Position numbers and translations under genes: made by a program
Source of the DNA: Streptomyces bobili
Lineage (GTDB): Bacteria > Actinomycetota > Actinomycetes > Streptomycetales > Streptomycetaceae
Direction: 5' to 3'
DNA: 64,000 bases
Assembly (NCBI RefSeq): GCF_002154575.1
Contig: NZ_MUBA01000067.1
Coordinates: forward strand, 1 to 64,000
Notes under the pieces: model-generated
Database searches by the model: none
What the model saw: the letters and a program-made list of their open reading frames with translations, nothing else
What the model was told of the DNA's origin: nothing
Part shown: piece after piece, positions 1-64,000 of the stretch
How the letters are laid out: the number at the start of each line of letters is the position of its first letter
Numbering within the stretch: the first letter of the stretch is position 1

Positions 1-12
1 TTCACGTGAAAC
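1..12. promoter_or_regulatory. parS site cut by the window edge
   Basis: The window opens with TTCACGTGAAAC, the last 12 bases of the ParB-binding consensus GTTTCACGTGAAAC. It lies just beyond the stop codon of the leftward hydrolase gene, so it is at a gene 3' end like most other intergenic sites here. The two missing bases lie outside the window. Confidence 0.8.
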
Positions 13-38
13 ACGGCGCCCCCTTGCCCGCCCTGGCT

Positions 39-1424
39 CTAGCCGATCCCCCGCCACCCTTCCGCGTCCACACCACCGGGCACATCGGCCCGTTCGTCGT
101 ACGGCTGACGTGTGAACACGAATGACCCGAGGTCGAGGTGGTCCACGGTGCCGTCCGGCCTCTGCACGACCCGCAGGGTCTCGCCCGCGAAGTAGCCCTC
201 CAGCCCTGTCCAGGTTCCCTCCCCGTTCGCCCGGAACCGCGAGCGTCGCCCGCCGCCGGAGAGCGGTCCGAGGGAAAGGTGGCCGTCGGCCGTGATCCGC
301 AGGGCGAATGGACTGGTTCCCCAATACCACTGACCCGCCAGCAGCAGGACAGACTGATCGACGTCCCGCAGCGGCCGCCACGGCTCAGGAATCCGCGGCT
401 CGGTCTCGGCCACGACGCGTACGAGGTCGGCGGCCACCTGAGTCACCATCGGACCGGACGTGCAGTTGGCGAGGACCACCGCGGCGACATCGTCGGCCTC
501 ACTGATCGTGAGCGCGGCCAGGAACCCCGGCACCGATCCGGAGTGCCCCACGAGTACCCGGCCACCCAGGTTCTCGATCCGCATCCCGAGCCCGTAGGTG
601 CCGCCGTCCGCCAGGTCGGTGAGTTCGGCGGGCGCTCCGGGGGTCCGCATCTCCCTGAGGGTCTCCGCGCTCAGCACCCGGTCGTCCCCTCGGACCAGGA
701 AGGCGGCGAACCGTGCGAGATCCCCGCTCGTCGACCAGAGTTGGCCAGCTGCGGCCATCCTGCCGAAGTCCTCGGTGGGTTCGGGCAGCATCACATCGGC
801 CCAGGGGTGTACCGCCCAGCCCCCTGCCTGAGGAGCCAACGGTCGCGCACTCGTGCGGTCCAGGCTCAGAGGTTCGAGCACTTCCCGCCGTAGTACTTCC
901 TCCCACGACGCCCCGCGGAGTTCTTCCACAAGGGCGCCGAGGACGCTGTAGCCGGGGTTGGAGTAGTGGAAACGACGCCCCGCGGGATGCAGGGCGGCTT
1001 GGTCACCGAGGACATCGGAGAGGTCGGGACGCAGCGAGCCCGGAGTCCGCTCCCACCACGGACCGGGTGACTCGGCCGCCAATCCACCCGTGTGCGCGAG
1101 AAGTTGGGCGATGGTCGCCTCCCCGGCGCCCGTGCCCGGCAGATGCTTCTCCAGCGGGTCCTCGAGGTCGAGCGCGCCTTCGTCGCGTAGCCGCAGCACG
1201 AGAACGGCGGTGAAGGTCTTGGTGATCGAGCCGATCCGGTACTGCACGTTCTCATCCGGCGCGTGCCCGTCGACGCAGCTCCGCGCCCCGTGCCACACGG
1301 TCCGTCCGTCGCGCACCACCGCGCCGACGAGCGAGGGCGCCCGTCCCGCGGACTGGGCAACAGCGATCCGGTGCAGCAGCGCCCGCCGGGTGCCGGGAAG
1401 CAGATCTTCCAGAGGTGTCGTCAT
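39..1424 (-). CDS. Serine beta-lactamase/DD-peptidase-fold hydrolase
   Basis: A 461-residue protein of the class C beta-lactamase / esterase / D-aminopeptidase superfamily (penicillin-recognising serine hydrolases). The catalytic set is complete: Ser66-x-x-Lys69 (GSITKTF), Tyr154-Ser-Asn156 (HYSNPGY) and the third box His294-Ser-Gly296. The last ~120 residues form an extra C-terminal domain, as in esterase-like members. No signal peptide is evident, so it may be cytoplasmic. The ATG at 1424 (MTTPLED) is preferred over an in-frame ATG 45 codons upstream, because the conserved region starts just after it. It diverges from the DHFR-like gene. The true substrate (ester, lactam or D-amino-acid peptide) cannot be told from sequence. 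Confidence 0.85.
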   Translation of the reverse strand: MTTPLEDLLPGTRRALLHRIAVAQSAGRAPSLVGAVVRDGRTVWHGARSCVDGHAPDENVQYRIGSITKTFTAVLVLRLRDEGALDLEDPLEKHLPGTGAGEATIAQLLAHTGGLAAESPGPWWERTPGSLRPDLSDVLGDQAALHPAGRRFHYSNPGYSVLGALVEELRGASWEEVLRREVLEPLSLDRTSARPLAPQAGGWAVHPWADVMLPEPTEDFGRMAAAGQLWSTSGDLARFAAFLVRGDDRVLSAETLREMRTPGAPAELTDLADGGTYGLGMRIENLGGRVLVGHSGSVPGFLAALTISEADDVAAVVLANCTSGPMVTQVAADLVRVVAETEPRIPEPWRPLRDVDQSVLLLAGQWYWGTSPFALRITADGHLSLGPLSGGGRRSRFRANGEGTWTGLEGYFAGETLRVVQRPDGTVDHLDLGSFVFTRQPYDERADVPGGVDAEGWRGIG

Positions 1425-1622
1425 GAACCCAGTCCACCCGTCACCACGGCCGGAGTCGAGCCCATTTCGCCGAGGGCGCTGTGGGGTCTCGCCACCGATG
1501 ACATGTCGGTCTTCTGTGAGCGAGCACGGGGGGACTACGTGCGAGCTCAGGTCGCGCACCGATGACTTTCCCGCGCCGCGTCGGTCTGTACGCGTGAGAC
1601 CGACTCAGGGAAGGCTGACGCC

Positions 1623-2186
1623 ATGCGAAAACTGATCTACGGCATGAACCTGACCTTGGACGGCTACATCGCCGCGCCCGGCGACGACATCGGCTGGGGC
1701 GGGCCGAGCGACGAGTTGTTCCAGTTCTGGTCCGACCAGTTGCAGGCGACCGACCTGACGCTGTACGGGCGCAAGCTGTGGCAGACGATGAGTTCCTACT
1801 GGCCGACCGGAGACCAGCAGCCCAACGCCACCCCGGCGGAGATCGAGTTCGCGCGCCGCTGGCGGGACATGTCGAAGGTGGTGTTCTCCTCGACGATCGA
1901 CAAGGTCGACTGGAACACCCGCCTGGTCACCGGTGACGCAGTCACCGAGATCACCCGGCTGAAGGCCGAGGACGGCGGCCCGATGGACATCGGCGGTGCG
2001 ACGCTCGCCGGGGCTGCCATGCGGGCCGGGCTGATCGACGAGTACGTGCTGGCCACCGCGCCGGTCCTGGTGGGCGGCGGCACACCGTTCTTCACCGCGC
2101 TGGACAACTGGGTGAACCTGAGCCTGGTGGAGACGCGGACGTTTCCCGGCGGCGTGGTCCTGACCAGGTACGAGACGAGGCACTGA
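1623..2186 (+). CDS. Dihydrofolate reductase family protein (RibD C-terminal-like)
   Basis: A 187-residue single-domain protein that begins MRKLIYGMNLTLDGYIA, the typical N-terminus of the RibD C-terminal / DHFR-like reductases. Conserved points are TLYGRKLWQTM near residues 51-61, a central FSSTIDKVDW strand and MDIGGATLAGAAM (about residues 120-132), the NADPH-binding glycine stretch. Family members reduce pterin- or pyrimidine-like substrates with NADPH. Many standalone actinobacterial copies have no known substrate, so a role in folate or riboflavin synthesis should not be assumed. It starts with ATG after a GGAAGG-type ribosome-binding site and faces the end of dnaB. Confidence 0.85.
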   Translation: MRKLIYGMNLTLDGYIAAPGDDIGWGGPSDELFQFWSDQLQATDLTLYGRKLWQTMSSYWPTGDQQPNATPAEIEFARRWRDMSKVVFSSTIDKVDWNTRLVTGDAVTEITRLKAEDGGPMDIGGATLAGAAMRAGLIDEYVLATAPVLVGGGTPFFTALDNWVNLSLVETRTFPGGVVLTRYETRH

Positions 2187-2273
2187 GCAGCGGCACCCAT
2201 GCGCTAGCCGGGGACCGTGCTCCCACCGCATCGTCGCCGTCCTCGCCACGAGCCCACCGCGGAGGGCGCCCGA

Positions 2274-3749
2274 TCAGGTCTGCGCCATGTCCACGAAGCG
2301 GGAGTAGTGGCCCTGGAAGGCCACCGTGATCGTGGCCGTAGGACCGTTACGGTGCTTGCCCACGATGATGTCCGCCTCGCCCGCGCGCGGCGACTCCTTC
2401 TCGTACGCGTCCTCGCGGTGCAGCAGGATCACCATGTCGGCGTCCTGCTCGATGGAGCCGGACTCACGCAGGTCGGACACCATCGGCTTCTTGTCCGTGC
2501 GCTGCTCGGGACCACGGTTCAGCTGGGAGAGCGCGATCACCGGGACCTCCAGCTCCTTGGCCAGCAGCTTGAGATTACGGGACATGTCCGAGACCTCCTG
2601 CTGACGGCTCTCGGAGCGCTTGGAGCCACCGGCCTGCATCAGCTGCAGGTAGTCGATGATCACGAGCTTGATGTCGTTGCGCTGCTTCAGCCGTCGGCAC
2701 TTCGCGCGGATCTCCATCATCGACAGGTTCGGCGAGTCGTCGATGTAGAGCGGCGCGGAGGACACCTCGGGCATCCGGCGGGCCAGTCGGGTCCAGTCCT
2801 CGTCCGTCATCGTGCCGGAGCGCATGTGGTGCAGGGCGACGCGCGCTTCGGCGGACAGCAGGCGCATCGCGATCTCGTTACGCCCCATTTCCAGGGAGAA
2901 GATGACGCTGGGCAGGTTGTGCTTGATGGAGGCCGCACGGGCGAAGTCCAGGGCGAGCGTGGACTTACCCATGGCGGGCCGGGCCGCGATGACGATCATC
3001 TGGCCGGGGTGCAGCCCGTTGGTGAGCGAGTCCAGGTCCGTGAAGCCGGTGGGCACGCCGGTCATCTCGCCGCTGCGCGAGCCGATCGCCTCGATCTCGT
3101 CGAGGGCGCCCTCCATGATGTCGCCGAGCGGGAGGTAGTCCTCGCTGGTGCGCTGCTCGGTGACGGCGTAGATCTCGGCCTGGGCACGGTTGACGATCTC
3201 GTCTACATCGTCGTCGCCCGCGTATCCCATCTGGGTGATGCGGGTGCCGGCCTCGACCAGTCGGCGCAGGACCGCGCGCTCGTGCACGATCTCCGCGTAG
3301 TACTCCGCGTTCGCCGCCGTCGGCACGGTCTGGACGAGCGTGTGCAGATACGACGCGCCGCCGACCTTGTTGATCTCGCCGCGCTTGGTGAGTTCGGCGG
3401 CGATCGTGATGGGGTCTGCCGGTTCGCCCTTGGCATAGATGTCGAGGACTGCCTGGTAGATCGTCTCGTGCGCCGGTTTGTAGAAGTCGTGGCCCTTGAG
3501 GATCTCGACGACGTCGGCGATGGCGTCCTTGGACAGGAGCATGCCGCCGAGTACCGACTGCTCGGCGTCGAGGTCCTGAGGCGGCACTCGCTCGAAGGGT
3601 GTCCCGCCGCCGTCCCACTCACCGCTTTCCCGGCCTCGATCGTGCTGCTCGTCCCTCCCGCGGCCCCCGTCTCGCCGACGTGAGGGGGGCAGACGATCAC
3701 TGGGACCGCTGTCGGCCCACGGATCGTCCAAGGGCTCGGAAATGCTCAA
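2274..3749 (-). CDS. dnaB: Replicative DNA helicase DnaB
   Basis: A 491-residue hexameric 5'-3' helicase that unwinds DNA ahead of the replisome. After a charged ~50-residue N-terminal tail come the DnaB N-terminal domain (about 55-155) and the RecA-like ATPase with Walker A ARPAMGKST (Lys262), Walker B LVIIDYLQL and the arginine-finger region near SIEQDADMV. The start is TTG at 3749 (MSISEPLDD), chosen because a strong GGAGGAGG ribosome-binding site lies immediately upstream and this matches the known Streptomyces N-terminus. Longer in-frame extension to 4031 would run into the DnaA-box region. No intein is present. Its probable loader, DciA, is encoded beside recF. Confidence 0.98.
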   Translation of the reverse strand: MSISEPLDDPWADSGPSDRLPPSRRRDGGRGRDEQHDRGRESGEWDGGGTPFERVPPQDLDAEQSVLGGMLLSKDAIADVVEILKGHDFYKPAHETIYQAVLDIYAKGEPADPITIAAELTKRGEINKVGGASYLHTLVQTVPTAANAEYYAEIVHERAVLRRLVEAGTRITQMGYAGDDDVDEIVNRAQAEIYAVTEQRTSEDYLPLGDIMEGALDEIEAIGSRSGEMTGVPTGFTDLDSLTNGLHPGQMIVIAARPAMGKSTLALDFARAASIKHNLPSVIFSLEMGRNEIAMRLLSAEARVALHHMRSGTMTDEDWTRLARRMPEVSSAPLYIDDSPNLSMMEIRAKCRRLKQRNDIKLVIIDYLQLMQAGGSKRSESRQQEVSDMSRNLKLLAKELEVPVIALSQLNRGPEQRTDKKPMVSDLRESGSIEQDADMVILLHREDAYEKESPRAGEADIIVGKHRNGPTATITVAFQGHYSRFVDMAQT

Positions 3750-4208
3750 CCGAGCCACCTCCTCCCGTCCGCGGAGCGGACCTAGCCGCACCCATATTTC
3801 TACGGCACGGCACTGACAACTAAGAGGCCCAACTCCGGTTCGGCCACGTCGGTTTTGTGAGACTTTCACGGTCGACGAACGGAGCGGGCGCCGGACCACG
3901 GTAGGCCCGCAAGGGACGTCAGCCAATCTGGTTATCCACAGGCCATGTGGACGACGGGCCTGTTGCTGTGGAGAACTGCGCGAAACCTGTGCACGACCCG
4001 GTGGACAGCCCTGTGAACAAGCACTCCCCATTCACCATCCGAACGCGCTGACCAGCAGGTTTCTCGTCCACCGGCTGTGCAGAAGAAAAACTTTCCCAGT
4101 CGGACCAAGATCGCCTCGAAGGGTGCAGGGGAGCACACACAGGGAGTCACCAAGTAAGGGTCACATGGCGATTGCATCTCTTACCTGTGGACGATTAGAT
4201 TGGTGGCC
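3750..4208. promoter_or_regulatory. dnaB/MATE divergent spacer with DnaA-box cluster
   Basis: This 459-bp divergent spacer carries a cluster of DnaA boxes outside oriC. I count one perfect box (TTATCCACA, 3932-3940) and several one-mismatch boxes on the other strand: TGTGGACGA at 3946-3954 and 4186-4194, TGTGGAGAA at 3967-3975 and TGTGAACAA at 4012-4020. Weaker ones are at 3988-3996, 4000-4008, 4064-4072 and 4076-4084. Promoters for dnaB and for the MATE gene must also lie here. DnaA-box clusters outside oriC that titrate DnaA (named H24, H69 and D78) are known from S. coelicolor; this may correspond to one of them, but I cannot confirm which. Confidence 0.8.
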
Positions 4209-5546
4209 ATGACACCGGCTCTCGCGATCCCCAAGGCCACCCGGCGACAGCACGACCGAGAGATCGTCGCACTGGCCGTCCCGGCCTTCGGCGCGCTCGT
4301 CGCCGAGCCCCTCTTCGTCCTGGCCGACAGCGCCATCGTGGGCCATCTCGGCACCGCTCAACTCGCCGGACTCGGTGTGGCTTCCGCCCTCCTCACCACA
4401 GCCGTCAGCATCTTCGTCTTCCTCGCCTACGCCACCACGGCCGCCGTCGCACGCCGCGTGGGCGCCGGCGATCTCCCGGCAGCCATCCGCCAGGGCATGG
4501 ACGGCATCTGGCTGGCACTGCTGCTCGGCGCTGCCGTGATCGCCCTCGTTCTGCCCACCGCCCCCTCCCTCGTGGAACTCTTCGGCGCCTCCGAGACAGC
4601 CGCCCCGTTTGCGATCACCTATCTGCGCATCTCGGCACTGGGCATCCCGGCCATGCTGGTCGTCCTCGCCGCAACCGGCGTTCTCCGGGGACTCCAGGAC
4701 ACCAGGACCCCGCTCTACGTCGCCATCGGGGGCTTCGTCGCCAACGCCCTGCTGAATGTCGGTCTCGTCTACGGCGCAGATCTGGGCATCGCCGGCTCCG
4801 CCTGGGGCACGGTCATCGCCCAGTGCGGCATGGCCGCCGTCTACCTCGTCGTGGTCATCCGCGGTGCCCGCCGGCATGGCGCCTCATTGCGCCCCGACGC
4901 CGCTGGCATCCGGGCCTCGGCCCGGGCCGGAGTGCCCCTGCTGGTGCGCACCCTGTCCCTGCGGGCCGTACTGATGATCGCCACCGCCGTTGCCGCCCGC
5001 CTCGGCGACGAGGACATCGCGGCACATCAGATCGTCCTGTCTCTGTGGAGCCTGCTGGCTTTCGCTCTCGATGCCATCGCCATCGCCGGGCAGGCGATCA
5101 TCGGGCGTTACCTCGGAGCCAACGACCCCCAAGGCGCCCGGGTCGTCTGCCGCCGCATGGTCGAGTGGGGCATTGCCGTGGGTGTCGTTCTGGCCCTGCT
5201 CGTTACGCTGGCCCGGCCTCTGTTCCTGCCGCTTTTCACCGGGGACCCGGGGGTCACGGACGCCGCCCTGCCCGCCCTGTTGGTGGTGGCCCTGTCGCAG
5301 CCGGTCTGCGCCATCGTCTTCGTGCTGGACGGCGTGTTGATGGGCGCGGGAGACGGCCCCTACCTCGCCTGGGCGATGGTGCTCACGCTGGCCGTCTTCG
5401 CTCCGGTAGCCCTGCTGCTCCCCTCTCTCGGGGGAGGCCTCACCGCGCTGTGGGGAGCCATGACGCTGATGATGGTGGTCCGCATGCTGACCCTCTGGCT
5501 GCGTACCCGTTCGGGACGCTGGCTGGTCACCGGCGCGAGCCGCTGA
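4209..5546 (+). CDS. MATE family efflux transporter (DinF-like)
   Basis: A 445-residue integral membrane protein with about 12 hydrophobic helices in two six-helix halves, the multidrug and toxic compound extrusion fold. The first helix region has AVPAFGALVAEPLFVLADSA and the equivalent in the second half follows near residue 240 (GVPLLVRTL). MATE proteins export cationic drugs or metabolites by Na+ or H+ antiport. The ATG at 4209 is used; an in-frame TTG (4200) and GTG (4203) lie just upstream. No Shine-Dalgarno is visible, and a TTAGAT hexamer at 4195-4200 makes a short or leaderless transcript possible. A twin parS hairpin follows its stop codon. Confidence 0.9.
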   Translation: MTPALAIPKATRRQHDREIVALAVPAFGALVAEPLFVLADSAIVGHLGTAQLAGLGVASALLTTAVSIFVFLAYATTAAVARRVGAGDLPAAIRQGMDGIWLALLLGAAVIALVLPTAPSLVELFGASETAAPFAITYLRISALGIPAMLVVLAATGVLRGLQDTRTPLYVAIGGFVANALLNVGLVYGADLGIAGSAWGTVIAQCGMAAVYLVVVIRGARRHGASLRPDAAGIRASARAGVPLLVRTLSLRAVLMIATAVAARLGDEDIAAHQIVLSLWSLLAFALDAIAIAGQAIIGRYLGANDPQGARVVCRRMVEWGIAVGVVLALLVTLARPLFLPLFTGDPGVTDAALPALLVVALSQPVCAIVFVLDGVLMGAGDGPYLAWAMVLTLAVFAPVALLLPSLGGGLTALWGAMTLMMVVRMLTLWLRTRSGRWLVTGASR

Positions 5547-5548
5547 CC

Positions 5549-5562
5549 GTTTCACGTGAAAC
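5549..5562. promoter_or_regulatory. parS site (left of a twin pair)
   Basis: Perfect GTTTCACGTGAAAC, three bases after the MATE stop codon. It lies 4 bp from the next parS, so the two self-complementary sites can pair as a 14-bp stem with a CGGT loop. Confidence 0.95.
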
Positions 5563-5566
5563 CGGT

Positions 5567-5580
5567 GTTTCACGTGAAAC
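5567..5580. promoter_or_regulatory. parS site (right of a twin pair)
   Basis: Perfect GTTTCACGTGAAAC, 18 bp centre-to-centre from the site at 5549. It lies between the convergent 3' ends of the MATE gene and rplI. Confidence 0.95.
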
Positions 5581-5626
5581 ATCGCGGCGCCGAGCCGATG
5601 CCCTCACGATCGAGCCGGCCATGCGG

Positions 5627-5658
5627 AAGGGGCCGCACCCGTGAGGATGCGGCCCCTT
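5627..5658. terminator. Bidirectional terminator between MATE gene and rplI
   Basis: A perfect 11-bp stem (AAGGGGCCGCA at 5627-5637 with TGCGGCCCCTT at 5648-5658) and a 10-base loop, placed between converging genes. The AA/TT ends make it usable in both directions. Confidence 0.85.
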
Positions 5659-5685
5659 CTCAGCTCTACAAGCCGAACGCAGCGA

Positions 5686-6132
5686 TCAGGCCGCGACGAC
5701 CTCGAGGTTGACCTTGGCGGCCACCTCGGGGTGCAGACGCACAGACGCATCGTGCGCGCCCAGGGTCTTGATCGGCGAACCGAGCTCGATGCGGCGCTTG
5801 TCGACCTCGGGGCCACCGGAAGCCTTGATCGCCGAAGCGATGTCGGCCGGGGTGACGGAACCGAAGAGACGACCGGCGTCGCCGGAGCGGACCGCCAAGC
5901 GGACCTTGACGCCCTCGAGCTGGGCCTTCACAGCGTTGGCCTGCTCGATGGTCTGGATCTCGTGGATCTTGCGAGCACGACGGATCTGCTCGACGTCCTT
6001 CTCGCCGCCCTTGGTCCAGCGGATCGCGAAGTTCCGCGGGATCAGGTAGTTGCGAGCGTAGCCGTCCTTGACGTCGACGACTTCGCCGGCGGCACCGAGG
6101 CCAGAGACCTCGTGGGTGAGGATGATCTTCAT
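5686..6132 (-). CDS. rplI: 50S ribosomal protein L9
   Basis: A 148-residue L9. The N-terminal domain has the signature [32 protein letters not shown], followed by the long connecting helix and the C-terminal RNA-binding domain (from about residue 75). L9 binds 23S rRNA near the L1 stalk and affects reading-frame maintenance. It is the last gene of the leftward rpsF-ssb-rpsR-rplI operon, 18 bp after rpsR. Length and sequence are normal for the family. Confidence 0.98.
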
Positions 6133-6150
6133 TTTTCGGTCACCCTTCCC

Positions 6151-6387
6151 TTATCGCGCCTGGGCGGTGTAGGGCAGCAGCGCCATCTCACGGCTGTTCT
6201 TCACGGCCGTGGCGACGTCACGCTGGTGCTGCGTGCAGTTGCCGGTCACGCGGCGGGCACGGATCTTGCCGCGGTCGGAAATGAACTTCCGCAGCATGTT
6301 CGTGTCCTTGTAGTCCACGTACGTGACCTTGTCCTTGCAGAATGCGCAGACCTTCTTCTTCGGCTTGCGCACAGGCGGCTTCGCCAT
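6151..6387 (-). CDS. rpsR: 30S ribosomal protein S18, zinc-ribbon type
   Basis: A 78-residue S18 that pairs with S6 on the 30S platform. It keeps a zinc-ribbon set Cys14-x-x-Cys17 and Cys51-x-x-His54, so this is the zinc-requiring (C+) form. Streptomyces commonly carry a second, cysteine-free S18 elsewhere under zinc-responsive (Zur) control; that copy is not in this window. It sits between ssb and rplI in the same operon. Confidence 0.97.
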
Positions 6388-6466
6388 GGTGATTCTCCTG
6401 TGTGATCAAGAAGTTGGGATACGACCCGCCCTCGACCCAGCAGGCCCGGAGAACCGGGCCCGAGGC

Positions 6467-7087
6467 CTAGAAGGGGGGCTCGTCCGAGTAGCCGCCACCA
6501 GCGCCGCCGCTGCCGCCGCCGCCGGAGTTTCCACCCCAGCCGCCGCCACCGCTGCCGCCGCCCTGGTTGCCACCGGCGGGAGCGCCGGTCGCCCACGGGT
6601 CGTCGGCGGGAGCGCCGCCGCCCTGCTGACCGCCGCCGGAGTTTCCACCCCAGCTGCCGCCACCCTGGGCGCCGCCACCACCGGCTCCACCGAAGCCACC
6701 GCCACCACCCTGACCACCGCGGCCCGCAGTCTTGGTGACCTTGGCCGTGGCGTTACGCAGGCTGGGACCGACTTCTTCGACGTCCAGCTCGTAGACCGTG
6801 CGCTTGACGCCCTCGCGGTCCTCGTAGGACCGCTGCTTCAGCCGGCCCTGTACGAGGACGCGCATGCCTCGCTGGAGCGACTCAGCGACGTTCTCCGCCG
6901 CCTGACGCCAGACCGAGCAGGTCAGGAACAGGCTTTCGCCGTCCTTCCACTCGTTCGTCTGGCGGTCGAAGGTGCGGGGGGTGGACGCGACACGGAACTT
7001 CGCGACCGCCGCACCTGAGGGGGTGAAGCGCAGCTCGGGGTCGTCGACAAGATTGCCGATGACCGTGATGACGGTCTCGCCTGCCAT
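6467..7087 (-). CDS. ssb: Single-stranded DNA-binding protein
   Basis: A 206-residue SSB. Residues 1-110 form the OB fold ([21 protein letters not shown], then [18 protein letters not shown]). Residues ~120-200 are an unusually glycine-rich, disordered linker with repeated GGGGSGG and WGGNSGGG units. The protein ends in the acidic tip DEPPF that recruits replication and repair partners. It protects ssDNA at forks and during recombination. It is co-transcribed with rpsF upstream and rpsR downstream. The coding region of the linker is highly repetitive and prone to length variation. Confidence 0.97.
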
Positions 7088-7167
7088 GGGGGAACCTCTC
7101 GGCGGGTTTGCTGCTGCTGGCTGCTAGTGCTGCTACTCGAATCCCGAGACCAGCTGAGCGGGAAAGC

Positions 7168-7458
7168 TCAGTGGGTCTCGGGGCGGAGGACCTTGGTCCG
7201 GAGGACCGACTCGTTCAGGTTCATCTGGCGGTCGAGCTCCTTGACGACCGCAGGCTCAGCCTGAAGGTCGATGACCGAGTAGATGCCCTCGGGCTTCTTC
7301 TTGATCTCGTACGAGAGACGACGACGGCCCCAGGTGTCGACCTTCTCCACCTTTCCGTTGCCCTCACGGACAACGGAGAGGAAGTTCTCGATCAGCGGGG
7401 AGACAGCGCGCTCCTCGAGATCGGGGTCGAGGATGACCATCACTTCGTAGTGACGCAT
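7168..7458 (-). CDS. rpsF: 30S ribosomal protein S6
   Basis: A 96-residue S6 beginning [16 protein letters not shown], the standard family start, with the [17 protein letters not shown] segment. S6 dimerises with S18 on the platform of the 30S subunit. The ATG at 7458 is chosen over a longer in-frame extension because an AGGAGG ribosome-binding site lies 8-9 bases upstream and the conserved protein starts exactly there. It is the first gene of the rpsF-ssb-rpsR-rplI operon, diverging from the small membrane-protein gene at 7747. Confidence 0.97.
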
Positions 7459-7746
7459 GTGGAACCCACCTCCTTTGGACTCAGCGGCCACGGTCGTTCC
7501 GTGGCAGGAGGGTTGTGATGCGTACGCAACGGTATCGGCCGCCACTGACAATCGGGGGTCGCGTCGCGACGTTCCCGCTCTCAGGTGGGCGGATTCCCTG
7601 GCAGTTGCCTGGGCAGACACCGGTGCAGAGGGTACAGACTACCTGCACACCGGCTTCCGGTTGAAATCCGGCCGGGGAGGCCGTCAATCTGTACCCATCG
7701 GGTGTGTATGGCGCTACGATGCGCCGCTCTCCGCAGGAGGTGCCTC

Positions 7747-8058
7747 ATGGCACAGGCATTGCGACCCACCACCGCCGGCTCTCTCTTCGCCACCGACGAC
7801 AGACCCCACCCGCTCCAGGACACGCTCATGGCCGTCACCCTGGTCCTGGGGGCGGTGGCCTTCATCACGGCGATGTTCCACAGCCTCCACCTGCTCAGCT
7901 CGTGGGCCGGTCTGGTAGGGATCTTCACCGGCGCTTACGGACAGTGGATCTCCGAGACCACCCGTGAACGCTTCGGCCTGATCCTGGGCCTCGGTGCCTC
8001 CGGCATCGGCTTCTTCCTCGGCATGGCGCACGGCGGCCTCTTCGGCGGCCTCTGGTGA
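7747..8058 (+). CDS. Small membrane protein, function unknown
   Basis: A 103-residue protein with three hydrophobic segments (about residues 28-47, 48-65 and 78-97) and a short N-terminal cytoplasmic stretch. The ATG at 7747 follows GCAGGAGGTG, a strong ribosome-binding site, with a usual spacing. The last segment is glycine-rich (GLGASGIGFFLGMAHGG). I recognise no enzymatic motif. A homologue appears at this place in other Streptomyces from memory (between rpsF and femX). It is followed by two hairpins, so it is probably a single-gene transcript. Confidence 0.8.
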   Translation: MAQALRPTTAGSLFATDDRPHPLQDTLMAVTLVLGAVAFITAMFHSLHLLSSWAGLVGIFTGAYGQWISETTRERFGLILGLGASGIGFFLGMAHGGLFGGLW

Positions 8059-8066
8059 CCTGACGA

Positions 8067-8161
8067 AGCCGGTCCGGCGTCGTCGGCATCGTCGGTGGAA
8101 GAAGCCGCACCGGACCGGCTCCGCCCCCTCGGAACGCCCCGGCCGCCCTCAAGGCCGGGGC
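8067..8161 (+). terminator. Two hairpins after the small membrane-protein gene
   Basis: The first stem pairs AGCCGGTCCGG (8067-8077) with CCGGACCGGCT (8109-8119). The second pairs CGCCCCGGCC (8134-8143) with GGCCGGGGCG (8152-8161). They separate the membrane-protein gene from femX. Confidence 0.7.
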
Positions 8162-8269
8162 GAAGGTGCCGTACGCCCAGTCAGGGCGCTCGCCAGGCGC
8201 AGTAGGCTTCGGCGCGAGAGCCGGAGCCCCTGTACCCATGGGGACACACCAGCCCGAGGAGCGCCCCGA

Positions 8270-9391
8270 ATGAGCCTGACCCTGAGGACGATCAGCCGCG
8301 AGCAGCATCTGGCATACATCCAGAGCCTGCCGTCGGCGAGCCACATGCAGGTTCCGGCCTGGGCCGATGTCAAGGCCGAGTGGCGGTCGGAGAGCCTCGG
8401 CTGGTTCGACGGCAGGACCGGAGAGCTCGTCGGTGCGGGCCTCGTCCTCTACCGCCAGCTTCCCAAGATCAAGCGCTACCTCGCGTATCTGCCCGAGGGC
8501 CCGGTCATCAACTGGTACGCGCCGAATCTGACCGAGTGGCTGGAACCGATGCTCGCGCACCTCAAGCAGCAGGGCGCCTTCTCGGTGAAGATGGGACCGC
8601 CGGTGATCATCCGGCGCTGGGAGGCCGTCTCCATCAAGGCGGGCATCCAGAACCCGGATGTGAAGCGACTGCGGGACATCGAAGCCGACTTCATCGAACC
8701 GCGGGCCTTCGAGGTAGCCGACAAGCTGCGCCGGATGGGCTGGCAGCAGGGCGAGGACGGCGGTGCCGGCTTCGGCGACGTCCAGCCGCGCTACGTGTAC
8801 CAGGTGCCGCTGGCGAACCGTTCCCTCGAAGAGGTCCACCGGAACTTCAACCAGCTCTGGCGCCGCAACATCAAGAAGGCCGAGAAGGCCGGTGTCGAGG
8901 TAGTCCAGGGCGGCTACCACGACCTCGAGGAATGGCAGCGGCTCTACGAGATCACGGCGGTGCGCGACCACTTCCGGCCCCGTCCGCTGTCGTACTTCCA
9001 GCGCATGTGGACGGCCCTCAACACCGAGGACCCCAACCGGATGCGCCTGTACTTCGCCCGCCACAATGGCGTGAACCTTTCGGCGGCGACGATGCTCATC
9101 GTCGGCGGACACGTCTGGTACTCCTACGGCGCTTCCGACAACATCGGCCGCGAGTTCCGCCCCTCGAACGCCATGCAGTGGCGGATGCTGCGCGACGCCT
9201 ACGCGCTCGGCGCCTCCGTCTACGACCTGCGCGGCATCTCCGACTCCCTGGACGAGTCGGACCATCTGTTCGGCCTGATCCAGTTCAAGGTCGGCACGGG
9301 CGGACAGGCCGCCGAGTACCTGGGCGAGTGGGACTTCCCCCTGAACAAGCTGCTCCACAAGGCGCTCGACATCTACATGTCCCGCCGCTGA
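8270..9391 (+). CDS. femX: FemX-type peptidyltransferase (peptidoglycan branch)
   Basis: A 373-residue FemABX-family aminoacyl-tRNA-dependent transferase. In Streptomyces, FemX adds the glycine branch to LL-diaminopimelate of the peptidoglycan stem, allowing 3-3 and 4-3 cross-links. The protein has the two GNAT-like halves of the family: an N-terminal half with MQVPAWADVKAEW and KIKRYLAYLPEGPV, and a C-terminal half with NQLWRRNIKKAEKAGVEV and WYSYGASDNIGREFRPSNAMQW. The ATG at 8270 has GAGGAG nine bases upstream. It lies 92 bp before an alanine-racemase-fold gene and near a class A PBP, consistent with cell-wall work. The match to the known S. coelicolor FemX is by position and sequence memory. 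Confidence 0.92.
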   Translation: MSLTLRTISREQHLAYIQSLPSASHMQVPAWADVKAEWRSESLGWFDGRTGELVGAGLVLYRQLPKIKRYLAYLPEGPVINWYAPNLTEWLEPMLAHLKQQGAFSVKMGPPVIIRRWEAVSIKAGIQNPDVKRLRDIEADFIEPRAFEVADKLRRMGWQQGEDGGAGFGDVQPRYVYQVPLANRSLEEVHRNFNQLWRRNIKKAEKAGVEVVQGGYHDLEEWQRLYEITAVRDHFRPRPLSYFQRMWTALNTEDPNRMRLYFARHNGVNLSAATMLIVGGHVWYSYGASDNIGREFRPSNAMQWRMLRDAYALGASVYDLRGISDSLDESDHLFGLIQFKVGTGGQAAEYLGEWDFPLNKLLHKALDIYMSRR

Positions 9392-9483
9392 GCACCCGTC
9401 AGCTGCTTCGATGGCGTCATACGTCTCGACAGCTTCTCCACCTCTGAATCACCGCAGCCACGAGAAAGGTTCCAGGTCCGGCC

Positions 9484-10515
9484 ATGGCGCTCACGCTCTA
9501 CGTCGACACCGCGCGCTGGCGGGCGCACCACAAGCACGTGCAGGAGCAGTTCCCGGGGCTCGTCCCGGTCTGCAAGGGCAACGGCTACGGATTCGGGCAC
9601 GAGCGGCTGGCCGAGGAGGCCACCCGGCTGGGCTCGGACATCCTCGCGGTCGGCACGACCTATGAGGCCGCGCGCATCAAGGACTTTTTCGGCGGCGATC
9701 TGCTGGTGCTGACGCCGTACCGGCGCGGTGAGGAGCCCGTCCCGCTGCCCGACCGGGTCGTGCGGTCGGTGTCGTCCATCGACGGCGTCTACGGCCTCGT
9801 GGGTGCGCGGGTGGTGATCGAGGTGATGTCCTCGATGAAGCGGCACGGCATCAGCGAGCAGGACCTGCCGCAGTTGCACGCCGCCATAGAGAACGTCCGC
9901 CTGGAGGGCTTCGCCATCCATCTGCCGCTGGACCGTACCGACGGCTCGGACGCCGTCGAGGAGGTCATCGGCTGGATGGACCGGCTGCGCGCGGCCCGGC
10001 TGCCGCTGCACACGATGTTCGTGAGCCACCTCAAGTCCGATGAACTCGCCCGCCTGCAGCAGCAGTTCCCGCAGACCCGCTTCCGGGCCCGCATCGGAAC
10101 GCGGCTGTGGCTGGGGGACCACGAGGCCACCGAGTACCGCGGCGCCGTCCTGGACGTCACGCGTGTCGCCAAGGGTGACCGCTTCGGCTACCGGCAGCAG
10201 AAGGCGGCCTCCGACGGCTACCTGGTGGTCGTGGCGGGCGGTACGTCGCACGGGGTGGGGCTGGAGGCCCCCAAGGCCCTGCACGGCGTCATGCCGCGTG
10301 CCAAGGGCGTCGCGCGCGCCGGCCTGGCCACGGTGAACAGGAACCTGTCGCCGTTCGTCTGGGGCGGCAAGCAGCGCTGGTTCGCCGAACCGCCGCACAT
10401 GCAGGTGTCCATCCTGTTCGTCCCCTCGGACGCTCCGGAGCCGACGGTCGGCGACGAGCTGGTGGCCCATCTGCGGCACACCACCACGCAGTTCGACCGC
10501 ATCATGGACCGCTGA
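9484..10515 (+). CDS. Alanine-racemase-fold PLP protein, possibly not a racemase
   Basis: A 343-residue protein with the N-terminal alanine racemase barrel. The PLP-lysine motif is VCKGNGYGFG (Lys31). The C-terminal half aligns loosely with alanine racemase (RIGTRLWLGD, then KGDRFGYRQQ), but where racemases have the catalytic tyrosine in a GYADG motif this protein has VAGGTSHG. It may therefore bind PLP without racemising alanine by the usual two-base mechanism. It follows femX on the same strand, suggesting a wall-related role. A strong terminator follows. Calling it simply alr would overstate what the sequence shows. Confidence 0.75.
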   Translation: MALTLYVDTARWRAHHKHVQEQFPGLVPVCKGNGYGFGHERLAEEATRLGSDILAVGTTYEAARIKDFFGGDLLVLTPYRRGEEPVPLPDRVVRSVSSIDGVYGLVGARVVIEVMSSMKRHGISEQDLPQLHAAIENVRLEGFAIHLPLDRTDGSDAVEEVIGWMDRLRAARLPLHTMFVSHLKSDELARLQQQFPQTRFRARIGTRLWLGDHEATEYRGAVLDVTRVAKGDRFGYRQQKAASDGYLVVVAGGTSHGVGLEAPKALHGVMPRAKGVARAGLATVNRNLSPFVWGGKQRWFAEPPHMQVSILFVPSDAPEPTVGDELVAHLRHTTTQFDRIMDR

Positions 10516-10532
10516 GCAGCACGGAAACGCGT

Positions 10533-10566
10533 AAGGCCGTACACGGAGCCCTCCGTGTACGGCCTT
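10533..10566 (+). terminator. Terminator after the alanine-racemase-fold gene
   Basis: A perfect 16-bp stem (10533-10548 with 10551-10566) and a two-base loop, ending in TTTT. It lies between the converging racemase-fold and glycosyltransferase genes and can serve both strands. Confidence 0.9.
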
Positions 10567-10594
10567 TTACGTGGACGGACCACGCCGTGTTCGC

Positions 10595-12094
10595 TCAGGG
10601 CGAACTGTCGGCCGGATCCTGCTTGCCCCACTCCACCTGCGGTCCGTCGAAGTGGGCCGCATGCCGGGCGGGACGGACCGCGGTTCCCAGGACGAACACG
10701 TCCTCGGCGCCATCGAGCACGCCCCCCGAGGGATCGTCGTCCCCCGCCTGGCGGACGACGTCCCGCTCGGGCATCAGGATGTCCCGCACCACCATGACGC
10801 ACAGGTAGAGCGTCCCGAGCAGGTGCACGCCGATGGCCCAGTGATAGCCGTCGGTCGGCAGCCCCTTGTGGGCGTCTCCGCTGGTGGTGTACGCGAGGTA
10901 CAGCCAGATGCCGAGGAAGTACGCCACCTCGCAGGCCTGCCAGATCAGGAAGTCCCGCCACTTCGGCCGGGCCAGTACGGCCAGCGGCACGAGCCACAGG
11001 ACGTACTGCGGCGAGTAGACCTTGTTGGTGAGGATGAAGGCCGCCACGATCAGGAAGGCCAGTTGGGCGAACCGGGGGCGCCGCGGAGCGATCAGCGTCA
11101 GCGCCCCGATACCCAGTCCGCACACCACGACCAGGAGCGTGGCGAGGGTGTTGACGCTGTCGGTGGTGAGCGGATCGCTGGAGTTCTGGGCCAGGATCAG
11201 CCAGAACGACCCGAAGTCGACGCCCCGCTCCTGGCTGAACGTGTAGAACTTCGACCAGCCTTCGAAGGCGAAGAGCATCACCGGCAGGTTCACCATCAGC
11301 CAGGCGACGAGCGCACCGCCCAGGGCCACGCCGAAGTCCCGCCACTTCCCCGCCCGCCAGCACAGGACGAACAGCGGGCCCAGGAGGAAGACGGGGTAGA
11401 GCTTCGCGGCGGTGGCCAGCCCCAGCAGCACGCCGAACGCGAGGGGTCGACTGCGTGACCACATCAGCATCGCCGCGGCCGTCAGAGCGACCGCCAGCAG
11501 ATCCCAGTTGATGGTGGCAGTGAGGGCGAACGCGGGCGCCAGGGCCACCAGCAGACCGTCCCAGGGCCGCCGGGCGTGCGTCCTGGCCACGCAGACGGCC
11601 ATGACGGCCGCGCACGCCATCAGCATCCCGGCGTTGACCATCCAGTACCACTGGCCCTGGTGTTGAGCGCTGCCGCTGCCCGGCGTCAACCACGCGGCGA
11701 CCTCCATGAACACTCCGGTGAGGACCGGGTATTCGAGGTACTGCATGTCACCGGGGAGCCGGTCGAAGTACGGCACGAGTCCGTCGGCGAATCCGCGCCC
11801 CTGGTACAGGTGCGGGATGTCCGAGTAGCAGGCATGTGTGTACTGGGAGACCGCGCCGAAGAACCAGCCGCCGTTGTAGCAGGGCGCCTTCTGGATCAGG
11901 CCGAGGGCGAACATGCCGATCGCCACGAGGGCGACGACGCGGACGGGAGACAACCAGGACGTCCCAGTCAGGGCTCGTCGCCCCAGAGGGCCGCCGATCA
12001 GCTCACTGCCGGCCGCGGCCACCTCGTCATTCCTGGTCGGCCGCACCGGCTCCGGCTCATGCACGCGCGCTGGCGTCGATTCTGCACTGGGCAT
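10595..12094 (-). CDS. GT87-type polytopic membrane glycosyltransferase
   Basis: A 499-residue membrane protein with about ten hydrophobic helices after a ~50-residue soluble N-terminus. The first large extracytoplasmic loop contains SDIPHLYQGRGFADGLVPYFD and YLEYPVLTG. Such acidic loop motifs are typical of GT-C enzymes of the GT87 / DUF2029 family, which use polyprenol-phosphate mannose to extend lipoglycans in actinobacteria. The donor and acceptor are not known here. It lies downstream of the class A PBP gene on the same strand but is separated from it by two hairpins, so it is probably transcribed separately. Confidence 0.75.
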   Translation of the reverse strand: MPSAESTPARVHEPEPVRPTRNDEVAAAGSELIGGPLGRRALTGTSWLSPVRVVALVAIGMFALGLIQKAPCYNGGWFFGAVSQYTHACYSDIPHLYQGRGFADGLVPYFDRLPGDMQYLEYPVLTGVFMEVAAWLTPGSGSAQHQGQWYWMVNAGMLMACAAVMAVCVARTHARRPWDGLLVALAPAFALTATINWDLLAVALTAAAMLMWSRSRPLAFGVLLGLATAAKLYPVFLLGPLFVLCWRAGKWRDFGVALGGALVAWLMVNLPVMLFAFEGWSKFYTFSQERGVDFGSFWLILAQNSSDPLTTDSVNTLATLLVVVCGLGIGALTLIAPRRPRFAQLAFLIVAAFILTNKVYSPQYVLWLVPLAVLARPKWRDFLIWQACEVAYFLGIWLYLAYTTSGDAHKGLPTDGYHWAIGVHLLGTLYLCVMVVRDILMPERDVVRQAGDDDPSGGVLDGAEDVFVLGTAVRPARHAAHFDGPQVEWGKQDPADSSP

Positions 12095-12130
12095 GGCTCA
12101 CATCCTGCCGTAAGGACCTAGGAAAACGCC

Positions 12131-12166
12131 GAGGGCCGCCCCACCTGGTCCGGTGCGGCGGCCCTC
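12131..12166 (-). terminator. Terminator hairpin between PBP and GT87 genes
   Basis: A 10-bp stem (GAGGGCCGCC at 12131-12140 with GGCGGCCCTC at 12157-12166). On the minus strand it is followed by a GTTTTCC stretch. It lies next to the parS hairpin at 12167-12202, forming a double hairpin after the PBP gene. Confidence 0.7.
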
Positions 12167-12180
12167 GTTTCACCTGAAAC
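12167..12180. promoter_or_regulatory. Degenerate parS (one mismatch)
   Basis: GTTTCACCTGAAAC differs from the parS consensus at one central base. It forms the left arm of a hairpin with the perfect parS at 12189 (arms 12167-12182 and 12187-12202, 15 of 16 pairs, 4-base loop). Confidence 0.7.
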
Positions 12181-12188
12181 ATCCGCAT

Positions 12189-12202
12189 GTTTCACGTGAA
12201 AC
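12189..12202. promoter_or_regulatory. parS site after the PBP gene
   Basis: Perfect GTTTCACGTGAAAC, 23 bp beyond the leftward PBP stop codon at 12226. It can pair with the degenerate copy at 12167. Confidence 0.95.
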
Positions 12203-12225
12203 GCCCGTGCGGGGCAATTGCACGA

Positions 12226-14916
12226 CTAACCGCTTGATCCTCCGAAGAAGTTCCCGCCGTTGCCGTTGCCCTTGCTGTCACCCTCGGTGTCGCTGGGAGA
12301 TGGCGAGGGACTCGCCTCACCGGTGCCGCCGTTGTCGCCTCCGCCGTTCACACCGCCGGCGTCGTCCTGGCAGCCGAAGAAGCTGTTGCAGGTATCGGAC
12401 GGGGAGGGGGACGGCTCGGTCTCCGTCTTGCTGGGGCTCGGGGACGGCGAGGGGCTTGTCTCCTCTTCGCTCTCCGAGACCGACGGGCTGGGCGACGGGA
12501 GCGGGTCCTCGTTGACGACCTCACCGATGGGCACAGGCTCCGGGAAGCTCTTCTTCGGCAGGTTCTTCATGGCCTCGGCCATGTAGTCGTGCCAGATCTC
12601 CGCCGGGAACGAGGCACCGTGGATCTTCTTCTGGCCACCCGTTCCGAACATCTCCAGGAAGGTGCGGTTCTTCTTGGTCTCGTCGTCGTCGTACCGGAAC
12701 ATGGTGATCGCGGTCGACAGCTGCGGCGTGTAGCCGACGAACCAGGCCGACTTGTTGCCGTCGGTGGTACCGGTCTTGCCGGCCACCTCACGACCGGGCA
12801 GCTGCGCGGCGGTACCCGTTCCCTTCTCGACCACGGTCTTCAGAACGTCTGTGACGTTGTCGGCGACCGCCGAAGTGAATCCCTGCTCGGTCTCGGTCTT
12901 GTGCGTGTAGATCACGCCCTCCTGGCTCGTGACCTTCTGGACCGAGTAGGGGTCACGCTGCTTGCCGCTCGCCGCGAAGGTGGCGTAGGAGCCCGCCATC
13001 CGGATCGCGCTCGGGTCGGAGATGCCGATCGAGAACGACGGGAAGCCGGCGCCGGTGAGGCTGCTCTCCTTGACGCCGGCGCTGGTGGCGGCCTCCTTCA
13101 CCTTGTCCAGGCCGACATCCATGCCCAGCTGGACAAAGGCTGAGTTCACCGACTCGCGCATCGCCTCACGCAGGTCGATCTTGTAGTTGGGCGGGCTGCC
13201 GTAGTCGGCCTGGCCGTCATTGGTCTGCAGCCACTCCTCGCCCTTCTCGTTCTTCCAGATCCTTCCGTCGTACTCCTTGATCTTGAGCTTGTTCTTGCCG
13301 CTGAACAGGCTCTTGGGGGAGACGATGGTGCGTTCGTCCTGGGCCTGCGACGACCCCAGGTCCTTGTCACGGACGCCCCAGGTCATCGCCGCCGCGAGGA
13401 CGAACGGCTTGAACGTCGAACCCACCTGGGCACCGGTCTGGTCGGCGTTGTTGGTGAAGTGCTTGGTCGCGTCCTCACCGCCGTAGATCGCCTCGATGGC
13501 ACCGGTCGCCGGGTTCACGGATGCCCCGCCGAACTGGACGTGCGTGTCCTCGGGACGTTCCTCCGGCTTGATGTTGGCCTTCTGGACCTTCGAGACCGCC
13601 GTCGTGAGCTGCTTGACCTTGTTCTTGTCGAAGGTCGTGTAGATCGAGTAGCCACCCTGCTGAAGCTTGTCCTGGGTGATCCCGGTTTCCTTGCCGTTGG
13701 TGATCACATAGCTGTTGGCGAGGTCGACGAGGTAGCCGACCTGGCCGCTCAGCTGGGTGTTCGAGCGCGGGTTCTTCCACGCGGGCAGCTGGGTGTACTT
13801 GGCGCGAGTCGCGGCGTCCAGGTGCTCGTACTCGACCATCTTGTCGAGGGTGTCCTGCATCTGGTTCAGAGCGCGCTTGCTGTTGGCCTCCGGCGTCGCC
13901 CCGGTCGGGTCGATGGAGCGGGCCCCTGCCGGGTCGTAGTAGGTGGCGCCCTTCAGCGTGGCGGCCAGGAAGGCACACTCACCCTCGTTGAGGTCGATGG
14001 CGTCCTTGTCGAAGTACGCGCGGGCGGCCGCCTGAATGCCGTAGGCGTTGCGCCCGTAGTACGCCGAGTTCAGATAGCCCTCGATGATGTCGTCCTTGTC
14101 CTGCTCAGCCCCGACCTTGATCGAGACGAAGATCTCCTTGAACTTCCGGGAGATCGTCTGGGACTGGTCGTTCAGCATGGCGTTCTTGACGTACTGCTGC
14201 GTGATGGTCGAGCCACCCTGCGTCTGTCCGCCCCGCGCCATGTTGAACACCGCGCGCGCGATGCCCTTGGGGTCGATGCCGCTGTCGTCGTAGAACGTCT
14301 TGTTCTCCTGCGAGATCACCGCCCAGCGCATCGCCTCGGGGATCTGTGAGAGACCGATGATCTGGCGGTTCGTCTCACCACCGGTGGCAACCATCTGGCT
14401 GCCGTCGGCCCAGTAGTAGACGTTGTTCTGCGCCTCGGCCGTCTCGTCGACCTTGGGGATGTCGACGACGGCGTACCCGACACCCGCCACCGCGACCAGG
14501 CTGCCCATGAACGCGACGAACAGGCCGGTGACGAGCTTCCAGGACGGTACCCAGCGCTGCCAGCCGTACTTGCCCGCGCGCGGATAGTCGATCAGGCGCT
14601 TCTTGCCGGGCGCCGGGCGCCCTCCGCCCCGGCCCGGAGGCCCGGACGGACCGCCTCGGCGGCCTCCCGCAGGCTCGGCGGCTCTGCGTCGGCCACCCGT
14701 GCTTCTCTGTGCCGCGCGCCGGACGTCGGCACGGCCACCGGACGACGGCTCCTCGCCTCCAGGCCCGTAAAAACCCGACCCGTACGAGTCGGAAGGAGAC
14801 CCGGTGGCGCCTCGCGGTGCCGCACGGCGGCCGGAGGACGAGCCGGACTGGCCGCGTCGGGCCGCGGCACGTCCGCCTTCCTGCGACTGCGGCGGTTTGC
14901 GACGGTGCTCGCTCAT
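12226..14916 (-). CDS. Class A penicillin-binding protein (transglycosylase/transpeptidase)
   Basis: An 896-residue bifunctional peptidoglycan synthase. A ~140-residue Arg/Gly/Ser-rich cytoplasmic tail precedes one membrane helix (about 165-188). Next comes the GT51 glycosyltransferase (MRWAVISQENKTFYDD, then GGSTITQQYVKNA), then the transpeptidase with Ser500-Thr-Phe-Lys503, SVNSAF and KTGTTDG. The C-terminus is a Ser/Pro/Glu-rich low-complexity tail with Gly/Asn ending. The ATG at 14916 (MSEHRRKPPQ) is preferred to the upstream in-frame ATG because a GAGGAG site precedes it. It polymerises and cross-links glycan strands at growth sites. The neighbouring PadR gene diverges from it. Confidence 0.95.
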   Translation of the reverse strand: MSEHRRKPPQSQEGGRAAARRGQSGSSSGRRAAPRGATGSPSDSYGSGFYGPGGEEPSSGGRADVRRAAQRSTGGRRRAAEPAGGRRGGPSGPPGRGGGRPAPGKKRLIDYPRAGKYGWQRWVPSWKLVTGLFVAFMGSLVAVAGVGYAVVDIPKVDETAEAQNNVYYWADGSQMVATGGETNRQIIGLSQIPEAMRWAVISQENKTFYDDSGIDPKGIARAVFNMARGGQTQGGSTITQQYVKNAMLNDQSQTISRKFKEIFVSIKVGAEQDKDDIIEGYLNSAYYGRNAYGIQAAARAYFDKDAIDLNEGECAFLAATLKGATYYDPAGARSIDPTGATPEANSKRALNQMQDTLDKMVEYEHLDAATRAKYTQLPAWKNPRSNTQLSGQVGYLVDLANSYVITNGKETGITQDKLQQGGYSIYTTFDKNKVKQLTTAVSKVQKANIKPEERPEDTHVQFGGASVNPATGAIEAIYGGEDATKHFTNNADQTGAQVGSTFKPFVLAAAMTWGVRDKDLGSSQAQDERTIVSPKSLFSGKNKLKIKEYDGRIWKNEKGEEWLQTNDGQADYGSPPNYKIDLREAMRESVNSAFVQLGMDVGLDKVKEAATSAGVKESSLTGAGFPSFSIGISDPSAIRMAGSYATFAASGKQRDPYSVQKVTSQEGVIYTHKTETEQGFTSAVADNVTDVLKTVVEKGTGTAAQLPGREVAGKTGTTDGNKSAWFVGYTPQLSTAITMFRYDDDETKKNRTFLEMFGTGGQKKIHGASFPAEIWHDYMAEAMKNLPKKSFPEPVPIGEVVNEDPLPSPSPSVSESEEETSPSPSPSPSKTETEPSPSPSDTCNSFFGCQDDAGGVNGGGDNGGTGEASPSPSPSDTEGDSKGNGNGGNFFGGSSG

Positions 14917-15302
14917 CGAACGACTACTCCTCGGGCAGGCGCATCCGTGCGCGCCTGGAAACGGCGGCTGGTTTCCTGTCCCCCCGAAGTACGGATGAGG
15001 TTGCTGGCGCATTCACCCGTACCGCACCGGGGAACTCGACGCCCCCCGGCGTCACGCGAGTCCCGGTGGTTTGCATGGCGCACAGACTACGCACTGTCAA
15101 AACCTGCCTAGTCCCGAAGTTCACCCCAAAACAGGCAACTTGCCTGCAACGAATCGGTGATGTGATCCCGTTCACCATCGACCCCCTTGTCCCAGCCCGA
15201 AGGTCGTTCTATCGTGCTGATGTATCGAGTCGATACATCAGCACGGCATAAGACCGTCAGCGGGCCCGCCACCACGGGGCGCGGAAGAGAGGGGAGGCGA
15301 CG
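14917..15302. other. Divergent PBP-padR spacer
   Basis: A 386-bp spacer with no convincing gene. It holds the 31-bp padR-proximal inverted repeat (15214-15244) and a second, unrelated 15-bp repeat, CAGGCAA-C-TTGCCTG (15132-15146). Both divergent promoters should lie here. Confidence 0.6.
15214..15244. promoter_or_regulatory. Probable PadR operator (31-bp inverted repeat)
   Basis: A perfect dyad with 15-bp arms (15214-15228 and 15230-15244) around one central base. Its core reads ATGTATCGAGTCGATACAT. PadR-type regulators bind dyads with ATGT...ACAT ends, and the site is 58 bp before the padR start codon, so autoregulation is likely. This is inferred from position and symmetry. Confidence 0.75.
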
Positions 15303-15986
15303 ATGAGCCGGCGTTCCGGGATCCTCGAATTCGCCGTCCTCGGCCTGCTCCGCGAGTCCCCGATGCACGGCTACAAGCTGCGCAAACGACTCAATACGTC
15401 ACTGGGCGTGTTCCGTGCGTTCAGCTACGGAACCCTCTATCCCTGCCTCAAGACGCTCGTCGCCAACGGCTGGTTGATCGAGGAACCGGGGAACACCGGA
15501 GAGGACGCCCTCGCCGCCCCTCTCACCGGACGCCGCGCCAAGATCGTCTACCGGCTGACGGCAGAAGGTAAGGAGCACTTCGAGGAGCTGCTCTCCCAGA
15601 CGGGCCCGGACGCGTACGAGGACGAGACCTTCGCCGCTCGCTTCGCCTTCTTCGGGCAGACCTCCCGTGATGTGCGCATGCGCGTCCTGGAGGGCCGCCG
15701 CAGCCGCCTGGAGGAGCGTCTCGAGAAGATGCGCGCCTCGCTGGCGCGCACCAGGGAGCGCCTCGACGACTACACGCTCGAGCTCCAGCGCCATGGAATG
15801 GAGTCCGTGGAGCGCGAAGTGCGCTGGCTGAACGAGCTCATCGAGAGCGAGCGGGCCGGACGGGACCTGAAGGGTTCCGGCTCCGGGGGGTCCGCTCAGC
15901 AGAACAACACATCTGGATCGACGGGCGGCCTGCCCCGTCCCGGGGACAACCCCGGGACGGATACGCCCGGCGAAACCGCCACGTGA
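15303..15986 (+). CDS. PadR family transcriptional regulator
   Basis: A 227-residue regulator. The N-terminal winged helix-turn-helix shows the PadR hallmark [24 protein letters not shown] and [13 protein letters not shown]. It continues into a helical dimerisation region (about residues 95-180) rich in Arg/Glu coiled-coil sequence. A ~45-residue disordered Gly/Ser/Pro tail ends it. It begins 58 bp after a perfect inverted repeat that is probably its own operator. The inositol-phosphate synthase gene starts 44 bp downstream on the same strand, so the two are likely co-transcribed and PadR may control inositol synthesis. The ligand is unknown. Confidence 0.9.
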
Positions 15987-16030
15987 GAGCCCATTCAGGG
16001 CCTCACTCGTACACACAGGGAGCAACCGGA

Positions 16031-17113
16031 ATGGGTTCGGTTCGCGTAGCCATCGTCGGCGTGGGCAACTGCGCGGCGTCGCTGGTGCAGGGCGTCGAGT
16101 ACTACAAGGACGCCGACCCGGCGTCCAAGGTCCCGGGCCTGATGCACGTGCAGTTCGGGGAATACCACGTCGGTGACGTCGAGTTCGTCGCCGCCTTCGA
16201 CGTCGACGCGAAGAAGGTCGGCCTCGACCTCTCCGACGCCATCGGTGCCAGCGAGAACAACACGATCAAGATCTGCGACGTCCCGAACAAGGGCGTCACG
16301 GTTCAGCGCGGCCACACCCTCGACGGTCTCGGCAAGTACTACCGCCAGACCATCGAGGAGTCCGCCGAGGAGCCGGTCGACATCGTCCAGATCCTCAAGG
16401 ACAAGCAGGTCGACGTTCTCGTCTGCTACCTGCCCGTCGGTTCCGAGGACGCGGCGAAGTTCTACGCCCAGTGCGCCATCGACGCCAAGGTCGCCTTCGT
16501 CAACGCCCTTCCGGTCTTCATCGCCGGCACCAAGTCCTGGGCGGACAAGTTCACCGAGGCCGGCGTTCCGATCATCGGCGACGACATCAAGTCGCAGGTC
16601 GGCGCCACCATCACCCACCGTGTGATGGCGAAGCTGTTCGAGGACCGCGGTGTCCGTCTCGAGCGCACCATGCAGCTCAACGTCGGCGGCAACATGGACT
16701 TCAAGAACATGTTGGAGCGTGACCGCCTCGAGTCCAAGAAAATCTCGAAGACGCAGGCCGTCACCTCGCAGATCCCCGACCGCGACATGGGCGAGAAGAA
16801 CGTCCACATCGGTCCTTCCGACTACGTGGCCTGGCTGGACGACCGCAAGTGGGCGTACGTCCGTCTCGAGGGCCGCGCCTTCGGTGACGTCCCGCTGAAC
16901 CTGGAGTACAAGCTCGAGGTCTGGGACTCCCCGAACTCGGCGGGTGTCATCATCGACGCCCTGCGCGCCGCGAAGATCGCCAAGGACCGCGGCATCGGCG
17001 GCCCGATCCTGTCGGCGTCGAGCTACTTCATGAAGTCGCCGCCGGTCCAGTACTTCGACGACGAGGCCTACGAGAACGTCGAGAAGTTCATCCGCGGCGA
17101 AGTCGAGCGCTGA
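16031..17113 (+). CDS. ino1: Inositol-3-phosphate synthase
   Basis: A 360-residue NAD-dependent enzyme converting glucose 6-phosphate to 1D-myo-inositol 3-phosphate, the first step towards mycothiol and phosphatidylinositol in actinobacteria. The N-terminal Rossmann motif is [16 protein letters not shown]. The substrate region includes [25 protein letters not shown] and [12 protein letters not shown]. The ATG at 16031 follows AGGGAGCAACCGG. It lies directly after padR, and a hairpin follows. Mycothiol supply fits the thioredoxin system encoded further along. Confidence 0.96.
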
Positions 17114-17224
17114 TTCGGCCGAGCACGGCGCGCGGACCCCGCAGCGGGTCGCGTGCCGGCTCGGCACAGCACACCGCGCTGTTGCCGGCAGCGCTGAAAA
17201 TTCGCTCCTGCCAGGGCAGACGAG

Positions 17225-17252
17225 GGTCCCCGGGTCATGTGATCCGGGGACC
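17225..17252 (+). terminator. Terminator after inositol-phosphate synthase gene
   Basis: GGTCCCCGG (17225-17233) pairs with CCGGGGACC (17244-17252) over a 10-base loop. Flanking CGA/TCG bases extend the stem across a bulge. Confidence 0.75.
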
Positions 17253-17276
17253 TCGCCGTGTGTGAGGCTGTCCCTC

Positions 17277-18539
17277 ATGGCCGTCGTCCGCGATCTACGC
17301 GTCCTACTGCGCTTCGGCAATTTCCGGCGCCTGCTCGCCGTACGGCTCCTCTCCCAGTGCGCCGACGGCGTCTACCAGGTCGCCCTCGCGGCATACGTCG
17401 TCTTCTCCCCGGAGAAACAGACCTCGGCCACCGCGATCGCCTCCGCCATGGCGGTCCTGCTGCTCCCGTACTCCCTGGTGGGCCCCTTCGCCGGCGTCCT
17501 CCTCGACCGCTGGCGCCGCCGCCAGGTGTTCCTCTACGGAAACCTCCTGCGCGCCCTGCTGGCGTCCGTCACCGCCGTCCTGATCATCGGCGGCGTTCCG
17601 GACTGGCTCTTCTACGCCTCCGCCCTCTGCGTCACCGCGGTCAACCGCTTCGTCCTCGCCGGCCTCTCGGCTGCTCTGCCACGAGTGGTCGACGCCGAGC
17701 GCCTGGTCATCGCCAACTCCCTCTCGCCGACCGCCGGGACGCTTGCCGCGACCGCGGGGGGAGGCCTCGCCTTCGGAGTCCGGCTGCTGGTCGCGGACTC
17801 CGACGCCGCCGTCGTCCTGCTGGGCTCAGCGCTGTACCTGTGCGCCGCTCTGGTGTCCCTGCGTCTGGCGGTGGACCTGCTCGGCCCCGAGCGGGAACGG
17901 GTCCCGCCCCGCCTCACAGCGGCTCTCCGGGGCACGGCCCGTGGTCTGGCGGCCGGCCTGCGACACCTCGCCGAGCCAGGTCGCCGGCAGACCGCCTGGG
18001 CGCTCGGCGCGATCACGCTGATGCGGTTCTGCTACGGCGCCCTCACGGTCATGATGCTGATGCTCTGCCGGTACGCCTGGTCCTCCGACTCCGAGGAGGG
18101 GCTGGCCCTGCTCGGGCTGGCGGTGGGCATCGCAGGCCTGGGCTTCTTCGTGGCGGCCGTGGTGACCCCGTCGGCGGCCGGGCGACTGGGTCCCGGCCGC
18201 TGGATCGTGGTCTGCTCGGCCTCGGCAGCCGTCCTGGAGCTCACGCTGATGCTCCCGTTCACCGAAGCCGCCGCGTTCACTGCGGCCTTCGTCCTGGGGC
18301 TCGTCACCCAGGGCGCGAAGATCGCCACCGACACCATCGTCCAGTCCTCCGTGGAAGACGGGTTCCGCGGCCGCACCTTCTCCCTCTACGACGTGCTGTT
18401 CAACGTCGCCTTCGTCGGCGCTGCCGGAGTGGCCGCCGTGATGCTGCCGCCGGACGGGCGCTCTACGGCCCTGGTGGTCACGGTCGCCGTTACCTACGGG
18501 GCGGTTTCCGTAGCAATGGCCCGATTTACGCGTCAGTAA
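17277..18539 (+). CDS. Major facilitator superfamily transporter
   Basis: A 420-residue polytopic membrane protein with about 12 helices. Between the second and third helices is the MFS loop SLVGPFAGVLLDRWRRRQV, the family's conserved D-R-x-x-R-R signature. It is probably a drug or metabolite exporter; the substrate cannot be predicted. The ATG at 17277 (MAVVRDLRVLLRF) is used. An in-frame GTG five codons upstream (17262) is an equally possible start, since neither has a clear ribosome-binding site. Its own transcript probably begins after the ino1 terminator. Confidence 0.88.
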   Translation: MAVVRDLRVLLRFGNFRRLLAVRLLSQCADGVYQVALAAYVVFSPEKQTSATAIASAMAVLLLPYSLVGPFAGVLLDRWRRRQVFLYGNLLRALLASVTAVLIIGGVPDWLFYASALCVTAVNRFVLAGLSAALPRVVDAERLVIANSLSPTAGTLAATAGGGLAFGVRLLVADSDAAVVLLGSALYLCAALVSLRLAVDLLGPERERVPPRLTAALRGTARGLAAGLRHLAEPGRRQTAWALGAITLMRFCYGALTVMMLMLCRYAWSSDSEEGLALLGLAVGIAGLGFFVAAVVTPSAAGRLGPGRWIVVCSASAAVLELTLMLPFTEAAAFTAAFVLGLVTQGAKIATDTIVQSSVEDGFRGRTFSLYDVLFNVAFVGAAGVAAVMLPPDGRSTALVVTVAVTYGAVSVAMARFTRQ

Positions 18540-18664
18540 GTGTCACATCAATGCCACAGACTCCCCCTGGGCTACAGGGTTGTCAGTGGCGGCCGGTAGT
18601 TTACGTGCGTCTTATCTCGCGTCTCACGCGTCACACACCTAATGCTCTCTAGGGGGACCCCCAA

Positions 18665-19162
18665 GTGACGACTCCGCCGCCTCAGGGCGAGAATCCGTTT
18701 GCGCAGCAGGGCCAGCAGCCCTACGGCCAGCCCCAGGGCCAGGCTCCGTACCCGCCGCAGCCCGGCTTCCCGCAGCAGGCCACCTCGCCCTACGGAGCGG
18801 TCCCCCCGGCGCCGCCCAGTCGCAAGATCAGCTTCAAGCTGATCAAGAACATCGTGATCGTCCTGGCCGTCATCGGTGTGGGTGTCGCTTACTTCATAAC
18901 GAGCCAGGACAACGCCAGCGCCGCAGCGGTCGGCGACTGCATGCACCGTGGCAGCACGAATGACAATGACCCCGACCTCGAGATCGTCGAGTGCAGTTCC
19001 TCGAAGGCCCAGTACGTGGTGCTGGCGAAGGTCAAGGGCGACTACTCCGCGGTCTCCGCAGAGACCAAGTGCTCGGCAGAGGCCAAGGACTTCCAGTACA
19101 CGTACACCGAGACCGGTGACGGCAGTAACTTCCTGCTCTGCCTGAAGGACTACGCGAAGTAA
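18665..19162 (+). CDS. Proline-rich single-pass membrane protein, function unknown
   Basis: A 165-residue protein. Residues 1-50 are a Pro/Gln/Gly-rich cytoplasmic tail (repeats of QPYGQPQGQ type). One membrane helix follows at about 60-80 (NIVIVLAVIGVGVAYFI), then an ~80-residue exported domain with four cysteines (AVGDCMHR, IVECSS, TKCSAE, LLCLKD) that could form two disulphides. This layout is common among actinobacterial LppU-like exported proteins. The start is GTG at 18665 after AGGGGGACC. It converges on the CCA-adding enzyme gene with two parS hairpins between them. Confidence 0.8.
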   Translation: MTTPPPQGENPFAQQGQQPYGQPQGQAPYPPQPGFPQQATSPYGAVPPAPPSRKISFKLIKNIVIVLAVIGVGVAYFITSQDNASAAAVGDCMHRGSTNDNDPDLEIVECSSSKAQYVVLAKVKGDYSAVSAETKCSAEAKDFQYTYTETGDGSNFLLCLKDYAK

Positions 19163-19172
19163 GACAGTCGCA

Positions 19173-19212
19173 GCCAAGGGGCGGTGTTTCACGTGAAACA
19201 CCGCCCCTTGGC
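19173..19212. terminator. 40-bp perfect palindrome centred on parS
   Basis: A perfect 20+20 bp palindrome whose core is the parS at 19186. It lies 11 bp after the stop codon of the proline-rich membrane-protein gene. As RNA it would fold into a long GC-rich hairpin, so it probably acts as a terminator as well as a ParB site. Confidence 0.75.
19186..19199. promoter_or_regulatory. parS site inside a 40-bp palindrome
   Basis: Perfect GTTTCACGTGAAAC at the exact centre of the 19173-19212 palindrome. Confidence 0.95.
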
Positions 19213-19217
19213 ATATC

Positions 19218-19255
19218 GAAGCGGGTCATGTTTCACGTGAAACATGACCCGCTTC
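19218..19255. terminator. 38-bp perfect palindrome centred on parS
   Basis: A perfect 19+19 bp palindrome whose core is the parS at 19230. It lies 6 bp before the leftward stop codon of the CCA-adding enzyme gene, so it should terminate that gene. Its arms differ in sequence from those of the neighbouring palindrome. Confidence 0.75.
19230..19243. promoter_or_regulatory. parS site inside a 38-bp palindrome
   Basis: Perfect GTTTCACGTGAAAC at the centre of the 19218-19255 palindrome, 44 bp from the previous parS. Confidence 0.95.
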
Positions 19256-19261
19256 GCACTC

Positions 19262-20728
19262 TCAGCCCTGCTTGACCCACCACTCCCGGAGCGCCGCCAC
19301 CGCCGCGTCGTACCCCATCGGCCCGTTCTCCAGCCGCAGCTCCAGCAGGTGCTTGTACGCCTTGCCGACCGCGGGACCGGGACCGATACCCAGGATCTCC
19401 ATGATCTGGTTGCCGTCGAGGTCCGGGCGGATCGAGTCCAGCTCCTCCTGCTCCTTCAGCTCGTCGATGCGCTCCTGGAGCCCGTCGTACGCACGCGAGA
19501 GCGCGGTCGCCCTGCGCTTGTTGCGCGTCGTGCAGTCCGAGCGAGTCAACTTGTGCAGACGCTCGAGGAGCGGTCCGGCATCCCTGACGTACCGGCGGAC
19601 AGCGGAGTCCGTCCATTCACCGGTGCCGTAGCCGTGGAAGCGCAGGTGAAGTTCGACCAGTCGCGAGACGTCCTTCACCAGTTCGTTGGAGTACTTCAGC
19701 GCGGTCATGCGCTTCTTGGTCATCTTCGCGCCGACCACCTCGTGGTGGTGGAAGGAGACCCGGCCGTCCTCCTCGAACCGACGGGTGCGCGGCTTGCCGA
19801 TGTCGTGCAGCAGCGCGGCCAGACGCAGGGTGAGGTCAGGCCCGTCCTCCTCAAGCTCGATCGCCTGCTCCAGCACGATCAGCGTGTGCTCGTAGACATC
19901 CTTGTGCCGGTGGTGCTCGTCGCTCTCCAGCCGCAGGGCGGGCAGCTCCGGCAGCACGTGATCGGCGAGCCCGGTGTCGACGAGCAGCGTCAGGCCCTTG
20001 CGCGGGTGCGTGGAGAGGATCAGCTTGTTGAGCTCGTCCCGGACCCGCTCGGCCGAGACGATCTCGAGCCGTCCGGCCATCCCGGTCATCGCCGCGATGA
20101 CCTCCGGGGCCACCTCGAAGTCGAGCTGGGCAGCGAAACGGGCGGCACGCATCATTCGCAGAGGATCGTCCGAGAAGGACTCCTCGGGCGTCCCCGGCGT
20201 GCGCAGCACCTGTGCGGCGAGGTCGTCGAGGCCACCGTGGGGGTCGATGAACTCCTTTTCCGGGAGCGCCACGGCCATCGCGTTCACCGTGAAGTCCCGC
20301 CGGACCAGGTCCTGCTCGATGGAGTCGCCGTACGACACCTCGGGCTTGCGGGACGTGCGGTCGTAGGCCTCCGAGCGGTAGGTGGTCACCTCGATCTGGA
20401 AGCTTCGGTCAGTGTCTCCGACCCGGGCTTCCTTCTGCGCGGCCACCGTGCCGAAGGCAATCCCGACCTCCCACACGGCATCCGCCCAGGGCCGGATGAT
20501 CTTCAGTACGTCCTCTGGGCGGGCGTCGGTCGTGAAGTCCAGGTCGTTGCCGAGCCTGCCGAGCAACGCGTCCCGGACCGAGCCTCCGACCAGGGCGAGT
20601 GAGAACCCGGCCTCCTGGAATCGGCGGGCTAGGTCGTCGGCGACAGGAGCCACCCGCAGGAGTTCACTCACCGCGCGGTGCTGCACCTGGCTCAGGGCAC
20701 TGAGGCTGTCTTCGTTGGCGTTCGGCAC
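19262..20728 (-). CDS. pcnA: CCA tRNA nucleotidyltransferase
   Basis: A 488-residue class II nucleotidyltransferase that adds or repairs the 3' CCA of tRNAs. The head domain has LVGGSVRDALLG and LDFTTDARPE (the catalytic Asp pair), then RRDFTVNAMAV and the RRxxRFxxQ-like region RMMRAARFAAQ. The C-terminal half carries an HD-type motif, LLHDIGKPRTR with HHHEVVGAKM, as in actinobacterial PcnA. The start is GTG at 20728 (PNANEDSL), the N-terminus known from other Streptomyces. A longer in-frame ATG exists at 20806. No strong ribosome-binding site is seen for either. Confidence 0.93.
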   Translation of the reverse strand: MPNANEDSLSALSQVQHRAVSELLRVAPVADDLARRFQEAGFSLALVGGSVRDALLGRLGNDLDFTTDARPEDVLKIIRPWADAVWEVGIAFGTVAAQKEARVGDTDRSFQIEVTTYRSEAYDRTSRKPEVSYGDSIEQDLVRRDFTVNAMAVALPEKEFIDPHGGLDDLAAQVLRTPGTPEESFSDDPLRMMRAARFAAQLDFEVAPEVIAAMTGMAGRLEIVSAERVRDELNKLILSTHPRKGLTLLVDTGLADHVLPELPALRLESDEHHRHKDVYEHTLIVLEQAIELEEDGPDLTLRLAALLHDIGKPRTRRFEEDGRVSFHHHEVVGAKMTKKRMTALKYSNELVKDVSRLVELHLRFHGYGTGEWTDSAVRRYVRDAGPLLERLHKLTRSDCTTRNKRRATALSRAYDGLQERIDELKEQEELDSIRPDLDGNQIMEILGIGPGPAVGKAYKHLLELRLENGPMGYDAAVAALREWWVKQG

Positions 20729-20984
20729 AACAGAAGAGGGTACGTGGCCCGGCACGGCGCGGGCGCCCCCATTAGGACGGACCGCCCCCCTCCACGACAG
20801 CCTCATAAGGCTGCATTTGCGACATACACGACTGTGCCTCTTTATGCGCGCACATAGGGGATACCGCCGAGCTCGCAGCTGATCTTGTGGAGCAGACCGC
20901 GGCACTTCCTCTCAGCGGGCATCGTTACCATGCGTGGACGCACATTCCGACGACCACTGACGACGACGAGGGACGGACGAGCGC

Positions 20985-23369
20985 GTGGCCGAGGCGGCAG
21001 ACTTCCCGGGGATGACTCCCTCACCTGCCCGCCGGTGGCTGCGGCGCACCGGAGCACTGCTCGCGGGGGCGCCTCTGCTGGCCGGGCTGCTCCAGCTGCC
21101 CGTGTCCTCGGCGCACGCCGCGGAACCAACCGTCGCCAAAGAAGCCTCCGACGCGGGCGCGGTGACCGTCGCCGTGGATTCGCTCAGCCCCAGCGTCCCC
21201 ACCGAGGGTGACACGCTGACCGTCTCCGGCACGGTGACCAACAAGGGGAAGCAAACCGTCACGGACGCTCATGTGGACCTGCGTCTGGGATCCGCTCTGA
21301 CCACCCGCTCGGCGATCGACAGCACGGCCACGCGGTCGGACGACATCTCCAGTCCCACCGGATCCGTCGTGGGCGACAAGTACGTCGCCGAGTTCCCCAA
21401 GCTCACTCCCGGGGTCTCCGAGCAGTTCAGCATCTCCGTACCGGTCGAGGAGCTCGACCTCGGGGACGGCGGCGTGTACCCGCTGGGCGTCGCCCTGTCG
21501 GGCGAGACGTCCGCGAAGCCGTGGGAGCGGGTGCTGGGCGTCCAGCGGACGTTCCTGCCGTGGCAGCCCGACGAGGCCGCCGCCAGAACGCGTACGACCG
21601 TGCTGTGGCCACTGATCTCGGATGTCCATATGACGGCCGAGACCGCGTCGAACGAACAGCAGACCCCGGTGTTCCTCAATGACGACCTCGCTGCGGAGAT
21701 CTCTCCCGGCGGCCGCCTCGACCAGCTCCTGAGCCTCGGCAAGAGCCTTGACGTGACGTGGGTGATCGACCCGGCCCTGCTGGCCTCCGTGGACGCGATG
21801 ACCGAGCGGTACGACATCGTCGACGGTGACACCACCACGGCAGGCGAGCACCAGGCCGTCGCCGGCCAGTGGCTCGCCGAACTTCAGCAGGCCGTGCAGG
21901 GCAAACAGGTAGTCGCCCTGCCCTACGCCGACCCCGACCTGGCCTCCCTCGCGCACAGCGGCACCAGCGTCACCGGCTCCCTGAACCAGCTCAAGGCCGC
22001 CACCGATGTCGCCGCCAGCACGGTGGAGACCGTGCTCCATGTGACACCCAGCACCGACTTCGCCTGGCCGGTGGAGGGTGCTGTCGACCCGTCGATCGTG
22101 AAGGTCGCCACCTCTGCGGGCGCCGACAAGGTGATCGCGCGCAGCGACAGCCTCACGGAGAAGGGCGGCCTGTCGTACACCCCCTCCGCGGCCCGCCCCA
22201 TCGGCGGCGGCACCACGGCGGTGGTCGCGGACTCCCGGCTGTCGGAGGCGTTCCAGGGCGACCTCACGACGGCCTCCGCCTCCACGCGCGCCGTGCAGGA
22301 GTTCCTCGCGCAGAGCCTGTCGCTGAATCTCCAGACGGCCAAGCAGCGCAGCATCGTCGTCGCCCCCCAGCGCATGCCGACCGCGGGTCAGGCGCAGGCG
22401 ATGGCGGAAGCGGTCAGCGCCCTGCAGGGCGGAACCTGGTCGCAGGCCCAGCAGCTCACGGCGACCGCCGCGGCCAAGCCCGACCCCGGCGCCACGACGA
22501 AGGTGCCGTCGCGGTCGGCGTACCCCTCCTCGCTCGCCAAGCGGGAGCTGCCGCGGTCGGCCTTCGTGGACATCGCGACCACGCAGGACCGGCTCGACAA
22601 CTTCAAGGTGGTCCTGACCGACGCCTCCCGGGTGGTGACCCCCTTCGGCCGTGCCATCAACCGCGAGATGTCCACCTCCTGGCGGGGTCGGACGGCCGCG
22701 GCGAGCAGCTTCCGCCAGGGCGTCCAGACCTACCTCACCACGCTGACCGAACAGGTCAAACTGATCCAGAAGTCGGAGCTCAAGCTCTCCGGACGCAGCG
22801 CCACCATCCCGGTGACCGTGCAGAACAACCTCGTGCAGGGTGTCGACCACCTGGTGCTCCGGCTCACCTCGACGAATCCGACCCGTCTCGAGATCGACGG
22901 CAAGGCCTATGCCGAGCAGGGCATCGAAGTCTCCGGTGGGCACAGCACGACGGTGAAGTTCACCACCTCTGCCAAGGCCAACGGCCAGGCGGCGGTCATC
23001 GCCCAGCTGTACACGGAGGACGGCAGGGCATACGGCGCGCCGGTGACCTTCGACGTGAAGGTCACCGAGTTCACGGCCACCGTGATGCTCGTCATCGGCG
23101 GCGGTTTCCTGCTGCTCGTGCTGGCCGGCTTCCGGATGTACACCCAGCGCAAGCGCGCCGCGGCCCGGGAGGCCGAGGACAACACCACCGCCGAGACGGC
23201 CCCGGCCTCCGAAACGTCCGAGAGCACACAGGACTCCGCGAACGGACCCGACGCAGAGTCGGACGCCCGGTCCGGGGCAGACGACCCGGTGCAGCCGAGT
23301 GACGGGACACCGGACACCGCAGCGGAAAGCACCGGCCCGTCCGGGACGGGTGAGAGAGTGGACCGTTGA
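20985..23369 (+). CDS. DUF6049 exported membrane-anchored protein
   Basis: A 794-residue protein with an N-terminal signal sequence (RRTGALLAGAPLLAGLLQLPVSSAHA, about residues 18-45). A large extracytoplasmic region follows, with an Ig-like strand pattern near 55-150 (LTVSGTVTNKGKQTVTD). A single membrane helix lies near 695-715 and a Ser/Glu-rich cytoplasmic tail ends it. It starts with GTG at 20985. The function is unknown, but its place immediately before murJ is conserved, and mycobacteria carry a similar-size protein (Rv3909) beside mviN. This argues for a part in lipid II export or wall assembly. Confidence 0.88.
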   Translation: MAEAADFPGMTPSPARRWLRRTGALLAGAPLLAGLLQLPVSSAHAAEPTVAKEASDAGAVTVAVDSLSPSVPTEGDTLTVSGTVTNKGKQTVTDAHVDLRLGSALTTRSAIDSTATRSDDISSPTGSVVGDKYVAEFPKLTPGVSEQFSISVPVEELDLGDGGVYPLGVALSGETSAKPWERVLGVQRTFLPWQPDEAAARTRTTVLWPLISDVHMTAETASNEQQTPVFLNDDLAAEISPGGRLDQLLSLGKSLDVTWVIDPALLASVDAMTERYDIVDGDTTTAGEHQAVAGQWLAELQQAVQGKQVVALPYADPDLASLAHSGTSVTGSLNQLKAATDVAASTVETVLHVTPSTDFAWPVEGAVDPSIVKVATSAGADKVIARSDSLTEKGGLSYTPSAARPIGGGTTAVVADSRLSEAFQGDLTTASASTRAVQEFLAQSLSLNLQTAKQRSIVVAPQRMPTAGQAQAMAEAVSALQGGTWSQAQQLTATAAAKPDPGATTKVPSRSAYPSSLAKRELPRSAFVDIATTQDRLDNFKVVLTDASRVVTPFGRAINREMSTSWRGRTAAASSFRQGVQTYLTTLTEQVKLIQKSELKLSGRSATIPVTVQNNLVQGVDHLVLRLTSTNPTRLEIDGKAYAEQGIEVSGGHSTTVKFTTSAKANGQAAVIAQLYTEDGRAYGAPVTFDVKVTEFTATVMLVIGGGFLLLVLAGFRMYTQRKRAAAREAEDNTTAETAPASETSESTQDSANGPDAESDARSGADDPVQPSDGTPDTAAESTGPSGTGERVDR

Positions 23370-23413
23370 GGATGTCGTGGCCGGTCGGCCCGGAACGATG
23401 AGGTGGGGTAACC

Positions 23414-25717
23414 ATGAACGCGCCGTACGACGGTGACCGCGGCCAGGCCGCGGGCAGCTCGGGGTATCCCGAGGGCCCGCCGCCCGAGCACGGCCAGGTG
23501 CCGCCGCAGCACCCCGCGGACATGTACCTCCAGGACGCCTACGACCAGGACCCTTACAGGTCCCAGGACCTCACCGCTCAGGATCCGGTCGCCGAGGCGC
23601 TCTACGACCGTGCCGCGCACCCCCCGCCGCCGCCCGGGGCCCACTCTCCCCAGCAGCCGCTCTACGGCCCGCCGCAGCAGTCCCCCTATGCGCCCGACCC
23701 ACACGTCTGGGCCCAGACGCCCGCGCCCGAGCCGGAGGGCCCGACGCAGTATCTGCCGTACGGCGACGACCCCCGGACCACCCAGTTCGTGGGCGTCGAC
23801 GACCTCGTCACGCACTCCGGCGAGGAGCGCCACGAGCCGGACGCCTTCGCCCATCTCTTCCGCGACCAGCAGCAGGGCGGCGCGCGCCCGCCGATGGGTG
23901 CGCCCGCGGTACCGGAGCCGGCACACGCTCCGGGCGGATACGTCCCGAGCGGACAGGCTCCGGGGGCGCAGTACCAGGCTTCCGCGGCCGCCCATGCGTC
24001 GGTGCCCGCCGATCCGGCCTCCGGCGTCGACCAGACGATGAACCTCACCGCCACCCCGGCGGCCCCGGCACCCTCCTCGAAGAAGAGCGGGCGGGCCTCG
24101 GGACTGCTGAAGTCGAGCGCCGTGATGGCGGCGGGCACGATGGTCTCGCGGCTGACAGGGTTCATCCGGTCGGCGATGATCGTGTCCGCCCTGGGGCTCG
24201 GCTTCCTCGGCGACTCCTTCCAGGTCGCCTACCAGCTGCCGACCATGATCTACATCCTGACCGTCGGTGGTGGCCTCAACTCCGTCTTCGTACCGCAGCT
24301 CGTCCGCGCCATGAAGGAGGACGACGACGGCGGCGAGGCGTACGCCAACCGCCTGCTGACGCTCGTGATGGTGGCCCTGGCCGCACTCACCGGGCTCGCG
24401 ATGTTCGCCGCGCCGCTCCTGGTCCGCATGCTGGCGAACCCGGTCGCCAACAACCCCGCGGCCAACGAGGTCGCCGTCACCTTCACGCGCTACTTCCTGC
24501 CCTCGATCTTCTTCATGGGCGTCCACGTGGTGATGGGCCAGATCCTCAACGCGCGCGGGAAGTTCGGCGCGATGATGTGGACCCCCGTCCTGAACAACGT
24601 CGTCATCATCGTGACCCTCGGCATGTTCCTCTGGGTGTACGGCACCGCGGCGGACTCTGACATGAGCGTCACGAACATCCCGCCGCAGGGCCAACGGCTG
24701 CTCGGCATCGGCATCCTGCTCGGCCTGGTCGTCCAGGCCCTCGCGATGATCCCGTACCTGCGCGAGACCGGCTTCCGGATGCGGCTGCGCTTCGACTGGA
24801 AGGGCCACGGGCTCGGCAAGGCAGCCATGCTCGCCAAGTGGACGATCCTGTTCGTCCTGGCCAACCAGGCGGGCGCACTGGTCGTCACCCAGTTGTCCAC
24901 CGCCGCCGGCATCGACTCGGGCGTCAAGGGCACCGGTTTCGCCGCCTACGCCAACGCACAGCTGATCTGGGGCCTGCCGCAGGCCATCATCACCGTGTCC
25001 CTCATGGCCGCGCTGCTGCCCCGCATCTCGCGCTCGGCTGCCGAACAGGACGCGGGTGCCGTCCGCGACGACATCTCCCAGGGTCTACGCACCACAGCCG
25101 TCGCGATCGTGCCCATCGCCTTCGGCTTCATCGCTCTCGGCATCCCGATGTGCACCCTGATCTTCGGCTCCTCGGGCATCAGCGAGGCCACGAACATGGG
25201 CTTCATGCTGATGGCCTTCGGGCTCGGCCTGATCCCCTACTCGGTGCAGTACGTCGTCCTGCGCGCCTTCTACGCCTACGAGGACACGCGAACCCCCTTC
25301 TACAACACGGTGATCGTGGCGGCCGTCAACGCCGTCGCCTCCGCCACGTGCTACTTCGTACTCCCGGCCCGCTGGGCCGTGGTCGGCATGGCCGCCTCGT
25401 ACGGTCTGGCCTACGTCATCGGTGTCGGCGTCGCCTGGAACCGGCTGCGCAAGCGGCTCGGCGGGGACCTGGACGGCTCCCGCGTGCTGCGGACGTACGC
25501 ACGGCTGTGCATCGCCGCCGTACCGGCCGCCCTGCTCAGCGGCGCCGCCTGCTACGGCATCGCACAGACTCTCGGCCAGGGTGTCGTCGGTTCCTTCGCC
25601 GCGCTGCTGGCCGGCGGAGGCGTCCTGCTCGGCGTGTTCTTCGTCGCCGCCCGCCGTATGCGCATCGAGGAGCTCAACTCGCTGGTCGGTATGGTGCGCG
25701 GACGCCTGGGTCGCTGA
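23414..25717 (+). CDS. murJ: Lipid II flippase MurJ (MviN) with long N-terminal tail
   Basis: A 767-residue MOP-superfamily flippase that moves lipid II to the outer face of the membrane. The transmembrane core (14 helices, from about residue 228) opens with SSAVMAAGTMVSRLTGFIRS and has GLNSVFVPQLVRA and YFLPSIFFMG. The first ~225 residues are a Pro/Gln/Gly-rich cytoplasmic tail absent from E. coli MurJ. Unlike mycobacterial MviN, no pseudokinase domain follows the last helix; that function is in the next gene. The ATG at 23414 follows GAGGTGGGG. Confidence 0.95.
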   Translation: MNAPYDGDRGQAAGSSGYPEGPPPEHGQVPPQHPADMYLQDAYDQDPYRSQDLTAQDPVAEALYDRAAHPPPPPGAHSPQQPLYGPPQQSPYAPDPHVWAQTPAPEPEGPTQYLPYGDDPRTTQFVGVDDLVTHSGEERHEPDAFAHLFRDQQQGGARPPMGAPAVPEPAHAPGGYVPSGQAPGAQYQASAAAHASVPADPASGVDQTMNLTATPAAPAPSSKKSGRASGLLKSSAVMAAGTMVSRLTGFIRSAMIVSALGLGFLGDSFQVAYQLPTMIYILTVGGGLNSVFVPQLVRAMKEDDDGGEAYANRLLTLVMVALAALTGLAMFAAPLLVRMLANPVANNPAANEVAVTFTRYFLPSIFFMGVHVVMGQILNARGKFGAMMWTPVLNNVVIIVTLGMFLWVYGTAADSDMSVTNIPPQGQRLLGIGILLGLVVQALAMIPYLRETGFRMRLRFDWKGHGLGKAAMLAKWTILFVLANQAGALVVTQLSTAAGIDSGVKGTGFAAYANAQLIWGLPQAIITVSLMAALLPRISRSAAEQDAGAVRDDISQGLRTTAVAIVPIAFGFIALGIPMCTLIFGSSGISEATNMGFMLMAFGLGLIPYSVQYVVLRAFYAYEDTRTPFYNTVIVAAVNAVASATCYFVLPARWAVVGMAASYGLAYVIGVGVAWNRLRKRLGGDLDGSRVLRTYARLCIAAVPAALLSGAACYGIAQTLGQGVVGSFAALLAGGGVLLGVFFVAARRMRIEELNSLVGMVRGRLGR

Positions 25718-25853
25718 GGCAGGGGTAAGCGCACAACCATCGTCCGCCGCCGCGTGTCGTGCATAGCGGCGGACTGTGGGCACAATTGGGTTCGGCGTCG
25801 GACGGCGCGCACGAGGTCGGACGGCGCGCATGGATGGGGAGGCAGGGACGACG

Positions 25854-27569
25854 GTGGCGGAACGGAGTACGGCTGCCGTCGACGTGGCAGACAACAGCGG
25901 CGATGAGCCGCTGACCGCACAGGCGGACCAGTCCACGGCCGACGGTGTGGCCAAGAACCGGGAGCGGGACACGGACAGCGACGAGGCACAGGGGAGTGGC
26001 GGGGCCGAGCGTCCCGGGAAGACCTCGGCGCCAGAACTGCACAGCGGCCACAAACTCGCCAGACGCTACCGGCTCGAGGACTGCGTCACCCGTCTGGACG
26101 GTTTCAGCAGCTGGCGTGCGGTCGACGAGAAACTCCGCCGCGCCGTCGGTGTCCACGTCCTGCCGGCGGATCACACGCGGGCCCGTTCCGTCCTGGCGGC
26201 GGCCCGGTCCTCGGCCCTCCTCGGTGACCCTCGCTTCGTCCAAGTCCTGGACGCGGTCGAGGAGAACGACCTCGTCTACGTTGTGCACGAGTGGCTTCCC
26301 GACGCCACCGAGCTGACTACGCTCCTGGCTTCCGGGCCACTGGAACCGCACGACGCTTACCAGATGGTGAGTCAGATCGCCTCCGCCATGGCTGCCGCCC
26401 ACCGCGAAGGGCTCGCACACCTGCGGCTGAACCCCAACGCCGTGCTGCGCACCTCCACCGGCCAGTGGCGCATCCGTGGCCTCGCCGTGAACGCGGCGCT
26501 GCGCGGCGTCAGTTCCGACACCCCGCAGCGCACCGATACCGAGGCGATCGGTGCCCTGCTGTACGCGGCACTCACCCAGCGCTGGCCGTACGAGAACGAT
26601 GCCTACGGTCTGTCCGGGCTGCCCAAGGCCGTCGGACTGATCGCCCCCGACCAGGTGCGTGCCGGAATCCACCGGGGCCTGTCGGAGCTGGCCATGCGCG
26701 CTCTCGTCAACGACGGAGCGACCGCCTCCCGGCACGAGTCCGCGTGCGCCACACCGGAGGACCTGGTCAAGGCCATCGGCGAGATGCCCCGCATCCGCCC
26801 GCCGGAACCCGCGTTCACCGCGCCCCCCGAGTACCAGCGCACGACGTACCAACAGGGCAGCTACGGCCGTCCCTCGGTGCACCCGGGCGCCACCCAGACG
26901 GTTCGGACCCCGCCGCCCCCGTTGCAGAGCCGCACCGGCAAGGCCCTGAAGTGGGCGGTCTCCGCGCTGCTCATCGCCGCCCTCGGTCTCGGCAGCTGGC
27001 AGCTCGCGGATGCGTTGATGGACCAGAACAACTCCGACGACACGAACCAGACGCAGACGACGGACGGCGACGACAACAACAGCGCCGCGCCCAAGCCTGT
27101 CCAGCAGCTCAAGATCACGGGCTCGCAGGAGTACGTCGCCAGCGGTTCCGCCCAGGCGCCGGAGGACGTCGGCAACACCTATGACGGTGACAGCTCCACC
27201 TTCTGGCGGACCAAGAACTACACCGAAGGGCCGCCGCTCGCCCCGTACAAGCCCGGAGTGGGCATCGTCTACGACCTCGGGTCGGCGCAGGACATCTCCG
27301 CAGCGTCGATAGGGCTCCGGTACTCCGGCGACCACACGACCGCGAAGCTCTACGCCACGGACTCGCTCTCCCCGTCCACGGGCATCAGCGGAATGAAGGA
27401 GATCGGTACCGCCGACGCCAGCGGCACCTCGCTCACGGTGAAGGCATCGAAGGCCGTGAAGACCCAGTACGTGCTCCTCTGGATCACCGCCGTCCCGTAT
27501 GCGCCCACCGATGGTTACAGTGACGCCGGCTACAGGCAGGCCATCACCGACGTGAAGTTCACGGGCTGA
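25854..27569 (+). CDS. Membrane pseudokinase, partner of MurJ
   Basis: A 571-residue protein. Residues ~60-310 have a Ser/Thr kinase-like fold (RYRLEDCVTRLDGFSSWRAVD), but the catalytic signatures are gone: the position of HRDxKxxN reads HLRLNPNAVL, DFG reads IRGLAV, and no lysine is visible in the beta-3 strand. A membrane helix lies near 365-385 (WAVSALLIAALGLGSWQ). The exported C-terminus has a discoidin/carbohydrate-binding-like sandwich (DGDSSTFWRTKNY, VGIVYDLGSAQDISA). In mycobacteria the same three parts form the C-terminal half of MviN. The start is taken as GTG at 25854; an ATG at 25830 is possible. A 15-bp direct repeat (25797-25811, 25816-25830) precedes it. Confidence 0.85.
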   Translation: MAERSTAAVDVADNSGDEPLTAQADQSTADGVAKNRERDTDSDEAQGSGGAERPGKTSAPELHSGHKLARRYRLEDCVTRLDGFSSWRAVDEKLRRAVGVHVLPADHTRARSVLAAARSSALLGDPRFVQVLDAVEENDLVYVVHEWLPDATELTTLLASGPLEPHDAYQMVSQIASAMAAAHREGLAHLRLNPNAVLRTSTGQWRIRGLAVNAALRGVSSDTPQRTDTEAIGALLYAALTQRWPYENDAYGLSGLPKAVGLIAPDQVRAGIHRGLSELAMRALVNDGATASRHESACATPEDLVKAIGEMPRIRPPEPAFTAPPEYQRTTYQQGSYGRPSVHPGATQTVRTPPPPLQSRTGKALKWAVSALLIAALGLGSWQLADALMDQNNSDDTNQTQTTDGDDNNSAAPKPVQQLKITGSQEYVASGSAQAPEDVGNTYDGDSSTFWRTKNYTEGPPLAPYKPGVGIVYDLGSAQDISAASIGLRYSGDHTTAKLYATDSLSPSTGISGMKEIGTADASGTSLTVKASKAVKTQYVLLWITAVPYAPTDGYSDAGYRQAITDVKFTG

Positions 27570-27596
27570 GGTCTCACCCGAGGGGGAGGGGGTCCG

Positions 27597-28322
27597 ATGG
27601 CAGCAGGCGCCGGATACGACGGAATCAGCGATCATGACCTCCTCACCCGCCACGTGGAGGGCGATCCTGACGCCTTCGGTGAGCTTGTACGGCGTCACCG
27701 CGACCGGCTCTGGGCGGTGGCCCTCAGGACCCTGGGGGACCGCGAGGAGGCCGCTGACGCGGTTCAGGATGCCCTGGTGTCCGCCTACCGGGCTGCCCAC
27801 ACCTTCCGCGGCCAGTCCGCCGTCACCACCTGGCTGCACCGGATCACGGTCAACGCCTGTCTGGACCGGGCCCGCAAAGCGGCGTCCCGCAAGACCTCCC
27901 CGGTCGATGACACCGAACGCCTGGAGCAGTTGCTGGAGCCGCACGAATCGGCCTCGGCACCCGCCGAGCGCAACGACCTGCACCGCCAGCTCCTCGAAGC
28001 CCTCGGCACGCTGCCGCCCGACCAGCGTGCGGCGCTCATCCTGGTGGACATGCAGGGCTATCCCGTCGCCGAGGCCGCCCGTGTACTCGACGTCCCGATA
28101 GGGACGGTGAAGAGTCGCTGCGCCCGGGGCAGAGCGAGACTCCTGCCACTCCTCACCCATCTGCGGCCGGCCGACTCCGGCAAGGTGAGGGAAACGGGGC
28201 GAGGACGGAACCGGGCGGAGGGGACATCCGTCCCACCGGCAACGGGTCCTCGGGACGGAGGCCCGGACGGCGCCGGGACCGGCGATTCAGCTGCTGTGAA
28301 GGGCGGAGGTGGGCGAACGTGA
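27597..28322 (+). CDS. sigM: ECF RNA polymerase sigma factor SigM
   Basis: A 241-residue extracytoplasmic-function sigma factor. Sigma region 2 is at about residues 20-90 (DPDAFGELVRRHRDRLWAVAL, DAVQDALVSAYR). Region 4 is at about 125-180 (LPPDQRAALILVDMQGYPVAEAARVLDVPIGTVKSR). A ~55-residue Gly/Arg-rich tail follows region 4. The ATG at 27597 has AGGGGGAGGGGG upstream. Its stop overlaps the anti-sigma start by 4 bp, so the pair is translationally coupled. The gene order murJ-sigM-trxB matches mycobacteria. Confidence 0.93.
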   Translation: MAAGAGYDGISDHDLLTRHVEGDPDAFGELVRRHRDRLWAVALRTLGDREEAADAVQDALVSAYRAAHTFRGQSAVTTWLHRITVNACLDRARKAASRKTSPVDDTERLEQLLEPHESASAPAERNDLHRQLLEALGTLPPDQRAALILVDMQGYPVAEAARVLDVPIGTVKSRCARGRARLLPLLTHLRPADSGKVRETGRGRNRAEGTSVPPATGPRDGGPDGAGTGDSAAVKGGGGRT

Positions 28323-29194
28323 CATCGACGACGGACACGGCCGGGCACCCGGACGTCACGGAGATCTCCGACCTCATCGAGGGCCTGCTCCCGCCCGACC
28401 ACAGTGCGGAAGTCCATCGGCATCTGGACGACTGCCTGCTCTGTGCGGACGTCCACGCATCGCTGGAGGAGATCCGTGGCCTCCTGGGGAGGCTGCCTGG
28501 ACCGACGCGCATGCCTGACGATGTCGCCCACCGCATCGATGCCGCACTCGCCGTGGAAGCCTTGATCGACGCCACGGCTCGGGAGCCCTCCACACTCGGG
28601 CCGGACAACGGTACGTATGTTTCACGTGAAACACCGGCCTCACCACCTCCGCCCGCAGGACGCGCCCGAACCACCAGCACCGGACCGGGCCGCAAGGATC
28701 GCCGACGGAGCGGGCGCCGCAAGATCGTCGTACTGGGGACCGTCTTCGCCGCCGCGCTGGGACTCGGATCGGTCCTGGTGTCGTCGCTGAACGGCGACGA
28801 GGGACCAGGCACTGCGGCTCCCGGTCAGCGGGCTACCGTCGCGGACAGCTTCTCCGAGAACCGTCTGGAACAACAGGTCACCGATCTCCTCGCCGCCTCC
28901 CCCCACTCCACCCCCCACACTCTGGGAATGCAGGGAGAGCCCGAGACCAAGACTCCCAGGGTCTTCCAGCAGCCCACGGTGCCCGGTTGCGTCCAGAAGG
29001 GCATGGATCGCAAGGACGCTGCCCTCGCCGTCGAGAAGGGCACATACCAGGGGAGGGACGCTCTCCTGGTCGTCCTCCCTGACAGCTCGGACAGCACCCT
29101 GGTCACGGCGTACCTGATGGACGCGACCTGTGTCAGCAAGCCGTCCTCCGGCACTGCGAAGATCCTTCTGAAGGACTCCTACACCCGCCCCTGA
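28319..29194 (+). CDS. Zinc-binding anti-sigma factor for SigM
   Basis: A 291-residue transmembrane anti-sigma factor. The N-terminal ZAS-like domain has His35-x3-Cys39-x2-Cys42 (HLDDCLLC). A Pro/Ser-rich linker contains V101-S-R-E-T, which is an in-frame parS. A membrane helix follows at about residues 141-159 (IVVLGTVFAAALGLGSVLV), then a ~130-residue exported domain. It should hold SigM inactive at the membrane. The start is GTG at 28319 in a 4-bp GTGA overlap with sigM, behind GGCGGAGG. Pairing with SigM is inferred from coupling and domain type. Confidence 0.85.
   Translation: MTSTTDTAGHPDVTEISDLIEGLLPPDHSAEVHRHLDDCLLCADVHASLEEIRGLLGRLPGPTRMPDDVAHRIDAALAVEALIDATAREPSTLGPDNGTYVSRETPASPPPPAGRARTTSTGPGRKDRRRSGRRKIVVLGTVFAAALGLGSVLVSSLNGDEGPGTAAPGQRATVADSFSENRLEQQVTDLLAASPHSTPHTLGMQGEPETKTPRVFQQPTVPGCVQKGMDRKDAALAVEKGTYQGRDALLVVLPDSSDSTLVTAYLMDATCVSKPSSGTAKILLKDSYTRP
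28619..28632. promoter_or_regulatory. Intragenic parS in the anti-sigma gene
   Basis: Perfect GTTTCACGTGAAAC within the linker of the anti-sigma factor, read in frame as Val101-Ser-Arg-Glu-Thr. Confidence 0.95.
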
Positions 29195-29266
29195 CCCTTA
29201 GGCCTGTGTCCCCGTCATGCGTCGTATCCCGTACGGCGTCGGCCCCTTGGTGTGCCCGGACACAGC

Positions 29267-29293
29267 GGGAATGCACGCCCCTTAGGATCCGTT
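29267..29293 (+). promoter_or_regulatory. SigR-type promoter of trxB-trxA
   Basis: GGGAAT (29267-29272), exactly 18 bases, then GTT (29291-29293). This is the consensus of the thiol-oxidative-stress sigma factor SigR, 69 bp before the trxB start. trxBA is a known SigR target in S. coelicolor. Confidence 0.9.
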
Positions 29294-29361
29294 GGGTGGG
29301 GTGAGAGTTTCCAGAGGCTCCCCCGGTCGATCGACATAGACCAGAGACGAGGAATGAAGCC

Positions 29362-30330
29362 GTGAGCGACGTCCGAAACGTGATCATCATCGGCTCCGGG
29401 CCCGCCGGCTACACGGCGGCGCTCTACACCGCGCGTGCATCACTGAAGCCGCTGGTGTTCGAAGGGGCCGTCACCGCGGGCGGCGCCCTGATGAACACCA
29501 CCGAGGTCGAGAACTTCCCCGGCTTTCAGGACGGCATCATGGGCCCCGAGCTCATGGACAACATGCGCGCCCAGGCCGAGCGCTTCGGCGCCGAACTGAT
29601 CCCCGACGACGTCGTCTCCGTCGACCTCACCGGTGAGATCAAGACGGTGACCGACACGGCGGGCACGGTCCACCGGGCCAAGGCCGTGATCGTCACCACC
29701 GGCTCTCAGCACCGCAAGCTCGGCCTGCCCAACGAGGACGCCCTTTCCGGCCGCGGCGTCTCGTGGTGTGCCACGTGTGACGGCTTCTTCTTCAAGGACC
29801 AGGACATCGCCGTGATCGGTGGCGGCGACACCGCGATGGAGGAGGCCACCTTCCTGTCGCGCTTCGCCAAGTCCGTGACGATCGTCCACCGCCGGGACAC
29901 CCTGCGTGCCTCCAAGGCGATGCAGGAGCGTGCCTTCGCCGACCCGAAGATCTCGTTCGTCTGGGACAGCGAGGTCGCCGAGATCCAGGGTGACCCGAAG
30001 CTGGCCGGCCTGAAGCTGCGCAACCTCAAGACCGGCGAGCTCTCCGACCTGGCGGTGACAGGTCTGTTCATCGCGATCGGCCACGACCCGCGCACCGAAC
30101 TCTTCAAGGGACAGCTCGACCTGGACGAGGAGGGCTACCTGAAGGTCGTCGCCCCGTCCACCCGGACGAACGTGACCGGTGTCTTTGCCGCCGGCGATGT
30201 CGTCGACCACACCTACCGTCAGGCGATCACCGCGGCCGGCACCGGCTGTTCCGCCGCCCTCGACGCAGAGCGCTACCTCGCCGCCCTCGCGGACGAGGAG
30301 CAGGCAGAGCCCGAGAAGACCGCCGTCTGA
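29362..30330 (+). CDS. trxB: Thioredoxin reductase
   Basis: A 322-residue low-Mr flavoenzyme that reduces thioredoxin with NADPH. FAD-binding [15 protein letters not shown] is at residues 11-25, the redox pair is Cys136-Ala-Thr-Cys139, the NADPH motif is [10 protein letters not shown] and the C-terminal FAD motif is [10 protein letters not shown]. The GTG start at 29362 follows GACGAGGAA. It is driven by the SigR-type promoter at 29267 and is followed by trxA after 43 bp, so both enzyme and substrate are induced by disulphide stress. Confidence 0.98.
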
Positions 30331-30373
30331 CCCCCTCCCGCCCCACCGCACACATCAGTTAAAGGAGCCCGCC

Positions 30374-30703
30374 GTGGCCGACCTCAAGCACGTAACCGAC
30401 GACTCCTTCGAGCAGGACGTCCTCAAGAGCGACAAGCCCGTCCTGGTGGACTTCTGGGCTGCATGGTGCGGCCCGTGCCGCCAGATCGCTCCGTCCCTCG
30501 AGGCGATCGCGGCCGAGTACGGCGACAAGATCGAGATCGTCAAGCTCAACATCGACGAGAACCCGGGTACCGCCGCCAAGTACGGCGTGATGTCCATCCC
30601 GACCCTGAACGTCTACCAGAACGGCGAGGTCGCCAAGACCATCGTCGGCGCCAAGGCGAAGGCCGCGCTCGTGCGCGACCTTGAGGACTTCATCGGCGAG
30701 TGA
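30374..30703 (+). CDS. trxA: Thioredoxin
   Basis: A 109-residue thioredoxin. The active site is WCGPC (Cys32, Cys35), preceded by VLVDFWAA, and the cis-proline loop is [11 protein letters not shown]. It reduces protein disulphides and is regenerated by the adjacent TrxB. The start is GTG at 30374 with AAAGGAG nine bases upstream. In mycobacteria the next gene is the wall regulator cwlM; here a parS hairpin and a GNAT gene on the other strand follow instead. Confidence 0.98.
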
Positions 30704-30731
30704 CGTTCTGAGCGTCGCGCGAGCGGCGCGT

Positions 30732-30745
30732 GTTTCACGTGAAAC
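30732..30745. promoter_or_regulatory. parS site at the foot of the trxA terminator
   Basis: Perfect GTTTCACGTGAAAC, 29 bp after trxA. Its right half forms the base of the hairpin at 30738-30787. Confidence 0.95.
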
Positions 30746-30787
30746 ATGAATGGCTGACCCGGACGGGTCGGCCATTCGTGTTTCACG
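30738..30787. terminator. Terminator hairpin built onto parS
   Basis: Arms 30738-30761 and 30764-30787 pair over 24 positions with only two differences, both tolerable as G-U pairs, and a two-base loop. The outer end of each arm is half a parS (CGTGAAAC and GTTTCACG). It lies between the convergent trxA and GNAT genes. Confidence 0.75.
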
Positions 30788-30794
30788 GAGCCGA

Positions 30795-31412
30795 TCACAG
30801 GGGCCGCAACGCCGGCTCCTTCTGTACAGCTCCCAACAGTCGGTCGAGCGCCATCTCCACGTCTTCCTTCCAGGAGAGGGTGGTGCGAAGCTCCAGCCGC
30901 AGCCGCGGATGAGAAGGGTGCGGCCTTACCGTCTTGAAGCCCACCGCCAGCAGATGGTCGGCCGGCAGAAGGCACGCTGGGTCCTTCCAGCGTGCGTCAC
31001 CGAACGCCTCGATCGCTTTGAAGTCCCGTCGCAGGAGATCCTTGGCGACCGTCTGGACCATCACCCGCCCGAGCCCCTGGCCCTGATAGCCCGGCATGAT
31101 GAACCCGGTCATCAACTGCACCGCGTCCGGAGAGACAGGGCTCGTCGGAAACGCCGTCGAACGGGGAACGTACGCCGGCGGAGCGTAGAGCACATAACCC
31201 ACCGCGACGTCATCGACGTAGACGACCCGGCCGCAGGACCCCCAGTCGAGCAGGACCGCGGAGATCCAGGCCTCTTTCTCCACCGCCGCCGTGCCGGCCC
31301 TTACCGCTGCCTCACCGCTGACGGGGTCCAGCTCCCAGAAGACACACGAGCGGCAACGCTGGGGAAGGTCCTGAAGGTTGTCCAGCGTGAGCGGTACGAG
31401 CCGACGCCCCAT
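30795..31412 (-). CDS. GNAT family N-acetyltransferase
   Basis: A 205-residue protein with the acetyl-CoA-binding signature Q110-G-Q-G-L-G115 after a hydrophobic strand (VQLMTGFIMPGYQ). An N-terminal CRSCVFWE segment contains two cysteines. The start is the ATG at 31412 with GAGGA nine bases upstream. The acceptor substrate is unknown. Its position next to parB is conserved in Streptomyces, and mycobacteria have a comparable gene (Rv3916c) there. It converges on trxA. Confidence 0.85.
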   Translation of the reverse strand: MGRRLVPLTLDNLQDLPQRCRSCVFWELDPVSGEAAVRAGTAAVEKEAWISAVLLDWGSCGRVVYVDDVAVGYVLYAPPAYVPRSTAFPTSPVSPDAVQLMTGFIMPGYQGQGLGRVMVQTVAKDLLRRDFKAIEAFGDARWKDPACLLPADHLLAVGFKTVRPHPSHPRLRLELRTTLSWKEDVEMALDRLLGAVQKEPALRPL

Positions 31413-31558
31413 GAAGGCTGATCCTCGCTTCCTTCGCCCGCGGCATCGCGAGCGGCAGTCAGAGCGCTGCGTTCCTTGAGGAGGCTGCCGACGAATCCGC
31501 CGACCGCGCCGAGCCCCAGGGCCGCGCCCACCAGTCCGGTCCGGCTCATCGTTCGCAT
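31301..31558 (-). CDS. Possible small membrane protein overlapping the GNAT gene
   Basis: An 85-codon reading frame from ATG 31558, with GGAGG seven bases upstream. It starts with a hydrophobic segment, SRTGLVGAALGLGAVGGFVGSLL, and then a charged stretch. The last 112 bp overlap the GNAT gene in another frame, where the translation becomes low-quality (Arg/Ser/Thr-rich). The start and the hydrophobic segment look real; the C-terminus does not. It may be a genuine short overlapping gene or chance. Confidence 0.3.
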   Translation of the reverse strand: MRTMSRTGLVGAALGLGAVGGFVGSLLKERSALTAARDAAGEGSEDQPSWGVGSYRSRWTTFRTFPSVAARVSSGSWTPSAVRQR

Positions 31559-31656
31559 GGCCCCCGCCTCCCACTCAAAGGTGTCATCAGGTGGTCGCGC
31601 CATAGCTCACCGCATCGTATCCACGACGCGATTCCCTCGACACCGCCCCGAAAGCA

Positions 31657-31700
31657 AAGAGCGAGCCGGATTCCGGACGGACCGGAGGCGACTCGCTCTT
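31657..31700 (-). terminator. Terminator after parB
   Basis: AAGAGCGAG (31657-31665) pairs with CTCGCTCTT (31692-31700), with an inner CCGGA-rich region. It lies 39 bp beyond the leftward stop codon of parB and within the spacer to the GNAT region. Confidence 0.6.
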
Positions 31701-31738
31701 GGCAGTTGGCGGGGCGACATGACCCGGCCATGGGACGC

Positions 31739-32835
31739 TCAGTCGTCCGTTTCCTCGGACTCCCCCTCCACCAAGCCCTTCTGGAGGACGGGCCCTTCAC
31801 CGGGTGCCAAGCTGTCGAGGATCCGCTCAAGGTCCTCCATCGAGGCGAACTCGACGGTGATCTTGCCCTTCTTCTGCCCCAGGTCGACCTTCACCCGCGT
31901 CTCGAAACGGTCCGAGAGGCGGCTGGCGAGGTCCGACAGGGCCGGCGACACCCGACCTCCGGCGCGAGGCCCCTTGGCACGCTGAGGGGCCTGCGGGCGC
32001 GACCCCATGAGGGTCACGATCTCCTCGACCGCCCGCACCGACAGCCCCTCCGCCACGATGCGGTGGGCGAGCCGGTCCTGCTCCTCCGAGTCGTCGACGG
32101 AGAGCAGGGCCCGGGCATGACCCGCCGAGAGGACACCGGCCGCCACCCGACGCTGGACAGCCGGGGAGAGCCTCAGCAGCCGCAGCGTGTTGGAGACCTG
32201 GGGACGCGAGCGCCCGATCCGGTCCGCCAACTGGTCGTGGGTGCAGTTGAAGTCCTTCAGCAACTGGTCGTAGGCGGCAGCCTCCTCGAGCGGGTTCAGC
32301 TGAGCCCGGTGGAGGTTCTCCAGCAGCGCGTCCAGAAGGAGCTTCTCGTCGTCCGTGGCCCGGACGATCGCCGGGATGGCCTCCAGACCCGCCTCACGGC
32401 AGGCACGCCAGCGCCGTTCACCCATGATCAGCTCGTAGCGCCCTGGACCGGTCTGCCGTACGACGACCGGCTGGAGGAGGCCGACCTCCTTGATGGAGGT
32501 GATCAGCTCCTGGAGCGCGTCCTCGTCGAACACCTCACGCGGCTGCCGCGGGTTCGGCGTGATCGAGTCGAGTGGAAGTTCCGCGAAGTGGACACCCATG
32601 GGCGGTGCGGGAACGTCCGCGGCACCGTTCGCCAAGGGCTCGTCTGTTTCACGTGAAACAGGTGGCAGCGTGGCCACCTTCGCCGCGGCCACCCCGCGGT
32701 CGGTCGTCAGGACCGGAACACCGGCAGAGGACGTCGTGGTCACGCCGCCCACGGCAGTCTGCGCCGGTGTCCTCTCGGTCGGGGCAGCAGGGATCAGTGC
32801 GCCAAGACCACGGCCCAGCCCCCTCCGTCGATCAC

Positions 32836-32839
<4 letters not shown>
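31739..32839 (-). CDS. parB: Chromosome-partitioning protein ParB
   Basis: A 366-residue CTP-dependent DNA clamp that loads at parS and spreads to form the segregation complex. It starts [17 protein letters not shown], followed by a ~70-residue linker containing V61-S-R-E-T, which is itself a parS. The N-terminal domain has NPRQPREVF and the CTP-binding box GERRWRA. The HTH is near [21 protein letters not shown], and a C-terminal dimerisation domain ends it. Its start overlaps the parA stop by 4 bp (ATGA). In Streptomyces, ParB organises many origins before sporulation septation. Confidence 0.98.
32646..32659. promoter_or_regulatory. Intragenic parS in parB
   Basis: Perfect GTTTCACGTGAAAC within codons 61-65 of parB, read as Val-Ser-Arg-Glu-Thr. 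Confidence 0.95.
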
Positions 32840-33906
<1,067 letters not shown>

Positions 33907-33942
33907 GCCTCCGGGGTCGCGAACCAGGGAGGCCTGGTCTTC

Positions 33943-33969
33943 TGTGGAGAAATCCACCTCTGTGGACAA
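33943..33969. promoter_or_regulatory. DnaA boxes in the parA leader
   Basis: TGTGGACAA (33961-33969) is a perfect DnaA box on the minus strand, and TGTGGAGAA (33943-33951) has one mismatch. They lie 37-63 bp upstream of the parA start codon, where DnaA could influence parAB transcription. Confidence 0.65.
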
Positions 33970-34064
33970 CTCCGACCCCTTGACGAGTGAGCCGAGAGGC
34001 TTCCGGTCACGGGGTTCGGCCGCGGCGCGACCGCGGCTGATGATGCCGTGCAGCAATGAGCGAC

Positions 34065-34078
34065 GTTTCACGTGAAAC
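34065..34078. promoter_or_regulatory. parS site between rsmG and parA
   Basis: Perfect GTTTCACGTGAAAC, 94 bp beyond the rsmG stop codon and 159 bp before the parA start. With the two intragenic sites it makes three parS within or next to parAB. Confidence 0.95.
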
Positions 34079-34171
34079 ACGATGCACAGCGCCTGCGGCC
34101 GAACTGCCGCGACACTCCGTCATGCGCAGATTGGGCAGCTTGTGTGGAGTACGGCTTTCTTTCGGGCCGGA

Positions 34172-34888
34172 TCAGCGGCGACGGCGTGTGCGCCCCGTCC
34201 GTGCCGCCTTGGCACGCTTCGCAGCGAACCTCACACCACCCGGACTCTCCCCGACCTCGACCCGCACCACCGTGGAAAGCGGATCCACCAGTCCCTCGCC
34301 GACGTGGAGGATCGACGTGCTCACCGCACCGAGCTTGCTCAGCGCGGTGGCCGCGCTCTTCAGCTCCTCCTCGGCAGTGTCGCCCTTCAGCGCAAGCATC
34401 TCCCCGTAGGGGCGGAGCAGGGGGATTCCCCAGGCGGCCAGGCGGTCCAGTGGAGCCACCGCCCGCGCGGTCACGACATGGACCGGCGGAAGCTTGCCCA
34501 TGACCTCTTCCGCCCGCCCGCGCACGACGGTCACATGGTCGAGGCCGAGAAGCTCGACGACCTCGGTCAGGAAATTCGTGCGCCGCAGAAGGGGCTCCAG
34601 GAGGGTGATCTTCAGATCCTCCCGCACGAGGGCCAGGGGGATGCCCGGCAGGCCGGCGCCGGAACCGACGTCGCACACCGTCACATCCTCGGGCACGGCT
34701 TCGGAGAGCACCGCGCAGTTCAGGATGTGCCTCTCCCACAGTCGGGGCACTTCCCTTGGGCCGATGAGCCCACGCTGCACACCCGCCTCAGCCAGCAGCT
34801 CGGCGTACCGGACCGCATCCGCGAAGCGATCACCGAATACCTCGCGTGCTTGCTCGGGCGCAGGGGGGAGTTCCGCTGCCTCCGTCAC
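34172..34888 (-). CDS. rsmG: 16S rRNA (guanine-527-N7)-methyltransferase
   Basis: A 238-residue SAM-dependent methyltransferase (GidB) that modifies G527 in 16S rRNA; loss gives low-level streptomycin resistance. The SAM site is [17 protein letters not shown], with [12 protein letters not shown] before it. A basic tail ([16 protein letters not shown]) ends it. The start is GTG 34888 ([10 protein letters not shown]), known from relatives and preceded by AAGGA; an ATG eight codons upstream is possible. It is part of the leftward rnpA-yidD-yidC-jag-rsmG-parAB series. Confidence 0.95.
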
Positions 34889-35006
34889 GGGGACCGTCCT
34901 TCCGTACCGCATCGACGCCTTCAGCGCCGGCCACCAGAACTACCAGGTCTGACAAGACCGGCCCCGCCTGCGCGACAGACGGGGCCGGGAAAACGTACGC
35001 GCTGAA

Positions 35007-35519
35007 TCAGTTGGGCAGCACGACGACGAAGCGCTGCGGCTCTTCACCCTCGGACTCGCTGCGCAGACCGGCCGCCTTGACCGCGTCGTGGACGACCTTG
35101 CGCTCGAAGGGCGTCATCGGGTCCAGCTTGACCGGCTCGCCGCTGTTCCTCGCGTCGGCCGCGGCCTTGGCGCCCAGCTCGGAGAGTTCGGTGCGCTTCT
35201 TGGCCCGGTAGCCCGCGATGTCCAGCATCAGTCGGCTACGGTCGCCGGTTTCCCGGTGCACGGCAAGACGCGTCAGCTCCTGCAACGCCTCCAGCACCTC
35301 GCCGTCCCGGCCGACGAGCTTGTACAGGTCACGGCCTGCCACGTCGCTGATGATCGACACCGAAGCGCGGTCGGCCTCGACATCCATGTCGATGTCGCCG
35401 TCGAGATCGGCGATGTCCAGCAGACCCTCGAGGTAGTCCGCCGCGATCTCGCCCTCCTGCTCCAGGCGGGTCAGGGTGTCTGCACCCTCGGCGGCGGCGG
35501 AGGTGGTGCCTTCCGTCAC
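35007..35519 (-). CDS. jag: Jag/KhpB RNA-binding protein (KH and R3H domains)
   Basis: A 170-residue SpoIIIJ-associated (Jag, KhpB) protein. The KH domain is about residues 45-105 (ADYLEGLLDIADLDGDIDMDV, LYKLVGRDGEVLEALQELTRL) and the R3H domain about 115-170 (YRAKKRTEL, MTPFERKVVHDAVKAAGL). KhpB proteins bind RNA and affect cell elongation and wall synthesis in Gram-positives. It lies 15 bp after yidC on the same strand, the usual arrangement. Confidence 0.95.
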   Translation of the reverse strand: MTEGTTSAAAEGADTLTRLEQEGEIAADYLEGLLDIADLDGDIDMDVEADRASVSIISDVAGRDLYKLVGRDGEVLEALQELTRLAVHRETGDRSRLMLDIAGYRAKKRTELSELGAKAAADARNSGEPVKLDPMTPFERKVVHDAVKAAGLRSESEGEEPQRFVVVLPN

Positions 35520-35534
35520 GGGATGGGCTCCTTC

Positions 35535-36797
35535 TTACTTCTTGGACGGGGACTTGGGGCGCTGCGGGCCGCCCTTGCGCTGCCCGGACTGAGCCTTGCT
35601 ACGGCCACCGCCGGAGCCGGCCTTCGGCTTGGCGGCGCCGGCGGGCTTGGCATCCTGCGGCTCGTCGGACTTGATCAGCGAGGTGGGCTCGTCGGTCGCC
35701 TTGGCCGTCCCGGACTGGCGCTGGGACTTGCTCTGGCGCTTGGGCTGCTGCCGCCGGGCCGTGACCGTCGTGGCCTCGCCGTCCTCGGTCAGGGTGACGG
35801 TCTGGGTCTCGCCCTTCACCACGGTGCCGTCGGGCTGGGCCGCCAGACCCGCCTTGCTCAGACCGTTGATGAACTTGCGCTCATAGTCGTTGCGGTCCCG
35901 GCCCTTGGCCACGATCGCCTTGACGATGGCCTTCTGGCCACGGCCACGGATCTTGCCCTGGTTCGTGACGTGCTTGTGCAGGCGCTCCAGGTAGGCCGCC
36001 TGGGCCTTCGAACCCGGGGTCGGGTTGTTGCGGATCACGTACATCTGCTGGCCCATGGTCCACACGTTGGTGGTCAGCCAGTAGACGAGGACACCGACCG
36101 GGAAGTTGATACCGAAGACCGCGAACATGACCGGGAAGACGTACAGCAGCATCTTCTGCTGCTGCATGAACGGCGTCTTCACCGAGGTGTCGACGTTCTT
36201 CGTCATCAGCTGGCGCTGCGTGAAGAACTGCGAGGCCGACATCAGGACGATCATGATCGCCGTGACGATGCGGACGCTGGACAGCGAGGCGTCGAGCGCG
36301 GCGACGTCCGAGGCGCTGTCGGTGAACTTCGCGGCCAGCGGGGCGCCGAAGATGTGCGCCTTCTGCGCGCTCTGCAGCAGGCTCTCGTTGATCACCCCAA
36401 TGGTGTCACCGTTGGCGATGCTGTTGAGCACGTGGTACAGAGCGAAGAAGAACGGGGACTGCGCCAGGATGGGAAGGCACGAGGAGAGCGGGTTGGTACC
36501 CGCCTCCTTGTACATCTTCATCATCTCTTCGGACTGGCGCTGCTTGTCGTTCTTGTAGCGCTCCTGGATCTTCTTCATCTCGGGCTGCAGTGTCTGCATC
36601 GCCCGCGTCGCCTTGATCTGCTTCACGAAGAGCGGGATCAGGCAGATCCGGATCAGGATCACCAGGGACACGATGGACAAGCCCCAGGCCCACCCGGTGT
36701 CGGCGCCGAAGATGGCGCCGTACACCTTGTGGAACTGGACGATGACCCAGGAGACGGGTGTGGTGATGAAACTGAAGAGGCTGGCAATCGTGTCCAC
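35535..36797 (-). CDS. yidC: Membrane protein insertase YidC
   Basis: A 420-residue Oxa1/YidC insertase. The N-terminal TM hairpin ([27 protein letters not shown]) is followed by the conserved core with the hydrophilic-groove arginine region ([26 protein letters not shown]). A ~130-residue basic Lys/Arg/Gln-rich tail likely contacts ribosomes. The start is GTG 36797, three bases after the yidD stop. It inserts membrane proteins with or without SecYEG. Confidence 0.97.
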
Positions 36798-36800
36798 TAA

Positions 36801-37154
36801 TCATGCTCCTTGGGCATGGGACGGTGTCTCTGCGGCCGGGCTTGAAGAAGGCTTCTCTTCGGTGGCCGTTTCGGCGGCGGAGGGCCCGCCCTTGCGTGCG
36901 CGCCATGTGTTGCGCAGCATCTCGTGCCATCGCGGACGCTTGCGCGGCGGGACATGGTCCACGCCGCCGAGCGACCAGGGATTGCACCGCAGGATGCGCC
37001 AGGCGGTGAGTGCCGTTCCCTTGACCGCACCGTGCCGGTCGATGGCGGTGAAGCCGTAGTGGGAGCACGACGGGTAGTACTTGCACACCGGCCCGAGCAG
37101 TGGACTGATCGTCCACTGGTAGAGCTTGATCAAGGCCAGCAGCGGGTACTTCAT
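36801..37154 (-). CDS. yidD: Membrane protein insertion efficiency factor YidD
   Basis: A 117-residue YidD. The conserved amphipathic segment is [34 protein letters not shown], with the cysteine pair CKYYPSC, followed by [16 protein letters not shown]. The last ~40 residues are a Ser/Ala/Glu-rich extension beyond the usual length. Its start overlaps the rnpA stop by 4 bp and its stop is three bases before yidC. Confidence 0.95.
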
Positions 37155-37522
37155 CGCGCGCCCCCTCCTAGTAGCCGTTGAAGGGCGGCATCGAGGTCTT
37201 GGGCCAGCTGTGCGTGGTCGGCGTCACCCGCACCGGGCAGCGCCCGTACGACTACCAGGCTACCGGGGGGAAGGAGAGCGACTCGGTCGCGCATCAGATG
37301 ACGCAGTCTGCGCTTCACCTTGTTGCGCACGACCGCTCCGCCCACGGCCTTGCTGACGACGAAACCCGCACGTGTCGGGGGAGCGCTCTCCCCAGGCGCG
37401 TGCGGGTCCGTGGCACCGCTTTTAAGGTGGACGACGAGAGTCGGGCGGCCTGCCCGACGACCCCGTCGTACCGCGGTCGCAAAGTCCTCGCGCCGCCTCA
37501 GCCGATGCTCGGTAGGCAGCAC
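37151..37522 (-). CDS. rnpA: Ribonuclease P protein component
   Basis: A 123-residue RnpA that assists the catalytic RNA in 5' tRNA maturation. It begins [23 protein letters not shown] and has the RNR signature region [16 protein letters not shown]. It lies 21 bp after rpmH and overlaps yidD by 4 bp. Confidence 0.97.
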
Positions 37523-37543
37523 GACGTCATGACCTGATCAGGC

Positions 37544-37681
37544 TCAGGCGGACAGGTTGGCGCGACCCTTGCCGCGGCGGTTCGCGAGAATCGCGCGACC
37601 GGCACGGGTGCGCATCCGCAGGCGGAAGCCGTGGGTCTTGGCACGACGACGGTTGTTCGGCTGGAAGGTGCGCTTGCTCAC
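37544..37681 (-). CDS. rpmH: 50S ribosomal protein L34
   Basis: A 45-residue L34 starting with GTG at 37681 and reading [20 protein letters not shown], ending GRANLSA. A GGAG site lies eight bases upstream of the start. L34 is a highly basic late-assembly protein. It diverges from dnaA; the two promoters share the 377-bp spacer. Confidence 0.97.
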
Positions 37682-38058
37682 TCGGGGGCTCCAGAAATCA
37701 ATCGGTGGTGGCGGGGTGCCGTCCTGGCTGTCACCGTGCGCCCACGAGGTAGCTCGCGGTCAACGCCCGAGTGCACCGCTTCCCGATCACCTGACGCGAT
37801 CTGTGCCCATCGGAGGCAGGCGGCAGCAGCCATCGACAACTCGACCTGGTCACGGTACGCGCGGCTACGCCATCCGGTCAAACCGGCGGCCGTGGGAGAC
37901 ACTGTCCACAGGCTGGGGACAACAACTTGAACCGTACCCGTCGGCCTGACTACCGTGGCTGAACTCCGATTCGTTCCTTTGTCCCTGCCCGCACCCGATG
38001 CGAATCCCCCACCGTCCCACCGTCACACGAACGTGGGACCCACGAGAGAGCGTGCCCT
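37682..38058. other. rpmH-dnaA divergent promoter region
   Basis: A 377-bp spacer with no gene. It carries a one-mismatch DnaA box CTGTCCACA (37902-37910) and an opposing one-mismatch box TGGGGACAA (37914-37922). These fit the known DnaA autoregulation in Streptomyces. A possible dnaA promoter follows: TTGAAC (37927-37932), 18 bases, TACCGT (37951-37956). Confidence 0.6.
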
Positions 38059-40002
38059 GTGGCTGACGTACCTGCCGATCTTGCCGCAGTGTGGCCACGA
38101 GTACTGGAGCAGCTCCTCGGTGAGGGCCGCGGCCAGGGTGTCGAGGTGAAGGACGAGCACTGGATCAGGCGCTGCCAGCCGCTCGCCCTGGTCGCGGACA
38201 CCGCCCTGCTCGCCGTGCCCAACGAGTTCGCGAAGGGTGTGCTGGAAGGCCGCCTCGCCCCGATCGTCAGCGAGACACTGAGCCGCGAGTGCGGCCGGCC
38301 CATCCGCATCGCGATCACCGTCGACGACTCCGTGGGCGAACCTCCGGCGTCGTCGGGATCGTCGCGCTACGACGAATCCGAACGTCCGTCCGGCCAGTAC
38401 GACGGCCCGCGCGACAACCCGTACCAGGGCTACGGCCGGCACCGCGCCGATCAGTCCCAGGGGGGCGGCGACCAGGGCCCCCGCCAGGACCAGCTGCCGA
38501 CCGCGCGGCCCACCTACCCGTCGGAGTACCAGCGGCCCGAGCCCGGCGCGTGGCCCCGGCAGGGGCAGGACGACTACGGCTGGCAGCAGCAGCGCCTCGG
38601 TTTCCCCGAACGCGACCCGTACGCGTCGCCGTCACAGGACGCGTACGGCGGGTCCGGGCAGGACTCCTACGGCCCGCCGTCCCAGGACGCGTACGGGTCC
38701 CAGGACCAGGACTCGTACGGCCCGCCCTCGCAGGACTACCGGCCGCAGGCCATGGACCGGCCGCCCTACGACCGCTCGCCCTACGACCAGCAGCGCTCGG
38801 AGTACCAGCAGTCGCGCCCCGAGTACGACCAGCGCGACCCCGCCCGGCGTGAGATGCCCGATTCCTCGGGCGGCGGGCATCCGCACCGCGGACCGGGCGG
38901 TCACGGTCAGACCGGCGCGCCCGGTCCGCTGGGCGCGAAGTCCGCGCCGGCGAGCGGCCCCGGCGAACCGACGGCCCGGCTCAACCCGAAGTACCTCTTC
39001 GACACGTTCGTCATCGGCGCCTCGAACCGCTTCGCGCACGCCGCCGCGGTCGCCGTCGCCGAGGCGCCCGCGAAGGCGTACAACCCGCTCTTCATCTATG
39101 GGGAGTCAGGTCTCGGCAAGACGCACCTGCTGCACGCCATCGGGCACTACGCGCGCAGCCTCTATCCGGGCACGCGGGTGCGGTACGTCAGCTCGGAGGA
39201 GTTCACCAACGAGTTCATCAACTCCATCCGCGACGGCAAGGGCGACAGCTTCCGCAAGCGGTACCGCGAGATGGACATCCTGCTCGTCGACGACATCCAG
39301 TTCCTGGCGGACAAGGAGTCGACGCAGGAGGAGTTCTTCCACACCTTCAACACGCTCCACAACGCCAACAAGCAGATCGTGCTGTCCAGCGACCGGCCGC
39401 CCAAGCAGCTGGTGACGCTGGAGGACCGGCTGCGGAACCGTTTCGAGTGGGGCCTGATCACGGACGTCCAGCCGCCCGAACTGGAGACCCGGATCGCGAT
39501 CCTGCGCAAGAAGGCGGTGCAGGAGCAGCTCAACGCCCCGCCGGAGGTGCTGGAGTTCATCGCGTCCCGGATCTCGCGCAACATCCGCGAGCTGGAGGGC
39601 GCGCTGATCCGGGTGACGGCGTTCGCGTCGCTCAACCGGCAGCCGGTGGACCTCGGGCTGACCGAGATCGTCCTGAAGGACCTGATGCCCGGCGGCGACG
39701 ACTCGGCGCCCGAGATCACGTCGACGGCCATCATGGGCGCGACGGCCGACTACTTCGGGCTCACGGTCGAGGATCTGTGCGGCACCTCCCGTGGCCGCGC
39801 ACTGGTGACGGCCCGGCAGATCGCGATGTACCTGTGCCGTGAGCTGACGGATCTCTCGCTGCCGAAGATCGGCGCCCTGTTCGGCGGCCGTGACCACACC
39901 ACGGTGATGCACGCGGACCGCAAGATCCGCAATCTGATGGCGGAGCGGCGCTCCATCTACAACCAGGTGACCGAGCTGACGAACCGCATCAAGGCGGGCT
40001 GA
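38059..40002 (+). CDS. dnaA: Chromosomal replication initiator DnaA
   Basis: A 647-residue initiator ATPase. Domain I is residues 1-90. Domain II (about 95-300) is long, disordered and rich in Gln/Asp/Tyr/Pro, with about six near-repeats of SQDxYG. Domain III has Walker A GESGLGKT (348-355, Lys354) and Walker B with VDD at 410-412. Domain IV has the DnaA-box helix [10 protein letters not shown] (Arg611-Val616). The start is GTG 38059. It binds the boxes of oriC directly downstream, and probably the outlying clusters near dnaB, parA and crgA. Confidence 0.98.
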
Positions 40003-40871
40003 CAGGGCCGCACGGACCCGTCGAGGGCGTTCCGGGAGCTGTTCCCGGGGCGCCCTTCGTCGTGCCAGGCGTCGGCGCCCGGTCATCCGCTGTTCGAATA
40101 GTCGCCGGGTTACGGCCACTCTCCACAGATTCGGTGACTTTCTTCCGTCCACAACCTGGGGACTGCGAAGTTGTCCAGATCCTGTCCACAGGCGGCGTGG
40201 GTGAAAGAGAATCGGGGCAGGTCACCTGGCTGTGGATTCGTGGACAAAAGTTTTCCACAGCCTGTGGATGAATTCACCGTCCACAGGCTGTGCACGAAGT
40301 TGTCCACCGGTAACCCACAGGCTGCGGCCGGTTGTCCCCAGCGATCACCGGCTTCTCCACATGGCTGTCCACTGTTCGGCAACGTGAGGCGCCTCCTCAC
40401 CGGGTCGAGTGAAAGGCGTCACACGAAGGTGCCGAGGGGGCCTGTGGGAAAGACCGCCAAACCTGGGGACGGTCCTGGGGAGAAGTCGCCCCTCCCTGTG
40501 CATGGAGTGTGCAGAACTTTCTGTTCTCCACAGAAGACCCGAGTTGTCCACCGCCTCCGTCCCCAGGGCCAGTGGATAAAATATCGGGTCTGACCTGCGG
40601 AAACGGGGTTATCCACGGTATCCACAGCCCCTACTACTACTCCCAACTAGAGAGAGCGAGAAGTCCGGTTCGAAGGAGGGGCTGTGCACAACTCGCTGTC
40701 CGGGGCCCGGCTGCTCCTCGTCACGACTTGACCCGAGGGGCACCTACTGTCAGTGCTGTGCGTCAGACTGGACCCCGGTGGTCCTTCCCCTCACCGGGAC
40801 CGACGACACCGAGACAGACGACGAAAGCCAGGCAGGGCGAGAAGCGCCGGCAACAGCAGGAGGCGGCAAGA
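40003..40871. other. oriC: Chromosomal replication origin oriC
   Basis: An 869-bp spacer between dnaA and dnaN. I count about 20 DnaA-box-like nonamers on both strands between 40119 and 40691. Examples are TTGTCCAGA (40171), CTGTCCACA (40182), CGTGGACAA (40239), TTTTCCACA (40251), TGTGGATGA (40263), TTGTCCACC (40300 and 40544), TTGTCCCCA (40332), TTCTCCACA (40353 and 40524), AGTGGATAA (40571), TTATCCACG (40609), GTATCCACA (40618) and TGTGCACAA (40683). Most have one mismatch. A short AT-rich stretch at 40574-40586 could be the unwinding site. No gene is seen. A TTGACC at 40728 may belong to the dnaN promoter. Confidence 0.96.
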
Positions 40872-42002
40872 GTGAAGATCCGGGTGGAACGCGACGTACT
40901 CGCGGAGGCAGTGGCCTGGGCGGCGCGCAGCCTCCCGGCCCGGCCGCCGGCGCCTGTCCTCGCCGGCCTCCTGCTGAAGGCCGAGAACGGAGCCCTCAGC
41001 CTCTCCAGCTTCGACTACGAGGTCTCCGCACGCGTGTCGGTGGAGACCGAGGTCGAGGAGGAGGGCACGGTCCTCGTCTCCGGCCGGCTGCTCGCAGACA
41101 TCTGCCGCGCCCTGCCGAACCGGCCGGTGGAGATTTCCACAGACGGTGTACGGGCCACGGTGGTCTGCGGCTCCTCGCGGTTCACCCTGCACACACTGCC
41201 TGTGGAGGAGTACCCGTCGCTGCCCCAGATGCCGAACGCGACGGGCACGGTCCCCGGCGAGGTCTTCGCCGCCGCCGCCGCCCAGGTCGCCATCGCGGCC
41301 GGCCGTGACGACACCCTGCCCGTCCTCACCGGTGTGCGCATCGAGATCGAGGGCGACACCGTCACCTTGGCCTCCACCGACCGCTACCGCTTCGCGGTCC
41401 GCGAGTTCCTGTGGAAGCCGGAGAACCCGGAGGCCTCCGCGGTCGCCCTGGTGCCCGCCAAGACGCTCCTGGACACCGCCAAGGCGCTCACGAGCGGCGA
41501 CAGCGTCACCATCGCGCTGTCCGGCTCGGGCGCGGGTGAGGGCCTCATCGGCTTCGAGGGCGCCGGCCGCCGTACGACGACGCGCCTCCTGGAGGGCGAC
41601 CTCCCGAAGTACCGCTCGCTGTTCCCGACGGAGTTCAACTCCATCGCGGTGATCGAGACGGCCCCCTTCGTGGAGGCCGTCAAGCGCGTGGCGCTGGTCG
41701 CCGAGCGCAACACCCCGGTGCGGCTCAGCTTCGAGCAGGGCGTGCTGATCCTGGAGGCCGGCTCCAGCGACGACGCACAGGCTGTGGAGAGGGTCGACGC
41801 CCAGTTGGAGGGCGACGACGTCTCGATCGCCTTCAACCCGACCTTCCTGCTGGACGGCCTCAGCGCCATCGACTCCCCGGTGGCCCAGCTGTCCTTCACG
41901 ACGTCCACCAAGCCCGCGCTGCTCAGCGGCAGGCCGGCGCTGGACGCCGAGGCGGACGAGGCCTACAAGTACCTGATCATGCCGGTCCGCCTCAGCGGCT
42001 GA
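40872..42002 (+). CDS. dnaN: DNA polymerase III beta sliding clamp
   Basis: A 376-residue clamp with three repeated clamp domains, starting KIRVERDVLAEAVAWAARSL. Typical points are the RFTLHTLPVEEYPSLP and GVRIEIEGDTVTLASTDRYRFAV segments and the C-terminal YLIMPVRL. It tethers polymerase III and many repair factors. The start is GTG 40872 after CAGGAGG. The same GTG start and length are known from S. coelicolor. Confidence 0.98.
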   Translation: MKIRVERDVLAEAVAWAARSLPARPPAPVLAGLLLKAENGALSLSSFDYEVSARVSVETEVEEEGTVLVSGRLLADICRALPNRPVEISTDGVRATVVCGSSRFTLHTLPVEEYPSLPQMPNATGTVPGEVFAAAAAQVAIAAGRDDTLPVLTGVRIEIEGDTVTLASTDRYRFAVREFLWKPENPEASAVALVPAKTLLDTAKALTSGDSVTIALSGSGAGEGLIGFEGAGRRTTTRLLEGDLPKYRSLFPTEFNSIAVIETAPFVEAVKRVALVAERNTPVRLSFEQGVLILEAGSSDDAQAVERVDAQLEGDDVSIAFNPTFLLDGLSAIDSPVAQLSFTTSTKPALLSGRPALDAEADEAYKYLIMPVRLSG

Positions 42003-42012
42003 CCCGCCCGCC

Positions 42013-42051
42013 TTGTCCACAGGCCGTGGAGGAACGGTTCCCGGCCTGTGG
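42013..42051. promoter_or_regulatory. DnaA box within a hairpin after dnaN
   Basis: A perfect DnaA box TTGTCCACA (42013-42021) overlaps the left arm of an inverted repeat, CCACAGGCC (42017-42025) with GGCCTGTGG (42043-42051). The structure lies just after the dnaN stop and could be both terminator and DnaA site. Confidence 0.55.
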
Positions 42052-42200
42052 GTGAAGCCGTAGAAGCCGCAGGTGAGCGCGCGAATGGGGCCGTACGTTT
42101 GAGCGCGTATGCCCACAGGTGTGCGTGACGGTCCGGGTTTAGGCTCGGACATGGGTACGAAGGTGCCCCACACGCCACACAGCGACCTAAGGAACAACTG

Positions 42201-43076
42201 ATGGAGCTCGGTCTCGTCGGCCTCGGCAAGATGGGCGGCAACATGCGTGAGCGGATCCGCCGCGCAGGCCACACCGTCATCGGATACGACCGCAACCCGG
42301 ACCTCGCCGATGTGCACAGCCTCTCCGAGCTTGTGGGCAAGCTCAAGGGCCCGCGCGTCGTCTGGGTGATGGTCCCGGCCGGTGCCGCCACCCAGACGAC
42401 CGTCGACGAGCTGGGCGAGCTGCTGGAGCCGGGCGATGTCGTCGTGGACGGCGGCAACTCCCGCTGGACGGACGACGAGAGGCACGCCGAGGAGCTGGCG
42501 GCCAAGGGCATCGGCTTCGTCGACTGCGGCGTCTCCGGCGGCGTCTGGGGCCTGGAGAACGGCTATGCGCTGATGTACGGCGGTGACGCGGAGAACGTCG
42601 CCAAGGTGCAGCCGGTCTTCGACGCGCTCAAGCCCGAGGGTGACTTCGGTGCGGTGCACGCGGGCAAGGTCGGCGCCGGCCACTTCGCGAAGATGGTCCA
42701 CAACGGCATCGAGTACGCCATGATGCAGGCCTACGCCGAGGGCTGGGAGCTGCTGGAGAAGGTGGACTCGGTCACCGACGTCCGCGAGGTGTTCCGCTCC
42801 TGGCAGGAAGGGACCGTCATCCGGTCCTGGCTCCTCGACCTCGCGGTCAACGCTCTCGACGACGACGAGCACCTCGACAAGCTGCGCGGCTACGCGCAGG
42901 ACTCCGGCGAGGGCCGCTGGACCGTCGAGGCGGCCATCGACAACGCCGTGCCGCTCCCGGCGATCACGGCGTCCCTGTTCGCGCGGTTCGCCTCCCGTCA
43001 GGAGGACTCACCGCAGATGAAGATGATCGCCGCGCTGCGCAACCAGTTCGGCGGCCACGCGGTCGAGAAGAAGTAG
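42201..43076 (+). CDS. gnd: 6-phosphogluconate dehydrogenase, short form
   Basis: A 291-residue decarboxylating dehydrogenase of the short type (about 300 residues, against about 470 for the classical enzyme). The dinucleotide motif is [12 protein letters not shown]. The substrate signature is [12 protein letters not shown], the catalytic segment is [20 protein letters not shown] (catalytic lysine in FAKMVHNG). It makes ribulose 5-phosphate in the oxidative pentose phosphate pathway. The start follows TAAGGA. Its place between dnaN and recF is usual in actinobacteria. Confidence 0.95.
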
Positions 43077-43158
43077 TCCAGCGGGCCGTTTCCGCGGCCC
43101 CTCACAGGATCGTTTGTTTCGGCGGTCCACAACGCCGGGGGAGGTCGGCGAAACGACC

Positions 43159-44280
43159 ATGCACGTCACGCATCTGTCGCTGGCCGACTTCCGCTCGTAC
43201 GCCCGGGTCGAAGTCCCGCTCGACCCGGGCGTCACCGCGTTCGTGGGCCCCAACGGGCAGGGCAAGACGAACCTCGTCGAGGCCGTCGGCTATCTCGCCA
43301 CCCTCGGCAGTCACCGGGTCGCCTCCGACGCTCCCCTGGTGCGCATGGGCGCCGAGCGCGCCGTCATCCGGGCGCAGGTCCGCCAGGGCGAGCGGCAGCA
43401 GCTGGTCGAGCTGGAGCTGAACCCCGGCAAGGCCAACCGGGCCCGTATCAACCGGTCCTCGCAGGTCAAGCCGCGTGATGTGCTGGGGATCGTCCGGACC
43501 GTGCTGTTCGCGCCCGAGGACCTCGCCCTGGTGAAGGGCGATCCCGGTGAGCGCCGCCGGTTCCTCGACGAGCTGATCACCGCGCGCTCCCCGCGGATGG
43601 CGGGCGTGCGCTCCGACTACGAGCGGGTGCTCAGGCAGCGCAACACCCTGCTGAAGTCCGCCGCGCTGGCGCGCCGGCACGGTGGCCGGACCATGGACCT
43701 GTCCACGCTCGACGTGTGGGACCAGCACCTCGCGCGCGTGGGCGCCGAGCTGCTCGCCCAGCGTCTCGACCTGATCGCCGCGATCCAGCCGCTCGCCGAC
43801 AAGGCGTACGAACAGCTGGCCCCGGGTGGCGGCCCGGTCGCGCTGGAGTACAAAGCGTCGGCGCCGGGCGAGGCGCACACGCGCGAGGACCTCTACGAGC
43901 AGTTGATGGGCGCGCTCGTGGACGTCCGCAAGCAGGAGATCGAACGGGGCGTCACGCTCGCGGGTCCGCACCGGGACGATGTGCTGCTCAAACTCGGTCA
44001 GCTGCCCGCCAAGGGATACGCCTCCCACGGCGAGTCCTGGTCCTACGCGCTCGCGCTGCGGCTGGCCTCCTACGACCTGCTGCGGGCCGAGGGCAACGAG
44101 CCGGTCCTGGTGCTCGACGACGTCTTCGCCGAGCTGGACACCCGGCGGCGTGAGCGGCTGGCCGAGCTGGTCGCGCCCGGTGAGCAGGTGCTGGTCACGG
44201 CCGCCGTCGACGACGACGTACCGCATGTGCTCGCGGGCGCGCGGTACTCCGTGGCGGAGGGGTCGGTGGAGCGCGTATGA
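43159..44280 (+). CDS. recF: DNA replication/repair protein RecF
   Basis: A 373-residue SMC-like ATPase that helps load RecA at gaps. Walker A is GPNGQGKT (30-37), the family segment is [22 protein letters not shown], the ABC signature region is near [15 protein letters not shown] and Walker B is [12 protein letters not shown]. The start is ATG 43159; a GGGAGG site lies rather far upstream. Its stop overlaps the next gene by 4 bp. Confidence 0.97.
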
Positions 44281-44861
44281 CGGCGCAGGAGCCGAAGAAG
44301 TCGCCCGATGCGAAGACGTCGCCCGATGCCAAGGCGGCTCCGGAGCCGAAGAGAATGCCCGAGCCCTCCGGTGTCGATCTCGCGCGCGTGGCGCTGCGGG
44401 CGGCGCGCGAGCAGGCACGCGCGCGGGGGGATGCGGCGCAGCAGAAGAAGCAGGCGCGGCGCGGGGGCGGTCTGCGCTCCGGGGCGCGCGCGGACGGCCG
44501 CGACCCCATGGCGCTCGGCTCGGCGATCAACCGGCTCCTCACCGAGCGGGGCTGGGAGGCGCCGGCCGCGGTGGGCGGGGTGATGGGGCGCTGGCCGCAG
44601 ATCGTCGGTGAGGACATCGCCAAGCACTGCGAACCGGAGCGGTACGACGAGGACGAGCGGGTGCTGTTCGTGCGCTGCGACTCCACGGCCTGGGCGACGA
44701 ACCTGCGGCTGCTCGCCCCGACGCTGGTCGCCCGCCTCAACGAGGACCTCGGCCACGGCAGGGTGCAGCACATCAGGGTGCAGGGCCCGGCGGGTCCGGT
44801 CCGTCGCTACGGCCCTCTGCGGGCCCCGGGCAGCAAGGGGCCCGGAGACACCTACGGGTGA
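44277..44861 (+). CDS. dciA: DciA-family helicase-loading protein (DUF721)
   Basis: A 194-residue protein. The first ~75 residues are a Lys/Pro/Ala-rich tail with repeats of SPDAK. The DUF721 domain follows (about 80-175: [59 protein letters not shown]). DUF721 proteins were named DciA, the ancestral bacterial factor that helps recruit DnaB. The 4-bp overlap with recF implies coupled translation. A strong hairpin follows. Confidence 0.9.
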
Positions 44862-47388
<2,527 letters not shown>

Positions 47389-47430
47389 GTCGGTCTCAGC
47401 TGACCGGACCAGGAAGGATCAACACCAGCA

Positions 47431-50025
47431 ATGACCGACGAGAACACTCCCGTCAGCCCTGAAGAGGGCGGCGAAATCGCCATGCGCATCGAGCCCGTCG
47501 GGCTCGAGACGGAAATGCAGCGCTCGTACCTCGACTACGCGATGTCCGTCATCGTCTCGCGTGCGCTGCCGGACGTCCGCGACGGCCTCAAGCCCGTCCA
47601 CCGCCGTGTCCTGTACGCCATGTACGACGGCGGCTACCGCCCCGAGCGAGGCTTCTACAAGTGCGCCCGCGTCGTCGGCGACGTCATGGGCAACTACCAC
47701 CCGCACGGCGACTCCTCGATCTACGACGCGCTGGTCCGCCTCGCGCAGTCGTGGTCGATGCGCATGCCGCTCGTGGACTCCAACGGCAACTTCGGCTCGC
47801 CGGGCAACGACCCGGCGGCGGCCATGCGCTACACCGAGTGCAAGATGGCGCCGCTGTCGATGGAGATGGTCCGCGACATCGACGAGGAGACCGTCGACTT
47901 CACGGACAACTACGACGGCCGCTCCCAGGAGCCGACCGTCCTGCCGGCCCGCTTCCCGAACCTGCTGATCAACGGTTCGGCCGGTATCGCGGTCGGCATG
48001 GCGACCAACATCCCCGCGCACAACCTGCGCGAGGTGGCGTCCGGTGCCCAGTGGTACCTGGAGAACCCGGAGGCCTCGCACGAGGAGCTCCTGGACGCGC
48101 TGATCGAGCGCATCAAGGGCCCCGACTTCCCGACCGGCGCCCTCGTCGTCGGCCGCAAGGGCATCGAGGAGGCTTACCGCACGGGCCGTGGCTCCATCAC
48201 CATGCGCGCGGTCGTCGAGGTCGAGGAGATCCAGAACCGCCAGTGCCTGGTGGTCACGGAGCTGCCCTACCAGGTCAACCCGGACAACCTCGCGCAGAAG
48301 ATCGCCGACCTGGTGAAGGACGGCAAGATCGGCGGCATCGCGGACGTCCGTGACGAGACCTCGTCGCGCACGGGCCAGCGCCTGGTGATCGTCCTCAAGC
48401 GCGACGCGGTCGCCAAGGTCGTCCTGAACAACCTGTACAAGCACACCGACCTCCAGACGAACTTCGGCGCCAACATGCTGGCGCTGGTCGACGGTGTGCC
48501 GCGCACGCTGTCCCTGGACGCGTTCATCCGCCACTGGGTGACGCACCAGATCGAGGTCATCGTCCGCCGTACGAAGTTCCGGCTGCGCAAGGCCGAGGAG
48601 CGGGCGCACATCCTGCGCGGCCTGCTGAAGGCCCTGGACGCCATCGACGACGTCATCGCGCTGATCCGGCGCAGCGACACCGTCGACATCGCGCGCACGG
48701 GCCTGATGGAGCTCCTGGAGATCGACGAGATCCAGGCGAATGCCATCCTCGAGATGCAGCTGCGCCGGCTGGCCGCCCTGGAGCGTCAGAAGATCGTCCA
48801 GGAGCACGACGAGCTCCAGGCGAAGATCACCGAGTACAACGCGATCCTCGCCTCGCCGGTCCGGCAGCGCGGCATCGTCAGCGCCGAGCTGGCCGCGATC
48901 GTCGAGAAGTACGGCGACGACCGCAAGACCCAGCTGATCCCCTACGACGGTGACATGTCCATCGAGGACCTCATCGCCGAGGAGGACATCGTCGTCACCG
49001 TCACGCGCGGTGGCTACGTCAAGCGGACCAAGGCCGACGACTACCGGGCGCAGAAGCGCGGTGGCAAGGGCGTACGGGGCGCGAAGCTGAAGGAGGACGA
49101 CATCGTCGACCACTTCTTCGTCTCCACCACGCACCACTGGCTGCTGTTCTTCACCAACAAGGGCCGCGTCTACCGCGCGAAGGCCTACGAGCTGCCCGAC
49201 GCGGGGCGCGACGCGCGTGGACAGCACGTGGCGAACCTGCTGGCCTTCCTGCCGGACGAGTCGATCGCCGAGATCCTCGCGATCCGCGACTACGAGGCGG
49301 CGCCGTACCTGGTCCTGGCCACCAAGGGCGGTCTGGTCAAGAAGACGCCTCTGAAGGATTACGATTCGCCGCGTTCCGGCGGTGTCATCGCGATCAACCT
49401 GCGGGAGCGGGAGGACGGATCCGACGATGAACTGATCGGAGCCGAACTCGTCTCGGCCGATGATGATCTACTGCTGATCAGCAAGAAGGCCCAATCGATC
49501 AGGTTCACCGCGTCGGACGACACTCTGCGCCCGATGGGCCGTGCCACCTCGGGCGTCAAGGGTATGAGTTTCCGTTCGAGCGACGAGCTGCTCTCGATGA
49601 ATGTTGTTCGACCCGGTACGTTCGTGTTCACTGCCACAGACGGTGGGTACGCGAAGCGGACCAACGTCGACGAGTACCGCGTCCAGGGTCGCGGTGGCCT
49701 GGGAATCAAGGCTGCCAAGATCGTGGAGGACCGCGGTTCGCTGGTCGGCGCGCTGATCGTCGAGGAGACGGACGAGATCCTCGCCATCTCGCTGTCCGGC
49801 GGTGTGATTCGTACGCGAGTCAACGAGGTCAGGGAGACGGGCCGTGACACCATGGGCGTCCAACTGATCAACCTGGGCAAGCGCGATGCCGTGGTCGGCA
49901 TCGCACGTAACGCCGAGGCGGGGCGCGAGGCGGTGGAGATCGACGGCGACGTAGCCGTCGAAGAGACCGTCGAGGACGCCGCGACCAGCGGCACGGACGA
50001 GGGTGAGGCGCCCTCGACCGAGTAG
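47431..50025 (+). CDS. gyrA: DNA gyrase subunit A
   Basis: An 864-residue GyrA. The catalytic tyrosine is Tyr134 (MRYTEC). The quinolone region reads PHGDSSIYD with Ser95 and Asp99 in the two main resistance positions, as in sensitive enzymes. The GyrA box QKRGGKG begins at residue 541, ahead of the DNA-wrapping C-terminal pinwheel. The acidic tail ends DEGEAPSTE. Codon use between about 49360 and 49720 is less G/C-rich at third positions than in the rest of the gene. Confidence 0.98.
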
Positions 50026-50043
50026 CACGAGGAGTGAGTCATC

Positions 50044-50904
50044 GTGAGCGGAGCCACGGGCGCCGGTTCGGTCGGAACATCGGCCGGCACCTCTGCCGAC
50101 CCTTCGGCCGGTACCTCCACCGGTACGGAAACGGACGGCGGCCGTGGCTCCGCCGCGGTGACCAAGGACGCGCGTACGACCGAGGCGCGGACCACCGACG
50201 GGCGGGGAACCGACGCCCGGACGGCCGACGCGCGCGCGACGGATCCGCACACGACCAACCTCCAGGCGATCAAGTCACCCGCGAAAGACTCGCACTCGCC
50301 CGACACGCATGGATCCCAGGGGGGAACTGTGACGGACACCCGAGGTCCGCAGACCCAGCAGTACGCGGCCGGCACGGGCAAGGCCGGTCCCGAGGCCCAG
50401 CCGGCCTCCCCGCTGCCCGGTGAACGCCAGGGACAGCAGCCCGCCGGGCCCTACCACCCGCCGCAGGCCTACTCGACTCCCGCCCCGGCCGGCGCGGTCC
50501 GCCGACCGCGCACCGGCGCCCGGACCACACCCCGGGTGCGCAAGGCGCGGCTGCGGGTGGCGAAGGCCGACCCGTGGTCGGTGATGAAGGTCAGCTTCCT
50601 GCTCTCCATCGCGCTGGGGATCTGCACGATCATCGCGTCGGCCGTCCTGTGGATGGTCATGGACGCGATGGGCGTCTTCTCGACGGTCGGCGGCACGATC
50701 TCGGAAGCGACCGGTTCCAACGAGTCGAACGGCTTCGACCTCCAGTCCTTCCTCTCCCTGCCCAACGTGCTGCTGTTCACGACGGTCATCGCGGTCATCG
50801 ACGTCGTCCTCGCGACGGCTCTCGCGACGCTCGGCGCGTTCATCTACAACCTCTCCGCGGGCTTCGTGGGCGGCGTCGAGCTGACCCTCGCCGAAGACGA
50901 GTGA
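50044..50904 (+). CDS. DUF3566 membrane protein
   Basis: A 286-residue protein. The first ~175 residues are a Thr/Ala/Gly/Asp-rich disordered cytoplasmic region with repeated TTEARTTDGRGTDART-like units. The DUF3566 domain follows with two membrane helices (about 183-205 and 235-270: FLLSIALGICTIIASAVLWMV, NVLLFTTVIAVIDVVLATALATL). The GTG start at 50044 is 18 bp after gyrA. The gene next to gyrA is conserved through actinobacteria (Rv0007 in mycobacteria), but its function is unknown. Confidence 0.88.
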   Translation: MSGATGAGSVGTSAGTSADPSAGTSTGTETDGGRGSAAVTKDARTTEARTTDGRGTDARTADARATDPHTTNLQAIKSPAKDSHSPDTHGSQGGTVTDTRGPQTQQYAAGTGKAGPEAQPASPLPGERQGQQPAGPYHPPQAYSTPAPAGAVRRPRTGARTTPRVRKARLRVAKADPWSVMKVSFLLSIALGICTIIASAVLWMVMDAMGVFSTVGGTISEATGSNESNGFDLQSFLSLPNVLLFTTVIAVIDVVLATALATLGAFIYNLSAGFVGGVELTLAEDE

Positions 50905-51027
50905 CTTAGCCGTCGGCGTCGTTCCAAACCTTCGCCGAACCTCCGGCGACAACCGATTTTGGGACTGCCCACGTCGTGCGCTAATCTTCAGGGGTCAGCG
51001 CGCGGGACATACACCGCAGAGCGCGGC

Positions 51028-51101
51028 GGGGCTATAGCTCAGTTGGTTAGAGCGCATCCCTGATAAGGATGAGGCCACAGGTTCAAATCCTGTTAGCCCC
51101 A
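51028..51101 (+). tRNA. ileT: tRNA-Ile (GAT)
   Basis: A 74-nt tRNA with acceptor GGGGCTA / TAGCCCC, D-arm AGCTCAGTTGGTTAGAGCG, anticodon loop CTGATAA with GAT at 51062-51064, and T-arm ACAGGTTCAAATCCTGT. The discriminator is A at 51101 and CCA is encoded at 51102-51104. It lies after gyrA and DUF3566, as in mycobacteria. Confidence 0.98.
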
Positions 51102-51108
51102 CCAGTAC

Positions 51109-51140
51109 GAAGGCCCCCAACCATCAGGTTGGGGGCCTTC
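51109..51140 (+). terminator. Terminator after tRNA-Ile
   Basis: A perfect 14-bp stem (51109-51122 with 51127-51140) and an ATCA loop, five bases beyond the encoded CCA. Confidence 0.9.
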
Positions 51141-51563
51141 GGCGTGTGAGCGCGGGGAGTTGCGCGGGATCGGGAGCGGGGCGGCCCCAGAGTCCCGATG
51201 TTCTGGGTGCGGCGGCTGTGGGGCCTGCCGCGGTGAGGGTGCGGCGGCTGTGGGGCCTGCCGCGGTGAGGGTGTGGCGGCCGGGAGGTCGGGCCGGGCGC
51301 TGCGGGGAGCACCCGGGGATGGCTGGGCGCGTCGGCCGGAGGGCCGGAGAGCCGGCGGACCGGCCAGCTTGCGGTGTGTTCGGTGGCCGGCGGACCGGCC
51401 GGCGTGCGGCGGTGTGTTCGGTGGCCGGGTGGGCCGGTTCGGGGGCGGACATGGCGAAGGCCCGGTTGCTCCAGGGGAGCTGCCGGGCCTGCATCGTGCG
51501 GCTGTACGCAAGTTCGCCGTTACGTCGTGATCGTGGTGGGGTGCGGCACGGTGTGCCGGGGTG
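51141..51563. other. Repeat-rich spacer after tRNA-Ile
   Basis: A 423-bp G-rich spacer. It holds a 32-bp tandem repeat (see 51206) and, further on, two imperfect copies of a GGTGTGTTCGGTGGCCGG-type unit (near 51373 and 51412). Open frames across it change composition constantly and none has a ribosome-binding site with a credible protein. Confidence 0.5.
51206..51280. repeat. 32-bp tandem repeat, about 2.3 copies
   Basis: Copies start at 51206, 51238 and (partial, one change) 51270, each beginning GGTGCGGCGGCTGTGGGGCC. The spacing is exactly 32 bp. Confidence 0.85.
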
Positions 51564-51935
51564 TCAGCGCTGCAGGGGTACGGCGGGCTCGGCGGCGGGG
51601 CCGGTCTCGAGGTCGTCGCAGGAGGCCGTGAGGTGGTCGTCCGCTTCCGTCTCGGGGAGCGGGCGGTGGCGACAGCTGGGGGACTTGCCGTGGGCCTCGG
51701 CATGGATGCGCTGCTTCATCGTGGGGGGCAGGGATCGGGCGAGGATCCAGGCCCAGGGTGAGGAGGCCGCCACGTTCGCCGGTACGGCGCTGCCGGTCTC
51801 GCTGCTGTTGCGCATCGGCTCGCTCTGCGCTACCGCCGCCGTGGCGGTGGTGGTGACGAGTCCGAGCGCCGTGCACAGCGCGAGGAAGGCGGTGACGATG
51901 ACGGTCCACAGCTTCATGACCCGGTTGTCGGTCAT
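51564..51935 (-). CDS. Small exported protein, DUF6344-like
   Basis: A 123-residue protein starting MTDNRVMKLWTVIVTAFLALCTALGLVTT, a signal peptide or membrane anchor ending near ATAAVA (about residue 34). A Ser/Pro/Glu-rich exported region with three cysteines follows. The ATG at 51935 has GTGAGGGG upstream. The first 35 residues resemble streptomycete DUF6344 proteins from memory; the rest shows no motif. Function unknown. Confidence 0.65.
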   Translation of the reverse strand: MTDNRVMKLWTVIVTAFLALCTALGLVTTTATAAVAQSEPMRNSSETGSAVPANVAASSPWAWILARSLPPTMKQRIHAEAHGKSPSCRHRPLPETEADDHLTASCDDLETGPAAEPAVPLQR

Positions 51936-52274
51936 GGCCCCTCACTTTCGGGTTGGGCGATTTGCGTACTTTCCTCATGATGTGTATGAGGGACGCGAAG
52001 TGGTGGACCAACGCTCGTGGCGTGGCGTTGTTCCGATGAACACCACCCGGATGGGCGCAAGTGGGCCGATAGCCCCCCGAAGGCGGGCGAAGTCACCGTC
52101 CGTGCGGATGTGATCACCCTCCGATCCGAGGGTCTGATCCTCTGCCGACGGCCGGTCTACTGGGCTGTCGAGGGCGGGAGTTGAGGGGCCGACGCAGGTC
52201 ACCGATCGGTATCGGCCGGTGTGTATAGTCGGGCGCCAGAAGTCCCCTACGTCAAGGAAAGACGAGGTCGCGCG
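51936..52274. other. Spacer with promoter of the DLW-39 gene
   Basis: A 339-bp divergent spacer. A TATAGT at 52224-52229, 46 bp before the DLW-39 start, is a good -10 candidate, but its -35 is unclear. Nothing else is recognised. Confidence 0.4.
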
Positions 52275-52403
52275 GTGAAGAAGCTTCTCCTGGTCGCACT
52301 GGCCGCCATCGGCGGGCTCCTCGTGTACCGCCAGATCCAGGCGGATCGCGCCGAGCAGGATCTGTGGACGGAGGCGACCGACTCCGTGCCCACGGGTTCT
52401 TGA
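52275..52403 (+). CDS. DLW-39 family protein
   Basis: A 42-residue protein: a hydrophobic N-terminal segment (KKLLLVALAAIGGLLVYRQIQ), then an amphipathic stretch containing the family's Asp-Leu-Trp (AEQDLWTEATD). The start is GTG 52275 with GACGAGG upstream. The same tiny gene sits between tRNA-Ile and tRNA-Ala in many actinobacteria, showing selection, but no function is known. Confidence 0.85.
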   Translation: MKKLLLVALAAIGGLLVYRQIQADRAEQDLWTEATDSVPTGS

Positions 52404-52427
52404 GTACCGATACCGAAAACTGATCAG

Positions 52428-52457
52428 ACCCCGGCCGCTCAGCGCGGTCGGGGTTTT
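52428..52457 (+). terminator. Terminator after DLW-39 gene
   Basis: An 11-bp stem with one G-U pair (52428-52438 with 52444-52454), a TCAGC loop and a following TTTT. Confidence 0.85.
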
Positions 52458-52622
52458 GTGTTGCGGGGAATCCCCGACCCGGCTAGAGGCAGTCGCCACG
52501 GATCGAAGGCATCCGTTTCGGACGTTCGTGCGGGATGCGCGGGTGCCCTGTGGGCCGGCAGGGCAGGATGGCCCACGGCCGGGTCCGGACAGGGCCCGTG
52601 CGCGAGGGCGAGGGGGCGTGTG

Positions 52623-53993
52623 ATGGGCCGGCGCAGGGGGTGGGCGACCGCGCTTCGCGAAACCGTGGTGCGGACGGCGGCCGGGCGGATCACCGCGGTG
52701 GCGGCGGCGTTCTGCGTGGCCTCGGCCGGGCTGCCGGGCACCGTGGCCGAGGCCGCCGGTACTGCGGAGGCGCCGCCCTACGCCTTCGACCGGAACGCCC
52801 GCGCCATCACCGCCGCCAAGGGCACGACCGACGCCGTACGCCTGGAGCCGGGCACCACGTACCGCAGTGCTCTCACGGGCCGCGAGAAGGCGTACTACAG
52901 GCTGGAGCTCGACGCCGCGGAGACCTCGTACGTCTCCGTCACCGCCGTCCCGCGCGCGGGCACCACGCTCGCCAGCGGCGACGGCATCACGGTGTCCGTG
53001 CAGAACGCCGACAGCGGCAGCTGCTCCTACGACACCGTGACCGTGGGCGCGTCCAGGGAAGCGCACCCGGTCACGGCCTGGGGGGCGCGGGAGATCCTGG
53101 CCGGCAAGGGGCTGTGCCAGGAAGCCGGCACCTACTTCCTCGTGGTCGAGCGCACCGAGACCGGCACCGAGGACGGACAACCCTGGGAGCTGGAACTCAC
53201 CCCCGTGTCCGAGCCACCGTCAACCGGCACCGGTGCGACGAGCGTGCCCGAGGTGTGGAACTCCGCCACGCCCGCGCCCCTCGTAGAGGAACCCGTGAAC
53301 CGTCCGGGCGGCGCGGGCTTCTCCGACGCGACCGCCGTACGGCAGGGCGTCTGGCGGGACGAGATCGTCCCCGGCCAGACCCTGTTCTACAAGGTGCCCG
53401 TCGACTGGGGACAGCAGCTGTACGCCACCGTCGACCTGGACAGCGCGGGCACCGACTCCGGATTCGTGGTGCCCGCGCTGGACCTGACGGCGTACAACCC
53501 GGTGCGTGCCGAGATCGCCGATACGAGCATCGGCTACGGCGGCACCCAGAAGTCGACCTCCCTGCCGCCCCTGCCACCCGTCCGCCACGTCAACCGGTAC
53601 GCCCCCACCAACCCCACGCAGAGCCTGCGGTTCGCGGGCTTCCACTACCTCGCCGTGTACCTCTCGGCGCACGTCGCGGAACGCTTCGGCGACGGTCCCT
53701 ACGGCGTGAAGCTGCGCGTCCGGATCGACGGGACCGCGCAGGCCGGACCGGCGTACCAGGGCGGATCGGTGCCGGACGGCATGTTCGACACCGGCGCGCG
53801 GGGCGGGCGGAGCACCTCGCCGGGCGATGCGGACGACGCCGCTGGTGGTGGCGACGACGCGATGACGGCGATCGCCGTGGGCGGCCTCGGCACCGGCAGC
53901 GCCCTGCTGCTGGTGCTCGGCGTGTGGACGGTGACGGCCCGGCGCCGCGCCTCCGCTCAGATCCGGGCCAGCGCCCAGAACCCGATGGCATAG
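52623..53993 (+). CDS. Secreted, C-terminally anchored protein, function unknown
   Basis: A 456-residue protein with a signal sequence (RITAVAAAFCVASAGLPGTVAEAAG, about residues 18-45). Two similar beta-rich exported modules follow (TTYRSALTGREKAYYRLELDAAETSYVSVTAV near 78-110, and PGQTLFYKVPVDWGQQLYATVDL near 245-270), a pre-peptidase-domain-like pattern. The C-terminal membrane helix is near 420-440, with a basic tail. The start is ATG 52623 or the adjacent GTG 52620. Its last 37 bp overlap the 3' end of the convergent kinase gene. It may be the substrate or partner of that kinase's pathway; this is only a guess from adjacency. Confidence 0.7.
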   Translation: MGRRRGWATALRETVVRTAAGRITAVAAAFCVASAGLPGTVAEAAGTAEAPPYAFDRNARAITAAKGTTDAVRLEPGTTYRSALTGREKAYYRLELDAAETSYVSVTAVPRAGTTLASGDGITVSVQNADSGSCSYDTVTVGASREAHPVTAWGAREILAGKGLCQEAGTYFLVVERTETGTEDGQPWELELTPVSEPPSTGTGATSVPEVWNSATPAPLVEEPVNRPGGAGFSDATAVRQGVWRDEIVPGQTLFYKVPVDWGQQLYATVDLDSAGTDSGFVVPALDLTAYNPVRAEIADTSIGYGGTQKSTSLPPLPPVRHVNRYAPTNPTQSLRFAGFHYLAVYLSAHVAERFGDGPYGVKLRVRIDGTAQAGPAYQGGSVPDGMFDTGARGGRSTSPGDADDAAGGGDDAMTAIAVGGLGTGSALLLVLGVWTVTARRRASAQIRASAQNPMA

Positions 53994-55522
53994 CAGGCCA
54001 GAGCGAGCAGCAGGAGCGGCAGCGCGACCTTGGCGGGTGGTCCGGGACGCCGGGCCGACCGGGCCCGGCGGTGACCCCCGCGCCGGACGCGTTCCGGCTC
54101 CGCCGAGAGAGGGGGAGCCTGCGCGTCCTGAGCGGTGTACGAAGCGGTGGAGGTCTCGCCGTGCCGCTCGACCGCCGCAGGCCGGGGCGGCAGCACGAAG
54201 GTGGCGTCGCCCGGGGGTACGAGGGCCGGCCGCGGGGCCGTACCCGGGTACAGAGGGGGCGCCAGAGGGAAACTGCCGGCGTCCGACATGGAACGGCCGG
54301 GACCGGCGGACGAGGCCTCCACGGGCTGACGTGGGCCGCGCGCCGAGGAATGCGTGACGTGCCGCGGATCGGAGGACGCCGGTACGGCTTCGACGCCCGT
54401 GCCGCTCGGTACGGCCCCCGTACCCGCCCCCGGCCCGACAGGCTGCACGGGAGCTGCCGCGGAAGGCTGCACCTGGGGCGGTCCCGGCGGCGGGGCCGGA
54501 GTCCCGGACGTCACGGAGGCCGTGCCCGGCCACGCCGGAAGGGGATCCCGGTCCGGCCGGGCGGGTGTCGACCCGCTGGTGTCCTGCCGCAGGGACGTCC
54601 GGCCGAAGGATGCCGGCGTCCCGGCCACTCCCGGCGCCGGCTTCGAGGGTCCCTGCGGACCGAACCCCTCCGGCAGCGGCCCGAGTTGGTCGAATATCTC
54701 GATCTGTTCGTCGTCCGGGCCCGGTTCGGGGAGCAGCTCGACGGCCGCGGCCAGGGCCTTGCGCGCACCCGTGGCCGTGCGGAAGCGAGCCTGTGGGTCC
54801 GGCTGCAGGAGCATGGCCACGACCTGCCACAGCGGCTCGGGAACTCCCTTGGGAGCACCCGGAGTTCCATGCTCCGCGAAGTACTGGAGAAGTGCTTTGG
54901 CGTCCGGCTTGGCACCCTCCAGGAGATACAGGGCGACCAGACCCACGGCGAAGAGGTCGGCGGGGAAGTCGGGCTCGGCGCCCATCATCTGCTCGGGGGC
55001 GAGGTAACCGGGCGTTCCCACCACGAGGTTGGTCTCGGTCAGGCGCGGTTCACCCAGCCGCATCGCGATGCCGAAGTCGGACAGCCGCAGCCGCGGCCTG
55101 GCCGTGCCGGTGGCCTCCAGCAGGATGTTGGCCGGCTTGATGTCACGGTGGACGACGCCTTCCGCGTGGACCGCGGAGAGCCCGGCCAGCAGTTGGTCGA
55201 CGAGGGTGCAGACGAACAGGGGAGGGAGGGGCCCGTAGTCGCCCACGAGGTGGACCAGGGAGCCCCCGGCGACCAGGTCCATGGTGAAGAGGACCTTGTC
55301 GTCGTCGGCGGCCCAGCTGGCGGGGGCGAGGACATGAGGATGGTCGATCCGCAGTGCCTGCTCGCGCACGAAGCGGAGCAGCGCGTGGGCGTCGCTCTGC
55401 TGAAGTACCTTCGCGGCCACATAGCGGCGACGGCGATGGTCCCAGGCACGCCAGACGGCGCCGACCCCTCCGCGCCCGATCGGGTCGGCCAGTTCGTAGC
55501 GTGCGGCGAAGACCTCACCCAT
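53957..55522 (-). CDS. Membrane-anchored Ser/Thr protein kinase (PknB-like)
   Basis: A 521-residue Hanks-type kinase. All catalytic elements are present: glycine loop GRGGVGAVW (16-24), Lys38 (AAKVL), HRDIKPAN with Asp127, DFG with Asp149 and APE in the activation loop GTPGYLAPEQ. After the domain (about 1-265) comes a ~230-residue Pro/Gly/Ser-rich linker, and the protein ends in one membrane helix (VALPLLLLALACYAIGFWALA) with almost nothing outside. It has no PASTA repeats, so it senses something other than muropeptides, if anything. It is distinct from PkaF, expected beyond the right edge. Confidence 0.92.
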   Translation of the reverse strand: MGEVFAARYELADPIGRGGVGAVWRAWDHRRRRYVAAKVLQQSDAHALLRFVREQALRIDHPHVLAPASWAADDDKVLFTMDLVAGGSLVHLVGDYGPLPPLFVCTLVDQLLAGLSAVHAEGVVHRDIKPANILLEATGTARPRLRLSDFGIAMRLGEPRLTETNLVVGTPGYLAPEQMMGAEPDFPADLFAVGLVALYLLEGAKPDAKALLQYFAEHGTPGAPKGVPEPLWQVVAMLLQPDPQARFRTATGARKALAAAVELLPEPGPDDEQIEIFDQLGPLPEGFGPQGPSKPAPGVAGTPASFGRTSLRQDTSGSTPARPDRDPLPAWPGTASVTSGTPAPPPGPPQVQPSAAAPVQPVGPGAGTGAVPSGTGVEAVPASSDPRHVTHSSARGPRQPVEASSAGPGRSMSDAGSFPLAPPLYPGTAPRPALVPPGDATFVLPPRPAAVERHGETSTASYTAQDAQAPPLSAEPERVRRGGHRRARSARRPGPPAKVALPLLLLALACYAIGFWALARI

Positions 55523-55722
55523 GGCGGTGCGTCGCTCCTCCCCCTCGCGAATCCCCCTGCTGTCCCCTCGCTACCCGGTGATGAGTGATACGACCCCCGT
55601 GGCCCGTCACGAACCGGCTCGCGTCATCCCGCGGCGAAGTGCGCCACCCCGGCGCCCCTCGCGGTACCGCACTGTGCCGTCGGCCCGGTCGCCGAACCCC
55701 CTTCGGTCACCGGGCCGGGGGC

Positions 55723-56268
55723 TCAGTTCTGGTGGGACTGGTAGTGCGCCACGGCGTCCGAGGTGCGGCCGGCGCCGTAGACCTTGAGGAACTCTGCCAG
55801 TTCCGGGTGGGTCGGGGCGAGGGTGTCGGCAGCGTCGATGATGTCGCCGGCGGCGGCCACCGAGCGCAGCAGCGACTGGATCTCACGGACGACCCGCTTG
55901 ACCGTGGGCGCACCCGACCCGCTGGTCGTCTGCGTGGTGTTGAGCACCGATCCCCCTTGCGACCGCTTGATCTCGTCCATACGGTCGGTCGCCTCGGCGG
56001 CGCTGACGCTGCCGTCCGCGACCTGGGCCGCCAGCTCCTGCAACAGCTGCACCCGCTGCACGACCGCGGGGTTGCCGATCTTCGCCCGCTGCCCGCTCAT
56101 CAGCTGGGACAGCATCGGTGCCGACAGTCCCAGTACCCCCGCGAGACGAGCCTGGTTGAGACCAAGATCGTCTATGAGCTTACGGAAGAGCGCCCCCAGC
56201 GGCTCCCCGTACCAGTTCCGCTGCAGTTCCCGCGCTCTCGCGGTGGCTTCCTGCTGTGCGGCGTCCAT
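55723..56268 (-). CDS. Helix-turn-helix regulatory protein
   Basis: A 181-residue protein with a Cro/CI-type HTH at about residues 22-65 (LGALFRKLIDDLGLNQARLAGVLGLSAPMLSQLMSGQRAKIGNPAVVQR). A helical region follows, probably for dimerisation. It lies 200 bp upstream of the kinase gene on the same strand. No ligand-binding domain is recognised. The ATG at 56268 has only a weak upstream site. Confidence 0.85.
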   Translation of the reverse strand: MDAAQQEATARARELQRNWYGEPLGALFRKLIDDLGLNQARLAGVLGLSAPMLSQLMSGQRAKIGNPAVVQRVQLLQELAAQVADGSVSAAEATDRMDEIKRSQGGSVLNTTQTTSGSGAPTVKRVVREIQSLLRSVAAAGDIIDAADTLAPTHPELAEFLKVYGAGRTSDAVAHYQSHQN

Positions 56269-56450
56269 GTGCGTCTCCCCATCGCTTCCCCAAGAAACCG
56301 CGGTTCGCTGTAGCGAACCACGCGGAGCATCTTACGGAGAGTGGTCATCCGCGGGGACCCCAATCTTTTTGCGAGATACCGGGGGTGACCCGGTACTGTG
56401 GTCCTCGGCGCCCACCGGGATCGTTTCCTCCGGTCGGCCGCTTCCCGCGA

Positions 56451-56523
56451 GGGGCCTTAGCTCAGTTGGTAGAGCGCTGTCTTTGCATGGCAGATGTCAG
56501 GGGTTCGACTCCCCTAGGCTCCA
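56451..56523 (+). tRNA. alaT: tRNA-Ala (TGC)
   Basis: A 73-nt tRNA: acceptor GGGGCCT / AGGCTCC (one G-U pair), D-arm TAGCTCAGTTGGTAGAGCG, anticodon stem CTGTC/GGCAG with loop TTTGCAT (anticodon TGC at 56484-56486), T-arm AGGGGTTCGACTCCCCT, discriminator A. CCA is not encoded fully (ACAT follows). Confidence 0.98.
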
Positions 56524-56530
56524 CATCGAA

Positions 56531-56570
56531 AGAGCCCCTCCGTCCGGTGACCACCGGACGGAGGGGCTCT
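56531..56570 (+). terminator. Terminator after tRNA-Ala
   Basis: A perfect 18-bp stem (56531-56548 with 56553-56570), a four-base loop and a following TTT. Confidence 0.92.
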
Positions 56571-56611
56571 TTTCTCGAGCTGTGGGGCTGGGGGGCTGGC
56601 CGGCTGTCGGG

Positions 56612-56645
56612 CTGCACGGCTGTTTCACGTGAAACAGCCGTGCAG
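56612..56645. terminator. 34-bp perfect palindrome centred on parS
   Basis: A 17+17 bp perfect palindrome around the parS at 56622. It lies 38 bp beyond the DUF5324 stop codon, so it probably terminates that leftward gene. Confidence 0.7.
56622..56635. promoter_or_regulatory. parS site between tRNA-Ala and DUF5324
   Basis: Perfect GTTTCACGTGAAAC. It is the only perfect parS in the 23 kb of this window to the right of oriC. Confidence 0.95.
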
Positions 56646-56683
56646 GCGTGCAGGTGTGGAGAAGGCGGAGAAAGCGGAGAAGC

Positions 56684-57385
56684 TCAGCCGCGGTCCTCGC
56701 GGTTCGAGGTCTCCTCGTCCTCCTTCGCCTGCACCTCGGGGTCGAGCGCCGAGGTCTCGCCGGTGCCGTCCACGGAGGTCAGACCGCCCGCGGCGGGTAC
56801 CTCGGTGGCGGCGGGCGGCTCGACCAGCCAGTCCGGGTTGGCCTGCTTGTCCCACCACTTCCAGGCGGCGAAGGCGCTTCCGCCCACCAGACCGACCATC
56901 GCCAGCACCTTGGCGATCTTGCCGGCCTTGGCTCGGCGGCGGTGCTTGCGCACCAGCTTCTGGATGTCCTTCGGGGTCACCTGGCCGCGCAGGGCGGCCA
57001 TCGCGGCGACGCTGCGGGCGGCGGCCTCCCCCTTCACGGGCCCGGCCGCGGCCATCGCCTGTTCGAGCTTCGGCCGGGAGTAGTCGGCGGCCTGCCGGGC
57101 GGCCAGGCGCGTGCGGCAGGCAGCCTCATGGGCGGCCTGGTCGACCTTCGGCGGGACATGCGCCATCGCCTGCTCAAGGCGGGGCGCCACTCGGGCGTCG
57201 TACTGGACGCGGGCCTGTTCGGCGGCTTGGGACACCTTGGGCGCTAGCCGTACGCGGGCCTCGTGCGCGTAGAGCGCGGCCCTCTCCTTGGCCGTGTCGG
57301 CGTAGGGCGCCACCACTTCCGCGGCGTGCAGCACGCTGTCCTTCGCCGAACCGGTCGCGGCGCGCACGCTGTCGATGCGGGTCAC
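56684..57385 (-). CDS. DUF5324 membrane protein at the CwsA position
   Basis: A 233-residue protein. Residues 1-150 are Ala/Glu/Arg-rich helices with repeats like AEVVAPYADTAKERAALYAHEARVRLAPKVSQAAEQARVQYDAR, likely an extended helical rod. A basic patch (KHRRRAKAGK) and one membrane helix (about 163-180: VLAMVGLVGGSAFAAWKWW) follow, then a short Pro/Glu-rich exported tail. Mycobacterial CwsA, encoded at the same place between tRNA-Ala and ppiA, has the same order of parts and binds CrgA and Wag31. No sequence identity can be shown by eye; the analogy is from layout. Confidence 0.8.
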   Translation of the reverse strand: MTRIDSVRAATGSAKDSVLHAAEVVAPYADTAKERAALYAHEARVRLAPKVSQAAEQARVQYDARVAPRLEQAMAHVPPKVDQAAHEAACRTRLAARQAADYSRPKLEQAMAAAGPVKGEAAARSVAAMAALRGQVTPKDIQKLVRKHRRRAKAGKIAKVLAMVGLVGGSAFAAWKWWDKQANPDWLVEPPAATEVPAAGGLTSVDGTGETSALDPEVQAKEDEETSNREDRG

Positions 57386-57720
57386 GGGTTCCTCCTCCTC
57401 GGTGGCGTACGGTATTTCGACTTTCCACCCTTTTACGGATCATGCCTGCCGACGGCCTCCGGGGCATGCGCGGACGGGCATACGGGTGCCGGACGTCCCG
57501 AGTTGTCTTGATCGGATACAAGAGCAGGTGAATACGGGGCAACGGGAACTTGTCGTCGACAATGCCACGGATCGGCCCGCCTTGCCCCCGTCCCGGACGG
57601 GTCCGGCGCTTTTCCGTAGCCGAAGTGGGCGGTTCCTGTGCACGCGGTGGCAGCCGGGCGACGGGCCGCCGCAGGCGTGCGAGGATCGATGGGTTACAGG
57701 AAGACAACGGAAGGCAGATC
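57386..57720. other. DUF5324-ppiA divergent spacer
   Basis: A 335-bp spacer with both divergent promoters. A short palindrome TTGTCG-T-CGACAA lies at 57549-57561. No small gene is convincing. Confidence 0.4.
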
Positions 57721-58248
57721 GTGGCCGAGCAGCTTTACGCCACCCTGAAGACCAGCCAGGGTGACATCCAGGTCAGGCTCTTCCCGGACCACGCGCCCAG
57801 GACGGTCAAGAACTTCGTCGACCTCGCCACCGGGGGACGGGAGTGGACCCACCCCGCCACCGGTGAGACGTCCTCGGCCGAGCTCTACGACGGCACGGTC
57901 TTCCACCGGGTGATGAGCGGATTCATGATTCAGGGCGGTGACCCGCTGGCGAACGGCACGGGCGGACCCGGCTACCAGTTCGAGGACGAGTTCCACCCGG
58001 ACCTGCGCTTCGACCGGCCGTATCTGCTGGCGATGGCCAACGCGGGCCCAGGCACCAACGGCTCGCAGTTCTTCATCACCGTCTCCCCGACGGCCTGGCT
58101 GAACCGCAAGCACAGCATCTTCGGCGAGGTCACCGACCCGGCGAGCCAGAAGGTGGTGGACGCGATCGCGGGCGTCGAGACCAACCCGCGCACCCACCGT
58201 CCGCTGAAGGACATCGTCATCGAGTCGGTCGTCGTCGAAACGCGCTAG
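57721..58248 (+). CDS. ppiA: Cyclophilin-type peptidyl-prolyl isomerase
   Basis: A 175-residue cytoplasmic cyclophilin that speeds proline isomerisation during folding. The active-site motifs are FHRVMSGFMIQGGDP (catalytic Arg in FHRV), NGSQFFITV and the substrate Trp in PTAWLNRKHSIFGEV. The GTG start at 57721 follows GGAAGG. It has no signal peptide. Position after tRNA-Ala matches Rv0009 ppiA of mycobacteria. Confidence 0.96.
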   Translation: MAEQLYATLKTSQGDIQVRLFPDHAPRTVKNFVDLATGGREWTHPATGETSSAELYDGTVFHRVMSGFMIQGGDPLANGTGGPGYQFEDEFHPDLRFDRPYLLAMANAGPGTNGSQFFITVSPTAWLNRKHSIFGEVTDPASQKVVDAIAGVETNPRTHRPLKDIVIESVVVETR

Positions 58249-58277
58249 CTCGCCCGCGGTCCCCACGGGAACCAATC

Positions 58278-58307
58278 GCCCCGCTCGTCCGTAAGGACGG
58301 TCGGGGC
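58278..58307 (+). terminator. Probable terminator after ppiA
   Basis: A 13-position stem with one mismatch and one G-U (58278-58290 with 58295-58307). It separates ppiA from the rhomboid gene. Confidence 0.55.
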
Positions 58308-58340
58308 ACAGCCTTGTTCACGAAGAGATCGGGGGAGCAC

Positions 58341-59234
58341 ATGGATCAGGCCTCAGGAAGCCGGCCGGATGACGCCCAGAGCGGTGTGCCGGTCTGCTAC
58401 CGGCACGCGGGCCGCGAGACCGGCGTGCGCTGCACGCGCTGCGAGCGCCCGATCTGCCCCGAGTGCATGGTGAGTGCCTCCGTCGGCTTCCAGTGTCCGG
58501 AATGTGTGCGTAACGGGTCCGGCACCGGGCACGCCCCCGACGCGAACCGCCCCCGCACCCTCGCCGGCGGGACCGTCGAGGCGGACCCGCATCTGGTCAC
58601 CAAGGTCCTCATGGGCCTCTGTGTCGCGGTGTTCGTGGTGCAGATGGCCGTCGGGGACCGGTTCACCGACCGGTTCAGCCTGCTGGGGCTGGCGTACGTG
58701 CCAGAGCTGGGCTCCGTGCAGGGCGTCGCCGACGGTCAGCCGTACCGGCTGCTGACCTCGATGTTCCTGCACCTGGACTACTTCCACATCCTCTCCAACA
58801 TGCTCAGCCTCTGGTTCATCGGCCGGTATGTGGAGGAAGCGCTCGGCCGCACCCGCTATCTCGCCCTCTACCTGCTGTCCGGTCTGGCGGGCGGCGCGCT
58901 GGCCTACCTGCTCAACGAACCCAACGCGCCCTCGCTGGGTGCTTCGGGCGCCATCCTCGGGGTCTTCGGCGCCCTCGCCGTCCTGATGCGTCAGCAGCGC
59001 TACGACATGCGGCCCATCGTCGCCATGCTGGTGATCACGCTGATCATCACCTTCGGGTGGAGCAACATCTCCTGGGAGGCCCATGTCGGCGGCTTCGTCG
59101 GCGGTGCCGTCATCGGTCTCGCCATGGTCCATGCCCCCCGCAGCCGACGGGCCCTGGTCCAGTACGGCACCTGTGCGCTGGTGCTGGCCGCGGTCGTGGT
59201 CGTCACCCTCCTGAGGACCGCCCAGCTCACCTGA
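58341..59234 (+). CDS. Rhomboid protease with N-terminal zinc finger
   Basis: A 297-residue intramembrane serine protease. The catalytic dyad is Ser202 (GASGAILG) and His248 (SWEAHVGGF), with the oxyanion pair His149 and Asn153 (HILSNM). Six to seven helices span residues ~85-295. The N-terminus has a B-box-like cysteine-rich finger (CYRHAGRE, CTRCERPICPECM, CPECV, residues 19-55) that likely binds zinc. The ATG at 58341 has GGGGGAG upstream. The substrate is unknown. Confidence 0.92.
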   Translation: MDQASGSRPDDAQSGVPVCYRHAGRETGVRCTRCERPICPECMVSASVGFQCPECVRNGSGTGHAPDANRPRTLAGGTVEADPHLVTKVLMGLCVAVFVVQMAVGDRFTDRFSLLGLAYVPELGSVQGVADGQPYRLLTSMFLHLDYFHILSNMLSLWFIGRYVEEALGRTRYLALYLLSGLAGGALAYLLNEPNAPSLGASGAILGVFGALAVLMRQQRYDMRPIVAMLVITLIITFGWSNISWEAHVGGFVGGAVIGLAMVHAPRSRRALVQYGTCALVLAAVVVVTLLRTAQLT

Positions 59235-59252
59235 GCGACCCCGGACCTCACG

Positions 59253-59453
59253 TTGTCCACAGCGAGTGCCCGATCTTGTGCATACCGTGCGAGAACAACA
59301 GTGCCCCCTGTCACTGACCTGTGTTTCCGCAGGTCAGGCAGGGGGCGAACATGTTTTCGACTGTTGGCCGTTCTTCACACCGGCGTCAACATCCGGGAGG
59401 TTATCCACAGATGGTCGTTCTTTTTCCCCACTGTGGAAAACCGCTGTGGATAA
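59253..59453. promoter_or_regulatory. DnaA-box cluster between rhomboid gene and crgA
   Basis: Three perfect DnaA boxes lie in this convergent spacer: TTGTCCACA (59253-59261), TTATCCACA (59401-59409) and, on the minus strand, TGTGGATAA (59445-59453). A one-mismatch box, TGTGGAAAA, is at 59432-59440. The last three are within 53 bp. This may correspond to the H69 cluster reported for S. coelicolor, but that is only my guess. Confidence 0.75.
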
Positions 59454-59489
59454 CTCAGTGGATACCCGTGGGGAGAGCTGGTGCGGGAG

Positions 59490-59744
59490 CTACTTCCACT
59501 GGGTCGAGACGCCGAAGCCGGCGGCGATGAAGCCGAAACCGACCACGATGTTCCAGTTGCCCAGAGCGTCGATGGGCAGCGACCCGTCGGTCACGTAGAA
59601 CACGACGATCCAGGCGAGTCCGATGAGGAACATCGCCAGCATGACCGGCGCGACCCAGGCACGGCTGTTGAGCTTGATGGCGGTCGCCTGCTTCGCGGGC
59701 GGCGGCGTGTAATCGGCCTTCTTGCGGATACGTGACTTCGGCAC
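59490..59744 (-). CDS. crgA: Cell-division regulator CrgA
   Basis: An 84-residue two-helix membrane protein (helices about 32-50 and 62-80) beginning [15 protein letters not shown]. CrgA inhibits FtsZ-ring formation in aerial hyphae in Streptomyces and links FtsZ to septal wall proteins in mycobacteria. The start is GTG 59744 with GGAGAG upstream; a longer in-frame frame extends to 59813 but the family protein begins here. The ending is STQWK, as in the family. Confidence 0.97.
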
Positions 59745-59886
59745 GAGGGTCTCTCCTGTCGATGCGCTGCGTGGCCGCGCAGGGTACTGGGTCGGGCTCG
59801 GGGCAGCGTACAAGGGGACACTGACCTGCTCCCCCGGGCGTCCGTTAGCGTAGTGCTTCTACGGCGCCTAAGGAGATAAGGGTACG

Positions 59887-60675
59887 TTGAGCAATTCTGC
59901 CGACTTCCCCGGGACGGGTTCAACGGGGTCCGCTCCCGGCCGCCGTCCGCGCTTCCGTCCGGTCCGTGTTCTCACCGCCGGCGTCTTCGCCCTCGCCGGG
60001 CTCATCTTCTTCACCAGCTTCGACACCGCCAAGGGCACCGACATCCGCACGGACGCCTCCCTGCTCAAGCTGTCCGACCTCATCCAGGAGCGCAGTCACA
60101 AGAACGGCCAGGCGGAGGAGTCCAACTCGGCCCTGCGCGGCCAGGTCGAGTCACTGGCCGAGGCCGACGACGGCAGCACCCGGGCCGAGGACGAGAAGCT
60201 GACCAAGCTCGAGGACGCGGCGGGCACCCGGAAGGTCAAGGGCAGGGCGGTCACCGTCACGCTCAACGACGCCCCGCCGAACGCCACCGCCAAGCTCCCC
60301 GGTTACCCGGAGCCCCAGCCCGACTATCTGGTCATCCACCAGCAGGACCTCCAGGCCGTGGTGAACGCCCTCTGGCAGGGCGGCGCCGAGGGCATCAAGG
60401 TCATGGACCAGCGGCTGATCTCCACCAGCGCCGTGCGCTGCGTCGGCAACACCCTGATCCTCCAGGGCCGCGTGTACTCCCCGCCGTACAAGATCCAGGC
60501 GGTGGGGGACCCGGAGAAGCTCCAGCAGGCGCTCGCGGACTCCAAGGCGATCCAGAACTACATGGTGTACGTCAACGTCTACGGGCTCGGCTGGAAAGTC
60601 ACCGAGGACGGCACGGTGACTCTTCCCGGCTACTCGGGCACAGTGGATCTGCACTACGCGAAGCCGGTGGAGTAG
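59887..60675 (+). CDS. DUF881 membrane protein
   Basis: A 262-residue protein. After a basic ~28-residue start comes one membrane helix (VLTAGVFALAGLIFFTSF), a coiled-coil-like stretch (about 60-115) and the DUF881 domain (about 120-262: GRAVTVTLNDAPP, YLVIHQQDLQAVVNALWQGGAEGIKVM). The start is TTG 59887 with AAGGAG upstream. DUF881 genes commonly lie beside divisome or sporulation genes, and here beside crgA, as in mycobacteria (Rv0012). Confidence 0.92.
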   Translation: MSNSADFPGTGSTGSAPGRRPRFRPVRVLTAGVFALAGLIFFTSFDTAKGTDIRTDASLLKLSDLIQERSHKNGQAEESNSALRGQVESLAEADDGSTRAEDEKLTKLEDAAGTRKVKGRAVTVTLNDAPPNATAKLPGYPEPQPDYLVIHQQDLQAVVNALWQGGAEGIKVMDQRLISTSAVRCVGNTLILQGRVYSPPYKIQAVGDPEKLQQALADSKAIQNYMVYVNVYGLGWKVTEDGTVTLPGYSGTVDLHYAKPVE

Positions 60676-60704
60676 CCGGACCAGCCGCCGCTCGGGAGCC
60701 GCCG

Positions 60705-61382
60705 GTGCGTGTGATCGTCAGAACCGTCAGCGAACTGTTCATCACCGTCGGCACCGTGATCGTCCTCTTCGTCGCCTACGTGCTCTTCTGGACCGGCGTG
60801 CAGGCCGACCGCGTCATGGACGACCAGATCGACAGCCTCCAGCAGCAGTGGGCGCGGGAGCCCGCTGCGGCGCCCCGCGCCTCCGCGAGCCCGGCGCCGC
60901 CGAAGCCGTACTCGAAGGGGAAGCCCTTCGCGATCATGTACATCCCGAGGCTTGGTTTCACGTGGAACAAGCCGGTGCTCGAAGGGACCGGCGCGGCCAC
61001 CCTGAAGAAGGGGCTCGGCCATTACGCGGGTACCACGCGGCTCGGGCAGACCGGGAACTTCTCCGTCGCAGGTCACCGGCGTACGTACGGCGACCCTCTC
61101 AAGGACTTTCCGAAGCTGCGGCGCGGGGATGCGGTGGTGCTGACGGACGGCACGACCTGGTTCACGTATCGGATCGATCAAGGGCCGTACAAAACAGTGC
61201 CCACGGACGTCGAGGTGATCGACCCTGTGCCACGTAAGTCGGGGTATACGCGTCCCGGACGCTATCTGACGCTGACGACGTGCGAACCCGAGTGGGGGCA
61301 CAGTCACCGGCTGATCGTCTGGGCACACCTGGACTCCACACAGCCTGTGGAGGCAGGCAGACCGAAGGCTCTCCGCCGTTAG
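60705..61382 (+). CDS. Class E sortase (first of three)
   Basis: A 225-residue sortase with an N-terminal membrane helix (about 9-33). The catalytic residues are His124 (VAGHRRTYGD), Cys193 (TLTTCEP) and Arg202 (SHRLIVW). Class E sortases attach LAxTG-bearing proteins such as long chaplins to the wall. The GTG start at 60705 is 29 bp after the DUF881 gene. A one-mismatch parS-like sequence (60955-60968) lies inside it. From memory, the two characterised S. coelicolor enzymes SrtE1 and SrtE2 correspond to the next two genes, so this may be an extra paralogue. Confidence 0.9.
   Translation: MRVIVRTVSELFITVGTVIVLFVAYVLFWTGVQADRVMDDQIDSLQQQWAREPAAAPRASASPAPPKPYSKGKPFAIMYIPRLGFTWNKPVLEGTGAATLKKGLGHYAGTTRLGQTGNFSVAGHRRTYGDPLKDFPKLRRGDAVVLTDGTTWFTYRIDQGPYKTVPTDVEVIDPVPRKSGYTRPGRYLTLTTCEPEWGHSHRLIVWAHLDSTQPVEAGRPKALRR
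60955..60968. promoter_or_regulatory. Degenerate parS-like site in a sortase gene
   Basis: GTTTCACGTGGAAC differs from parS at one base. It is read in a different frame (Phe-Thr-Trp) from the true intragenic sites, so it may be chance. Confidence 0.3.
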
Positions 61383-61434
61383 TCTGGTGACGTACGGCGT
61401 GAGTCTGGTGCCGTGGTGCGACGGAAGGGACGGC

Positions 61435-61596
61435 ATGTACGGCTGGATCTGGCGGCATCTGCCGGGAAACGCCTTGTTGAAGGCGCTGGTCTCGATCGTG
61501 CTGGTGCTGGCCACGGTGTATGTCCTTTTCCAGTACGTCTTTCCGTGGGCCGAACCGCTGCTTCCCTTCAACGATGTGACGGTGGACAACCAGTGA
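61435..61596 (+). CDS. Small single-pass membrane protein
   Basis: A 53-residue protein with a helix at about 13-38 (LLKALVSIVLVLATVYVLFQYVFPW). The ATG at 61435 follows GGAAGGGA; an in-frame extension upstream is less likely. Its TGA overlaps the GTG of the amidotransferase gene by 4 bp, so the two are translationally coupled. Function unknown. Confidence 0.8.
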   Translation: MYGWIWRHLPGNALLKALVSIVLVLATVYVLFQYVFPWAEPLLPFNDVTVDNQ

Positions 61597-62231
61597 GCGC
61601 GCGCATTCTTGTCGTCGACAACTACGACAGCTTCGTCTTCAATCTGGTCCAGTACCTGTACCAGCTGGGCGCCGAGTGCGAGGTCCTGCGCAACGACGAG
61701 GTGTCGACGGCGCACGCCCAGGACGGATTCGACGGCGTTCTGCTGTCCCCGGGTCCCGGCACCCCGGAGGAGGCCGGCGTCTGCGTCGACATGGTCCGCC
61801 ACTGCGCGAGCACCGGCGTGCCCGTCTTCGGCGTCTGTCTGGGCATGCAGTCGATGCAGGTGGCGTACGGCGGTGTGGTGAACCGGGCCCCGGAGCTGCT
61901 GCACGGCAAGACCTCGCTGGTCGAGCACGACGGCAAGGGCGTCTTCGCGGGTCTGCCCTCGCCCTTCACGGCGACCCGCTACCACTCGCTCGCGGCCGAG
62001 CCGGCGACGGTGTCGCCCGAGCTGGAGATCACGGCCCGCACCCAGGACGGCATCGTCATGGGTCTGCGCCACCGTGAACTGCCTGTCGAGGGAGTGCAGT
62101 TCCACCCGGAGTCGGTGCTCACCGAGCACGGGCACCTGATGCTGGCCAACTGGCTGGCGGAGTGCGGTGACCAGGGTGCCGTGGCGAGGTCGGCGGGGCT
62201 CGCCCCGGTGGTGGGCAGGGCCTCGGCGTGA
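61593..62231 (+). CDS. Glutamine amidotransferase (PabA/TrpG)
   Basis: A 212-residue class I amidotransferase that supplies ammonia for aminodeoxychorismate (folate) or anthranilate (tryptophan) synthesis. The catalytic triad is Cys82 (GVCLGMQS), His171 and Glu173 (FHPES). The partner PabB/TrpE is not nearby, so the pathway cannot be fixed. The GTG start at 61593 overlaps the preceding stop, and its own stop overlaps the next sortase start by 4 bp. Mycobacteria have trpG at the same place (Rv0013). Confidence 0.92.
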   Translation: MSARILVVDNYDSFVFNLVQYLYQLGAECEVLRNDEVSTAHAQDGFDGVLLSPGPGTPEEAGVCVDMVRHCASTGVPVFGVCLGMQSMQVAYGGVVNRAPELLHGKTSLVEHDGKGVFAGLPSPFTATRYHSLAAEPATVSPELEITARTQDGIVMGLRHRELPVEGVQFHPESVLTEHGHLMLANWLAECGDQGAVARSAGLAPVVGRASA

Positions 62232-63253
62232 CCGCGCTTCGCCCCGAGCGCGAGGACTTGTACGGCGGCGAGCCGTTCGAGCCTCCCATCGACGAGGAGA
62301 CGGTGGCACTGCGCGTGCCGCCGCCGCCCGGGTTCGTGTTCGGCGGCGAGTCCATATCCGTGTCTGGAGCCTCAACGGCCCCTCCCCTCACGGGAACCCC
62401 GGCGGGAGGCCGCGCGGCCCGCAGAAAGGCCGCCAGGGGCCGTCACGGGCGCCACGGCGGGCATGGTGGCCACGGTAGTGGGGATCGTGGGGCGTACGGC
62501 GGTGGTCCTGAGGATCCTCCGGGATCGGCGGGGAGGCCGCTGTCGCGGGTGGAGGCCCGCCGGCGGGCGCGGGCCAGCAGGCCGAGCGCGGCGGTCGTCT
62601 TCAGCCGGGCGGTCGGCGAGGTGTTCATCACCGCCGGTGTGCTGATGCTCCTGTTCGTCACCTACCAGCTGTGGTGGACGAACGTGCGGGCACACGCGCA
62701 GGCGGACAGGGAGGCGAGCAGCCTCCAGGACGACTGGGCGAGCGGCAAGCGCAACCCGGGCGCCTTCTCTCCGGGGCAGGGCTTCGCCATCCTGCACATC
62801 CCCAAGCTGGACGTGGTGGTGCCGATCGCCGAGGGCATCGACAGCAAGAAGGTGCTCGACAAGGGCATGGTCGGGCACTACGGCGAGGACGCGCTGAAGA
62901 CCGCCATGCCCGACGCGAAGACCGGCAATTTCGGGCTGGCGGGGCACCGCAACACGCACGGTGAGCCGTTCCGGTACATCAACAGGCTCCAGCCCGGCGA
63001 TTCGATCGTGGTGGAGACGCAGGACGAGTACTTCGTCTACAAGATGGCGTCGATCCTGCCGGTGACCTCGCCGAGCAACGTGAGTGTCCTCGACCCCGTG
63101 CCGCCGGACTCCACCTTCACGGGGCCGGGCCGGTACATCACGCTGACGACGTGCACGCCGGAGTTCACCAGCAAGTACCGGATGATCGTCTGGGGCAAGA
63201 TGGTCGAGGAACGGCCGCGCAGCAAGGGCAAGCCGGATGCGCTCGTCGAGTAG
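62228..63253 (+). CDS. Class E sortase (second of three; SrtE1-like)
   Basis: A 341-residue sortase. The N-terminal ~120 residues are a cytoplasmic tail with a striking Gly/His/Arg stretch (ARGRHGRHGGHGGHGSG). A helix follows (about 130-150), then the sortase barrel with His240 (LAGHRNTHG), Cys309 (TLTTCTPE) and Arg318 (KYRMIVW). The GTG start overlaps the amidotransferase by 4 bp. By order it should match SrtE1 of S. coelicolor, needed with SrtE2 for chaplin display and aerial growth. Confidence 0.9.
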   Translation: MTALRPEREDLYGGEPFEPPIDEETVALRVPPPPGFVFGGESISVSGASTAPPLTGTPAGGRAARRKAARGRHGRHGGHGGHGSGDRGAYGGGPEDPPGSAGRPLSRVEARRRARASRPSAAVVFSRAVGEVFITAGVLMLLFVTYQLWWTNVRAHAQADREASSLQDDWASGKRNPGAFSPGQGFAILHIPKLDVVVPIAEGIDSKKVLDKGMVGHYGEDALKTAMPDAKTGNFGLAGHRNTHGEPFRYINRLQPGDSIVVETQDEYFVYKMASILPVTSPSNVSVLDPVPPDSTFTGPGRYITLTTCTPEFTSKYRMIVWGKMVEERPRSKGKPDALVE

Positions 63254-63276
63254 GCGTGCAGTCGAGTAGGGGCAGA

Positions 63277-64000
63277 GTGAACGTGGCAGCGACCACCGGC
63301 GACACCGAGCACGAAGAGCACAGCGGCGCGCGGGCCGCCGCCTCCCCGCCCCCGCGGCGGCGCGGCGGACGGATCGCCCAGGCCGTCAGTGTCTTCGGGG
63401 AACTCCTCATCACGGCCGGGCTGGTGCTCGGCCTCTTCGTCGTCTACTCGCTGTGGTGGACCAACGTGGTCGCCGACCGCAAGGCGGATCGGCAGGGCGA
63501 CAAGGTCCGTGACACCTGGGCGCGGGAGAACACAGGACCGGGTGCGCTCGACACCGGGAACGGCATCGGTTTCCTGCACGTGCCCGCCATGGACAACGGC
63601 GAGGTCCTGGTCGAGAAGGGCACCTCGTCGAAGATCCTCAACGATGGCGTCGCCGGCTACTACACGGACCCCGTCAAGGCCACGCTCCCGACCAGCGGCA
63701 AGGACGGCAACTTCTCTCTCGCCGCCCACCGTGACGGCCACGGCGCCAAGTTCCACAACATCGACAAGCTCGATGAGGGCGACCCGATCGTCTTCGAGAC
63801 CAAGGACAACTGGTACGTCTACAAGGTGTACGCCGTCCTGGCCGAGACCTCGAAGTACAACGTCGAGGTGCTGGGCGCGGTCCCGGAGGAGTCGGGCAAG
63901 AAGAAGGCCGGCAAGTACATCACCTTGACCACGTGCACGCCGGTCTACACGAGCCGCTACCGGTACGTGGTGTGGGGGGAGCTGGACCGGGTGGAGAAGG
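63277..64000 (+). CDS. Class E sortase (third; SrtE2-like), cut by window edge
   Basis: A partial gene, 241 codons, running off the right edge. The N-terminal helix is at about 37-60. The barrel has His151 (AAHRDGHG), Cys220 (TLTTCTPV) and the arginine pair at 227-229 (SRYRYVVW), so nearly the whole enzyme is present. The start is GTG 63277 (NVAATTGD) with a weak AGGGG upstream; a second GTG two codons later is possible. By order it should match SrtE2, with pkaF expected next. Confidence 0.88.
   Translation, partial: MNVAATTGDTEHEEHSGARAAASPPPRRRGGRIAQAVSVFGELLITAGLVLGLFVVYSLWWTNVVADRKADRQGDKVRDTWARENTGPGALDTGNGIGFLHVPAMDNGEVLVEKGTSSKILNDGVAGYYTDPVKATLPTSGKDGNFSLAAHRDGHGAKFHNIDKLDEGDPIVFETKDNWYVYKVYAVLAETSKYNVEVLGAVPEESGKKKAGKYITLTTCTPVYTSRYRYVVWGELDRVEK

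Follow-up and report, generated by a model that had tools for sequence, protein, structure and literature searches.

DUF5324 of Streptomyces, a probable homologous counterpart of mycobacterial CwsA encoded divergently from ppiA

The DUF5324 locus and its identity with SCO3857

The window analysed here is a stretch of 64,000 nucleotides from Streptomyces bobili, in which a gene with a GTG start, encoding 233 amino acids, lies at 56684..57385 on the minus strand. Its product is covered end to end by the Pfam family PF17258, DUF5324 (391.7 bits, E 1.3e-117, cut-off 27), and qualifies for curated membership of that family. The slot that the gene occupies is bordered on the left by tRNA-Ala(TGC) (56451-56524, plus strand), at a distance of 160 bases, and on the right by the divergent cyclophilin gene ppiA (57721-58248, plus strand; PF00160, E 5.7e-44), beyond which are found genes for a rhomboid protease (58341-59234, plus strand; PF01694, E 2e-36) and CrgA (59490-59744, minus strand; NF002595, E 6.6e-49, also PF06781). 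A gene divergent from ppiA, adjoining tRNA-Ala and close to crgA has the position typical of cwsA, and in the window this gene is DUF5324. The first-pass annotation was right on this point, and ppiA is divergent from DUF5324 in all 39 Streptomyces loci compared (38 genomes, the window and L005 being one and the same). It gave the mycobacterial order as tRNA-Ile, tRNA-Ala, cwsA; in the window, tRNA-Ile (51028-51104) is 5.3 kb from tRNA-Ala, so that these genes are not neighbours.

DUF5324 was found in 104/104 same-genus genomes of an order-wide draw, the genus being inferred as Streptomyces from named records with high-identity DUF5324, and weaker matches occur in six of the 15 genomes of that draw from outside the genus. 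A search of a plasmid collection gave zero matches. Among the five genomes of family f110 with a DUF5324 match, ppiA was not found in the 6-6.5 kb around it in four (L223-L226), so either the gene or ppiA has relocated there; in the fifth (L222), both are still together. Upstream of the gene, about 60 bases (GGCATGATCCGTAAAAGGGTGGAAAGTCGAA...) are strongly kept across the 39 Streptomyces loci. In the consensus of the 39 intergenic regions, this leader (57386..57447, minus strand) comprises the ribosome-binding site GGAGGAGG and about 50 further bases, and it is a possible developmental promoter. As a conserved WhiA site we considered GACAC/GTGTC; it is present upstream in just 15 of the 39 loci and missing from the window, so any whiA dependence of DUF5324 may be indirect.

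In S. coelicolor, SCO3854 is crgA (PMC4255298), SCO3855 is a rhomboid (PMC4467639), and a predicted OsdR site has been placed at -271 relative to SCO3857 and at -66 relative to the cyclophilin gene SCO3856c (PMC5069765). The exact 16-mer of that site occurs in one of the 39 Streptomyces loci and in none of 80 named loci; in the genome concerned (G635; L150, L230) it is found 256-271 bases ahead of the start of DUF5324 and about 65 from that of ppiA. From the gene order of SCO3854-SCO3856c and the position of the OsdR site, DUF5324 is therefore SCO3857. The first-pass annotation spoke of an undescribed partner of polar growth and septation, but the gene was studied in 2013 as a sporulation gene. 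Salerno et al. identified SCO3857 as a homologue of S. actuosus NshA (80.7% identity over 233 aa) and reported that it is up-regulated in sporulation in a whiA- and whiH-dependent manner, with a promoter signal of 1077 in spores versus 6 in vegetative hyphae, and that its deletion reduces the heat resistance of spores while colonies are normal (PMC3878966). A sporulation mutant of DUF5324 is thus already in the literature, hidden behind a misleading name, since 'nosiheptide resistance regulator' looks wrong for SCO3857. The main text of that paper has 0 occurrences of crgA. In the table of a SigT pull-down, SCO3857 ranks 19th, represented by one peptide (PMC5537264). The name DUF5324 found no mention in the literature searched, nor is a link between CwsA and a Streptomyces protein drawn in the accessible portions of PMC4255298, PMC3989709, PMC11571769, PMC10522489, and PMC4632501.

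Protein architecture and the ppiA-divergent slot

Residues 3-132 (56990..57379, minus strand, as are all parts of the gene) form Ala-rich helices with an 11-residue amphipathic repeat, as judged from the AF2 helices and from periodicity: over 41 DUF5324 sequences, identity at lag 11 is 0.22 versus a mean of 0.11, and hydrophobicity has a period of 3.67-3.7. By analogy, such a repeat resembles that of helices lying on membrane surfaces. An AAMAALRG motif lies at residues 127-134 (56984..57007), which is common to many slot proteins (AL[RK]GE, alignment A6), and a basic patch, VRKHRRRAKAGK (residues 145-156, 56918..56953), precedes a predicted single transmembrane (TM) helix at about residues 157-175 (56861..56917; hydropathy maximum, AF2 helix 138-182). 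The remaining residues, 176-233 (56687..56860), make up a predicted outside tail that starts with KWWDKQANPDWLVEPP, the counterpart of the DPW motif found after the TM helix in many slot proteins; it opens with NPDWLVEPPAATEVP and is mostly acidic thereafter. The topology is a prediction from the basic patch by the positive-inside rule.

The AF2 models of DUF5324 (helices 3-75, 79-132, 138-182) and CwsA (helices 11-21, 29-53, 58-96, 101-125) both consist of long helices and are of low confidence (pTM 0.28 and 0.25). At the level that such models allow, DUF5324 follows the CwsA-type plan of cytoplasmic helices, a basic patch, one C-terminal TM helix, and a short tail. Most of the shared plan that the first-pass annotation had described thus stands (helical part, basic patch, single TM helix); the Pro-rich tail does not, as the tail of DUF5324 is mostly acidic and only that of CwsA is truly Pro-rich. 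A fold search of the PDB with the DUF5324 model returned two meaningless matches (E 7.5 and 8.7), so the models speak neither for nor against a relation.

To describe the slot across the class, where crgA is present in 289 of 296 genomes, we picked 60 regions spanning families from among the crgA matches listed (289 positive genomes). ppiA was found in 53 and a rhomboid match in 52 of the 60, and in 44 of the 53 regions with ppiA an adjacent divergent ORF has a strong hydrophobic segment (3 of the 44 being only 44-60 aa). A second batch of 52 regions, covering the family and order of the mycobacteria as well as the order of Streptomyces (12 of them picked for their DUF5324 matches), has ppiA in 43 and added 26 more slot proteins by the same filter, that is, hydropathy above 1.2-1.25 followed by selection by eye, with starts also set by eye. 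Among 45 slot proteins, Pfam at E<=0.1 matches DUF5324 in 17, CwsA in five, and Apolipoprotein in 26.

The mycobacterial gene order given in the first-pass annotation included a rhomboid, but none is present in the three mycobacterial regions tested (L081-L083); one is present in five regions (L076-L080) of other genera of the same family. Mycobacterium itself (genus g3) was inferred from near full-length PF10814 (CwsA) matches in 17 genomes. In two regions of another genus, g4, a 70-aa protein consisting of a TM helix and a Pro-rich part is encoded divergently from the rhomboid gene (L074:4067-4279, minus strand; L075:2882-3094, plus strand), and ppiA was not found in the fetched region; the slot gene therefore keeps to the rhomboid-crgA side. 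Matches of PF10814 outside mycobacteria were seen at L059-L071 and at 20 loci L161-L180; the latter 20 were considered as slot genes and were set aside, as none has ppiA, rhomboid, crgA, or DUF5324 nearby (tblastn 1e-3). A weak slot-profile match (1.8e-4) was seen on the minus strand of L182 (2-796), from a probably Corynebacterium-like genome (g348), and this ORF is a candidate CwsA-like protein; C. glutamicum itself has been listed among bacteria without cwsA (PMC3989709).

The recurrent element of the slot proteins is the TM helix with its juxtamembrane motif, not the 11-residue repeat. The motif is DPW or a similar Trp motif in many families and PPxxxPPxV in Mycobacteriaceae, whereas the repeat, though found in the cytoplasmic part of most slot clusters, is missing from CwsA, its nearest relatives, and f8. 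Several very short slot proteins of Mycobacteriaceae (L078-L080, L185, L193, L196) are mostly TM helix and Pro-rich tail; L074, L075, L078-L080, and L185 have little beyond the TM helix and the juxtamembrane motif. The cytoplasmic part seems dispensable in these short proteins.

These features bear on a real rival to the septal or spore-wall role proposed below, namely that DUF5324 is a membrane protectant whose helices, akin to those of apolipoproteins and group 3 LEA proteins, coat and stabilise the spore membrane in heat or drying and have no role in septation. The periodicity of DUF5324 fits it, as do the heat-sensitive spores and normal colonies of the SCO3857 mutant (PMC3878966), and the best of the 26 Apolipoprotein matches reaches 1.1e-8, while LEA_4 matches one of the 45 slot proteins (0.004). 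Among the matches listed, however, Apolipoprotein scores range from 11.9 to 26.8 bits against a model cut-off of 90 bits. Moreover, the slot family also occurs in Mycobacteriaceae, which are not known to sporulate, and some of its members there (L078-L080, L074, L075) are reduced to TM helix and tail and have hardly any helical part, so that the repeat is not what all members share. On balance, we regard a purely protective function as unlikely, but as the alternative to be taken most seriously.

Probable transitive homology between DUF5324 and CwsA

Direct comparison of the two proteins is negative. PF10814 finds no match in the product of 56684-57385 at E<=1, the protein falls outside curated CwsA membership, and over 28 same-genus genomes the profile gives one sub-threshold match, elsewhere in its genome (G193). 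The profile-profile comparison proposed in the first-pass annotation turned out negative: hhalign gave 8.5% with a score of 24.9, and 11 of 40 block shuffles were equally good. On slightly wider alignments the value is 37%, over 25 TM columns. As it does not match the CwsA profile, DUF5324 should not be classed as a CwsA.

Intermediate families, on the other hand, connect the two. The hhalign scores along the chain are 82.6 for CwsA to f3other (non-mycobacterial members of the same family), 58.2 for f3other to f108 (62.5 in the reverse direction), 57.0 for f108 to f114/120/121, 114.1 for f114/120/121 to f76/81/99, and 100.6 for f76/81/99 to DUF5324, with 99.0 for DUF5324 to f109/110. Reversed-sequence controls reach at most 37.9 between different families and 49.2 overall (f86 versus its own reverse), and for each of the six linked pairs 0 of 40 block shuffles attain the observed score. 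The very short ORFs (L078-L080, L185, L193, L196) were excluded from the clusters.

As a guard against mere TM likeness, genome-wide best-match tests were run. With profile A5, built from 12 slot proteins of which none is from Streptomyces, all 18 Streptomyces genomes searched have DUF5324 as their best match (E between 7.7e-25 and 1.3e-11, against 0.0017 for the runner-up anywhere). With A4, built from 12 of the 13 f3other and four of the six f108 slot proteins, cwsA is the best match for 14 of the 17 mycobacteria (E between 1.1e-12 and 5.3e-8, the runner-up being at 4.4e-4) and is missed in G096, G429, and G449; as the mycobacterial genomes are related, counts over them are not independent. 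A1 comprises 32 of the 36 slot proteins outside f1 and f3 (none of f108; L084, L087, L094, and L119 left out) and, among the matches listed, ranks cwsA at the top for 10 of 14 mycobacteria (7.5e-6 to 4e-3) and DUF5324 for four of eight Streptomyces genomes. Again among the matches listed, DUF5324 of G000 comes behind another ORF and the small protein DLW-39, and in G107 DLW-39 is first.

The middle of the chain is weaker. Comparison of A4 with A5 gives 93%, but over 32 TM columns. When A4 is run on 20 genomes from the opposite half of the family, the slot protein comes out on top in two (G341, G376), and DUF5324 is unlisted at E<=1 in both Streptomyces genomes among the 20; A5 on the f3/f108 genomes has it as best match in four of 20 (G774, G501, G038, G721), the match in G501 running past a stop codon. 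This weakest link lies within the mycobacterial order and depends chiefly on the membrane helix.

The sequences searched in iterated HMM walks were 124 slot entries, 977 shadow frames, and 9,170 ORFs of other kinds, and every round took in all matches at E<=1e-3 (scaled to 10,000 sequences), whether or not they were slot proteins; DLW-39-type ORFs were included in the rounds and may help the walk. Seeded with DUF5324, the walk gathers 7 of the 20 CwsA entries (from 17 genomes) at round 3, 19 at round 4, and all 20 at round 5; seeded with CwsA, it gathers one DUF5324 entry at round 3 and 40 of 40 (from 39 genomes) at round 4. The other ORFs that the final CwsA-seeded model matches at E<=0.01, sorted by eye, are 12 unlabelled slot-type ORFs, five of the DLW-39 type with TM and Trp, and the L182 candidate. 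Walks from 14 decoy families (each a set of ORFs with a hydrophobic segment, and some of them probably reading frames antisense to conserved genes) gather zero slot proteins in 13 cases, and the remaining one takes a single over-long ORF.

By intermediate sequences, common ancestry with CwsA is thus supported, with a weaker link in the middle. The first-pass annotation had named three things together as refuting its proposal (absence of remote homology, of interaction with CrgA or DivIVA, and of a polar or septal location), and the first of them is not the case. Of that proposal, position and transitive homology hold up and the direct profile match (Pfam, hhalign) does not. From synteny and transitive profile homology, one weak link included, DUF5324 is very probably the homologous counterpart of CwsA, and both would be members of an old, widespread actinomycete family encoded divergently from ppiA and a few genes from crgA. 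Non-homologous replacement, in which two unrelated TM proteins came to occupy one slot and resemble each other through low-complexity helices and a TM helix, would account for the negative direct comparison and for a bridge that aligns mainly the TM helix and is rarely the best match. It is nevertheless improbable, as the slot is occupied in many families between the two, the chain scores exceed all reversed and shuffled controls, and both the best-match tests (A1, A4, A5) and the walks, with 13 of 14 decoy families gathering no slot protein, connect the two ends.

Proposed role and comparison with known systems

CwsA helps mycobacteria to build the cell wall at poles and septa. It is reported to bind CrgA and Wag31/DivIVA (PMC3989709, PMC4255298), two-hybrid being the sole basis of the Wag31 contact (PMC3989709), and to be located at the poles and the septum (PMC3989709). 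According to a review, S. coelicolor is without an obvious CwsA-like protein, which is said to be in keeping with CrgA and DivIVA being found apart there; this CrgA is reportedly not at tips or septa (PMC4255298).

For DUF5324, the most likely reading is that of a scaffold, anchored in the membrane, for assembling the sporulation septum or the spore wall. The helical part would lie on, or bundle at, the inner face of the membrane, where the cytoplasmic part would tune membrane binding, while the TM helix and juxtamembrane motif would dock on CrgA and on the machinery that synthesises the wall at septa; the protein could so help to place or hold this machinery at sporulation septa and at the forming spore wall. 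Published expression in hyphae undergoing sporulation and heat-sensitive mutant spores (PMC3878966) fit such a role. Against the scaffold and homology view are the lack of the repeat in CwsA, the normal colonies of the mutant, and the reported absence of S. coelicolor CrgA from tips and septa (PMC4255298). We consider a role in the septum or spore wall somewhat better than an even bet, and the same holds for CwsA homology and the scaffold role taken jointly. A putative direct contact with CrgA falls a little short of even, and one with DivIVA is rather doubtful.

A further alternative is that DUF5324 is a substrate of the neighbouring rhomboid protease, intramembrane cleavage freeing its tail or cytoplasmic part. 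The rhomboid matches in 52 of the 60 first-batch regions and the short slot-type ORF divergent from the rhomboid gene in the two g4 regions without ppiA found (L074, L075) agree with this, but the mycobacterial regions tested keep cwsA without a rhomboid, which makes it quite improbable. That the protein regulates thiopeptide resistance, as the old name NshA has it and as the 80.7% identity with S. actuosus NshA and the linkage of nshR to nshA there might suggest (PMC3878966), is hardly credible, given that Pfam and NCBIfam find no DNA-binding or other regulatory domain, that every same-genus genome searched (104/104) carries DUF5324, and that the 2013 authors themselves propose another function (PMC3878966).

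Returning to the scaffold reading, DUF5324 is a named candidate for the CwsA-like protein said to be absent from S. coelicolor (PMC4255298), and the linkage of CrgA to wall synthesis in Streptomyces becomes directly testable, the more so as an SCO3857 mutant exists (K302). The family spans the class, and CwsA looks like a shortened, diverged member of it.

Within the same neighbourhood, the window also encodes a DLW-39 small protein, a TM helix followed by DLW (52275..52403, plus strand; NF038356, E 4.1e-20 on 52278-52400), 5 kb from DUF5324; in Streptomyces it is matched by the A1 slot profile. NF038356 has no match in DUF5324, so that any relation concerns the TM module only. At E<=0.01 the slot model recovers two of 12 motif-recognised DLW-39 ORFs plus three look-alikes (about 10,000 ORFs), a hint that DLW-39 is possibly an old paralogue of the C-terminal module of the slot proteins. 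A wider reading would derive CwsA, DUF5324/SCO3857, and DLW-39 from one TM and juxtamembrane Trp/Pro module located next to ppiA, rhomboid, and crgA in the ancestor shared by the Actinomycetes. This module would dock CrgA-linked wall synthesis, and the cytoplasmic half would have been rebuilt repeatedly, mostly as 11-residue repeats, as a different helix in mycobacteria, and as next to nothing in some Mycobacteriaceae. We put it forward tentatively, with the odds against it, slightly more so because only two of the 12 motif-recognised DLW-39 ORFs reach E<=0.01. If it is true, Streptomyces has a CrgA partner at sporulation septa, which the literature calls missing.

Compared with the systems known so far, CwsA (PF10814; Rv0008c, MSMEG_0023) shares with DUF5324 the ppiA-divergent slot near crgA (and next to tRNA-Ala at the loci with tRNAs detected), the single C-terminal TM helix after a basic patch, the short outside tail, and the chain of intermediate families. 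It differs in its length (132-146 versus about 233 aa), in having no 11-residue repeat and no direct profile match, in its tail (PEPSPxPPSV versus NPDWLVEPP), and in that the CwsA loci tested are without the rhomboid present at the DUF5324 locus. DLW-39 (NF038356) resembles the slot proteins in having a [DE]xW motif after its TM helix and in its neighbourhood, and some members match slot profiles, but at about 40 aa it begins at the TM helix and has no cytoplasmic part. Apolipoprotein A1/A4/E and LEA-like helices share with the cytoplasmic part of DUF5324 an amphipathic periodicity of 11 residues, whereas the slot proteins are membrane-anchored and bacterial and score far below the family cut-off. 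The closest likeness is to SCO3857 of S. coelicolor, which is divergent from ppiA, has 233 aa as reported (232 aa in G635), and carries the OsdR site 271 bases upstream; no difference from the DUF5324 of the window is known, and both belong to PF17258.
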